44,607 nt of DNA from Phycisphaerales bacterium (GTDB lineage: Bacteria > Planctomycetota > Phycisphaerae > SM23-33): positions 1 to 44,607 of the forward strand of contig JABGPZ010000062.1 of the NCBI GenBank assembly GCA_018644725.1, given 5' to 3'. The position numbers and the translations under genes are program-made. Below, one piece after another: positions 1 through 44,607 of this stretch (position 1 is the stretch's first letter; the number at the start of each line of letters is the position of its first letter). The notes below the pieces were generated by a model. The model saw only the letters and a list, made by a program, of their open reading frames with translations. It did not search any database and was not told the DNA's origin.

Positions 1-50
1 ATTGTCGGCTAAGACTCCCATTCAACTTGGTACATATTTTCGGGGGCACG

Positions 51-1016
51 TCAGCCCCACGTTTCATTTCCATGAGCAATTCCATAGAGCAACCCATCTT
101 CTCCAAGAAGCATGGAACTGTTTGGCTTGGCCCCATCCCCGGTTTGCGCGGAAAAATCGTGAAGGACTTCGTAGGCATTGGTTTGAATATTCAGGCGGAA
201 CACTACGCCCTCATCGTCCAGCCCGGCCGCGCCATAGTACCCCAATGTCGTGCCATAGGCCCACGTCCCGCCATCCCATACCAGCGAATCATACGGATAG
301 CCGCCCGAGGTCGTGCCCGCAAAGCTGTGAACCACTTCATAGGTGTCATCCGAAGGCTTGTAGCGGAAAATATTCCCATAGTTGGTGCTATTGACGTGAT
401 CACTCGTCATCCCATACAGCCACTCGCCAACCGGGGTCAGCGACCCAAAGGGACTCGCGCCGGGAGAGGAAAAACTGTGAACGATCTGGGTTTGCGCAGT
501 AGCGAGGTCATGCTCATACAGTGTGCCAACGCTATTCGTGCCGCCGCTGTACGTCAGGCCATACAGCTTGTTATTGTACAATGCCGGAGCGCTGTATGGG
601 TTCGCGCCATCACTCCCACCCGCAAAACTGTGCGCGAGAGAATAGTTGCTACCATCCGTCCCCAACTTGAAAAGCGTCCCCAGATTATTCGCACCGCCAA
701 TGCGAGTGATTCCATACAACGTCCCGCTCACAAGCGTCAGGCCATTGTACACGTTCGTCCCATCGCTCGAAGCCGTGATCGATTTAAGCGTTGTAAAATC
801 ACTGCCATCTGCCTTCAACGAAAAAACGGTCCCGTACGTTTGAGTTGCATTGGTATTCACGGTCGTGCCATACAACGTGCCATTGTCCAAAATCACCGAG
901 CCATAGGGCACAGCCCCATTGACACCGTCAAATTTGTGAAGGGTCGTGAACTCACCTGCCATGGCCTGTGACACCACAAACAACATCCCCGTCAAAACGA
1001 GACATTTATTGAACAT
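51..1016 (-). CDS. Exported GloVer tandem-repeat protein
   Basis: A 321-residue protein beginning MFNKCLVLTG, with a signal peptide that probably ends at SQAMA/GEF. The mature part is about six repeats of roughly 45 residues of the form LYGxTxxGGxxxxGTVFxLxxDG (for example GTLYGITRIGGANNLGTLFK), the pattern of the GloVer tandem-repeat family, probably a beta-propeller-like fold. No function is known for the family. The start at 1016 is chosen over one ten codons upstream because AGGAGA lies about 7 nt before it. No C-terminal anchor is visible. The last repeat stops early at a TGA (51-53), and in-frame sequence beyond it resembles the missing end of the repeat. The repeat family is confident; the role is unknown. 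Confidence 0.8.
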   Translation of the reverse strand: MFNKCLVLTGMLFVVSQAMAGEFTTLHKFDGVNGAVPYGSVILDNGTLYGTTVNTNATQTYGTVFSLKADGSDFTTLKSITASSDGTNVYNGLTLVSGTLYGITRIGGANNLGTLFKLGTDGSNYSLAHSFAGGSDGANPYSAPALYNNKLYGLTYSGGTNSVGTLYEHDLATAQTQIVHSFSSPGASPFGSLTPVGEWLYGMTSDHVNSTNYGNIFRYKPSDDTYEVVHSFAGTTSGGYPYDSLVWDGGTWAYGTTLGYYGAAGLDDEGVVFRLNIQTNAYEVLHDFSAQTGDGAKPNSSMLLGEDGLLYGIAHGNETWG

Positions 1017-1133
1017 CGGATTCTCCTGTTCTCGAAGCATCGACAATCATTGGATTGGGAGCCGACTACTAAGCAGCCCTGAGCGAGCCGTTTCCTGCGC
1101 GCCTATACGCAGTCCCTAGTCCCTACAAATTTC

Positions 1134-1161
1134 ATTATGAGTATCCGACCATGAAAAGCAA
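1134..1161 (-). promoter_or_regulatory. Candidate promoter of the GloVer gene
   Basis: On the minus strand TTGCTT (1161-1156), a 16-nt spacer and CATAAT (1139-1134) lie about 110 nt before the start codon. The match to sigma70 boxes is moderate. It was read by eye only. Confidence 0.35.
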
Positions 1162-1208
1162 ACTGTTTTTCGGCCGACCCTTTCTTTGTGTTCCTGTTTC
1201 GTAGAGGC

Positions 1209-2267
1209 CTACTCCACGGCGAATTTGAAGACGGTGGTGTGGCGGTAGGTTTCGCCGGGGCGCAGGACGATGGTCGGGAAACTCGGCTGATTGACGCTGT
1301 CGGGGAAGTGCTGGGTTTCGAGCGCGACGCCGTAGTGCTGGCGATAGGTCACGCCGCCCTTGCCGGTTTCGCCGCCGTCGAACCAGTTCGCCGTGTAGAC
1401 CTGAATCCCCGGCTGGGTCGTGAGGACTTCCATCGTTCGCCCGCTGGCGGGGTCGGTCAGCTTTGCCGCCGGCGCGAGCCCTTCCCCGTCGCGATTCACT
1501 ACAAAATTATGATCGTAACCGGGCATATCACCCTCGGCCACCGGCAATTGTGGAAGCAGATCACCGATGCGCGTCGGTGCGCGGAAATCGAGCGGACCCT
1601 CGACGGGCGCAATCTCGCCGGTGGGGATCATCTCCACGCCGGGCGTGTAAGTATCGCAGTGCAGCTGGAGAACGTGGTCGCAAACCGTCGAGTCCGACGC
1701 CTCGCCCGCGAGATTCCAGTAGGTGTGGTTCGTGAGATTGCAGATCGTCGGCGCGTCGGCCGTCGCGGTATAGTCGATGCGCAGCTCACCGGCCTTGCTC
1801 AGCGTGTACATCACCTCGACGCTCAGCTCGCCGGGATAGTTTTCCTCGCCGGCCGGGGATGTGTAGCGGAATTTCACGCCGACGTCGCCATCGTTTTCGC
1901 CATGGCCACAGTGCGACGTCCACAGCTTCTTATTGAAGCCGACGTCCCCGCCGTGCAGCGAGTTCGGACCGTTATTCACCGCGAGCTGGTAGGTCTCGCC
2001 ATCGAGGGTGAACGTGCCGGCGGCGATGCGGTTGGCGACGCGGCCGACGGTGTTGCCGTGGTACGGGCCGTTCGTGAGATACTCGTCGAGTGACGAAAAG
2101 CCCAGCGCGACATCGGCCAACATGCCGTTGCGGTCTGGCGCGAGAACATAGACCAGCGACGCACCGAAATCGGTCACGGCGACAGTCACATCGCCGCACA
2201 TCAGTTCATAGAGCATCGCCGTCCGGCCGTCGGGAGTCGTTCCAAATTCGCGCGTTTTAATCGGCAT
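1209..2267 (-). CDS. galM: Aldose 1-epimerase (mutarotase)
   Basis: This 352-residue protein matches the galactose mutarotase family, which interconverts alpha and beta anomers of aldoses in the cytoplasm. Family landmarks are visible in order: HGNTVGRVANRI, NGPNSLHGGDVGFNKK with the substrate-binding His, TNHTYWNL with the catalytic His, DHNFVV, and near the C-terminus ALETQHFPDSVN with the catalytic Glu. Its length is typical. An AGGAGA motif precedes the ATG. The first 11 nt overlap the 3' end of the glycosyltransferase gene, so the two are probably cotranscribed and translationally coupled. No other galactose-pathway gene is next to it. Confidence 0.93.
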   Translation of the reverse strand: MPIKTREFGTTPDGRTAMLYELMCGDVTVAVTDFGASLVYVLAPDRNGMLADVALGFSSLDEYLTNGPYHGNTVGRVANRIAAGTFTLDGETYQLAVNNGPNSLHGGDVGFNKKLWTSHCGHGENDGDVGVKFRYTSPAGEENYPGELSVEVMYTLSKAGELRIDYTATADAPTICNLTNHTYWNLAGEASDSTVCDHVLQLHCDTYTPGVEMIPTGEIAPVEGPLDFRAPTRIGDLLPQLPVAEGDMPGYDHNFVVNRDGEGLAPAAKLTDPASGRTMEVLTTQPGIQVYTANWFDGGETGKGGVTYRQHYGVALETQHFPDSVNQPSFPTIVLRPGETYRHTTVFKFAVE

Positions 2268-3324
2268 GAGATTCTCCTGTCGCAGTCATCAAGTCGTATT
2301 GGTTCTGGTGTTCCGAGATCATAGTGTCCACATTCAGGCGCTCGATTGCAACCGTCTGGGCAGATTCTTCCAGGCGATTTCGCAGTGGCGCGTCGCCAAT
2401 CAACCGCTCCAGCGCGTCAGCGAGGGCGGCCGATGTGCGCTCGGGGAGCAGGCCCGTCGTTTCGTTCGTGACAATTTCGCTGATGCCCCCCACTGCCGGC
2501 GCGATCACAGCCCGCCCGGCGGCCATCGCTTCGCACATTACCAGCGGGAACCCTTCGATCTGGCTGGTGAGCAAAACCGCGTCGGCTGCCGCGAGAACGC
2601 CCGAGGCCTCGACGAATCCCGGCGCGAGTACCTTCGCACCTTCGGGCGCATTGGCGACGACCGCACCGAGCCCTTCGCCCGCGACGAGCCATGTCACCGG
2701 CCGATTCCGTCGGGCCATTTCGGCAATGACCTCGCGAAGCAAATCGACGCCCTTGTCGGGGTGATTCCGGCCAACCCACGCGACGACGAATTCGCCCCCG
2801 CCGACAGACCATTGCCCGCGCCACTGGGGCCGCAGCGCGCTGGCGTCGGCAAAATGGGCCACGTCTACGCCGTTGGAAATCACGGCATAGTCCGCCGAGG
2901 TGCGGCGATTGCGGCGAGAATGAAATTCGGCGACACTCTGGGCAACCGCGATATGGTTCGCACGGCACGGGCCAAGACGGCGCGGCTCGAAGGTATGAAT
3001 CGTGTGGCACCACGGCACGGATTTGCGCGCGAAGAGATTGACCGCCTGCCCGGCGCGGAAGAGGTGGGAGTGGATCAGATCAAATTCGCGTAGCCATTTT
3101 CGCAGCCGCCAAAGACGCGCAATGTCAAACCGGCATCGCATCTCACAGCAGCGCACTTCAATCCCGGCGGCCTCAAAATCGGCACGCATCGCTCCCCCGC
3201 GCAGTGCGATCACCACCGGCTCGAAGCGGCTACGGTCCAGCCCGCGCGCAAGGGTCAACACGCAGGCCTCGGCGCCGCCGCGGCCAAGAGTCGGCAGGAT
3301 GTAGGCGATGCGAAGTCGGGTCAT
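2257..3324 (-). CDS. Glycosyltransferase, GT4-type fold
   Basis: A 355-residue GT-B glycosyltransferase. The N-terminus (RIAYILPTLGRGGAE) is the usual Gly-rich acceptor-side loop of GT4 enzymes. The C-terminal half carries the nucleotide-sugar site, with SQIEGFPLVMCEAMAAGRAV giving the E-x7-E motif of retaining enzymes. It has no signal peptide or membrane segment and is likely cytosolic or peripheral. Donor and acceptor cannot be told from sequence. The gene starts only 9 nt after the T-run of an intrinsic terminator and overlaps galM by 11 nt at its end. It could belong to polysaccharide or glycolipid synthesis, but no other cell-envelope gene is adjacent. Confidence 0.88.
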   Translation of the reverse strand: MTRLRIAYILPTLGRGGAEACVLTLARGLDRSRFEPVVIALRGGAMRADFEAAGIEVRCCEMRCRFDIARLWRLRKWLREFDLIHSHLFRAGQAVNLFARKSVPWCHTIHTFEPRRLGPCRANHIAVAQSVAEFHSRRNRRTSADYAVISNGVDVAHFADASALRPQWRGQWSVGGGEFVVAWVGRNHPDKGVDLLREVIAEMARRNRPVTWLVAGEGLGAVVANAPEGAKVLAPGFVEASGVLAAADAVLLTSQIEGFPLVMCEAMAAGRAVIAPAVGGISEIVTNETTGLLPERTSAALADALERLIGDAPLRNRLEESAQTVAIERLNVDTMISEHQNQYDLMTATGESHAD

Positions 3325-3333
3325 GGGCCATCC

Positions 3334-3361
3334 AAAAAAAAGACCCGCACGGTGGCGGGTC
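3334..3361 (-). terminator. Intrinsic terminator before the glycosyltransferase
   Basis: On the minus strand a 7-bp GC stem (GACCCGC with GCGGGTC, 3361-3342) is followed by eight T (3341-3334). It sits 13 nt after the stop of the TPR-like lipoprotein gene and 9 nt before the next start codon. Confidence 0.85.
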
Positions 3362-3374
3362 GAGTGATCGAGAA

Positions 3375-4796
3375 TTATTCCCAGGTGGTTCCCGCCGCTT
3401 TGTCGGTGGCATTCGTCGCGGGTGCGGGCGAGGGAATGGGTGAGGGAATGGGCGAAGGAATGGGCGCGGGTGCGGCCGAAGGCGCAGGCTCCACAACCGG
3501 TTCGGCCGGCGCGGGCGGCGCAACAGGCGCGGCGGGCGGGGGCGTCGGTTCGAGTGCAGGAGGCGCAGGGACGGGCGCGGAATCGGCGGTCCAGATTCCA
3601 AACGGGTCATACCACGGACGAGCCGCATTGGTGGGCGCGGAGGTCGAAGCCGCCGTCGCTCTGGGGGTAAAGAGGCCAAACTGGTCGTACCACGGCATCG
3701 TCTGCTCGGGATTCACGACGGGGAAATTTTCCGGCCGTTGGTCCCAAGGCTCTTCGCCGGGTTCGAAGCAATCTTCCGGCACGGTCTTGCCCTGGCGACG
3801 AAGGATATCTTCGATTTCGCGGATGCGCTGGAGGCTGTAGCGGTAGTTGCCATTGGAGTTGAAATAGGGTTCATACTTCACGGTCGCGCGATAATAGCGC
3901 AGTGCCCGGGCGCGTTCGCCGAGATTGAAGTCGTACTGCACGGCCGTCTGGAATCGCACCGGCAGCGAGATATTCGGGTCCCAGTGGATCGCGCGGTCGT
4001 ACCACAGCGTCGCGAGGTGGTACTCGTGGAAATATTCCTTGTAGATCTCACCGATGTAGAACGCCGCGTCGGCGATCCGTGTGGACGTGGGATATTTGTC
4101 GATCATCGACGTGAACAGTTGCAACGCTTCACGCTGCTTGTCGAAATCGGCAAAGGCGGGGATGAGACGACCCTTGTTGTAGAGCTTGAGGCCCTTTTCG
4201 TACATCTCGGTGGCTTCGGGGATAATCGTGCTGGGCTTGAGCGTCAGCGGCGGCAGCTGCGACGTGCGGACATAGCGATAGGTCTTCTCGTTGCGGAAGC
4301 GGTCCTGCACGATGTGAATCACATAGGCCTTGAAACGCCCCTGCTCGCTCTTGTTCTTCTCATAGTGCTGGGCGAGCTGGTCGATGGAACGGAGATAGAC
4401 CAGGCGCGATTCGAGGACATCTTCAACAAGAACGCGCTCGTCGGTTTTGGCCGTCACGGGGTGAGGCTTGGCGGGGCCGGCGGGCTTGGCGGCGGGGACA
4501 AACACGAACGTCTGGGCCTTGTCGAGGTTGGTGCGCTCTTTTTCGGTCCAGCGGCGTTTCTGGTCGTCACCGATGAGCGAATAGAATTTCACCTGCGTAT
4601 CGAGCATGGCGCGATAGTCGCTGCGGGCCTGTTCGAGCGCGTCGATGCGCTGAACTTCGACCGGATCGGCGGGGTCAACATTCATTTTGGTGGGCTTATA
4701 CCACGTCGCCCGCGGCGTCCAGGGGCGCGGGTCACAGCCCCCCACCACCAGTGCCATCAATCCGACCAGAATACCGAGTTGGAACTTGTTTCGCAT
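3375..4796 (-). CDS. TPR-like lipoprotein with Pro/Ala tail
   Basis: A 473-residue lipoprotein. The signal sequence ends in a lipobox LVVGGC with Cys21 as the lipidated residue. Residues about 195-335 look like TPR/BamD-type helices (AFYIGEIYKEYFHEYHLAT, RALRYYRATVKYEP). A short motif PWYDxFG occurs twice, at about 368-374 and 394-400. Residues about 405-465 form a low-complexity Pro/Ala tail that includes three IPSP units. The start at 4796 is chosen because AAGAGGAG precedes it and the lipoprotein signal begins there; further upstream the frame overlaps the next gene. It may be an envelope assembly or cell-wall scaffold protein, which is inference from the TPR-like region. It is followed by an intrinsic terminator. 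Confidence 0.75.
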   Translation of the reverse strand: MRNKFQLGILVGLMALVVGGCDPRPWTPRATWYKPTKMNVDPADPVEVQRIDALEQARSDYRAMLDTQVKFYSLIGDDQKRRWTEKERTNLDKAQTFVFVPAAKPAGPAKPHPVTAKTDERVLVEDVLESRLVYLRSIDQLAQHYEKNKSEQGRFKAYVIHIVQDRFRNEKTYRYVRTSQLPPLTLKPSTIIPEATEMYEKGLKLYNKGRLIPAFADFDKQREALQLFTSMIDKYPTSTRIADAAFYIGEIYKEYFHEYHLATLWYDRAIHWDPNISLPVRFQTAVQYDFNLGERARALRYYRATVKYEPYFNSNGNYRYSLQRIREIEDILRRQGKTVPEDCFEPGEEPWDQRPENFPVVNPEQTMPWYDQFGLFTPRATAASTSAPTNAARPWYDPFGIWTADSAPVPAPPALEPTPPPAAPVAPPAPAEPVVEPAPSAAPAPIPSPIPSPIPSPAPATNATDKAAGTTWE

Positions 4797-4885
4797 GATT
4801 GTCTCCTCTTGTCTACAGGTTTCTTTCATTATCGCCGGAAGTGGCCGCAACGCAAGCATAAATCTGCAAAGGATTTGCCGACGTG

Positions 4886-6193
4886 CTAGCCAACGATGCC
4901 GGAATTTTTTTCCCAGCGCTTGAGATTGACCACCTCGGCGAGAGTCGAGTTGCGATCGTGAATTTCCTGGCGAATGCGATTTTCGGCCTCGAGGACGTTC
5001 GCTGCCCGATTGGCAAGCTCGACGGCCTGGGCCTGGGGAACGACCATCACGCCATCGTCGTCGGCGACAATCCAGTCGCCCGGACAGATGCGCTGATGGG
5101 AAATCACAATGGGAGTGTTGATCTCGCCGCAGCCGTGGGGGTCGCCCGCGTGGGACGTGACGTGCGAGGACCAAACGGGGAATTTCATCGCGCGAATTTC
5201 TGCGGTATCGCGAACGGCGCCGCAGACAATCAGCCCGGCGATGCCTTTGTTCTTGGCGCTCTCGGAGGCAAGCTCGCCCCAGATCGCCGGCGGCATGTCA
5301 CAAGCATCGATCACGAGGATGTCGCCCTGGTTTGCAACGTCGATGGCCTCGACGGGCTTGGCCCAGTCGCCGGGGAGGGTGCGAACGGTGACGGCCTGGC
5401 CGACGGCGCAGAGCCCAGGTGTGACCGGCCGAATGCCTTCGAGGCACGGCTGGCGGTGGGCAGCATCAGACAGATTCGCCGTGCGCAGTTGGGTCAACGC
5501 CTCGCGCAGGGTCGATGCATCGTGGCGTTTGAAGTGTTCCGAGGCAATGACCTCGCCGGATTCGAGCGCGGAAAGAATGTCGCGGGTGGCCTGTTCGATA
5601 TCCACGGCCTTGGTGATCGCGCCGCCGACAATCACGACATCGGCGCCGGCCTGGGCACACGCGCCAGCCGTCTCGGAATTCACCCCGCCCGCAACGGCGA
5701 CGGTCAGGTCGCTCGCGGCGCGCACTTCGCGCAGAAGGTCAAACGGGTCGAGCCCGCGCATCTGCTGATCGATCGCGCAGTGCACATCCAGCCACGCCAC
5801 GCCGAGGTCCTTGGCCTTGGCGGCAAACGCGACCGGGTCGGCCATGCCGAGCAGGTCAACCGCAACGGAGATTCCGTAATGGTTGCCCGCCTCGACGCAC
5901 TCGCGGATGGTCGCTTCGTCGGCAGCGCCGAGAACCGTCATCACGTTTGCGCCGGCCTTGGCGGCGGCTTCGGCTTCGATTTTGCCTGCGTCCATGGTTT
6001 TGGTATCGGCGATGATCGTCGCATCGGGAAATTCACGGCGCAAAGCGCGCACGGCGTCGAGGCCTTCGGATTTGATCAGCGGCGTACCCGCTTCAAACGT
6101 ACGCGCTCCGGCAGCATATGCCGCGCGGGCCACCATCATCGCCCGGTCGAGTTCGAGGAAATCCAATGCCACTTGAAGAGTCGGTTGAGTCAT
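4886..6193 (-). CDS. Fused 3-hexulose-6-phosphate synthase / RraA-like protein
   Basis: A 435-residue two-domain protein. Residues 1-210 are a TIM barrel of the HPS/orotidine-decarboxylase superfamily: QVALDFL with Asp11, Glu35, ADTKTMDAG at 62-70, and a phosphate loop AVAGGV. HPS joins formaldehyde and ribulose 5-phosphate, or acts in reverse to supply ribose phosphates. Residues about 245-400 match the RraA/HMG-aldolase family, including GAVRDTAEI (325-333), GDWIVADDDGVMVVP and a Gly-rich core. The same fusion is annotated in archaea and some bacteria. No phospho-hexuloisomerase gene is nearby, so whether it works in formaldehyde fixation or pentose supply is open. The second domain may be an aldolase rather than a nuclease regulator. 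The domain calls are sure; the reaction is inferred. Confidence 0.85.
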   Translation of the reverse strand: MTQPTLQVALDFLELDRAMMVARAAYAAGARTFEAGTPLIKSEGLDAVRALRREFPDATIIADTKTMDAGKIEAEAAAKAGANVMTVLGAADEATIRECVEAGNHYGISVAVDLLGMADPVAFAAKAKDLGVAWLDVHCAIDQQMRGLDPFDLLREVRAASDLTVAVAGGVNSETAGACAQAGADVVIVGGAITKAVDIEQATRDILSALESGEVIASEHFKRHDASTLREALTQLRTANLSDAAHRQPCLEGIRPVTPGLCAVGQAVTVRTLPGDWAKPVEAIDVANQGDILVIDACDMPPAIWGELASESAKNKGIAGLIVCGAVRDTAEIRAMKFPVWSSHVTSHAGDPHGCGEINTPIVISHQRICPGDWIVADDDGVMVVPQAQAVELANRAANVLEAENRIRQEIHDRNSTLAEVVNLKRWEKNSGIVG

Positions 6194-6260
6194 TCTGTAT
6201 TTTGCTTTCGTCTATGGAGGAACCACACCGCGCAAGGGCTCCCTCGCGCGCGCGTGGAGT

Positions 6261-6289
6261 ATGCTATCGCCACGGGAGAAAAAACGCAA
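6261..6289 (-). promoter_or_regulatory. Candidate promoter of the HPS-RraA gene
   Basis: Minus strand TTGCGT (6289-6284), 17-nt spacer, TAGCAT (6266-6261). The start point would fall near 6254, giving a leader of about 60 nt that contains a small GC hairpin near 6226-6245. Confidence 0.45.
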
Positions 6290-6325
6290 GGCCAAACCCG
6301 CGCTTCGTCCGTGTCTCGTTATTCT

Positions 6326-7654
6326 TTACTTCGGCGTAACGATCAAATCATATCCATCAAAATCGGTCACTTCGCACGCAACCATCTCTCCGGGCTCGCG
6401 CGGTTCGGCGAAATAGCACACCCCGTCGATCTCGGGGGCCTGGCCATAGTGGCGCCCGACGCAATAGCCTTCTTCGTCGATCCCGTCGACGAGGACCGTC
6501 AGCCGTCGGCCGATGGAATTGGCGTTGGTGCGCTCAACAATTTCGCGCTGGGTGGCCATGAGACGCTCGGCCCGTTCGCGGGCAATCTCCAGCGGAACCT
6601 GGTCGGGCATGGTCGCCGCGAGGGTGCCCTCTTCGGGGCTGAATTCGAACACGCCGAGCGCGTCGAAGGGAAATTCCTGGATGAACTGGTGCAATTCGTC
6701 AAATTCCGCCTGCGTCTCACCGGGGAAGCCCGTGATGAACGTCGTGCGGATCACCATCGTATTGACGTGTTCGCGCAGATCGTTGAGCGTGTCGACGATT
6801 TCGTCGCGGGTGATATTGCGGCGCATCCGCGAAAGGACCGACGTCGAAATATGCTGCAACGGCATATCGACATAGGGCACGACCTTCGAGCACTCGTTGA
6901 ACACCTCGCGCAGCTCGCGGTCGAACAGGTTCGGGTAGGCGTACAGAACGCGGATCCACACCGCGCCGTCGAGGGCGTTGAGTTCGCGCAGCAACGTCGC
7001 GAGGTTCGACGGCTCGGGCAACTCACGTCCCCAGCAGGCGGTATCCTGGGCGATGATGCTCAGTTCTTTCGCGCCGGACTCGATCAATTCGCGCGCTTCG
7101 TCGAGGATCATCTCCATGGGCTTGGAGCGGAACGGGCCGCGAATCTGCGGAATGGTGCAGAACGCACAGGTGCGGCTACAGCCTTCGGCAATGCGAAGGT
7201 AGGCCGTGTGCGGCAAGGTCAGGCGGAAGCGCCCCGCGTCGCCAGGAGCGCCATCGAGGAACGTCTGCGGCGAGGCGGTGAGATAGCTCTTGCGGCCTAC
7301 ACTGCCGAGGACGGCCTCAACGATGTTGGTCCGGTCCGACGCGCCGACGATGATGTCCACGCCGTCAAGTTTCAGCAATTCTTCGCCGTCGCGATTGGGC
7401 AAACACCCCGCAACAACGATGTGGCGGCATTTGCCATGATCGCGCATGGCGTTGGCTTCTTCGATCACTTCGAGCGTTTCGGCGCGCGAAGCCGCGAGAA
7501 AGCCGCAGGAATTGATAACGATCACGTCGGCATCGTCGGCGGGCGCACCAACAATGCACCCTGCCTCGGCGAGGTCCGCGAGCATTTTTTCGCTATCGAC
7601 AAGATTTTTCGGACATCCCAGCGGGATGAGACAGACACTGAGGGGCTCGGTCAT
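6326..7654 (-). CDS. rimO: Ribosomal protein S12 methylthiotransferase
   Basis: A 442-residue radical-SAM methylthiotransferase that modifies a conserved Asp of ribosomal protein S12. The N-terminal UPF0004 domain holds the three cluster cysteines (IPLGCPKN, VINSCGF, AGCLPNRD). The radical SAM motif is CSRTCAFC within AEGCSRTCAFCTIP. The C-terminal TRAM region follows, with LVDGIDEEGYCVGR. Length is normal. The start at 7654 is used because it overlaps the upstream stop as ATGA and the protein begins there in the family; an upstream in-frame start would lie inside the neighbouring gene. It is coupled to the lipoprotein gene. The RimO-type motif order fits better than MiaB, but substrate was not tested here. 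Confidence 0.93.
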   Translation of the reverse strand: MTEPLSVCLIPLGCPKNLVDSEKMLADLAEAGCIVGAPADDADVIVINSCGFLAASRAETLEVIEEANAMRDHGKCRHIVVAGCLPNRDGEELLKLDGVDIIVGASDRTNIVEAVLGSVGRKSYLTASPQTFLDGAPGDAGRFRLTLPHTAYLRIAEGCSRTCAFCTIPQIRGPFRSKPMEMILDEARELIESGAKELSIIAQDTACWGRELPEPSNLATLLRELNALDGAVWIRVLYAYPNLFDRELREVFNECSKVVPYVDMPLQHISTSVLSRMRRNITRDEIVDTLNDLREHVNTMVIRTTFITGFPGETQAEFDELHQFIQEFPFDALGVFEFSPEEGTLAATMPDQVPLEIARERAERLMATQREIVERTNANSIGRRLTVLVDGIDEEGYCVGRHYGQAPEIDGVCYFAEPREPGEMVACEVTDFDGYDLIVTPK

Positions 7655-8586
7655 TTCGAGGCCTTTCCAGAAGGGGCGCTTGGGGGCAGCACATCGAGCT
7701 GCCACAACGGTGCGGGGTTTTTTTCACTGGTGAGAAAGAGCGTCCGGCCATCGCGGCCAAAGCAGATCGATTCGCCTTGGCGGCGTTTGGGGAGTCTTAC
7801 CATTGTAGGCCGTCCGGCGAGGGCTTCGGGCCAAGTTTGATCGTCGCGGCGGGAATATAAAAATGCGTGGCGATAGGTACAGATCACCGCCAGCTGCCCG
7901 TCGGAGCTGATATCCATCGCATTGGGGCTGTACAAATCGGCGACGACTCCCACTGGCGAAAGGATGTGCGTCCGATCGGGATCGTTCTCGACGGGGAGCG
8001 TCAGCGCGTAAAGGCACTTGCGGAGACTCCGCTTGGTCAGCAGATAAATCGTCCGCGTCGAGACATCAAACGCGATGGATTCCACATCGTGGCACCCGTC
8101 GCTATAGCGAAGGCGGATGACCTGGGTCGGGCGGGTACGCAACCGTTGGGAGGTCTGGGCCGTGAAGTCCACGACGGGCTCTTCCACGAGATAGAGCGTA
8201 AGTATTTTTCGCCGGCGGTCATTGTCCCCCGTATCGGCGATCAGCAGCCATGCCTTCTGGTCGAGTTGGAAGCTGCACATGTCTTCCCAGTCGCGGGCCT
8301 GGGCGCCATCGATCCAAAGTCGCGCGCGCGTCTTGCCCTGATGGTCAATCGCGAACAGCTCTGGCCCGTCGCCGGAATCGTTATGCGTCCAGAGAAGCCC
8401 GGGCTGTCGCCAGCTCACCGCCAGGCCGCTGGACTCGTTGATCGACCGGTCTGCGAGGGTCGCAAGTTCCCGGGCCGGACCATAGCGCACCACCCGCGGC
8501 GGGGCCTGGTGCGAGGGCGGTTTGGGCCTGTCACACCCCACAACCAGCATTATCGCCAGAAAGCAACTTGAGATTCGTATCCACAT
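7651..8586 (-). CDS. Lipoprotein with probable beta-propeller domain
   Basis: A 311-residue protein with a lipoprotein signal (LAIMLVVGC, Cys18). The mature part has recurring strands such as ESSGLAVSWRQPGLLWTHND, WLLIADTGDNDRRRKILTL and DISSDGQLAVICTYRHAFLY, which resemble six-bladed SMP-30/SdiA-regulated-type propellers. No enzymatic motif is evident. It ends in a four-base ATGA overlap with rimO. The start lies at the predicted transcription start point and there is no ribosome-binding site, so the mRNA may be leaderless. The function is unknown; a periplasmic binding role is only a guess. Confidence 0.7.
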   Translation of the reverse strand: MWIRISSCFLAIMLVVGCDRPKPPSHQAPPRVVRYGPARELATLADRSINESSGLAVSWRQPGLLWTHNDSGDGPELFAIDHQGKTRARLWIDGAQARDWEDMCSFQLDQKAWLLIADTGDNDRRRKILTLYLVEEPVVDFTAQTSQRLRTRPTQVIRLRYSDGCHDVESIAFDVSTRTIYLLTKRSLRKCLYALTLPVENDPDRTHILSPVGVVADLYSPNAMDISSDGQLAVICTYRHAFLYSRRDDQTWPEALAGRPTMVRLPKRRQGESICFGRDGRTLFLTSEKNPAPLWQLDVLPPSAPSGKASK

Positions 8587-8597
8587 GCCGCTATACT
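8568..8597 (+). promoter_or_regulatory. Leaderless promoter of the dus gene
   Basis: TTGAGA (8568-8573), 18-nt spacer, TATACT (8592-8597). A start point 7-8 nt after the -10 box is 8604 or 8605, and the ATG begins at 8605. No ribosome-binding site is present. Confidence 0.65.
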
Positions 8598-8621
8598 ACC
8601 GTCAATGACCTTCGAACTCAA
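8593..8621 (-). promoter_or_regulatory. Leaderless promoter of the propeller-like lipoprotein
   Basis: Minus strand TTGAGT (8621-8616), 17-nt spacer, TAGTAT (8598-8593). The start point is predicted at 8586, the A of the ATG. Its -10 box overlaps the -10 box of the divergent dus promoter. Confidence 0.6.
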
Positions 8622-9672
8622 ACCATTCCGCATCGGAAATTTGCAAGTGGACTTCCCCATCGCGCTCGCGCCGCTGGCGGGCTATTCGGACATGCCCTTT
8701 CGGCGGCTGTGCCGACAGATGGGTTGCGAGTATGCCACGAGCGAAATGATGCTCGATTCGTGCATCGCGATCCAGTCCAAACAGCAGATGTCGCTGATCG
8801 CCTTTGGCGACGATGAGCACCCCCTCGCTGGCCAGCTCGTGGGCAATACGCCCGAGATGATGGCCACGGCCGCGAAGATGGTCGCGGACCAGGGCTTCGA
8901 CGTGGTGGACCTGAATTTTGCATGCCCGGTCAACAAGGCCATCAAGCGCAAGCGCGGCGGGCGACTGATGAACGATCCGAAACTCGCGATTGAAATTATC
9001 CACGCCGTGGTCGATGCGGTGGACGTGCCGGTGACGGTGAAGAATCGCCAGCGCTATAACAATGACGACACGGAAGAAAATTTCTGGCAGATGGCCGAAG
9101 GCGCACGCGATGCGGGCTGCGCGATGCTGACGGTCCATGGCCGCAGCGTCGAACAAAAATACACCGGCCCGGCCGACTGGGATTTCCTCCGGCGCGTCAA
9201 GGCGCACTTTCCCGACTGGACCGTCCTCGGCTCGGGCGACGTGCTCAGCCCCCACCACGCGATTGAACTGCTCAAGACCTCCGAGCTGGACGGCGTGGTC
9301 GTCGCGCGCGGTGTCATCGGCAATCCGTGGTTCTTCCGCCAGTGCCGCGCCATCCTCGCCGGCGACGAGCCCCAAGTCCCCACTCTCGCCGAACAGGCCG
9401 AAGTCATGCGCCAGCACTTCGACGCCCAGCTGGAGTTCTACGGCGAACGCATCGGCTGCAAGAACATGCGCAAATGCGGCATCAAATATGCCCGCAACCA
9501 CCCCCACGCGCGAAAACTGCGCATGACATTCGTCGACATGAAAACCCGCAAAGATTTCGACCGCATCCTCGGCGAATGGTACACCGACCGCTACGAAGCC
9601 GAACTTCGCAAAAAAGTACTGCGCGAAGGAATTTCCGGCATGACGTGCCACATGCCCAACGTTCGACCTTGA
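8605..9672 (+). CDS. dus: tRNA-dihydrouridine synthase
   Basis: A 355-residue FMN enzyme that reduces uridines in tRNA loops to dihydrouridine. The N-terminus has the family flavin loop (LAPLAGYSDMPFRRLC). NFACPVNK carries the catalytic Cys, followed by KRKRGGRLM. VTVHGRS-type (LTVHGRSVEQKYTGPADW) and GSGDVLSP plus ARGVIGNPWFF complete the TIM-barrel FMN and phosphate sites. It looks closest to DusB. It is transcribed alone and divergently from the propeller lipoprotein, 18 nt apart. The -10 box places the start point at the ATG. The Dus family call is firm; the B subtype is tentative. Confidence 0.93.
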   Translation: MTFELKPFRIGNLQVDFPIALAPLAGYSDMPFRRLCRQMGCEYATSEMMLDSCIAIQSKQQMSLIAFGDDEHPLAGQLVGNTPEMMATAAKMVADQGFDVVDLNFACPVNKAIKRKRGGRLMNDPKLAIEIIHAVVDAVDVPVTVKNRQRYNNDDTEENFWQMAEGARDAGCAMLTVHGRSVEQKYTGPADWDFLRRVKAHFPDWTVLGSGDVLSPHHAIELLKTSELDGVVVARGVIGNPWFFRQCRAILAGDEPQVPTLAEQAEVMRQHFDAQLEFYGERIGCKNMRKCGIKYARNHPHARKLRMTFVDMKTRKDFDRILGEWYTDRYEAELRKKVLREGISGMTCHMPNVRP

Positions 9673-9681
9673 CGGTTGTGG

Positions 9682-10542
9682 TTATCGGCCGGAGGGACCG
9701 TTGATATAGAACGGGCCTTTGAAGAGGTGGGTGGTGTGCTGGCGGAAATATTCCTTGCCGAGAGCTTCGATTTCGGCGATGCGCTGCTTGGCGGAATCGT
9801 CATGGCGAGAGGAATAGCCCAGCAGGTCCCAGACCATGTAATACTGTTGGCCGGAGCTTTGGGCGCCGCGACTCACGCTGGCGGAAACCCCCTTGGAGGC
9901 AAGGAATGTTTTGATGCGCTCGGCCTCGGTCTTGTCGCCCGCCTCGGATCCAAGAAGCTGAATCACGAGATAGTAGCGATTGGACACCCGCTCGCCGGGC
10001 GTCGCCGCGAGAACGGGCGCTTTGGGATCAATGTGGCGAGAAATCACACTCGACCCGCCGCCGCCATTGGTTTTGGTCTGCGTCTTGGTCTGGGTTTTGG
10101 ACGATCCCGAGCCGCCGTTGGACTGGGTCTTGGATACGGGGGTCTCCGAGGTCGGCCCGTCGGGCGAGCCCGTGCGATAGCCCAACCAGAACGACAGGAT
10201 CAGCAACAGCAACACCGTCACCAACAAGGCGATCAATTGCGTCAAGCTCACCGAAACGGTGGGCGTTGGAATTTCGTCCACGCGGGAAAAATACCCATCC
10301 GCGCGGCGCGGCTTGGTCGGGGGCGGGGTCGGCGCGGGAGGCGTGACAACCGCGTCCAGCTCGTCGAGGCCACGGGGCGTTTCTTCGGGCAGGTCCGCGA
10401 CCACACCCTCCGCTTCCCCAGCCACGGCGGGATCTTCCTCGACGGTCTGATCCTTCATCCAGCCGGGAACCTTCATCGGCCCGGAACTGCTTTTGTTCGA
10501 AAGTGCTTCGAACAACACCTTGCTGTCTTTATGTTTGCTCAC
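9682..10542 (-). CDS. Single-pass membrane protein with SPOR-like domain
   Basis: A 286-residue protein starting at a GTG (10542): AAGGAG lies 7 nt upstream, and the frame before it is noncoding in character. Residues 1-30 contain KDSKVLFEALSNK and KVPGWMK, an N-terminal cytosolic segment similar in style to short motifs of planctomycete membrane proteins. A Pro/Glu-rich linker, one membrane helix at about 99-121 (LIALLVTVLLLLILSFWLGY) and a Ser/Gly/Thr-rich linker follow. The C-terminal domain (about 188-275) looks like SPOR (YYLVIQLLG, AERIKTFLASKGV, YYMVWDLLGY). SPOR domains bind denuded peptidoglycan at division sites, so a cell-wall or division role is plausible but inferred. Confidence 0.72.
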   Translation of the reverse strand: MSKHKDSKVLFEALSNKSSSGPMKVPGWMKDQTVEEDPAVAGEAEGVVADLPEETPRGLDELDAVVTPPAPTPPPTKPRRADGYFSRVDEIPTPTVSVSLTQLIALLVTVLLLLILSFWLGYRTGSPDGPTSETPVSKTQSNGGSGSSKTQTKTQTKTNGGGGSSVISRHIDPKAPVLAATPGERVSNRYYLVIQLLGSEAGDKTEAERIKTFLASKGVSASVSRGAQSSGQQYYMVWDLLGYSSRHDDSAKQRIAEIEALGKEYFRQHTTHLFKGPFYINGPSGR

Positions 10543-10588
10543 ACCGAATCTCCTTGTTGCCCAATGGGCGCGGATTGCCCGCAGACAA

Positions 10589-10617
10589 AAAGTAGCCCCC
10601 ACCCGGAAAAATGTCAA
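10589..10617 (-). promoter_or_regulatory. Promoter of the SPOR-like gene
   Basis: Minus strand TTGACA (10617-10612), 17-nt spacer, TACTTT (10594-10589). The leader to the GTG at 10542 is about 40 nt and contains AAGGAG. Confidence 0.55.
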
Positions 10618-10648
10618 GACCTAATCGCGATTCTTGAGTTTAAGGGGC

Positions 10649-11143
10649 ATGACCATTCAACTCATCATCACCGGCGGCACGTTCGACAAACGCTATGACG
10701 AGATCGGCGGGGAGCTTACGCTCGACCAGACCCACCTGCCCAAATTACTCGACGAGGTGCGCTGCACACTCGACGTGGCAATCGAACTCAATCAACTCAT
10801 CGACAGTCTGGAGATGGATTCCGTCCATCGCGCAAGCGTCGTAAACAGTTGCCGAAGTTGCGCGCCCGAGCGGATCGTGATTACTCACGGGACGGACACG
10901 ATGGTCGAAACTGCGCAACAGATCGCCAAAGCGGGCCTGGCCAAAACGATCGTCCTCACGGGCGCGATGCGGCCTTGGTCGTTCGTCCATTCCGACGCCA
11001 CGTTCAACCTCGGCACGGCCCTGGCGGCCGTCCAGACCCTCCCCCACGGCGTATGGATCGCAATGAACGGCCAACTCTTCGCCCACGATGCCGTCAAGAA
11101 AAACCGTGCTGAAGGCATCTTCGAAGCGACCGAGACAGAATAA
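10649..11143 (+). CDS. One-domain asparaginase-like protein
   Basis: A 164-residue protein equal to the N-terminal domain of type I/II asparaginases. The first catalytic Thr lies in ITGGTFDK and the second Thr-Asp pair in THGTDTMVETA. The C-terminal domain of full-length enzymes (about 330 residues in total) is absent, and the frame ends in a normal stop without a continuation. Small proteins of this kind are known as asparaginase-domain proteins with unproved activity. The ATG at 10649 is preferred over a TTG at 10634; AAGGGG lies very close to it, so initiation is uncertain. It is transcribed alone, divergent from the SPOR-like gene. Confidence 0.82.
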   Translation: MTIQLIITGGTFDKRYDEIGGELTLDQTHLPKLLDEVRCTLDVAIELNQLIDSLEMDSVHRASVVNSCRSCAPERIVITHGTDTMVETAQQIAKAGLAKTIVLTGAMRPWSFVHSDATFNLGTALAAVQTLPHGVWIAMNGQLFAHDAVKKNRAEGIFEATETE

Positions 11144-11154
11144 CTCCACTCCCC

Positions 11155-11193
11155 AAAAAGAAAAAACCGCCGTGGAATCCTTCCGTGGCGGTT
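11155..11193 (-). terminator. Intrinsic terminator of dnaA
   Basis: On the minus strand a stem of AACCGCC with GGCGGTT, with a further GGAA/TTCC pairing inside, is followed by TTTTTTCTTTTT. It lies about 50 nt past the dnaA stop and between the two convergent genes. Confidence 0.8.
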
Positions 11194-11244
11194 ATTCGTT
11201 CCGACTCTGGCATGCCCTTGGGACACTTCGCGTGGCGCGGTGCG

Positions 11245-12705
11245 CTAGCGGAGTTGACCGTCGAGCATGTCGATGAGTTCTGCGGGCTGGACCGACTTGG
11301 CGCCTGCAGGGCTCGTCCAGCAGAGGGGCGCTCCGCTGGCGAGAAGTTTTTCGAAGCGCTGGACCCCGAGGACCACCGAAGAGTGGTTCTTGCCCATGTG
11401 ACGGGCGATTTCGGGATAGCTCATGGTGGTGTATTTGCGTGCGAGGAACATCGTGACCATGCGCGCGCTGGAGACTGTTTTGGTCCGGCGCGAAGAGTGC
11501 AGGTCAGCCGGCGTGACGCCGAAGTAGGTCGCCGCGACGGTTTCGATATCACCGAGGGAGATCACCCCGCCCGTGCGGGCCAGGTGGTCGGCCAATGCGT
11601 CGCGTGTCATTTCGAGGGTGACGGGTTTGTTTTCCAGCCCGGCCAGCGCCGAGAGTTTTACCAGCGTGCCCTCGAGTTCGCGCACCGAGCTGCGGATGTG
11701 CATGGCGATGTAGTCTTGCACGTCCTCGGGCAGGCCGAGGCCCAGCGCGTCGGATTTGCGCTTGAGGATGTCCATGCGGGTCTGGCGGTCGGGTGATTCG
11801 ACCTGGACGACCATGCCGGACATGAAGCGGCTGGAGAGCTGCTCGTTGAGATCGCCCACGAGTTGGGGGTGGGTATCGCTGGCGAGGATGATGCGCTTTC
11901 CGGCGGACTCGATGGCGTTGAAGGTGTGGAGGAATTCGGCCTGGGTGGCGGGCTTGGCGGCGAGGAAATGCACGTCGTCAATTGCCAAGAGGTCGAGCTT
12001 GCGATATTTCTTGCGGAACTCAGCCGCGCCGTTGCGATTGCGCACCGAGGCGACGAATTCGTTGGTGAACTGCTCGCCGGAGACATAGCGCCAACGCAGT
12101 TCTTCGCCGTGGCCGCGGCTGCGACGCTGAATTTCGTTGCAGATGCCCTGGAGGAGGTGGGTTTTGCCCACGCCGCACGAGCCGTGCAAAAAGAGCTGGC
12201 GGAATTGGGGATGCTTGCCCTCGGCGGTCGCCATTGCAGCCTGGAAGGCGAGGCGGTTACTCGTTCCGATCACAAAGTCGTCAAGGCTGTGCCTGAGTTC
12301 TGCGCGGCGGACGACCTGGCGCGGGCGGATTCGTCCCTGGGTCACGCGGTTGACCATTTCGGCCTGTTGGTCGAGGTTGCGTCGGCTGCATTCGCCGATA
12401 AGGTCTGGCTCGATCGAGATGACCACGTTCACGGGCGCGCCGGAGAGTTCGCTCGCGACGTCGGTCAAAGCGCCCTGATAGTGCTGCTCGATCCAATTGG
12501 CGACGAACGAGTTCGGGACAGCCACTTCCAGACGCTCGCCCTCGAGCTCCAGACGTGTGCCATGACGAAACCATGCGTTGTATCGTTGGGGGCCGATTCG
12601 CTTCTGCAATTCCGCATACATTTGATCTTTACTCACTGGCATGTGCGTCGGGTTGGCCATGATTGCGGGGTACTTTCTCACCTGAAAATTAAGAGAAGCT
12701 TCCAT
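11245..12705 (-). CDS. dnaA: Chromosomal replication initiator protein
   Basis: A 486-residue DnaA. Domain I spans about 20-105 (QMYAELQKRIGPQRYNAWF). The AAA+ core has Walker A GSCGVGKTH, Walker B LLAIDDVHF and the arginine-finger region SSRFMSGMVV. Domain IV follows. The usual signature GGRDHTTV reads MGKNHSSV here, a Lys-Asn-His-Ser variant. The C-terminus extends about 20 residues past the usual end. The start at 12705 has GGAGTGGAGA upstream; MANPTH at 12660 is an alternative. A candidate promoter and a cluster of DnaA boxes lie upstream. dnaN and recF are not adjacent. Confidence 0.95.
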   Translation of the reverse strand: MEASLNFQVRKYPAIMANPTHMPVSKDQMYAELQKRIGPQRYNAWFRHGTRLELEGERLEVAVPNSFVANWIEQHYQGALTDVASELSGAPVNVVISIEPDLIGECSRRNLDQQAEMVNRVTQGRIRPRQVVRRAELRHSLDDFVIGTSNRLAFQAAMATAEGKHPQFRQLFLHGSCGVGKTHLLQGICNEIQRRSRGHGEELRWRYVSGEQFTNEFVASVRNRNGAAEFRKKYRKLDLLAIDDVHFLAAKPATQAEFLHTFNAIESAGKRIILASDTHPQLVGDLNEQLSSRFMSGMVVQVESPDRQTRMDILKRKSDALGLGLPEDVQDYIAMHIRSSVRELEGTLVKLSALAGLENKPVTLEMTRDALADHLARTGGVISLGDIETVAATYFGVTPADLHSSRRTKTVSSARMVTMFLARKYTTMSYPEIARHMGKNHSSVVLGVQRFEKLLASGAPLCWTSPAGAKSVQPAELIDMLDGQLR

Positions 12706-12761
12706 GCATTCTCCACTCCGCGATCCGTTGCGGAGGTTCGGCCCTCGGCTGAACGAGAGAC

Positions 12762-12790
12762 AATGTACGGAGTTGAATCCCCCCGGTCAA
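12762..12790 (-). promoter_or_regulatory. Candidate dnaA promoter
   Basis: Minus strand TTGACC (12790-12785), 17-nt spacer, TACATT (12767-12762), leaving a leader of about 50 nt. A DnaA-box-like TTGTCCACA lies 20 nt upstream at 12810-12818, which would suit autoregulation. Confidence 0.5.
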
Positions 12791-12876
12791 CCACCCATTT
12801 TCCCTTTTCTTGTCCACAGCCCTTTTGGCTTTTCTATTGGCGCGTATTCCCGCGAAAAAAAACTTTCCTCCACAAC

Positions 12877-12909
12877 TTATCCACATCCCGTGGATAACCC
12901 CGTGGACAA
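12877..12909. promoter_or_regulatory. Three clustered DnaA boxes
   Basis: TTATCCAC and GTGGATAA face each other across 5 nt and form a perfect dyad, followed 3 nt later by GTGGACAA. The first box matches the consensus TTATCCACA exactly. Confidence 0.75.
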
Positions 12910-13340
12910 CGTAGGGTGATCTCTTTTTTGCCCCTGTTATTCCGGATTGAAATCGACTTCAATCCCCCACAACCCGCGCGACAGTGGTCATTTTCATACA
13001 CGACTACATCCAATTGATTTCCCGCGGCCTGGCCCGAAAAACAACCGCCCCGACAGTTCAGCCCGGAACGTTTTCCCCAATGCTGGATTTCTGGACTACA
13101 CTTCCATTTAATGATTTTTCACAACTTTTATCGTTTTTCCCAACAGAATTCCGAAATTCCTGCTACACTTTGAATAGAGACCAACCTTTTCCGGACTCCC
13201 GCTGAGAATAGTGCAGTGGGGAGCGGGTTTGGTCGATATATCCAATAGCGCGGAATTACTTCACCGATGTGGTGGAGGGGTCTTCCTGCAACCTACTACA
13301 GACGACGGGCGCATGCCTGATACCTATACAGAGGAACACG

Positions 13341-14222
13341 ATGTCGAAACCCAAGCGGAGACATAAGAAGAAGCTGATCATTACCCTGCTGGCCATCGCC
13401 GCCATTGGCGGATTTTGGTACACCATCCACGATGTGAAGGCCACCAACCCCGATTCCAAAATTGAAGTAATGGGGGCCGATGCCGCCAGCCACAAGGAAC
13501 GGCTCACCCAGCTTGCCGAAACAGACCACGTTCAGCTGCTGCAGTTCGCGAAAGATCGCTTTATCGCCCAGCAGGTCAACAACTATACCTGGACGATGGA
13601 AAAGATGGAGAAGATCAACGGCAAGCGCGGCTCGTATCAGACCCTGAACGTGAAGTTCACCCAGAAACCGTTCCGCGTCGCCATCGCCGTCGTCAAGGGG
13701 GCCTCGAACCTCAGCGGCGACCGCATGCTGTACGTCGAGGGAAGCTACCTGGACAAGGATGGCCGCAGCCAGATGATCGTGCGCCCGACGCACGGCCTTT
13801 TCCGCCTCCTCGCGGATGGCTCGGTGTCGCGGCTGCCGGATTGCGCGGAAGTGAAAAAGTCCAGCCTTCGCCCGATCACCGACGCGGGCTTTATCAGCGC
13901 CTACCAGAATCTTATCGACGTATACCAGGCCGCCCGTCAGCGCGGCGAGTGCGTCGAGAAACACGGCGGCTTTGCCAAGATCAACGGGAAATCGTGCATC
14001 ATTCTTGATCGCCACATCCCCGTCCAGCGCAAAGACTATCCCGCCAAACTCACCAAGATCTACCTCGACATCGAAACGCTTCTGCCGCTTCGCATCGTGG
14101 GCTGGGACTGGACCGGCGAAGAGAAACCCAACTGCGACTACATCTACAACGACATCAAACTCAATGCTCCCCTGACGGCTTCGGACTTTACCCCCAAAGC
14201 CAACGGCATCGACAAAGAGTAG
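13341..14222 (+). CDS. DUF1571 membrane-anchored protein
   Basis: A 293-residue protein with a basic N-terminus (MSKPKRRHKKK) and one membrane segment at about 12-28. The rest matches DUF1571, a family known mainly from planctomycetes: NYTWTMEKMEKINGK, then KFTQKPFRVAIAVVKG, RMLYVEGSYL, and PITDAGFISAYQNLID. DUF1571 has a LolA-like outline, so an envelope lipid- or lipoprotein-related role is possible, but this is not established. AGAGGA precedes the start at 13341; the upstream in-frame sequence is not protein-like. It ends with a strong terminator. The family call is good, the function unknown. Confidence 0.82.
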   Translation: MSKPKRRHKKKLIITLLAIAAIGGFWYTIHDVKATNPDSKIEVMGADAASHKERLTQLAETDHVQLLQFAKDRFIAQQVNNYTWTMEKMEKINGKRGSYQTLNVKFTQKPFRVAIAVVKGASNLSGDRMLYVEGSYLDKDGRSQMIVRPTHGLFRLLADGSVSRLPDCAEVKKSSLRPITDAGFISAYQNLIDVYQAARQRGECVEKHGGFAKINGKSCIILDRHIPVQRKDYPAKLTKIYLDIETLLPLRIVGWDWTGEEKPNCDYIYNDIKLNAPLTASDFTPKANGIDKE

Positions 14223-14300
14223 GACATAGGCTGTAGGCTGTAGGAAAACAAACGACACAGCAAACAACCTCCCCGCCACTTCACATGACACGTCTTATCA

Positions 14301-14326
14301 GGGCACCCCTTTTGGGTGCCCTTTTT
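14301..14326 (+). terminator. Intrinsic terminator of the DUF1571 gene
   Basis: An 8-bp stem GGGCACCC with GGGTGCCC and a five-base loop is followed by TTTTT. It lies about 80 nt after the stop codon. Confidence 0.88.
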
Positions 14327-14461
14327 CTTTATGTGCATCGATGATTTCCGTGGTACAAGAGGGCCCGGTGATCCCCCAAAAAACAATTGAAAGGGTGCCG
14401 TGGAATGTGGAGCGTACTCGCGACACAGCCACGCAGATCCAATCGCGAAGCAGGTGTTTTT

Positions 14462-14506
14462 GCCCTGAAAGGGCAACAGTGTTTAGCCGGGGGCGTAAGC
14501 CCCCGG
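14462..14506 (-). repeat. REP-like palindromic element, copy A
   Basis: Palindrome CCGGGGGC-GTAA-GCCCCCGG (14487-14506) beside a second hairpin GCCCTGAAAGGGC (14462-14474). It matches copy B in inverted orientation. Confidence 0.75.
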
Positions 14507-14669
14507 TAGTGGGCGCCCAAAAGCCGGGGCCTTAGTTTCTTGGAGGGAGCTTGCGACCGGAAAGACTAAGGCAAGCCCCGGTGAATTTTACAAGCATTGA
14601 AAGGCGAAGGAGGAATGTAGGAAGGGCGTTTCTTTCGCCCCTTCGGGGCTCTTTTCGTTTTGCCGCATT

Positions 14670-14714
14670 CCGGGGGCTTACGCCCCCGGCTACACACTGC
14701 CGGCCCTTCGGGCC
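14670..14714 (+). repeat. REP-like palindromic element, copy B
   Basis: Palindrome CCGGGGGC-TTAC-GCCCCCGG (14670-14689), then CTA-ACACTG spacing, then hairpin GGCCCTTCGGGCC (14702-14714). It is the inverted counterpart of copy A, about 180 nt away. Confidence 0.75.
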
Positions 14715-14917
14715 TGTCCGAGGGAAACCGAATACTCTGACTCATCTATTTCGCAAAGGGTCGTGTGTATTCATCGCGAAGGGACACATATAATTTTCTT
14801 TCCCCGGTAATGAAACATGAGTCTCTTTTATATACTTGTATCTTGTGGTGCAGGCGTCTTGCCTGCCATGTTTCCGCTTTTTCCTCCTGCCTACCGCCTA
14901 CTCCCCTACAGCCTTCT

Positions 14918-15547
14918 CTACAGCGTTTTGCGTTCGTTGATGGCGTCGGCGAGAATGGTTTGCGAGGCGTACTCGATCTGTCCGCCGGCGGGCAGCCCGC
15001 GCGCGAGGCGGCTGACGTTCACGCCGGTCTCGGCCAGCATCTCCTGAATAAACAGCGCCGTCGCATCGCCCGCGACCGTCGGATTCGTCGCGAGAATCAC
15101 TTCCGTAATCGGCGTCAGCTCACCCGTCTCGATGTCCGGCTGGCCGGTGCGCACGCGGCCGAGCAGAGAATCGAGCGTGAGGTCTTCCGGGCCAATATTC
15201 TCCAGCGGTGCGATGTGCCCCATCAGAACATGATACACGCCGCCATACGCGCCGGTCGATTCCAGCGATAACAAATCCTTGGGCTGCTCAACGATGCAGA
15301 TCGTCGAACGATTTCGGCTACTGTCGGCGCAGACCGCGCAGAATTCCTCCTCGGTCGGATTGAAACACAGCCGGCACGGGCGGATCTTCGTTTTGAGATC
15401 ACGGATCGCGTCGCTCAGCCCCAGCGCATCGTCGTCGGCCGCCTTGAGGAGATGAAACGTCAAACGTTCGGCCGTGCGAGCACCAATGCCCGGCAGCCGC
15501 CCTAACTCGTCCATGACACGCTGAATGGTCTCTGAATAATTCGCCAT
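14918..15547 (-). CDS. recR: Recombination mediator RecR
   Basis: A 209-residue RecR, which with RecF/RecO loads RecA on gapped DNA. The helix-hairpin-helix (LGRLPGIGARTAERLTFHLL), a four-Cys zinc finger (CRLCFNPTEEEFCAVC) and the Toprim domain (TICIVEQPKDLLSLE, ATNPTVAGDAT) appear in the standard order. Length is typical. GGAAGGA precedes the ATG. The usual partner dnaX or YbaB gene is not adjacent. It is divergent from xth, with a promoter that shares its -35 box with the xth promoter. Confidence 0.96.
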   Translation of the reverse strand: MANYSETIQRVMDELGRLPGIGARTAERLTFHLLKAADDDALGLSDAIRDLKTKIRPCRLCFNPTEEEFCAVCADSSRNRSTICIVEQPKDLLSLESTGAYGGVYHVLMGHIAPLENIGPEDLTLDSLLGRVRTGQPDIETGELTPITEVILATNPTVAGDATALFIQEMLAETGVNVSRLARGLPAGGQIEYASQTILADAINERKTL

Positions 15548-15587
15548 AATCGGATCCTTCCATCATTGAGGCGCTGAAGTGGCCCCG

Positions 15588-15616
15588 ATTATACTCCCCC
15601 GCCGCGCCGTTTGCAA
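15588..15616 (-). promoter_or_regulatory. recR promoter
   Basis: Minus strand TTGCAA (15616-15611), 17-nt spacer, perfect TATAAT (15593-15588). The leader is about 33 nt and includes GGAAGGA. TTGCAA is a palindrome shared with the divergent xth promoter. Confidence 0.75.
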
Positions 15617-15639
15617 TTGGCCGCCCGCGGGAATACAAT
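15611..15639 (+). promoter_or_regulatory. Leaderless xth promoter
   Basis: TTGCAA (15611-15616), 17-nt spacer, TACAAT (15634-15639). The predicted start point, 7 nt after the -10 box, is 15646, the A of the ATG. No ribosome-binding site is seen. Confidence 0.7.
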
Positions 15640-15645
15640 GCAGCC

Positions 15646-16422
15646 ATGATCCTCGCAACGTGGAATGTCAACTCGGTACGCACCCGCCTCGACCGCATCC
15701 TCGACTGGCTTGCCCGCCGCAAGCCGGACGTGGTGTGCCTCCAAGAAATCAAGTGCCGCGACGACGCGTTCCCCTATGAAGGGTTCGAGGCCGCCGGCTA
15801 TCACGTCGCCGTTCACGGTCAGCCGAGCTACAACGGCGTGGCGATCCTCTCGCGGTCTCCCATCACCGACGTGCGCACCGGCCTGGGCGACGAGCTGCTC
15901 GACGAGCAATCGCGCCTGATCTCAGCCGAGATCGACGGCGTGCGCGTGATCTGCGTCTATATCCCCAACGGCGCGGACCTCTCCAGCGACAAATATCCCT
16001 ACAAACTTCGCTGGCTCGACGCGCTGGAAGCCCAACTCGAGCGCGACCACGACCCCGACGGGCGGCTGATCGTCTGCGGCGACACCAACATCCTCCACCG
16101 CGACGCCGACGCCTACAACCCCTATTACTGGCACAACACGGGCATCGGAAACGACGCCGTGCGCGCGCACTTCGACCGCCTCATCGATTGGGGACTGGGC
16201 GACCTGCTCGCCACCAAACACCCCGAAGGCGGCATCTACAGCTGGTGGGACTATCGCCATCTGAGCTTCCCGCAAAATCATGGCATGCGGATCGATCACA
16301 TCCTCGCGACCGAATCGATGGCCGAACGCTGTGCTACAATTTTCGTCGACCGCGACGAACGAAAAACCGCGTTTCTGGGCAAACCCAGCGACCACGCGCC
16401 GGTGATCGCCCAATTCAACTGA
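15646..16422 (+). CDS. xth: Exodeoxyribonuclease III, AP endonuclease
   Basis: A 258-residue exonuclease III/APE1-type enzyme of base excision repair. Landmarks are ATWNVNSVR, VCLQEIKC with the metal-binding Glu, YIPNGADL, CGDTNI with Asp and Asn of the active site, and IDHILAT with HAPV at the end. The family usually has GDFN or GDWN where this has GDTN. The length is typical. Its stop codon TGA is followed immediately by the stop codon of the convergent PEGA lipoprotein gene, so the two transcripts must overlap. It is predicted to be read from a leaderless mRNA. Confidence 0.95.
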   Translation: MILATWNVNSVRTRLDRILDWLARRKPDVVCLQEIKCRDDAFPYEGFEAAGYHVAVHGQPSYNGVAILSRSPITDVRTGLGDELLDEQSRLISAEIDGVRVICVYIPNGADLSSDKYPYKLRWLDALEAQLERDHDPDGRLIVCGDTNILHRDADAYNPYYWHNTGIGNDAVRAHFDRLIDWGLGDLLATKHPEGGIYSWWDYRHLSFPQNHGMRIDHILATESMAERCATIFVDRDERKTAFLGKPSDHAPVIAQFN

Positions 16423-17730
16423 TTACTCGTCGTCCGCCGACTCTTTGACCGGCTCAACGGTAACACCTTCGGGCGCAACCTCTTCCTCATCCTCATCGTC
16501 TTCGGGTTCATCGTCTTCGGGCTCATCCCCCTCGTCGTCGGAATCGGAATCATCGTCGGACTCGTCGTCGTCTTGGTCAGACTCGTCCTCAGCCTTTTCT
16601 TCGGCAGCTTTTTCGGCGGCCTGTTCGGCTTTTCGCTTTTCTTCTTCGGCGGCCTGTTCGGCTTCGCGCTGGGCTTCTTCGGCGGCCCGTTGTTCTTCTT
16701 CCGCCTGGCGACGGGCCTGATCCTCGGCCTCTCTCTTGGCCGCCAACTCGGCGCGCTTGCGTGCGGCTTCGATCTCGGTGTCTTCATCCGCCAGCGCCAC
16801 CCCGCCGAGAATCACATGCGGAACACCAGCGAGTACCGTTCGGACACTCTGATCCTGCAAGACTTTCGTCGATTCGAGATTTCCATCCCCGCCGAGCAAT
16901 GTTCGGAAATTGTGCCGCGCGACCGTCTTGAATCGGCCACTGCGCTGCAACGCGCCGAGCACCGACTGGGTAATTTGAGACGATGCGCCCTGGCCCTGGG
17001 AGGTGTCGCGTCGATTGTGCAACTCCACCAGCGCGGCGGTGGTCGTGTTGTCCTCGGGAAAAACCAGCACCTTGACCAGCTCCGCGACGAGCGTTTCACG
17101 CTGGTCCCATCGGCCCGATGCCGAGACCTGACGAATCACACGCACGCCCTGGAGCGCAGCAAGACGCAACTCAATTGTAATCCGGCGCTCTGGATTGGGC
17201 TCGACCCACGACTGGGCCGCTGACGACCCGGGGGTCGCCTCGGCCGGCGGTGCAAGCGTCGTCCACGGAGACGTTCGGGCATAGGGATTGGCGGGAGCGG
17301 TGGCCTCGCGCGCCTCGGGCGCCTCGGGCGCAGGCTCGGGAGTCGGCGCAGGTGCCACCTCGACCTTGGGCTCGGGTTCAGTCTTGGTTTCGACGGGGTC
17401 TTCCGCCGGTGATTCCAGAGCCGGCTCGAGGGTCAATGTCACACGCTCCGGCAGCCAGGCCGCGCCACTGCGATAGCGAAATTCCTTCCGGGCGGTCTGA
17501 TAGCCCTTCTTCTTCGCTTCAATCACATGGTGTTCCCACAGGTCCTCGGGGCGCTTATCGATCAGCCGACACCGCACGGGCGCCTTGCCGATGAGAACGT
17601 CATTGACATACACATCTGCCTGCAGGGGCTTGGTCTCCACCATTAAACGGTTCCGCGAATCCTCGTCGCATCCCAGCGCCGCGCACACCACGAACCACAC
17701 ACCCAACCATGTTTTCCATGTAAAACTCAT
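16423..17730 (-). CDS. PEGA-domain lipoprotein with coiled coil and acidic tail
   Basis: A 435-residue lipoprotein (signal with AALGC, Cys21). Residues about 30-105 match the PEGA carbohydrate/surface-associated domain (VETKPLQADVYVNDVLIGKAP, AKKKGYQTARKEF). A Pro/Glu linker follows, then an unrecognised domain at about 185-325 (LAALQGVRVIRQVSAS, VLGALQRSGRFKTVARHNF). Residues about 325-395 are a Lys/Arg/Glu/Ala coiled coil. The last 40 are almost all Asp/Glu/Ser. It lies 14 nt downstream of the HIT gene and is probably in one operon with it. The C-terminal runs of repeated codons may be prone to slippage. Its function is unknown; a bridging envelope role is a guess. Confidence 0.75.
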   Translation of the reverse strand: MSFTWKTWLGVWFVVCAALGCDEDSRNRLMVETKPLQADVYVNDVLIGKAPVRCRLIDKRPEDLWEHHVIEAKKKGYQTARKEFRYRSGAAWLPERVTLTLEPALESPAEDPVETKTEPEPKVEVAPAPTPEPAPEAPEAREATAPANPYARTSPWTTLAPPAEATPGSSAAQSWVEPNPERRITIELRLAALQGVRVIRQVSASGRWDQRETLVAELVKVLVFPEDNTTTAALVELHNRRDTSQGQGASSQITQSVLGALQRSGRFKTVARHNFRTLLGGDGNLESTKVLQDQSVRTVLAGVPHVILGGVALADEDTEIEAARKRAELAAKREAEDQARRQAEEEQRAAEEAQREAEQAAEEEKRKAEQAAEKAAEEKAEDESDQDDDESDDDSDSDDEGDEPEDDEPEDDEDEEEVAPEGVTVEPVKESADDE

Positions 17731-17744
17731 TCGATCATTTCTCT

Positions 17745-18164
17745 CTAGAGGCGGCTACGAATTTTGATGGCGAGGGACTCCATTTCGCCCTCGTCATAGG
17801 TTCCTGCCGGCCAGTTGAACGTAAATGCGTCGCCCTCGACGCGGGGGATCAGGTGAAAGTGGACATGCGGGACGATCTGCCCTGCGACCGTGCCATTGTT
17901 CTGCAGGACATTGACGCCCTGGCAGCCCGTCGCCGTCTGCACCGCGGAAACCAGACTCGGCAACAATCGCGCCGTGGCCGCCATCGCGGAAGAATCCAGC
18001 GCATCGAGCGTCTCGGCGTGAGTTTTGGGGATCAGCAAGACGTGGCCACGGGCTATCGGGCCAATGTCCATGAAAGCCAACGCGTCATCGGTTTCGAGAA
18101 TCGTGCAACAGGGGATCTCACCCGCGACGATCTTGCAGAAGAGGCAATCAGAATCGGTTTTCAT
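17745..18164 (-). CDS. HIT-family nucleotide hydrolase
   Basis: A 139-residue histidine-triad protein. CLFCKIVAGEIP begins the fold, GHVLLIPKTH lies in the middle and HVHFHLIPR provides the H-phi-H-phi-H motif with its nucleophilic His. HIT enzymes of this Hint type hydrolyse AMP-lysine-like nucleoside phosphoramidates. The start at 18164 is fixed by AAAGGAGC 7 nt upstream; longer in-frame sequence runs into the next gene. It leads a two-gene operon with the PEGA lipoprotein. Confidence 0.94.
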   Translation of the reverse strand: MKTDSDCLFCKIVAGEIPCCTILETDDALAFMDIGPIARGHVLLIPKTHAETLDALDSSAMAATARLLPSLVSAVQTATGCQGVNVLQNNGTVAGQIVPHVHFHLIPRVEGDAFTFNWPAGTYDEGEMESLAIKIRSRL

Positions 18165-18188
18165 GGCACAGCTCCTTTCGGGCCCCGT

Positions 18189-18217
18189 ATTGTACCGCCC
18201 GCCCCCCGCGCCTGCAA
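18189..18217 (-). promoter_or_regulatory. Promoter of the HIT-PEGA operon
   Basis: Minus strand TTGCAG (18217-18212), 17-nt spacer, TACAAT (18194-18189). The leader is about 18 nt and contains AAAGGAGC. Confidence 0.7.
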
Positions 18218-18232
18218 GGGGCCAGCGGGCAT

Positions 18233-18267
18233 AAAAAAGTCCCACACAACAAGCGCTGTGTGGGACT
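18233..18267 (-). terminator. Intrinsic terminator of the rpoA-rplQ operon
   Basis: On the minus strand an 11-bp stem AGTCCCACACA with TGTGTGGGACT (18267-18238) is followed by a run of T down to 18233. It lies 25 nt past the rplQ stop. Confidence 0.9.
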
Positions 18268-18291
18268 GGGATCGATTGGATCAGGCTGAGA

Positions 18292-18930
18292 CTACTCGGC
18301 CTTTTCTTCGGTCGCTTCTTCAGCAACTTCTTCGGCCGCAGGGTCTTCGACGACCTCTTCGGCCGGCTCTTCAGCGACGACTTCCTCGGCCGGGGCGGCT
18401 TCGGCAGTACCCGCGAACTCCTGGAGCTTCGCGAGGCGCTGGCTGCGCTTGGTGGTCTTGCGCTTCTCGGGGGCATCGTCTTCACCCACGAGCTGCATGA
18501 TCACCTGCTTGCCACTGTCGCCAATGCGACGTTCGGCAATGGGGATGATGCGCGTGTAGCCGCCGGGGCGGTCCACGTACTTCGGTGCAATTTCGTCAAA
18601 GAGCTTCTTGACCACCGTCAAATTGACGTTGGTGCCTTCGACTTTTTGCAGTTTGGCCAGACCGTACTTGTCGGTGAGGACCTGTTTGTTTTCGTCCACA
18701 GCGGCGATGCGACGGTCATTCAATTCCTTGATGACCAAGCGGCGCGCGTGAAGGGTGTTCTTTTTCGCCATGGTGATCAAACGCTCCACGAAGGGGCGCA
18801 GCTCTTTGGCCTTGGCGACCGTGGTACGAATCGTACCGTGCTCGAACAGTGAGCTGGCCATGTTGCGACGCATCGCAAGGCGGTGGCTCGTGGTTCGGCT
18901 GAGTTGTTTTCCGGACACTCTGTGACGCAT
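18292..18930 (-). CDS. rplQ: 50S ribosomal protein L17, enlarged
   Basis: A 212-residue L17. The start RHRVSGKQLSRTTSHR and the block KKLFDEIAPKYVDRPGGYTRI are diagnostic. Compared with the 127-residue E. coli protein, about 37 residues are inserted before KKLFDE (about 70-107), and the C-terminus adds about 60 residues rich in Ala and Glu (residues 173-212, with repeated EEVVAEE/PAEE). It is the last gene of the block, 25 nt after rpoA, and is followed by a terminator. The family call is sure; the extra segments are unusual. Confidence 0.97.
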   Translation of the reverse strand: MRHRVSGKQLSRTTSHRLAMRRNMASSLFEHGTIRTTVAKAKELRPFVERLITMAKKNTLHARRLVIKELNDRRIAAVDENKQVLTDKYGLAKLQKVEGTNVNLTVVKKLFDEIAPKYVDRPGGYTRIIPIAERRIGDSGKQVIMQLVGEDDAPEKRKTTKRSQRLAKLQEFAGTAEAAPAEEVVAEEPAEEVVEDPAAEEVAEEATEEKAE

Positions 18931-18955
18931 GAGTCTTATCTCCTACGCAGTTGCG

Positions 18956-20032
18956 TTATTCTTCGGTTTCGGTCGGTTCGTCAGTGATAATGAGATCGGT
19001 CTCGCTGTCGTAGTCGTCTTCCATGGCATCGATGTCGATGCAAACCGGATCGGGAATATCAACCCGCATGCCCAACGACAAGTTCATCGAGGTCAGCTTC
19101 TTCTTGACTTCCCGGAGGGAGGTCTTGCCGAAGCTGCGAATTTTCAGCAGCGTCGATTCCGGCAGCGATACCAACTGGCCCACCGTTTCGACCTTGGCCG
19201 ATTCGAGGCAGTTGTTCGCGCGGACCGACAGTTCCAGCTCTTGGACGCTCATCGCGAGCTTGCGCTGGAGTTCTTCGTCCACGGCGGGCTTGGTCTCGGC
19301 GGGAACCGCTTCGAGGACCTGCTCGCTTTGTTCGAAGTACTGCACGAACGGGTTGAGGTGCTTGCGAAGAATCTTCGCAGCCTCCACGAGAGCCATTTCC
19401 GGGCTCAGCGTGTCATTCGTCCAGATTTCCATGACCAGGCGGTCATAGTTGGTCTTTTGACCAACGCGGGTATCTTCCGTGGTGTAGCGCACGCGGCGGA
19501 CCGGGGAGAAGTGGGCATCGACGTTGATCACGCCGAGGTCCTGCTCGCCCGCACCGAGTTCTTCGCTGGTGACGTAGCCACGGCCGGTTTCGACCGTCAT
19601 CTCCATTTCGAAGTTCACGTCGTCGGTCAGCGTTGCCAGCACCAGGTCGGTGTTGATGATTTCCACGCTGCCATCAGTTTCGATCATCCCGGCGGTGATT
19701 TCGCCCGGGGCGTTGGCGACGAGCTTAATGGTCTTCGGCTCGCGGCTGAAACTTTTGACAATGAGGGTTTTGACATTCAGAATGATGTCGGTGACATCTT
19801 CCTTCACGCCGGGAATCGCGGTGAATTCGTGCTGAGCACCGGTGATTTTCACACTGGTAATTGCAGCACCTTCAAGGCTAGAAAGCAAGATGCGGCGGAG
19901 CGAGTTGCCCACCGTCGTGCCAAAGCCACGCTCGAAAGGTTCAATCGAAAATTTCCCGTAGGTCGTAGTCGACACGTCCTGATCCAGGACCACCCGTGTC
20001 GGCAGTTCCAGGCCTCTCCATCTGATTCGCAT
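18956..20032 (-). CDS. rpoA: RNA polymerase subunit alpha
   Basis: A 358-residue alpha subunit. The N-terminal assembly domain has FERGFGTTVGNSLRRILLSSLEGAAI and the promoter-interacting CTD has LSVRANNCLESAKVETVGQL and IRSFGKTSLREVKKKL. It is about 30 residues longer than E. coli alpha because of an acidic tail ending EPTETEE. GGAGG lies upstream of the start. A 155-nt gap separates it from rpsD. Confidence 0.98.
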   Translation of the reverse strand: MRIRWRGLELPTRVVLDQDVSTTTYGKFSIEPFERGFGTTVGNSLRRILLSSLEGAAITSVKITGAQHEFTAIPGVKEDVTDIILNVKTLIVKSFSREPKTIKLVANAPGEITAGMIETDGSVEIINTDLVLATLTDDVNFEMEMTVETGRGYVTSEELGAGEQDLGVINVDAHFSPVRRVRYTTEDTRVGQKTNYDRLVMEIWTNDTLSPEMALVEAAKILRKHLNPFVQYFEQSEQVLEAVPAETKPAVDEELQRKLAMSVQELELSVRANNCLESAKVETVGQLVSLPESTLLKIRSFGKTSLREVKKKLTSMNLSLGMRVDIPDPVCIDIDAMEDDYDSETDLIITDEPTETEE

Positions 20033-20187
20033 GGGTTGCCTCCGTCCTTCCGGACTGTTAAGGGTTCACGAAATTTGCCAGCATCCTTGTCCGACAAAAC
20101 TCGTTGGGCAGGACCGTGGTGTGTTCTTGGAGATCCTTCTCCGCAATCCTCACCTGGTCCACCAAATTCGTAGGTCAGCCGCTCGTT

Positions 20188-20811
20188 TTAGCGGCTGCAG
20201 AATTCAACAATCAGCTGCTCTTCCACTGGCAGCATGATATCGTCGCGGGTCGGAAGTGCGATGATTTCGCCTTCGAGCTTCGACATATCAAGCTTCAGCC
20301 AGTTCTGCAGACGCGGTTCGCCAAGCTCTTCGAGCTGGGTGCGAATGAGCTTCTGCGAGCGTTCTGAACTTTTGACACTGATGGTGTCACCGACGGCAAT
20401 CCGACGGCTGGCAACGTCGCACTTGCGACCATTGACGCTGATGTGACCGTGAGCCACTGCCTGGCGCGCCGCGGGGCGCGAGGGGGCAAAGCCCAGCTTG
20501 TACACGGCGTTGTCCAAGCGGCGCTCGAGGAGCCCCAGCAGGTTCACGCCGGTCGCGCCGGTCATGCGTTCGGATTCGCGGAACAAGTTCATGAACTGAC
20601 GATCGCGAATGCCATAATATCGTTTGACTTTTTGCTTCTCACGAAGGCGGATGCCGTAGTCGCTTACGCGCCCTCGGCGCCAGGAATGCATCCCGGGGGG
20701 TGTGCCGATGCGGCGTTCGCTTTTGCCGTTGAGGCTGCGAGCGCCCTTCAGCATCAGGTTCACGCCTTCACGACGGCTCAGACGGTCTGTCGGGCCTGTA
20801 TAACGTCCCAT
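20188..20811 (-). CDS. rpsD: 30S ribosomal protein S4
   Basis: A 207-residue S4 that binds 16S rRNA early in 30S assembly. The S4 RNA-binding domain lies at about 97-160 (RLDNAVYKLGF, RQAVAHGHISVNG). The N-terminal zinc-ribbon cysteines of some S4 proteins are absent, so this is the Cys-free form. AAGGAGA precedes the start. It lies downstream of rpsK with a structured 129-nt gap. In other bacteria S4 regulates its own operon. Confidence 0.98.
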   Translation of the reverse strand: MGRYTGPTDRLSRREGVNLMLKGARSLNGKSERRIGTPPGMHSWRRGRVSDYGIRLREKQKVKRYYGIRDRQFMNLFRESERMTGATGVNLLGLLERRLDNAVYKLGFAPSRPAARQAVAHGHISVNGRKCDVASRRIAVGDTISVKSSERSQKLIRTQLEELGEPRLQNWLKLDMSKLEGEIIALPTRDDIMLPVEEQLIVEFCSR

Positions 20812-20858
20812 GTCGTACTCTCCTTATCGAATCCACGATTGTTCGCCAATCGCAACGT

Positions 20859-20904
20859 CCAGCAACAGGCGGGATGGGACCCGCGAAGCCCATCGCCCTG
20901 CTGG
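20859..20904 (-). promoter_or_regulatory. Structured rpsK-rpsD spacer
   Basis: CCAGCA at one end pairs with TGCTGG at the other. Inside, GATGGG can pair with CCCATC, or GCGGG with CCCGC, but not both. This is a candidate S4 regulatory leader, inferred from sequence only. Confidence 0.4.
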
Positions 20905-20940
20905 AGGGGACGAGAGGCCATCAATCAATTTCGTGTGCGA

Positions 20941-21315
20941 CTAGACGCGGCGCTTTTTGGGCGGACGGCAGCCGTTGTGCGGGATCGGCGTGACGTCTTC
21001 GATCGAAAGGATCTTGACACCAGCAGCCTGGAGACCCGTCACGGCGCTTTCGCGACCGCCACCGGGACCCTTAACATAGACTTCCACTTCCTGGAGGCCC
21101 ATCTTACGCGCTTTGTTCGCTGCGGCTTCGGCGGCCTTGTTCGCGGCAAAGGCAGTGCTCTTACGCGAGCCCTTAAAGCCACCAACGCTACCGGCCGATG
21201 CGGCCACCAGAACATCACCATTGACATCTGTCAACGTGATGATCGTGTTGTTGAATGTCGCTTTGACATGGCAGATGCCACGGGTGACATGCTTGCGGGG
21301 TTTTCTCTTAGCCAT
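20941..21315 (-). CDS. rpsK: 30S ribosomal protein S11
   Basis: A 124-residue S11 of the platform of the 30S subunit. The block [17 protein letters not shown] and the end [14 protein letters not shown] are characteristic, with the final RRV conserved across bacteria. AAGGAG lies upstream. The gene starts 2 nt after the rpsM stop. Confidence 0.98.
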
Positions 21316-21317
21316 GA

Positions 21318-21701
21318 TTAACGCATCTCCTTGACCGACTTCTTGCCGGCAACGGTCTTCCGGGGACCCTTGCGGGTGCGGGCATTGGTCTTGGTACGCT
21401 GACCGCGAACGGGCAAGCCGCGACGGTGGCGAAGGCCACGATAGCAGGAAATCTGCTTGAGGCGATCGATGTCCCCCTTCACCTGACGGCGAAGGTTTCC
21501 TTCGATCACAAACTCCTCAGTCAGAAGTTTACCAAGATGTGCGATCTGATCTTCCGTCAAGTCCTTCGCGCGAAGCGAATCCGGAATATCCATGCGATCA
21601 CAGATTTGGCGTGCTTTGGTCGGGCCGATCCCATGGATGTATCGCAGTGCGATCCAAACGGGCCTGTTATTGGGAATGTCTACACCAGCTACACGTGGCA
21701 T
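21318..21701 (-). CDS. rpsM: 30S ribosomal protein S13
   Basis: A 127-residue S13 of the 30S head. It opens [20 protein letters not shown], has a helix-hairpin-helix [11 protein letters not shown] and ends with the usual basic tail [23 protein letters not shown] precedes the ATG. It follows rpmJ, as in most alpha operons. Confidence 0.98.
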
Positions 21702-21731
21702 ACGAGTCTCCTTGGCTTTAAAGCCCGGCTA

Positions 21732-21845
21732 TTAGCCTTGACGTTGTTTATGTTTGGGATTCGTGCAAATTACGCGCAAGACACCCTTGCGGCGAATCAC
21801 ACGGCAATTTTCGCAAATTCGTTTGACTGAAGATCTAACCTTCAT
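21732..21845 (-). CDS. rpmJ: 50S ribosomal protein L36
   Basis: A 37-residue L36 in the zinc-binding form: Cys11 and Cys14 (CENC), Cys27 and His32 (CTNPKH). The ATG at 21845 with GAGGAA upstream is correct; longer in-frame starts add unrelated sequence. It is the first gene of the segment rpmJ-rpsM-rpsK-rpsD-rpoA-rplQ. infA, which normally precedes it, is missing. Confidence 0.95.
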
Positions 21846-21967
21846 GATCGTTCCTCGCTTCATAGTTTCGATCTGCCGCAAACCGTTGATTTCACTGGCT
21901 CTATAGCCTATCAACCGTTTCATGCAGAAACACCCCCACCGCTGTCGCGGCGGAATAAGGTCCGGCA

Positions 21968-21994
21968 ATTATACGAATTCATCCCCCCCAGTCA
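21968..21994 (-). promoter_or_regulatory. Candidate promoter of the rpmJ-rplQ segment
   Basis: Minus strand TTGACT (21994-21989) and a perfect TATAAT (21973-21968), separated by 15 nt, which is short. An inverted repeat GAAAGAAACCC/GGTTTTCTTTC (21995-22027) abuts the -35 box and may end the map transcript. The leader would be about 115 nt. Confidence 0.5.
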
Positions 21995-22054
21995 AGAAAG
22001 AAACCCAAATTTTCTAGGTTTTCTTTCATTCCGGCAAAGAATGACTCTCGCATC

Positions 22055-22819
22055 TTATGCAGTTAACACCCGCACACCGGTCTCCGTGATGGCAATCGTA
22101 TGCTCCCAGTGCGCCGAAGGCTTGCCATCAGCGGTCACAACCGTCCACCCATCACGGAGGGTGCGGCAGCGTTTGGTGCCCATATTGACCATCGGCTCTA
22201 TCGCGAGAACCAGCCCAGGCTCGAGGAGAATGTCCCGGCGGCGGAGTTCCGGCGAGACATAATTCGGCACCTGCGGTTCTTCGTGCATTTCTTCGCCGAT
22301 GCCGTGGCCAACGTATTGTTCGATCACGCTGAAGCCCTGGCTGCGAATGTAGTCGCTCATGGCGGTGGCCACTTCCGACCATCGTCCGCCCGGCTGGGCA
22401 AGCGCAGTGGCCATGTCCAGCGAATGGCGTGTGACGTCGACCAATTTGCGCGTCTCGGCCGGGACATCGCCCACGCAGAACGTCCGTGCAGAATCACCGC
22501 ACCAGCCGTCCAGCAAAATTCCGAAGTCTACGCTGATGATGTCGCCGTCCTGGAGCTCGCGAGATGAGGGGATCCCGTGGACCACTTCCTCGTTCACCGA
22601 CGCGCAGATCGCGCCAGGAAACGGACCGCCCGGGCCTGGATAGCCCTTGAACAGACACGCCGCGCCACGCTCGTGGGCGATGCGCTGAGCCTCGGCATCA
22701 AGATCGGCCGTGGTCATCCCCACCGCCACGATCTCGCCGAGACGGTCGAGGACTTCGCGCACCAGCTGCCCCGAAGCGTACATCTTCTCGATTTCTTTTT
22801 CGCTCTTCAGGTAGACCAT
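22055..22819 (-). CDS. map: Methionine aminopeptidase, type I
   Basis: A 254-residue enzyme that removes the initiator Met. The metal ligands are visible in order: Asp in SVDFGILLDG and CGDSARTF, His in GHGIGEEMHEEPQVPN, Glu in AIEPMVN and Glu in WEHTIAITE. The length is normal, with no N-terminal zinc-finger extension. It sits after adk, as in the classical spc order. An intrinsic terminator lies 15 nt before its ATG and no promoter is seen in the gap. Confidence 0.96.
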   Translation of the reverse strand: MVYLKSEKEIEKMYASGQLVREVLDRLGEIVAVGMTTADLDAEAQRIAHERGAACLFKGYPGPGGPFPGAICASVNEEVVHGIPSSRELQDGDIISVDFGILLDGWCGDSARTFCVGDVPAETRKLVDVTRHSLDMATALAQPGGRWSEVATAMSDYIRSQGFSVIEQYVGHGIGEEMHEEPQVPNYVSPELRRRDILLEPGLVLAIEPMVNMGTKRCRTLRDGWTVVTADGKPSAHWEHTIAITETGVRVLTA

Positions 22820-22834
22820 GAGTTCTCATTTCAT

Positions 22835-22859
22835 AAAAAATCCCGCACGCAGCGGGATT
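22835..22859 (-). terminator. Intrinsic terminator between adk and map
   Basis: Stem AATCCCGC with GCGGGATT (22859-22839) followed by T (22840-22835) on the minus strand. It begins 4 nt after the adk stop and ends 15 nt before the map start codon. Confidence 0.82.
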
Positions 22860-22862
22860 GGA

Positions 22863-23516
22863 TCAGATTCGTTGTTGCATCGCCGCGAAGATCGACTCGG
22901 TCACGTCGTCGGGCATTTTATTCGTGCCCGTCACCGAAAACATATCCAGGCCTTCGCAATTGCGATAATAGTCGATCACAGGCTGAGTTTGCTCGTGATA
23001 GGTCTTCAGGCGCTGACGAATGATCTCTTCACAATCGTCGGCGCGGTGGACCAGTGCTTCGCCTGATTCGTCACAAACGCCTTCGACCTTGGGCGGGTTG
23101 AACGTCACATGATACACGCAACCCGACTCGGGTGCGATCCGCCGGCCTGCGATGCGCTCGACGACCTCATCGTCGGCCACTTCGATCAGGATCACCAGAT
23201 CGAGTGTTGCCGAACGGGTCGCAAGGGATTCATCCAGACTGCGCGCCTGGGCGAGTGTACGAGGGAACCCGTCGAGAAGAAAGGACTCTCCCGCTTCTAC
23301 AATTGCGCGGGTCATCATTTCGACGACGATCGGATCGGGAACAAACTTACCGTGGTCGATGCGTTTGGCGATTTGCTCACCGAGTTCACTTCCGGACGCC
23401 TTTTCAGCGCGGAAAATATCACCACTGGACAGGTGCTCCATGGAGTATTTCTCCGCGAGACGTTTGGCCTGTGTGCCTTTGCCCGCTCCGGGCGGGCCCA
23501 GAAGGACCGTTCGCAT
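22863..23516 (-). CDS. adk: Adenylate kinase
   Basis: A 217-residue enzyme that equilibrates ATP and AMP with ADP. P-loop GPPGAGKGT at 7-15, NMP-binding SSGDIFRAE and LLDGFPRTLAQA are clear. The LID (RRIAPESGCVYHVTFNPP) lacks the four-Cys zinc set. The stop of secY lies 1 nt before its start, so the two genes are coupled. Confidence 0.97.
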   Translation of the reverse strand: MRTVLLGPPGAGKGTQAKRLAEKYSMEHLSSGDIFRAEKASGSELGEQIAKRIDHGKFVPDPIVVEMMTRAIVEAGESFLLDGFPRTLAQARSLDESLATRSATLDLVILIEVADDEVVERIAGRRIAPESGCVYHVTFNPPKVEGVCDESGEALVHRADDCEEIIRQRLKTYHEQTQPVIDYYRNCEGLDMFSVTGTNKMPDDVTESIFAAMQQRI

Positions 23517-23517
23517 G

Positions 23518-25248
23518 TTACCGGCTACCTTTGATCCGGGTGTTCTTGCCGAGCATGCCGCCGTAGTTCCGCATCACGAGTTGCGACTCGATGCGTTGGA
23601 CGAGGTCAAGCGCGACAGAAACCATAATCAGAAGGCCAGTGCCACCAAGGAACGCGGAGATCGAATACGGGATCTCCAGCTTGGAAGCGATCACACTCGG
23701 AAGCACCGCGATGAGTGCCAGGAACGCCGCGCCACAATAGGTGATGCGTCCCATGACGGTTTCGAGGTAGTCCGAGGTGCGCTTGCCGGGACGCAGGCCG
23801 GGAATGAAGTGGCCCATGTCGCGCAGCTGGTCAGCCATCTGCTTGGGACGGAAGTTCACCGTCGTCCAGAAGTAGGCGAAGAAGAAGATCATCAACACGA
23901 AGACGGACGTGTAGGTAAAGCTACCCGGCGTCATCGAATTGCGAATCATCGTAAACGTCGGACCGGCGAAAGTGTTTTCGAGCAGGCCGAAGACCACGCT
24001 GGGAATAATCATCAGCGACGATGCGAAGATGATCGGCATCACACCACCGTGGTTCACGCGCAGAGGCATATAGTGGCGCTGGCCTCCGTAGACCTTGCGG
24101 CCACGGGTTTGCTTGGCCTGCTGGATCGGAATCCGCCGCTGGGCCTGTGTGATGAGAATCGAGCCGGCGACAACGAACAGGAACGACGCCACGAGGAAGA
24201 GCATCTTCGGAATCCCGATGACTGATCCCCCGCCACCAAAGGTGAACTGGGCGTTCTGGAACAGCTCGCCGATGGCCTGAGGCAGGCGGACGACGATGCC
24301 GGCCATAATCAGCAGGCTGATGCCGTTGCCGATGCCGTACTGGTCAATTTGTTCCCCGAGCCACATCAAGAAGACCGTCCCGGTCGTGAGACACGAAACG
24401 CCAACGATGAAGATCAGGAATCTCATTCCACCCTGCGCGTATTCGGGATAGACCAGGTGGCTTCCGTTGGGAAGCACTTGGCTGATCGTGTAGCCCATGT
24501 ACATGCAGCCCTGAATCAGACACAGAATCACGGTTGCATAGCGCGTGTATTCCTGAATCTTCTTCTGGCCAGCGGCGCCTTCTTTCTGGAGTTTTTCCAG
24601 AGCGGGCACCACATTGCTCAGCAGCATGAAGATAATCGAGGCGGTAATGTAGGGCATGATCCCCAGGCCGAACAACGTACTCTTGGAGAGCGTGCCGCCG
24701 GTGAACATGCTGTAATACTGGAGAGCTTCGCCGAATGCGCCGGTCTTCTGGGTTTTCGCCAGGTCGGCCACTGCGTCGGGGTCGACACCCGGAATCGGGA
24801 TGAAGAAGCCAATGCGATAGATCGCCAACAGCGCAAGGGTGAAGATAATCTTATTGAGCAACTCGGGAATCGCAAAGATGTGCTCAAGCGTCGTACGGAT
24901 GTTCGACGGACTGACCAAGGCATAGTAGATCGCCAGAGCGACGATCACCGAACCAGCCAGTTGAACACTGGCAGCGATTTTCGCGCCTTCTACCGCCTGC
25001 AATACAGGCAGACCCGAGGTAATCAAAAGCATCGCGCCGTAGCCCGATGCACCGATCGCCAAAGAGCGGAACAGGTTAAAGGGGGTAATCGTGGCTGTGC
25101 GAGAAATGACAAACAGGCCAGCCAGCAGCAACGGTGCCGCCGGAAGCCAGTTGATCCATGCCTCTACTGCTTCGCCGTTCATGCCTCGGTTGAGGCCTGC
25201 GCCAATCAGCATCACTGCCGCCAATAATTTGGAAATCGTAAATCCCAT
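23518..25248 (-). CDS. secY: Preprotein translocase SecY, N-terminally extended
   Basis: A 576-residue SecY. The canonical protein begins at about residue 122 (HIFAIPELLNKIIFTLALLAIYRIG, then PIPGVDPDA) and runs about 455 residues with the usual ten membrane helices. The first ~120 residues are extra and appear to contain four membrane segments, at about 5-21, 35-51, 62-80 and 90-113. GGAAAGGA precedes the ATG at 25248. No ATG lies between the extension and the core. An even number of extra helices would keep the topology of the channel. It follows rplO by 110 nt and precedes adk by 1 nt. Confidence 0.95.
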   Translation of the reverse strand: MGFTISKLLAAVMLIGAGLNRGMNGEAVEAWINWLPAAPLLLAGLFVISRTATITPFNLFRSLAIGASGYGAMLLITSGLPVLQAVEGAKIAASVQLAGSVIVALAIYYALVSPSNIRTTLEHIFAIPELLNKIIFTLALLAIYRIGFFIPIPGVDPDAVADLAKTQKTGAFGEALQYYSMFTGGTLSKSTLFGLGIMPYITASIIFMLLSNVVPALEKLQKEGAAGQKKIQEYTRYATVILCLIQGCMYMGYTISQVLPNGSHLVYPEYAQGGMRFLIFIVGVSCLTTGTVFLMWLGEQIDQYGIGNGISLLIMAGIVVRLPQAIGELFQNAQFTFGGGGSVIGIPKMLFLVASFLFVVAGSILITQAQRRIPIQQAKQTRGRKVYGGQRHYMPLRVNHGGVMPIIFASSLMIIPSVVFGLLENTFAGPTFTMIRNSMTPGSFTYTSVFVLMIFFFAYFWTTVNFRPKQMADQLRDMGHFIPGLRPGKRTSDYLETVMGRITYCGAAFLALIAVLPSVIASKLEIPYSISAFLGGTGLLIMVSVALDLVQRIESQLVMRNYGGMLGKNTRIKGSR

Positions 25249-25288
25249 TATCTCAATCCTTTCCTGTTGGCCTGCCTTTTAGACAGAC

Positions 25289-25344
25289 AGCCAAACGGTT
25301 CTCCCGCAACGCCTGTTTGGCGAAGGCAAGACACCCGTTTGGCT
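25289..25344 (-). promoter_or_regulatory. Inverted repeat in the secY leader
   Basis: AGCCAAACGG (25289-25298) and CCGTTTGGCT (25335-25344) are perfect inverted repeats separated by 36 nt, in the 110-nt gap between rplO and secY. The inner sequence also contains GCCTGTTTGGC. It could fold in the secY leader; no function is known. Confidence 0.4.
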
Positions 25345-25358
25345 ATCAGGTTCACTTA

Positions 25359-25805
25359 TTAGCTTTCGTCAGCGCTGCCACCAGCCGCTTCGATCTTTTC
25401 CTTTGCCGAAGCGGTGTATTTGTTGGCAACAACCGTCAGTTTCTTTTTGAGTTCGCCATTGCCAAGAATCTTTACGAGTTTCTTGGAATCGTCAATCAGC
25501 TTGGCTGCAAAAAGCGTTTCCGCGTTGACGGTCGCGCCGTCTTCGAAGTTCGCTTCAAGACATGCCACATTGACAATCTGGAATTCCTTGCGGAAGTTTG
25601 CGTTATTAAAACCACGTTTGGGGCTGCGATAGATCTGCGGGAATTGCCCGCCTTCATACCCAATGCGGTCCTTGGCACCGCTGCGGCTGCCATAGCCCTT
25701 GTGCCCGCGGCCAGAGGTTTTCCCCTTGCCACTGCCGGTACCACGGCCTATGCGTTTGCGCTTCTTGTGGGCGCCTGCTTTTGAAAGAATTTCGTCCAGT
25801 TTCAT
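25359..25805 (-). CDS. rplO: 50S ribosomal protein L15
   Basis: A 148-residue L15. The Gly/Lys-rich N-terminus (RIGRGTGSGKGKTSGRGHKG) and the later ALVxxxx-type C-terminal domain (LIDDSKKLVKILGNGELKKK) are typical. Its start overlaps the rpsE stop as ATGA. L30 would normally lie between them and is absent. Confidence 0.97.
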   Translation of the reverse strand: MKLDEILSKAGAHKKRKRIGRGTGSGKGKTSGRGHKGYGSRSGAKDRIGYEGGQFPQIYRSPKRGFNNANFRKEFQIVNVACLEANFEDGATVNAETLFAAKLIDDSKKLVKILGNGELKKKLTVVANKYTASAKEKIEAAGGSADES

Positions 25806-26314
25806 TTGACTTTCACTCCTCGCAGAGCACTCACGGTCTCTGCTGTACGAAGTTTTCTCAGCGCGTCCATGCCTGCCTTGAGCAGGTTCTTGGGGCTCGT
25901 CGAGCCATAGGCCTTGCTGAGGAGGTTGCGAACTCCCGCCAATTCAAACAGCGGGCGGACTTTCTTACCAGCGATGACGCCCGTACCTTCCGAGGCCGGA
26001 ACCAGCACGATGCTCGAAGCACCACAGCGGCCGATGATTTTATGGGGAATGGTCGTGCCCTTCATCGGAACCGTAATGAGGTTCTTCGAAGCGTCCGTCT
26101 TGGCCTTTTCAACGGCATTGGGAACTTCGTTCGCCTTGCCATAGCCGATGCCGACGCGGCCCTTGCCGTCGCCAACTACAACCAGTGCGGCAAAGCTGAA
26201 CTTACGCCCACCTTTGATGACCTTCGAGCAACGGTAGATCTGAACGACATTGTCATCCAGGCCGGTTGCGTTGCGGAACTCGTCTCGCTTATTTTCACGT
26301 TTCTGCATAGCCAC
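25802..26314 (-). CDS. rpsE: 30S ribosomal protein S5
   Basis: A 170-residue S5 located at the mRNA entrance of the 30S. The S5-type double-strand-RNA-binding domain is at about 30-75 (ALVVVGDGKGRVGIGYGKANEVP) and the C-domain at GVRNLLSKAYGS. The start is taken as the GTG at 26314, because GGAG lies 8 nt upstream; ATG two codons later is farther away. Confidence 0.96.
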   Translation of the reverse strand: MAMQKRENKRDEFRNATGLDDNVVQIYRCSKVIKGGRKFSFAALVVVGDGKGRVGIGYGKANEVPNAVEKAKTDASKNLITVPMKGTTIPHKIIGRCGASSIVLVPASEGTGVIAGKKVRPLFELAGVRNLLSKAYGSTSPKNLLKAGMDALRKLRTAETVSALRGVKVK

Positions 26315-26326
26315 AGTGTTCGCTCC

Positions 26327-26692
26327 TTAGAATTCCAAGCCGCCCTTGCGGGCTGCTTCGGCCAGTTCACGCACCCGACCGTGGTAGGCATAGCCATTCC
26401 GGTCGAACACAACTTGTTTGATCCCTTGTTCGAGGGCTTTGCCCGCAAGCGCCGTTCCCACGGTCGCTGCGGCGGCGGCATTGCCGGCCGAGCCTTCGAT
26501 CGAGATTGCCTCGTCCTGGGTCGAGGCAGTACAGATCGTCTTGCCAGCTACATCGTCGATGAGCTGTGCATAGATGTTCTTGTTACTGCGGAAGACCGTC
26601 AGGCGCGGACGCACCGGCGTCCCAGCTACTTTCTTGCGAACATGCTTCTTGCGGCGAATGCGCTGTTCGATTTTCTTTTCAACACGCTTCAT
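26327..26692 (-). CDS. rplR: 50S ribosomal protein L18
   Basis: A 121-residue L18, which carries 5S rRNA to the 50S with L5. The blocks [21 protein letters not shown] and [17 protein letters not shown] are diagnostic. It is located between rplF and rpsE, as in the spc order. Confidence 0.97.
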
Positions 26693-26731
26693 GATTCCTG
26701 CCTCGTGTGTAAGAGGTTAATGCGCTTAGGG

Positions 26732-27298
26732 TTATTTACCCGCCATGGCCTTACCGACCTTGCGACGGACGTGCTCACCGGCGTAGCGGAGGCCTTTGCC
26801 TTTGTACGGCTCGGGCTTGCGCTTCGAGCGGCACTGGGCAGCGAACTCGCCAACTGCCTGCTTGTCGCAGCCTTTGACTGCAAACTTCGCGGGGTCGGTG
26901 TCACCACGGGCCTGACCGGTGTGGATATCCACAGTCACGCCTTCAGGGATTGCGACGACTTCGAGGTGGCTCTTGCCGCAGGAGATAGCAACGGTGCTGC
27001 CCTTCTGCTCAATGCCGTACCCAACGCCGTAGATTTCGAGCTTCTTCTCGTAGCCATTCGTGACGCCTTCGACCATGTTCGCAATCAAGCTGCGGGTCAG
27101 GCCGTGGAACGCGCGGGTTTGGCGCTCGTCATCTTGGGCGGTTACGATCAGTTCCTCGCCTTCGAGTGTAATCGTCACTTCCGGGCGGAAGGTCTGGGTC
27201 AGTTTGCCCAGCTTGCCCTCGATGGTCACAGTTTGACCGTCGAGAGTCGCCTTGACACCCGAGGGAAGGACCACTGGTTGTTTTCCAATTCGACTCAT
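26732..27298 (-). CDS. rplF: 50S ribosomal protein L6
   Basis: A 188-residue L6, slightly longer than the usual 177. It contains MSRIGKQPVVLPSGV, two repeats of the L6 fold and the C-terminal EPYKGKGLRYAGE block that contacts 23S rRNA. GGAAGGA precedes the start. Confidence 0.97.
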   Translation of the reverse strand: MSRIGKQPVVLPSGVKATLDGQTVTIEGKLGKLTQTFRPEVTITLEGEELIVTAQDDERQTRAFHGLTRSLIANMVEGVTNGYEKKLEIYGVGYGIEQKGSTVAISCGKSHLEVVAIPEGVTVDIHTGQARGDTDPAKFAVKGCDKQAVGEFAAQCRSKRKPEPYKGKGLRYAGEHVRRKVGKAMAGK

Positions 27299-27316
27299 GG
27301 TAGAGTTCCTTCCTGA

Positions 27317-27715
27317 TTAAAGCACTTCGCAGAGGACTTCGCCGCCGATGTTCTTCTCACGGCACTCGCGATCGCTGAGCACGCCCAGCGAGGTCGAGAC
27401 GACCGAGATACCAAGACCATCGATGGGGCGGGGAATCCCCGCAACGCCAGAGTACAGTCGCCGGCCTGGACGCGAGAGACGGTTCAATTCCGTCACAACG
27501 TCTTCACCGAGAGGACCGTACTTCAGGTAGACCCGAAGGATCCCCTGCTTGCCGTCATCAATTCGTTTGTAGTCCATAATGTAGCCTTCGTCTTTCAGCA
27601 CCCGGCAAATACCTTCGCAGATTTTGCTCGCAGGGGCTGTGACGATTTTATGACGACTCCGCAGGGCGTTCCGAATACGGGTCAACATGTCGGCAATGGG
27701 ATCAGATAAGCTCAT
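27317..27715 (-). CDS. rpsH: 30S ribosomal protein S8
   Basis: A 132-residue S8. It opens SDPIADMLTRIRNALRSRH and ends with GLGISVVSTSLGVLSDREC, the usual RNA-binding C-terminus. GAGGAA lies upstream. In E. coli S8 represses the spc operon; no equivalent leader was identified here. Confidence 0.97.
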   Translation of the reverse strand: MSLSDPIADMLTRIRNALRSRHKIVTAPASKICEGICRVLKDEGYIMDYKRIDDGKQGILRVYLKYGPLGEDVVTELNRLSRPGRRLYSGVAGIPRPIDGLGISVVSTSLGVLSDRECREKNIGGEVLCEVL

Positions 27716-27735
27716 AGGGTGTTTTCCTCTTTACC

Positions 27736-27921
27736 TTACCAACTGGCTTTTTTCATACCGGGAATCAAACCTTCATTTGCCATTTTTCGGAGGCAAATGC
27801 GGCAGATCTTAAACTTCCGGTAGACGCTACGTGGTCGTCCGCACAGTTGGCAGCGGCGGATTACGCGCGTCGAGAATTTGGGTTTGCGCTTGGCTTTCGC
27901 GATGAGTGCTTTGGTGGCCAT
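27736..27921 (-). CDS. rpsZ: 30S ribosomal protein S14, zinc type
   Basis: A 61-residue S14 of the short C-plus form. Cys24, Cys27, Cys40 and Cys43 (CQLC and CRIC) bind zinc. The end [10 protein letters not shown] is standard. The long Cys-free form is not used here. Confidence 0.96.
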
Positions 27922-27931
27922 CGCCGTCTCC

Positions 27932-28477
27932 TTAGTTACTGGTCGCGAACGGCATGCCGAGTGCTTTCAGCAAGGCCCGCGCCTGTTCGTCGTTGTTCGT
28001 GCTGGTCTGGAAGCAAATATTCATGCCCTGGTTGAACGTGATCGACACCGGATCAATTTCCGGGAAGACCGATTGTTCGTTCAGGCCCATGTTGTAGTTG
28101 CCACGCCCGTCGAAGCCCGAGGGATTCAGTCCGCGGAAGTCCTTCACGCGGGGAATCGCCAGTGACACCAGACGGTCGAAAAATTCGTACATCCGCTCGC
28201 CGCGCAGTGTGGCCTTGAGGCCGACGGGGCTACCTTCGCGGAGCTTGAAGTTACTGACGCTCTTTTTCGCGAGGCAGATCACTGGCTTTTGGCCTGCGAT
28301 CAGCGTCAGTTGCTTTTGCGCCACTTCGAAGCGGGCTTTTTCGTCCTTCGCCCAACCTGTGCCCATCGAAATCACGATCTTCTCGAGTTTCGGAATGGCC
28401 ATCACGTTGCCGATGCTGAATTCGTCTTTCAGCGCCGAAGCGATTTGGTCTTTGTATTGTGTTAACAGCCGTGCCAT
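27932..28477 (-). CDS. rplE: 50S ribosomal protein L5
   Basis: A 181-residue L5 that binds 5S rRNA. It contains [30 protein letters not shown], the conserved patch, and [10 protein letters not shown]. The length is normal. It sits between rplX and rpsZ. Confidence 0.97.
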
Positions 28478-28488
28478 AGTGGGGTCCT

Positions 28489-28824
28489 CTACTTCGCCTT
28501 GGCGACAACGCCGAGGCTTTTGCCGCTTTTGATTGCGATTCGTTGCTTGCTGCCATCCGAAGAAGTCTCGAAGCGAACCCGCGTAGGCTGGGACGTTTCG
28601 GGGTCGATCGGCATCACGTTCGATGCGTTGATCGGCATTTCCTTCTGGATCCGGCCGCCCTGGGGGTTCTTCTGGGTCGGACGCATGTGGCGATAGACCC
28701 GGTTGACACCTTGGACGATGACTTTGTTCAGTTTGTTGTTCACGGTCAGGATCTCGCCGGTTTTACCTTTGTCGTCACCGGCGATGACTACGACCATGTC
28801 ACCTTTTTTAATACGCGCTGCCAT
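28489..28824 (-). CDS. rplX: 50S ribosomal protein L24
   Basis: A 111-residue L24. The KOW motif is near the start (IKKGDMVVVIAGDDKGKTG), followed by VNRVYRHMRPTQKNPQGG. The start shares one base with the rplN stop as TAATG. Confidence 0.97.
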   Translation of the reverse strand: MAARIKKGDMVVVIAGDDKGKTGEILTVNNKLNKVIVQGVNRVYRHMRPTQKNPQGGRIQKEMPINASNVMPIDPETSQPTRVRFETSSDGSKQRIAIKSGKSLGVVAKAK

Positions 28825-29213
28825 TAGACTACCTCGCTCGCGAGAGAGACAATCTTCATGTAGTTCATCTCGCGGAGTTCACGAGCGACTGCACCGAAGA
28901 TGCGTGTCCCTTTGGGGTTGCCGTTTTCGTCAATCAGGACTGCAGCGTTGGAGTCAAATTTGACATAGCTGCCGTCGTTACGACGAACCGGGTACTTCGT
29001 GCGAACAATCACGCAGCGAACGATTTCGCCTTGTTTGATCGCCGAGCCGGGGATCGCCTTCTTGACGCTGCAGACAATCTTGTCACCCACGCTCGCGGTC
29101 CGACGGGTCATCCCGTGCTTACGAGTCGTAGACCCGCCGAGCACTTTGATGCACCCCAGCTCACGGACGCCGGTGTTGTCTGCACTTTCCAGTCTGGATT
29201 CTTGTTGAATCAT
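28824..29213 (-). CDS. rplN: 50S ribosomal protein L14
   Basis: A 129-residue L14. [19 protein letters not shown] and [25 protein letters not shown] are family hallmarks. It overlaps rplX by 1 nt. Confidence 0.98.
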
Positions 29214-29227
29214 CGTCTATACCTCAG

Positions 29228-29527
29228 TTATGCCTGGACGCCCACGGGGGGACGTACTTCCCGCACTACGCGGTGGGCCTTGGTTTTACTCAGCGGACGG
29301 CAGGGCACGATTTCGACCAGGGCACCGAGGCGGGCAATGCCCTTCTCGTCGTGGACCTGGAACTTCGAGTGCCGGCGGATATACTTGCCGTACTGAGCGT
29401 GGCGGACGAGGTTTTCCACCGTCACAACCACACTCTTGGTTCCACTGATGCTCGTCACTTCACCCACGCGGGCACGACGGAGCTTCATTGTTGTTTGTTT
29501 CGCATCTTCGGTCATGGCTTCACCCAT
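29228..29527 (-). CDS. rpsQ: 30S ribosomal protein S17
   Basis: A 99-residue S17. The OB-fold core RARVGEVTSISGTKSVVVTVE and the block KYIRRHSKFQVHDE are clear. Starting at 29527 overlaps the rpmC stop as TAATG; a start four codons later (29515) with GGGTGA upstream is equally possible and would give 95 residues. Confidence 0.94.
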   Translation of the reverse strand: MGEAMTEDAKQTTMKLRRARVGEVTSISGTKSVVVTVENLVRHAQYGKYIRRHSKFQVHDEKGIARLGALVEIVPCRPLSKTKAHRVVREVRPPVGVQA

Positions 29528-29718
29528 TAGTTAGCGAGTCGTTCGCGAATGACTGTTTTTACACGGGCCACGTCGCGCTTGGTCTTGCCCAGTTGGGACG
29601 GATTTTCGAGCTTTTCGGTCACCGCCTGGCTACGCAGGTCATACAGGTGACGTTTGAGGCGAACGAGTTCGCCTTGGAGCTCTTCGTCGGAGAGTTTGCG
29701 GATATCTTCGGTCTTCAT
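29527..29718 (-). CDS. rpmC: 50S ribosomal protein L29
   Basis: A 63-residue L29, an antiparallel helical pair near the exit tunnel. IRKLSDEELQGELVRLKRHLYDLRSQ is the standard pattern. It is followed at once by rpsQ. Confidence 0.96.
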   Translation of the reverse strand: MKTEDIRKLSDEELQGELVRLKRHLYDLRSQAVTEKLENPSQLGKTKRDVARVKTVIRERLAN

Positions 29719-29730
29719 GATCTCTCCTTC

Positions 29731-30150
29731 TTACAAGCCGTGGCGACGGTAGATCATCCGGCACCGAACGGGCATTTTGTGTGCGAGACGTTGGAAGGCG
29801 CCTTTTGCAAGGTCTTCCGGAACGCCGCCGATTTCGTAGAGGACACGGCCAGGTTGCACCGGAGCGACCCAGCGGCTGACTTCACCCTTCCCCTTACCCA
29901 TACGAACTTCCAACGGTTTGGAGGTCACGGGCTTATGGGGGAAGATGCGAATGTAGACCTTGCCTTCACGGCGAAGGAATTGTGTCGCTGCGACACGGCC
30001 AGCTTCGATCTGACGGGCAGTGATGTGCCCAAGTTCGAGGCATTGGAGGCCATATTCGCCGTAGCAGACGTAGTTGCCGCCTTTGGCCATTCCGCGGTTT
30101 TTTCCGCGCTGCCATTTGCGGTATTTGTATCGTTTTGGCATCAGAGGCAT
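29731..30150 (-). CDS. rplP: 50S ribosomal protein L16
   Basis: A 139-residue L16, close to the A-site tRNA. The blocks PKRYKYRKWQRGKNRG, GLQCLELGHITARQIEAGRVA and VRMGKGKGEVSRWVAPV are conserved. The last Gln/Arg-rich extension of some species is absent. Confidence 0.97.
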   Translation of the reverse strand: MPLMPKRYKYRKWQRGKNRGMAKGGNYVCYGEYGLQCLELGHITARQIEAGRVAATQFLRREGKVYIRIFPHKPVTSKPLEVRMGKGKGEVSRWVAPVQPGRVLYEIGGVPEDLAKGAFQRLAHKMPVRCRMIYRRHGL

Positions 30151-30183
30151 GGAGTTACCCTCTCGGTTCGTTTAGAGTCTGTA

Positions 30184-30945
30184 TTACTTGCGGCCGCCCT
30201 GGCCACCACGTCCGCCGCCACCGCCACCTTGACGTCCGCGGCCTCGGCCACGGCGATCGCCACGTGCTGCATTGTTGCGACGGTTCAGTTCTTCTTCGGT
30301 CGGCTGTTCGCCGAACAGGCCGCGATAGATCCACACCTTCACGCCGATCACTCCGTAGGTGGTGAAGCACGGAACAAAGCCGTAGTCCACGTCTGCCTGG
30401 AGCGTGTGAAGCGGGACACTGCCGAGGCAGGTCATTTCGCTGCGGGACATTTCTGCGCCGCCAAGACGACCCGAAAGCATGATCTTCACGCCTTTGGCGC
30501 CAGCCTGCATCGTCGATTCCGCGCGCTGCTTCATCGTCCGGCGGAAGCTCGAACGGCGTTTGAGCTGTTCGGCAATGCCTTCGGCGACGAGCTGTGCGTT
30601 GAGGTCCGGGTTGCGAACTTCCACGACGTTCACGTTCACGCGGCGATTCGTGAGGTCTTCAAGAGCTTTCTTGATGTTCTCAATTTCAACGCCCTTGGGA
30701 CCAATCACGATCCCGGGACGAGCGCTCTTGACGATCACTTTCACTTCTTCGCGGGTACGCTCGATCTCGATCGCGCTCACTCCAGCAAAGGGAGGGATGC
30801 GGTTGAGACGGTGGTCGAGGAACTTGCGGATTCGGGCATCTTCGACCAGGAATTCACCGTAGTTGCTCTTGGGAGCGAACCAGCGGCTCTTCCAGCCGAG
30901 GGTAATGCCTGTGCGGAAGCCGATTGGATTAACTTTCTGGCCCAT
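30184..30945 (-). CDS. rpsC: 30S ribosomal protein S3, with RG-rich tail
   Basis: A 253-residue S3. It opens MGQKVNPIGFRTGITLGW, and the KH domain has GIVIGPKGVEIENIKKAL. The C-terminal domain follows. The last ~30 residues are a Gly/Arg-rich tail with repeats such as GRGRGRQGGGGGGRGGQGG. The length is about 20 residues more than E. coli S3. Its start shares a base with the rplV stop. Confidence 0.97.
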   Translation of the reverse strand: MGQKVNPIGFRTGITLGWKSRWFAPKSNYGEFLVEDARIRKFLDHRLNRIPPFAGVSAIEIERTREEVKVIVKSARPGIVIGPKGVEIENIKKALEDLTNRRVNVNVVEVRNPDLNAQLVAEGIAEQLKRRSSFRRTMKQRAESTMQAGAKGVKIMLSGRLGGAEMSRSEMTCLGSVPLHTLQADVDYGFVPCFTTYGVIGVKVWIYRGLFGEQPTEEELNRRNNAARGDRRGRGRGRQGGGGGGRGGQGGRK

Positions 30946-31283
30946 TATTTACCTTCTTCCACAGTCACGATAATGTGGCTGCTGCGTTTGAGGATCCGAT
31001 GTGCCCGGCCACGGTCCTTCGGTTGGAACCGCTTCATCGTCGGGCCTTCGTTGATCTGTGTTTCGCTCACGACCAGCAAATCAGGATTCACTGTTTCGTC
31101 GCGGTCGACCGCATTGGCCGCTGCGCTTTGGATGACCTTAGCGATCATTCCGGCTGCACGGTTCGGCGTGAATTTCAGGATGCTAAGCGCCTCGCCGACG
31201 TTACGGCCGCGGATCATGTCCGCCACCAAACGCACTTTGCGCGGGCTCATTCGGGCGTGTCGATGTGTTGCTGTCCAAGCCAT
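30945..31283 (-). CDS. rplV: 50S ribosomal protein L22
   Basis: A 112-residue L22. The start ATG at 31283 (MAWTATHRHARMSPRKVRLV) has GGAG 9 nt upstream. A TTG at 31298 is less likely because the family begins near this ATG. ILKFTPNRAAGMIAKVIQSA and FQPKDRGRAHRILKRSSHI lie in the exit-tunnel loop. Confidence 0.96.
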   Translation of the reverse strand: MAWTATHRHARMSPRKVRLVADMIRGRNVGEALSILKFTPNRAAGMIAKVIQSAAANAVDRDETVNPDLLVVSETQINEGPTMKRFQPKDRGRAHRILKRSSHIIVTVEEGK

Positions 31284-31352
31284 CGGTAGATGCTCCAAAG
31301 TTGGGGGTCTGTACCGTTCGCGGGCGTCGCGCGCCCTGCCGAACGATTACTA

Positions 31353-31613
31353 CTATTTGTCCGTGTGACTACGGAATTTACGAGTCGGGCTGAATTCGCC
31401 CAACTTGTGGCCCACCATGTCTTCGGTGACGAGGACATCGATGAACTGTTTCCCGTTATGAACGGCGAACTTTTGGCCGATGAAGTCCGGGTGGATCGTG
31501 CAGGCACGACTCCAGGTCTTGATCGGCGAGCGGTCGCCGGTTTCTTTGGCCTTCATGGCTTTCATGTAGACCTTTTCGTTCACGTACGGACCTTTTTTTG
31601 AGCTACGAGTCAT
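31353..31613 (-). CDS. rpsS: 30S ribosomal protein S19
   Basis: An 86-residue S19 of the 30S head. [16 protein letters not shown] and [20 protein letters not shown] are standard. GGAG lies 6 nt before the ATG. A 69-nt gap separates it from rplV. Confidence 0.97.
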
Positions 31614-31628
31614 GGGTTACTCCCAGTC

Positions 31629-32480
31629 TTATAGTGTCAGCTGACCGTGCCGCGTGTTGCGACGGCGACGGAGAATCAGCTTATTCGAAGGTTTATGCCT
31701 CTTACGGGTTTTGCCGCCCTTAGACAGCTTGCCTTGAGGCGAACAGGGGTGGCGACCGCCGGCTCGCCGGCCTTCACCACCACCCATCGGGTGGTCAACG
31801 GGGTTCATACAGCTACCGCGAACGTGCGGGCGACGACCAAGGTGGCGTTTCCGACCGGCCTTGCCCCAGCGAATCGACATGTGTTCCACGTTGCCAAGCT
31901 GGCCGAGCGTCGCACGGCAGCTCGCGTGAACCACGCGCATTTCGCCGCTGGGAAGAAGCAGTGTTGCCTTCTTGCCTTCGCGGGCAACCAGTTTCGCCGA
32001 GCCACCCGCCGTGCGGACCATTTGGCCACCACGACCGGGCGTCATCTCGATGTTGTGGATGTTCATCGCGAGCGGGATATTGCTCAGGGGCATGGTATTG
32101 CCCACATTCGGCTCGACTTTTTCACCCGAGACAATCGTCTGGCCCACTTCCATGCCCAGCGGGGCGAGGATGTAGCGCTTGACGCCGTCTTCGTACTGGA
32201 GCAACGCAATGTTGCAGGTACGGTTGGGATCGTATTCAATCGTCATGACGGTGGCGTTGCACTCGTCTTTCTGACGCTTGAAGTCGATGATGCGGTACCG
32301 GCGCTTGTGGCCGCCACCGCGGTGTCGCGATGTGATTTTCCCGTGGTGATTGCGTCCGCCATGCTTCTTAAGAGGCAAGAGGAGCGACTTTTCCGGGGTC
32401 GTGGTCGTTACCGCTTCGCGGATATTGACCGACGAGTTCCGGCGCCCAGGGGAAGTTGGTTTGTATTTTTTGATTGGCAT
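31629..32480 (-). CDS. rplB: 50S ribosomal protein L2
   Basis: A 283-residue L2 near the peptidyl-transferase centre. It contains [14 protein letters not shown] and [20 protein letters not shown], and near the end [13 protein letters not shown], the block with the catalytically important His. The C-terminus is [15 protein letters not shown]. The length is normal. Confidence 0.98.
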
Positions 32481-32500
32481 TGTGTTTTACCAAACCCTTC

Positions 32501-32785
32501 TTAGAACAGGTCGATGTGATCTTCTTCATGAAGAATCACGATCGCTTTTTTCCACTTTTTCGTGTGTGTCATGGTCCGGCCGGCGCGACGGGGCTTGCCC
32601 TTACGCGTCATGGTACGGACCGAAATCACTTTCACGCCATAGATCGTCTGGACGGCCTGCTTGATCTGCGCCTTGTTCGCGCGGAGATCGACCTCGAACG
32701 CATATGCGTTGAGTTCCGATGCCTGATCGGTGCCCTTTTCGGTCACCAGCGGGCGCACCAGGATGTCGTATACGTCAGTCTTCAC
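32501..32785 (-). CDS. rplW: 50S ribosomal protein L23
   Basis: A 94-residue L23 at the exit tunnel, a docking site for SRP and trigger factor. DVYDILVRPLVTEKGTDQAS and KAQIKQAVQTIYGVKVISV are typical. The start is the GTG at 32785, with AGGAGG 7 nt upstream; the longer TTG start is rejected. The rplD stop lies 2 nt away. Confidence 0.95.
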   Translation of the reverse strand: MKTDVYDILVRPLVTEKGTDQASELNAYAFEVDLRANKAQIKQAVQTIYGVKVISVRTMTRKGKPRRAGRTMTHTKKWKKAIVILHEEDHIDLF

Positions 32786-32787
32786 GG

Positions 32788-33411
32788 TTACGCCTCCTGC
32801 TTGCAAAGCTGTTTCATCGCATCGGAGGTGACGATCATCTTTTGACGCGTCGCCACATCGTAGGCGTTCAGTTCTTCAGTGATGCGAACCGTCAGGTCCT
32901 GCAGGTTGCGGCTGGAGAGGTAGACGTTGGAGTCGCGCTCAGCCAGGGCCAGCAGGCAGCTGCGGTTGATACCCAGGTTCGTGAGAACCCCGGCCATCGC
33001 CTTAGTTTTGGGTTCGGTGCAGGCAAGGCCTTCGAGAACCAACAGGTCGCCACCGAGAAGCTTTGCGAGGATCGCGCTGCGAACAGCGGCCTGGCGCATC
33101 TTCTGGGGCAGCTTCTTGCGAAAATCGCGAGGCTGCTTGGCGAAGGTGTGTCCACCACCGACCAGACCTGGGGAGCGGCGGCTGCCGCGACGGGCGTTGC
33201 CCGTGCCCTTCTGGCGGTACATCTTCTTGGTGGAGTAAGCCTTCTCGGAGCGGCTTTTGGTTTTGGCCGATCCTTGACGTGTGTTGGCGTGGTAGGTCAC
33301 CACGGCCTGCTTAACCAGGTCGCAATTGACTTCCGTGCCGAAGAGGGACTCTTCGACCTGAAGCGTATCGACCTGCTTACCGTCTGTATTGTATACGGGG
33401 ACTTCAATCAT
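32788..33411 (-). CDS. rplD: 50S ribosomal protein L4
   Basis: A 207-residue L4. The loop GTGNARRGSRRSPGLVGGGHTF protrudes into the exit tunnel in the family, and DFRKKLPQKMRQAAVRSAIL follows. In E. coli L4 represses the S10 operon; here only a small hairpin is seen in the leader. Confidence 0.97.
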   Translation of the reverse strand: MIEVPVYNTDGKQVDTLQVEESLFGTEVNCDLVKQAVVTYHANTRQGSAKTKSRSEKAYSTKKMYRQKGTGNARRGSRRSPGLVGGGHTFAKQPRDFRKKLPQKMRQAAVRSAILAKLLGGDLLVLEGLACTEPKTKAMAGVLTNLGINRSCLLALAERDSNVYLSSRNLQDLTVRITEELNAYDVATRQKMIVTSDAMKQLCKQEA

Positions 33412-33421
33412 GATGCTATCC

Positions 33422-34081
33422 TTAGGCCTTCGCTTTCGCGGTCTTCGATGTACGAATCACGACATAGCCACCGTTGGGGCCCGGAACCGGACCCTTAATC
33501 AGCAACAGGCCGTTTTCGCTGTCAATTCGAATCAACGCGTGGTTGCGGCTGGTGCACGTCTCGTGGCCCATATGGCCGGACATGCGCTTACCTTTTTTGA
33601 GGGTCGGACCGGTACCGAGGTTCGTGCCGTGCCCGTTGATCGAACCACCGGTGCGGTGCTTACGCTGCACACCGTGGCCGTCGCCGAGACCGCCGAAGTT
33701 GTGACGTTTCATCACACCGGCGAAGCCTTTACCCTTGGACGTGCCGACAACGTCAACGTATTTGATGCCATCAAAGACATTCACGTCGAGTGTCGCGCCC
33801 AATTCCGTGCCATCGGGGAACTCTTCTGCGCGAATTTCGCGGACGAACTTCGCAGGAGTGGCCGAGGCCTTCTTCGCATGACCGATCTCAGGCTTGGTCG
33901 AGCGTTGCAATTTCTTTTCGCCGAAACCGAGCTGCACCGAAGTGTAGCCGTCCGTTTCGTCGGTCTTGACTTGAAGCACGGTGCACGGACCCGCCTGGAC
34001 AACTGTCACGGGGGACAGTATGCCGGCTTCGTCGTAGACTTGCGTCATGCCAATTTTTTTACCCAGTAGTGCGGGAAACAT
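33422..34081 (-). CDS. rplC: 50S ribosomal protein L3
   Basis: A 219-residue L3. It opens LLGKKIGMTQVYDEAGILSP and has TSKGKGFAGVMKRHNFGGLGDGHG and GKRMSGHMGHE. The second domain is complete. It follows rpsJ. Confidence 0.97.
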   Translation of the reverse strand: MFPALLGKKIGMTQVYDEAGILSPVTVVQAGPCTVLQVKTDETDGYTSVQLGFGEKKLQRSTKPEIGHAKKASATPAKFVREIRAEEFPDGTELGATLDVNVFDGIKYVDVVGTSKGKGFAGVMKRHNFGGLGDGHGVQRKHRTGGSINGHGTNLGTGPTLKKGKRMSGHMGHETCTSRNHALIRIDSENGLLLIKGPVPGPNGGYVVIRTSKTAKAKA

Positions 34082-34115
34082 GTTCTAAGCTCCTTAGCTA
34101 TCAGCGGACCAGGGA

Positions 34116-34424
34116 CTAGGCCTTGATCTTGATGAAGACGCCAGCGGGGACAACGAGGCGGTTGAGCGCCTCGACCGTGCGGACAGTCGGTTCGTAGATG
34201 TCGATAATCCGCTTGTGCGTCCGCATTTCGAACTGCTCACGTGACTTCTTGTTCACGTGCGGGCTCCGAAGAACCGTATAGCGTTCGATACGCGTGGGCA
34301 GCGGAATTGGACCACAGACCCGAGCACCGGTGCGGCCAGATTGTTCAACGATTTCTTTCGCTGAAAGATCCAGAGCGCGGTGGTCGTAGGCCTCCATTCG
34401 AATTCGAATTTTGTCTTGTACCAT
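34116..34424 (-). CDS. rpsJ: 30S ribosomal protein S10
   Basis: A 102-residue S10, also the NusE antitermination factor in other bacteria. [23 protein letters not shown] and [25 protein letters not shown] are hallmarks. The ATG at 34424 has AGGAA upstream; longer frames add non-family residues. It is the first gene of the S10-spc block, with tuf absent upstream. Confidence 0.98.
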
Positions 34425-34474
34425 TGTGGGTTCCTGATTCGTACCAGTGTGTGTTTTGTTCCGTGAGGATACAG

Positions 34475-34491
34475 CCCGTCTCGTGAACGGG
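34475..34491 (-). promoter_or_regulatory. Hairpin at the 5' end of the rpsJ leader
   Basis: CCCGT pairs with ACGGG across a 7-nt loop, right after the predicted start point near 34492. This is a small structure with unknown role. Confidence 0.4.
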
Positions 34492-34498
34492 TCGTAGC

Positions 34499-34526
34499 AA
34501 GATACTGATTTAGCCGCCAAAGTCAA
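34499..34526 (-). promoter_or_regulatory. Promoter of the S10-spc operon
   Basis: Minus strand TTGACT (34526-34521), 16-nt spacer, TATCTT (34504-34499). The leader to rpsJ is about 68 nt. The stretch 34530-34643 toward fusA is T-rich on the plus strand, without an obvious fusA terminator. Confidence 0.55.
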
Positions 34527-34643
34527 CGGAAATTCAGCCTTTTTTTCGTTTTTTATCAGCGCGGTTCATTTAACCCCCTATTCAGGGCTTTTCCGCGCGT
34601 TTCGCTCTTCATTTTTCTGCTCTTTTTTTGCGCTGTTTCGCGC

Positions 34644-36719
34644 TTATCCGAACTGCAAAATCGTGTCGGCAACTTGCTTCGGTGCAACTTGGAAGCCCTT
34701 GGGTTCCATCGACCCGCTCGCGCGGCCTTGGCTCAGCGAGCGAAGTGTCGTCGTATAACCGAACAATTCGCCCAGAGGAACGTCGGCGGTGAGCACCGTT
34801 TGCTTGCCGCGAAGCTCCTGGTTTCGGATGATCGCACGCTTGCCAGCGAGGTCACCAGCGACGCTTCCGAGGTACTCATCCGGCGTCGCAACCGACAGCA
34901 ACATCATCGGCTCAAGGAAGACCGGACTCGCCGCTTCGATGGCCTGGCTGACGGCAATTACCGTCGCCTGCTGGAAGGCAATATCGCTCGAATTTTCGTC
35001 AGATTCTGCGTCGAGAAGCGTAATTTTCACGTTCAGCATCCCGTAGCCCGCTTGCGGACCGGAACTCACCGCATCGTGTGCGCCTTCGGCGATGGCCGCG
35101 CGCAGCGATTTGTGGAAATCCCGGTCTTCATAGGCGTCGACATAGCAAATCGTGTCCTCACCCTCTTCTGGGGTGTATGGCTCGACTCGCAACCGCACGG
35201 TCGCGGAGTGAATCTTCCCGCCCAGGTCACGGTGAAGCACTTCGCGCTTCTCAACCGCTTTCTGGATCGTCTCTTTATAGGCGACGCGCGGCTTGCCGAC
35301 GCGTACTTCTAATTTTAAATCGCGAACGAGCCTGTTTTTGATGATTTCGAGGTGCAATTCGCCCATGCCGGAGATCACGGTTTGACCCGTTTCCGCGTCG
35401 GCCGAATAGTGGAAGCTCGGATCTTCGCGCTGGAGGGTCTCCAGAGCGTCAACCAGGTCCTGCTTGTCGGCGTTGGTGCGCGGCTCGATCGACATGGTGA
35501 TCACAGGCTCGGGCACGTCAAGGCGCTCGAGGATCACAGGATTCTTGGGGTCGCATAAGGTATCACCAGTCCACGCTTTACGTAGTCCAATGATCGCGAC
35601 AATATCGCCCGCGACGCACTCGTCAATCTGTGTGCGCTGCTTGGCGTGCATCAGCACCAGTCGGCTGATGTTCTCCTTCTTGCCCTGGGTGCTGTTGAGC
35701 ACGCGTGTGCCGCTCTTGAGCGTGCCGCTGTAGACGCGGACAAAGCTCAGGTCGCCGTGGCTGTCGGAGATAATTTTGAACACGAGCGCGCTGAACGGCT
35801 CGGTGGGGTCGGGGTGGCGCTCGATTTCTTTGGAGTCTGCTTCCATTGTCTCGTGGCCGACAATCGCCGGAACATCAAGCGGACAAGGGAGATACGACAG
35901 AATCGCGTCGAGCAGCGGCTGGATGCCGATGTGCTTGAGTGCGCTGCCGCAGAACACCGGGTGAATCTCGCCTGCGAGCGTTCCTTTGCGGACCGCGTCG
36001 CGAACTTCGGCGTTGGAAATGTCTTCCTCGCCGAGATATTTTTCCATCAGGTCGTCATCACATTCGACGGCCCGTTCAATCAGCTCCGCCCGAAGCAATT
36101 CGACGTCGTCGGAATACTCGGCCGGGACCTCTTCGACGCGCAACGTGGTCGCCACGCCATCGGGGTCATAAAAATAGGCCTTCCGATCCAACAGATCGAT
36201 CTGGCCTACGAATGTATCACTAGCTCCCATAGGGATTTGCATTTTAAGTGGCTTACCGCCGAGGCGCTTCTCAATTTCGCCCACGACGCGGTCAAAATCG
36301 GCGCCAATGCGGTCCATTTTGTTCACGAAGCAGATGCGCGGAACGCCGTAATGGTCGGCCTGATGCCACACCGTTTCCGACTGCGCTTCCACGCCGCCGC
36401 TGCCACAGAATACCGCCACCGCGCCGTCCAAAACGCGCAAACTGCGCTCGACTTCAATGGTGAAATCGACGTGCCCGGGGGTGTCAATCAGGTTGATCGG
36501 ATGGCCGTCCCACTCCAACGACGTCGCCGCCGAGGTGATGGTGATCCCACGCTGCTGCTCTTCGACGAGATAATCCATGACAGCCGTGCCGTCGTGGACT
36601 TCGCCGATCTTGTACGTCCGCCCGGCGAAAAAGAGAATTCGCTCGGTGACGGTCGTCTTACCCGCATCAATGTGTGCCATGATGCCGATATTGCGCAACT
36701 TGTTTAGGTCTTTGGCCAT
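34644..36719 (-). CDS. fusA: Elongation factor G
   Basis: A 691-residue EF-G, the translocase GTPase of elongation. The G motifs are AHIDAGKTT (G1), DTPGHVDF (G3) and NKMDRIG (G4). The C-terminal domains IV and V follow and the length is standard. The start at 36719 ([16 protein letters not shown]) matches the family; an upstream ATG at 36767 would add 16 residues and no clear ribosome-binding site fits either. rpsL, rpsG and tuf, its usual str-operon partners, are not here. Confidence 0.97.
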
Positions 36720-37080
36720 TGTGTGGTCATGGCTGAGAACGTCTGTATCGTGGGACAAACCCATCATACAATCTCAGCGCATAGTGCTCGTAACTCTCGA
36801 TAATTGGTCCCGTTACAACAGATATGCGACACAAATCCACACGGATTTTGCGGGATCGAGACGAAGTAAGCTGCTCGGTGAGAGCGGCCCGGTCGTCTTA
36901 TCTCGCGTCGCCTGATGCAACCTTCTGCGAGTCCTGCCATGCCCGGCCTGGCCGAGTTATACAGCAGGATCTCCTCACTGGTTTCCTGTTTTCTAAGAAT
37001 AGTCTGCGAAAACGGGACCTCATGAGGGATTCAACTAACCGTCTGGATAAATGGAAGTTCATCCGTAGGTAAGGAGCGGA

Positions 37081-37108
37081 ATTATACCAGAATCCGCCGC
37101 CCCCGCAA
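37081..37108 (-). promoter_or_regulatory. Candidate fusA promoter with a long leader
   Basis: Minus strand TTGCGG (37108-37103), 16-nt spacer, perfect TATAAT (37086-37081). The start point near 37075 would give fusA a leader of about 355 nt. Confidence 0.5.
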
Positions 37109-37137
37109 GGGCAATCTGTCAATAATAGCCAAAATTA

Positions 37138-37168
37138 TACGAAATTTTCCTGAATTTTACGAAATTTT
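37138..37168. repeat. Direct repeat TACGAAATTTT, 20-bp period
   Basis: TACGAAATTTT occurs at 37138-37148 and 37158-37168, within an AT-rich tract just upstream of the candidate fusA promoter. The period is about two helical turns, which would suit a bound regulator, but none is known. Confidence 0.5.
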
Positions 37169-37342
37169 GTAAAAATCCAAATATAATCACACTTTTCTCA
37201 ACAGGGGGCCAATATGCCCCAACCCCCTGCCAGCAATACCCAGGTATGAATCGGCGGACACATAGATCTTTTCTCGGGAATGTCTTGACATCTCCTCTCG
37301 GTTTGAGGACCATAAATTTTCCTCTATCCCACTGGAGAACCT

Positions 37343-38605
37343 ATGTCCCGACGAATTGCATCCATCCTGTGCGTCCTCTTCGCATATGCCTCTATGGTAT
37401 GGGCGGTTGGCATTGCCAAGTCCAACCTCCAACCCGAATGGGTCTGCGGCCAAGGCACGCACGGCGGCGACCACGTCATCGAAGGACTCCAAACTCGCGA
37501 TGGAGGTTATATCGCCGTTGGGATCACCGCCAAAACCGAGCGCTCTCGCGGAGACCTGCTGGTGGTCAAAACCGATGCAAAAGGCAAGTTGCAATGGAAG
37601 CGCATCATCGGCCAGCCCAAGACCCAGGAAGAAGGCCGCTGCATTCTGGAGGTCGCCGATGGGTACATCCTCGGGGGCGCACTCTCGGCCAAGCGCTCTT
37701 CCCAGCCGGGCCTGGTCAAACTCGACCAGAACGGAAAAACCGTCTGGACGAAATCCTATCCCGCCAAACGCTATGGTGCAATCCGCGGAATCGACCTCAC
37801 CCCCGACGGCGGCATCATCGCAACGGGCTTCACGAACAACCAATCCCGCGAGGTCGGGTTCATCGCAGAGGAAGCCAAAGGCCTGCTACTGAAAACCGAC
37901 GCGGCGGGAACGTTGCTCTGGAAATGCGAGCTCCCCGTATCCCAAGGCGCAAAGGTTCACACCGTCGGCAAAACGGGATTCGCCATCTGCACGACGATCT
38001 GGGCCGAAACCAAGGGTACCGAGCATCAGGATGCCTGCCTGCTGAAAACCGATGCCGCGGGAAAGGTCCTCTGGAACAAGACCTATGGCCACACGGGCAA
38101 CGACCAATGTTTCGATTTCGACCCGACGCCCGACGGCGGATTCATCCTCGCCGGCCATACCACCTCCCACTCCGCTGGCTGGGATGCCTGGCTGGTCCGC
38201 GTCGACAAGGCGGGCACCATGCTCTGGGAAAAAACCTTCGGCGAGCCCATCGGCGGGGATCCCAAATGGACGTACGATGAGTGCTACTGTGTCAAGGTGC
38301 TCCCCGATGGCGGATTCGCCCTGGCGTGCGGGAGCGGAATTGAACCCACCGGAAAACGCCTCAAACCCGACCCGCGCAATACTTGGGGCGCGTGGGTTCT
38401 CCGCACCGACCCCGCCGGAAAACTCCTGTGGCACTACTTCTACCACAAACCCAAGCAAGGCCACAATGCGGCCGAATGGCTCACGCCCTGCCGCGACGGC
38501 GGCCTGCTCCTCTTCCTCGATTCGGATACCGAAGGCACCCCGCGCGAAGGCAATGTCGGCATGATCAAGCTCCCCGCCCTGCCCCCTCGCCTCCCGAAGA
38601 AATGA
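37343..38605 (+). CDS. Secreted repeat (beta-propeller-like) protein
   Basis: A 420-residue exported protein with a signal peptide ending near SMVWA (about residue 21). About seven repeats follow the pattern DGGYIAVGxT...DLLVVKTDAKGKLQWKRIIG, with core pieces DGGFILAGHTT, WLVRVDKAGTMLWEKTFG and DGGFALACGS. This matches the quinoprotein-like/WD-like propeller repeats of many surface proteins. No enzymatic motif is visible. GGAGAAC precedes the ATG by 5 nt. It is convergent with the sulfatase gene and has no clear terminator in the 48-nt gap. Confidence 0.75.
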   Translation: MSRRIASILCVLFAYASMVWAVGIAKSNLQPEWVCGQGTHGGDHVIEGLQTRDGGYIAVGITAKTERSRGDLLVVKTDAKGKLQWKRIIGQPKTQEEGRCILEVADGYILGGALSAKRSSQPGLVKLDQNGKTVWTKSYPAKRYGAIRGIDLTPDGGIIATGFTNNQSREVGFIAEEAKGLLLKTDAAGTLLWKCELPVSQGAKVHTVGKTGFAICTTIWAETKGTEHQDACLLKTDAAGKVLWNKTYGHTGNDQCFDFDPTPDGGFILAGHTTSHSAGWDAWLVRVDKAGTMLWEKTFGEPIGGDPKWTYDECYCVKVLPDGGFALACGSGIEPTGKRLKPDPRNTWGAWVLRTDPAGKLLWHYFYHKPKQGHNAAEWLTPCRDGGLLLFLDSDTEGTPREGNVGMIKLPALPPRLPKK

Positions 38606-38653
38606 TGAAACAGGCTATAGGTCCAAGGACACTTCGCAAAGCACCCACGCGGC

Positions 38654-40180
38654 CTATTTCGATTTCGGTTTGGCGGCTTTGGGGCCTGCGTGGAGTTGTT
38701 TGAGGAGGGTTTTGAGAAGCGGTTCGTGCTTCTTCAATTTCGCAAGGTTCACGCCGCCAGGCACCTCGGCCTGGTAGTCGTACAGTTCATAACGCAACTT
38801 TGAGGGCAGCTGAGTCTTGGACCCCTTGGGCGCAGCCTTGGCATACTCCGTGAGACGATAGCGGGCGGTCCGCATACTCTTGGCACCTGCCCAAACCGAA
38901 AACGCGGCAGTCTTCCACTCCCGGGTGGGATCTTTCAGAAGCGGGACCATGCTGGTGCCCTCGACGTGGGCGGGAATCGCCAAACCGCTCATCTCGCACA
39001 CAGTCGGATAGATGTCCACCAGCTCGGTCAGGCCTTCGCTCTTGGCGGAGGCAAACACGCCCGGCGCAGCCACGATCATCGGCACCTGGAGCGATTCTTC
39101 ATAGCAGGTCACCTTCGCCCAAAGCTTGTACTCGCCGAGATGCCAACCGTGATCGCCACAGAGAACGATGGTCGTATTCTCGGCCATCCCCAAGGTCTCC
39201 AGCTCGTCGAGAACGCGCTTGATCTGGGCATCGACAAAACTGACGCTGGCGCGGTAGGCGTGAATGAGTTCGCGCTGTTTCGCATCAGACAACACCGGAT
39301 AACTCTTGGCGGTCTGATTGCTGCGAAGATTGGCGCCATTGACTTCAGCATCACCGTAATGGCGCATGTCGCACCATGTACTGCGGCCAATGGCGTGAAG
39401 GGGGAACGACTGCTTGTCGCTGATTTTAATTGTATCGCGGTCGTAGAGGTCCCAATATTTTTTCGGTGCAGCCCAGGGCAGATGCGGGCGATAGAATCCC
39501 GCCGCGAGAAACAGCGGTTTGCCCGATTTAGCGTGAGCCTTGAGTTCGGCAATGGCCAGGTCGGCAATCTGTCCATCGGGATAGGCACTGTCCGGCGCGT
39601 CCACGCATTCGGTCAAATCGCGGGCCTTCTTATTGCCAGCCTTGACGGCCTTCTTGTTTTTCTCCAGTTGATATCCCGAGCACCAACCGTCGTGCAGGTC
39701 CTCCTCCGCGAAGGTCTCGGTGTAGCGCTTGGTCCACGATTTCGGGTCGTCGCTGTTGGTGTGGTAGACCTTTCCGATGGAAATCGCGTCATAGCCGTTG
39801 GCCTTGAAGTGTCCCGGCAGAGACGGCAGACCCTTGGGCAACAATTGCCGCAGAAGTCCCTCCCGCTTTATTGGATATTTCCCGCTGAGAGTACTCACGC
39901 GCGAGGGCATGCACTGGGGGAATTGGCAATAGGCCTTGTTGAGAACCACACCCATTTCCGCGAGCTTGTCGATGCCCGGACTGACGATGTCACTCTTTCC
40001 ATAACAGTTCAACTCTGGCCGCAGGTCATCTACATAAAGAAAAAGAACATTGCGCTTGGGCTTGGGTTTGGTTTCGGCCGCTTGGGCAAATGCGGCAGGT
40101 GTACTACAGGCCGCGAGAGCAATCCCGCAGGACCGCAGGAGAGTTCGACGGGTGATGGAGGCTTGGGCGCGATTGGTCAT
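38654..40180 (-). CDS. Tat-exported sulfatase, iduronate-2-sulfatase type
   Basis: A 508-residue sulfatase. The twin-arginine signal SITRRTLLRSCGIALAACS points to export in folded form. The formylglycine motif is C90-M-P-S-R with LSG, so Cys90 would be converted. Asp51 and Asp52 and the later CGDHGWHLGEYKLWAK supply metal and sulfate ligands. The pattern fits iduronate-2-sulfatase-like enzymes, which are abundant in planctomycetes and cleave sulfated polysaccharides. AAAGGA lies 8 nt before the ATG. No sulfatase-maturation gene is adjacent. The substrate is unknown. Confidence 0.92.
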   Translation of the reverse strand: MTNRAQASITRRTLLRSCGIALAACSTPAAFAQAAETKPKPKRNVLFLYVDDLRPELNCYGKSDIVSPGIDKLAEMGVVLNKAYCQFPQCMPSRVSTLSGKYPIKREGLLRQLLPKGLPSLPGHFKANGYDAISIGKVYHTNSDDPKSWTKRYTETFAEEDLHDGWCSGYQLEKNKKAVKAGNKKARDLTECVDAPDSAYPDGQIADLAIAELKAHAKSGKPLFLAAGFYRPHLPWAAPKKYWDLYDRDTIKISDKQSFPLHAIGRSTWCDMRHYGDAEVNGANLRSNQTAKSYPVLSDAKQRELIHAYRASVSFVDAQIKRVLDELETLGMAENTTIVLCGDHGWHLGEYKLWAKVTCYEESLQVPMIVAAPGVFASAKSEGLTELVDIYPTVCEMSGLAIPAHVEGTSMVPLLKDPTREWKTAAFSVWAGAKSMRTARYRLTEYAKAAPKGSKTQLPSKLRYELYDYQAEVPGGVNLAKLKKHEPLLKTLLKQLHAGPKAAKPKSK

Positions 40181-40338
40181 GAACGGGTCCTTTCTGTGGA
40201 CTCAGAATTGTGGACACGGAGTATACCTAGTTCAACGGTCCAAGACGACCATTATTTCTCGCTGAACAATATTACACAGGCCGTATTCTTTGTGTTTTTC
40301 TCTGTCATGTCATTTCTTTCCTGTGTCATGTCATTTGT

Positions 40339-40380
40339 TTTCTGTGTCATCCTGAGCGAAGCCGAAGGATGACACAGAAA
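40339..40380. repeat. 15-bp perfect inverted repeat
   Basis: TTTCTGTGTCATCCT (40339-40353) and AGGATGACACAGAAA (40366-40380) flank a 12-nt loop GAGCGAAGCCGA. The central part resembles the dispersed CCTGAGCGAAG...GAAGG repeat found in many bacterial genomes. Confidence 0.75.
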
Positions 40381-40394
40381 AATAATGAAACACT

Positions 40395-40500
40395 AAATGG
40401 GCACGGCATGCCGCGCCCCTACGAAAAAGGACACAAAAGAAAGAGACAAATGGGCGAAAGTTTTTTCGCCCCTACGAAATAGGACACAGGAAATAGAGAA
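40395..40500. repeat. Two tandem REP-like units, about 53 bp each
   Basis: Both units begin AAATGGGC and contain GCCCCTACGAAA-AGGACACA. They differ in the hairpin: GGGCACGGCATGCCGCGCCC in the first, GGGCGAAAG-TTTTTTCGCCC in the second. The period is about 53 bp. Confidence 0.7.
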
Positions 40501-40502
40501 AC

Positions 40503-40530
40503 AAAAAAAGGACAGGCACGAAGCCTGTCC
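40503..40530 (-). terminator. Intrinsic terminator of accD
   Basis: On the minus strand GGACAGGC with GCCTGTCC (40530-40510), 5-nt loop, is followed by seven T (40509-40503). It lies about 70 nt beyond the accD stop. Confidence 0.88.
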
Positions 40531-40600
40531 TGTGATGTTGGTTGTATTCATGGCTGTCTCACTCGCTACGCTCGCGATGCAGGCCATGGCATCCGGCGGG

Positions 40601-41473
40601 TTACGCGGGCATGGTGAAGTCGATAAGTTTGGCGAGTTCGCTGCGGAGTTCGTGGCGGTGGACGATGAGGTCGACGAAGCCTTTGGTCTGGAGGAACTCG
40701 GCGCGCTGGAAGCCTTCGGGCAGCTCGGCCTTGATGGTATTAGCGATCACGCGCGGGCCGGCAAAGCCGATGAGCGCCTTGGGCTCGGCGATGATCACGT
40801 CGCCCAGCATGGCGAAACTCGCGGTGGTTCCGCCGGTGGTCGGGTCGGTCAGCAGCGCGACATAGAGTCCGCCGGCGCGGTCATATCGTGCGAGCGCGGC
40901 CGAGGTCTTCGCCATCTGCATCAGGCTGAGTGCGCCTTCGTGCATGCGCGCGCCGCCCGAGATGCACACCACGATCAGCGGCAGCATTTCGTCGGTGGCG
41001 AGCTCGACGGTCCGTGCGAGTTTTTCGCCGAGGACGCTGCCCATCGATCCCATCAAAAAGTCGCCCGCCATTGCAGCCAGCGCGACGCGGCGGCCCTTGA
41101 TGTAGGCGCGGCCACAAATCAACGCTTCGGTGTTGCCGGTCTTTTTCTGCTCGGCGGCGAGACGGTCGGAATACTTCTTGCCCTGCCAGTGAAAATTGAG
41201 CGGGTCGGAGGGTTGGATCTCGGTAAAGAGTTCTTCAAAGGTCCCCTCGTCGACGAGTTGGGCGACGCGCTGGCGGCCCGTGGTACGGAAATGCTGCTGG
41301 CACTTGGGACAGACTTCGTCATTGTCGGCGACGACTTTGCGGTAGAGCATTTCGTCGCAGCTGGGGCACTTCATCCACAGCCCGTTGGGCATGTCCTTCT
41401 TGCGGCCATTGTTGGTCGGGCCGGACAGGGCACTTGCATCGTAGGGGCCGTCGGGAGTTTGGGTCTCTGCCAT
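40601..41473 (-). CDS. accD: Acetyl-CoA carboxylase carboxyltransferase subunit beta
   Basis: A 290-residue AccD that, with AccA, transfers CO2 from biotin to acetyl-CoA in fatty-acid synthesis. The zinc finger has Cys36, Cys39, Cys55 and Cys58 (CPSC, CPKC). The carboxyltransferase core includes ISGGARMHEGALSLMQMAK and PTTGGTTASFAMLGD. The start at 41473 has AAAGGAG just upstream, and the 47 residues before it are not family-like. accA is not adjacent. It is followed by a clear terminator. Confidence 0.96.
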   Translation of the reverse strand: MAETQTPDGPYDASALSGPTNNGRKKDMPNGLWMKCPSCDEMLYRKVVADNDEVCPKCQQHFRTTGRQRVAQLVDEGTFEELFTEIQPSDPLNFHWQGKKYSDRLAAEQKKTGNTEALICGRAYIKGRRVALAAMAGDFLMGSMGSVLGEKLARTVELATDEMLPLIVVCISGGARMHEGALSLMQMAKTSAALARYDRAGGLYVALLTDPTTGGTTASFAMLGDVIIAEPKALIGFAGPRVIANTIKAELPEGFQRAEFLQTKGFVDLIVHRHELRSELAKLIDFTMPA

Positions 41474-41560
41474 GGGATCTCCTTTGGACAGGCGAAGCCG
41501 ATTGTGGGCCGCGCGCGCCATCGCCAGTTGGGGCGGGGTGAGGGGTTCCGAGTCGATACC

Positions 41561-41588
41561 ATTATACTCTCCCACCGCGGCATTGCAA
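41561..41588 (-). promoter_or_regulatory. accD promoter
   Basis: Minus strand TTGCAA (41588-41583), 16-nt spacer, perfect TATAAT (41566-41561). The leader is about 80 nt. Confidence 0.7.
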
Positions 41589-41612
41589 GCCGATGTCCCG
41601 CCCGCCGCCGAC

Positions 41613-41642
41613 AAAAAAACCGCCAGAGTCTCCTCCGGCGGT
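41613..41642 (-). terminator. Intrinsic terminator of the GspK-like gene
   Basis: On the minus strand a 10-bp stem ACCGCCGGAG with CTCTGGCGGT (one G-T pair), 4-nt loop, is followed by seven T (41619-41613). It lies just past the stop codon. Confidence 0.9.
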
Positions 41643-41664
41643 AAAACGTCGAGTTGACGTGTTC

Positions 41665-44406
41665 CTACTTGAATGGCATAAAGAGCATGATCTGAGGGAC
41701 GTCCTCATTGTTCATGCAATTGCTTCGGTCGATCACGGCGAGATAGCTCCATTCGCCCATCACGTTTTTACCATTGGCGGTAGGCGTGGAGTTATCTTTC
41801 GTGGTGGCAATCTTCAACGTCACCGCAAAGGAATCGCTGTTAACCGTCAGGACGTCGATAATCCGACCAAAGCTCGCATAGGCGTGGACATAGCCGATAC
41901 ATTGTTCGGTCGCGTTGGACTTATTTATCATAAAATTGATTTTATCCCGGACATCGGCCATGACATGGCCGGGAGTCTTCAAGGCAGGTAAATCAATCAC
42001 CCGGTCCTTGATCTTCCCGCCAATATTGCGCGCATCGTCAAGAGTCAGCCGGCCGAGTCTCGTAGGATACGCCCCCCCCGTAGCCCCCTTCACACCAAAA
42101 TAGAAGGACCCGTGGGGATACGGTAACGCCTTTAGCACCGTCCTGGACGCGGTATTGACGTTGATCTTGCCATACTGGACCGCGTAAACCGGTTTACCGT
42201 CAATATGGGAAATATTTCGCGTAGGGTCGGGCGGAACGACATCGACAAACTCGCCAAGGACGCAAGGCCACGGTCCGCCCACGCAATAGGGGAGTGACCC
42301 CCGGTGGGCATCATAAGCCGGGACGGCCTTGCCGCGGTGATCTGATCTTCGGATTGGTATACTCACTCGTTTGTTGTTGTACATCGACTCCGTCGCAAGT
42401 CGTTCGGGAAGGCTCTTGCCGCCCTGAACCGGGCCGATGGCAAAAAGGTGGAACAGCTCGCCCACACTGGGGCAAACCAGATAATCCAGGCCATCTTTCG
42501 TGACCTTCCTTTTCTTGACAATATTGAACCCTTCCACACAGATTGGTTTTCCATTCGCTGGTACAGTCAAGGGCATCGGGCTATGCCCCACCAAATTGGG
42601 CTTTCCTAACTTGTTCACCCCACTGGTCACCCACATGGCTACATTATACCGCTCGCGCCCTTCAAAACGGTCGTAGGTCTCCGGATCGTCCCAGCTGTCA
42701 TCACGCTTAATGCTCTTGGGGCCATAATTTCCCGAGGCAATGGGTTTGTATTTGTCAAAAGCACTCGTCTTAAACGCATCAATGGGAACATCCCCCTTCA
42801 TGAGTCGAAAGGTCACCCCTGCGGAGAAATCCAGATCCGGAAGTTCGACCCATGTAGACGGAATGGGGGCCCCAGAAAGCTGGAGCGTTTTTTTGGCTTC
42901 ATCTCGATTCGGGGCAACCTCGTTCCCCGCGTGGTAGCTGTAAAAGACCTTCCGTTTCTGTGGGTCAATCGTGCCACTCAGGGGCACATCCTTCAATTCG
43001 TATTCGGAAAGATTTACCGGCGCATCCGTCGGGTTGAAAATTTCTATCGCGCAAGCCCGGAAACTGTTGTCCTGTCCTGTGGGTGCCGTGTTTTTATTAT
43101 GCCAACAGTACACATCCGCAATCACCGGGCGCGGCACGACACCATAGACCCCCATGAAAAGATAGTCCTTCTCGGGTTTCATGCCATCGCAATAGGCCCA
43201 GAGATTCGCCACCAGATGCTTTGCTTTTTTTTCTGCGATCTCCACCGCCTTCGAAGTCGGCTTCATGTCAGGATTGGTGATCGCCTCGACGAGCTGAGGA
43301 TAAAGCCCCTCCCGCACAATCAATCTGTCGATATCCAGCGCATCGAGCGCCTTCTCATTGGGGTAAACAAGATTTCCATCCGCGTCTCTGAGATTCTTCA
43401 AATAATTGATATTGGGATTGATCCGCTGACGGGCATCGTCTTTGTTGCGCCGAAGGAAATTTCGATTGCTGGAATAGGTTGTCACATAGGTGCTATTGAA
43501 TCTGCCCGCCTTGGCAAGCATTTTGGCGAGGCGCAATTTCTGGTTGGCGGAATACGGGATCCTCGCGACCGGCTCATCGCCAATGCAGAACGGTTTGTAC
43601 TTGGGATCGCCAGGCTTTTCATACAGGCGAGGCGTGTGCAACCGCGCGGCCACATCCCAGAAGAAATCTTCCCGCCCCTTTCTGCTGGAAATCGAGGAAA
43701 CCCGTTCGGTTTCAATCTCCTTGAGCGAATCAGAAATCACTGTATCGATGTCAATGTCCACAGGGGTCATAAAATCGGACTCGGTCCGAGGCATCCTGCC
43801 CGCCGTATTCAGGTTGATCAATCCGCACAAATCGGTCACGCGCACAGCGACATAATAGCGCTTGCCATCCACATTATACACATCCGTCTCCTGCCAAACC
43901 GCATCGAGAATTGGAGTGTTCCCAGCCGTCACCGCGCCACCCGTTCTGGCGTTGAACATGCCCTTGGTCAAATTCTTCCTGAGGTCAAATTGCCCAAGTC
44001 CGAGATTCGTCCCGTGGGATCCCTTCTCGCCGGGATCAGTTGTCGCGAGCCAATAATCCTCAGCCAGCTTAGTGCCCACCTGCGGACCGGGATAGTCCCC
44101 AAAACGACGCCGCAACGAAGGGGCACTGGGCTTGTTCGTCAAAATCTCCTTGTATGGGAACCCATCCTTGTCCTTGGTCCCTGGCAACGGTCCGTGGAGG
44201 TCATCCTGCATCTTCATCGCGAGGACTTGAACAATCCCCACCGCCAACTCATCCACAGGCTCCCGCGCTTCAACAATTCGCGAGAAATCCTTGTACGATT
44301 GGGTCACCACAAGAAACGTCGTCCCCAGCAATGCCATCACGGTCAACAGGCTCAGCGCCAGCAAAATTGCAGCACCACGCCGACGTTGTTTTGTATACAC
44401 GTTCAT
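41665..44406 (-). CDS. Very large GspK-like minor pseudopilin
   Basis: A 913-residue protein. After a short basic N-terminus (KQRRRGAAILLALSLLTVMA) comes one membrane segment at about 11-34 in the style of type II secretion pseudopilins and GspK. Two helix-hairpin-helix pieces of the GspK/ComEA type occur: LINLNTAGRMPR at about 215-226, and KINVNTASRTVLKAL near residue 770. Typical GspK is about 330 residues, so this is nearly three times larger. AAAGGATG precedes the ATG. It might be part of a type II secretion or type IV pilus machine, but no other such gene lies in the window. The N-terminal resemblance is moderate; the rest is unassigned. Confidence 0.68.
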   Translation of the reverse strand: MNVYTKQRRRGAAILLALSLLTVMALLGTTFLVVTQSYKDFSRIVEAREPVDELAVGIVQVLAMKMQDDLHGPLPGTKDKDGFPYKEILTNKPSAPSLRRRFGDYPGPQVGTKLAEDYWLATTDPGEKGSHGTNLGLGQFDLRKNLTKGMFNARTGGAVTAGNTPILDAVWQETDVYNVDGKRYYVAVRVTDLCGLINLNTAGRMPRTESDFMTPVDIDIDTVISDSLKEIETERVSSISSRKGREDFFWDVAARLHTPRLYEKPGDPKYKPFCIGDEPVARIPYSANQKLRLAKMLAKAGRFNSTYVTTYSSNRNFLRRNKDDARQRINPNINYLKNLRDADGNLVYPNEKALDALDIDRLIVREGLYPQLVEAITNPDMKPTSKAVEIAEKKAKHLVANLWAYCDGMKPEKDYLFMGVYGVVPRPVIADVYCWHNKNTAPTGQDNSFRACAIEIFNPTDAPVNLSEYELKDVPLSGTIDPQKRKVFYSYHAGNEVAPNRDEAKKTLQLSGAPIPSTWVELPDLDFSAGVTFRLMKGDVPIDAFKTSAFDKYKPIASGNYGPKSIKRDDSWDDPETYDRFEGRERYNVAMWVTSGVNKLGKPNLVGHSPMPLTVPANGKPICVEGFNIVKKRKVTKDGLDYLVCPSVGELFHLFAIGPVQGGKSLPERLATESMYNNKRVSIPIRRSDHRGKAVPAYDAHRGSLPYCVGGPWPCVLGEFVDVVPPDPTRNISHIDGKPVYAVQYGKINVNTASRTVLKALPYPHGSFYFGVKGATGGAYPTRLGRLTLDDARNIGGKIKDRVIDLPALKTPGHVMADVRDKINFMINKSNATEQCIGYVHAYASFGRIIDVLTVNSDSFAVTLKIATTKDNSTPTANGKNVMGEWSYLAVIDRSNCMNNEDVPQIMLFMPFK

Positions 44407-44442
44407 TGCACCATCCTTTGTAGTTATTCTTATCCTCTATCA

Positions 44443-44471
44443 ATTATACAGACCGATTTGAGGCGACACAA
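44443..44471 (-). promoter_or_regulatory. Promoter of the GspK-like gene
   Basis: Minus strand TTGTGT (44471-44466), 17-nt spacer, perfect TATAAT (44448-44443). The leader is about 30 nt and includes AAAGGATG. No further feature is seen up to the window end. Confidence 0.65.
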
Positions 44472-44607
44472 ACACTCAATCCAAAATATTCCAGAAATGA
44501 CCATCTGCTAACAGGTTCGGAACTCAAAATAGACAATTCTTTCTGGTTTCGCGAGCTGGAGCGGCGTCATTGTACCGCCCATCCCCACACATTTACGAAG
44601 GGGAATC

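Follow-up and report, generated by a model that had tools for sequence, protein, structure and literature searches.

Can one -10 region serve two divergent genes whose mRNAs both begin at their start codons? The question is raised by a locus in a 44,607-nt stretch of DNA from a Phycisphaerales bacterium (contig JABGPZ010000062.1; hereafter the window), in which two genes point away from each other across a very short spacer. The minus-strand ATG occupies 8586-8584 and the plus-strand ATG 8605-8607, which leaves 18 nt between them (8587..8604), and this spacer contains the putative -10 boxes of both genes. Judged from the sequence, both start codons are sound.

The plus gene (8605..9672, 355 aa) is identified by its profile matches as dusB, encoding a tRNA-dihydrouridine synthase: it scores 298.8 bits against NCBIfam TIGR00737 (DusB), above the curated cutoff of 293.3, and its match to Pfam Dus is 1.1e-72. 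Its start agrees with the N-terminus of the Dus family and with the starts in relatives. The minus gene (7651..8586) is an open frame for a 311-aa protein that has a lipoprotein-type signal and is without known domain; searches against Pfam, NCBIfam and PDB sequences gave no match. The N-terminus, MWIRISSCFLAIMLVVGC, carries this signal and requires the Met at 8586; ATG 8586 is also the first possible start of the gene, since a TAG in its reading frame, within the gene's -10 box, leaves no earlier one. Homologues of the protein are present in 25 of 60 related genomes. The family has the conserved motifs WTHNDSGD, DWEDMCS and RQGESIC and mostly strand content; a single-sequence AlphaFold model of the window's protein reached a pLDDT of 45.6 and was unusable.

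Candidate promoter elements in and around the spacer

Each gene is preceded by a candidate promoter whose -35 box lies within the coding sequence of the other. For dusB, the box TTGAGA (8568..8573, plus strand), inside codons of the minus gene, is followed after an 18-nt spacer by TATACT (8592..8597, plus strand), which was found by promoter scan and is kept before dus in relatives, and then by N7 and the ATG. For the minus gene, TTGAGT (8616..8621, minus strand), within the dusB codons for Leu-Lys in the ELKP motif, is followed after 17 nt by TAGTAT (8593..8598, minus strand), N6 and the ATG. The two -10 boxes share 5 bp (8593-8597), and joined they form a symmetric heptad, TATACTA (8592-8598), of the self-complementary pattern TANNNTA. 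Within 25 nt upstream of each start there is no Shine-Dalgarno sequence. The preliminary description had these features right: start codons 18 nt apart, a -35/-10 pair on each strand, overlapping -10 boxes and no ribosome-binding site for either gene.

It had also placed both transcription starts at or next to the A of the ATG, and this claim can be set against the genome as a whole. We sampled 1.84 Mb of the same assembly in stretches and called 1,286 genes with a simple home-made caller based on a coding-potential model, in which neither promoters nor Shine-Dalgarno sequences were used in placing starts. Among these genes, 68 have an upstream TANNNT with exactly 6 nt between it and the start, as opposed to about 10 at other distances, and 17 have TATAMT there, as opposed to 0-5 elsewhere. 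All 68 starts of this N6 class are ATG, and a Shine-Dalgarno sequence is found in 7% of the class (the background level) vs 50% of genes overall. The class also shows, without selection for it, a TTG at -35 to -33 (n=68), with a spacer of 17 in 29 genes, 16 in 8 and 18 in 4, and none at 13-15 or 19-20. This pattern is the signature of a putative leaderless class with a sigma70-type promoter, comprising roughly 5% of genes. The N6 peak, the emergent -35 and the missing Shine-Dalgarno sequences, together with conservation at dus loci (see below), support the claimed start positions as a prediction. Both genes of the pair are accordingly predicted to be leaderless: from the -10 spacing and an 18-bp geometry, the plus transcript would start at the A at 8604, giving a 1-nt leader, or at 8605, and the minus transcript at the A of its ATG (8586).

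The two sites were scored in several ways. A generic promoter scan of 2.3 kb found one site where 0.6 were expected; this was the plus site, and taken alone the result is weak evidence. On a genome-specific leaderless model (trained on starts from the simple caller, its weight matrix excluding both genes of the pair) the minus site scores 11.9 bits, or 10.8 without flanks. A score of 11.9 is reached by 30 of 51,779 non-start ATGs (0.058%) vs about 4% of called ATG starts. The plus site is the best within 400 nt on its own strand under the same model, with nothing above 2 upstream of 8605 once shifted readings and overlapping sites too near the ATG are set aside. Both its spacer, at 18, and its distance to the start, at 7, differ by one from the commonest values.

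The pair in related genomes

The dusB direction is conserved. Of 29 other dus loci, most of them from one family, 15 carry TATACT at a distance of 6-8 nt upstream of an ATG or GTG start and 2 more carry it at 9-10 nt, and in about 5 others a one-mismatch form occurs at 6-7 nt; in this count the start codon was picked in favour of a -10, and by chance the exact hexamer would be expected at three positions in well under 1% of loci. Because the arrangement recurs among dus loci, leaderless dus appears to be an old trait in these relatives. Across the family (L013-L041) the start that follows TATACT-N6-8 is often GTG, while the leaderless class of the window's genome is all ATG. At other loci the divergent neighbour of dus is often rimO, across larger gaps.

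Most relatives have dus without the lipoprotein-like partner alongside. In three of them (G021, G029 and G033), however, the same partner adjoins dus head-to-head, with start gaps of 59, 43 and 43 nt, respectively. All three again have a symmetric, overlapping -10 region, and TATACT is invariant when the four pairs are aligned. By sequence, the partner gene in these relatives has a leader with AGGA, AGGAG or GGAG. Since the lipoprotein gene keeps a leader and a Shine-Dalgarno sequence in the three relatives, the double leaderlessness of the window's pair looks derived.

A probable shared promoter and its alternatives

Promoters that work in both directions are known, and their geometry has been described. 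Transcription starts 18 bp apart are preferred, with 10 and 23 bp also common; -7T and -11A are reciprocal between the strands, a T at -18 is preferred, given that transcription on the other strand begins with A, and opposing polymerases cannot occupy such a promoter together (PMC12825309, PMC10268837). The locus fits this geometry: the predicted starts are 18 bp apart, A8593 and T8597 are reciprocal, and both strands have T at -18 (8586 and 8604). What it has in common with the symmetric -10 promoters of Warman, Grainger and colleagues is a shared -10 with separate outer -35s. None of the E. coli and Salmonella examples consulted is described as leaderless, whereas at this locus the predicted starts are at the start codons and the -35s are in the opposite genes.

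Our preferred reading, to which we would give a probability of about 0.8, is that the 18-nt gap is one bidirectional promoter from which both genes are transcribed leaderless, and that the dusB direction is the older. RNA polymerase with the housekeeping sigma factor would bind the heptad TATACTA either way round. A separate -35 would set each orientation, and it lies among the first codons of the gene on the other side. The dusB transcript would start at 8604/8605 and that of the lipoprotein-like gene at 8586, a separation of 18 bp, so that both mRNAs would begin at the AUG or one base before it; their translation would presumably follow the leaderless mode. On one DNA copy the polymerase could, for steric reasons, take up only one orientation at a time, at basal strength probably with little cost to either gene. 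The dusB direction would be the old, conserved one. On the simplest reading of the relatives, the divergent gene probably adopted this -10 and at first had an ordinary leader, of which about 25 nt, including the Shine-Dalgarno sequence, were later lost in this lineage, a direction that we infer from the sequence comparison.

The minus -10 is in part a by-product of the plus -10, and the minus score is to that extent dependent on the plus. TATACT on the plus strand leaves the minus -10 needing only one more base, A8598, so the overlap is cheap by itself; the A8598-type heptad is carried by 14 of 65 leaderless-like promoters, which is about the frequency of A. The minus -35 could likewise be a coding coincidence because it sits in conserved dus codons (Leu-Lys), and CTCAAACC is retained at this place in relatives that lack the partner gene. 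It is conceivable, then, that only the plus promoter is real, that the minus boxes are chance products of -10 symmetry and dus codons, and that transcription of the lipoprotein-like gene begins within dusB and yields a leader that has no Shine-Dalgarno sequence; the leadered minus gene of the three relatives would agree with this. As the heptad overlap is no commoner than base frequency predicts, the case for the minus promoter comes from its -35, its exact N6, and the absence both of alternatives and of a Shine-Dalgarno sequence. Within 400 nt upstream of 8586 no rival minus-strand site scores above 2.8 bits, the next best reaching 2.7, as against the 10.8 without flanks here. The N6 distance of the ATG and the 17-nt distance of the -35 are precisely the modal values in this genome, and a leader of the kind supposed would leave the lipoprotein-like gene without a known start signal. 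We therefore regard a lone plus promoter as improbable. A different possibility is that the overlap is a dedicated switch, in which one direction shuts off the other and couples tRNA dihydrouridylation to the lipoprotein. Steric exclusion is established at such promoters, strong activation one way can repress the other direction (PMC12825309), and three relatives, in which 43-59 nt separate the two genes, keep the pair head-to-head. Yet basal competition was negligible in 5/5 tested E. coli cases, neither a regulator site nor a functional link was identified at this locus, dus stands without this partner in most relatives, and a related layout is not enriched in the class (see below). A dedicated switch thus seems very improbable. 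The earlier claim that polymerase uses one direction at a time holds in the sense of steric exclusion; it does not carry over to a switch-like effect, which is not implied because the two directions of measured bidirectional promoters hardly compete when activity is basal. We treat mutual exclusion as regulation only as a possibility.

Beyond the shared bidirectional promoter that we prefer, the pair might form an interlocked minimal unit. Two leaderless genes would depend on a single -10 heptad, the A that opens one gene's start codon would supply or adjoin the -18T in the promoter of the other, and the -35 of each would sit among its neighbour's first codons. The two genes would then inherently limit each other's expression, and neither promoter nor start could change without affecting both. 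We find this extension rather doubtful.

Frequency and precedent

A scan of the sampled part of the genome for overlapping -10 boxes at divergent ATGs, as the preliminary description had suggested, recovered the window's pair but no second case among 170 divergent pairs with convincing starts. Two candidates were rejected. One, at 3109-3132 of stretch L134, has a real leaderless gene on the minus strand but no convincing gene on the opposite side; its symmetric motif lies between a leaderless queC-like gene and the ATG of a frame of about 48 codons, possibly a small ORF or an antisense start. The other, in L108, is a weak match with a TTG start inside a 152-nt gap. Across 397 genomes of the class, the pattern CAT-N5-TATAMTA-N5-ATG occurs at 25 sites vs about 24 for a reversed-pattern control, and in the family the N5/N6 layout occurs at 8 sites, including that of the window, vs 3 for the control, an enrichment that is weak if any. 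Because these counts are near those of the controls, there is no clear enrichment of the layout. It has the look of two common devices that happen to coincide neatly and that evolution has let stand, and not of a recurrent system.

Leaderless genes already described have TANNNT about 12 bp before the start (Zheng 2011, PMC3160421; Deinococcus-Thermus, PMC12340547; M. tuberculosis, PMC3898074). They share with the present pair the position of this motif and the lack of a Shine-Dalgarno sequence, but their -10 box usually serves one gene, whereas here it would be common to two divergent genes. A further parallel is offered by prpD (Rv1130) and Rv1129c of M. tuberculosis, divergent neighbours whose mRNAs were both mapped as leaderless; there, however, the leaderless starts are at internal Met26 and Val9, and a shared -10 box is not reported in the accessible part of that study (PMC3898074). 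A limited literature search found no direct precedent for a leaderless pair on one shared -10, which leaves the absence of one unproven. Most likely the locus combines two already known phenomena in compact form.

If both 5′ ends are as predicted, the locus would have nearly the smallest functional promoter region possible for two divergent genes, and it would provide a natural test of polymerase competition free of leader effects. The pair and its relatives, which keep a leader and a Shine-Dalgarno sequence on one side, also offer a before-and-after comparison. For a poorly studied lineage, the analysis suggests leaderless initiation for about 5% of genes, with dus often among them.

Other features of the window

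Two matches to the Acido-Lenti-1 RNA (RF01687), both above the gathering score, lie at 14461-14506 (minus strand) and 14670-14715 (plus strand), inverted and about 160 nt apart. At 4886-6193 on the minus strand, a 435-aa ORF resembles, by eye, a fusion of a hexulose-6-phosphate-synthase-like and an RraA-like protein.
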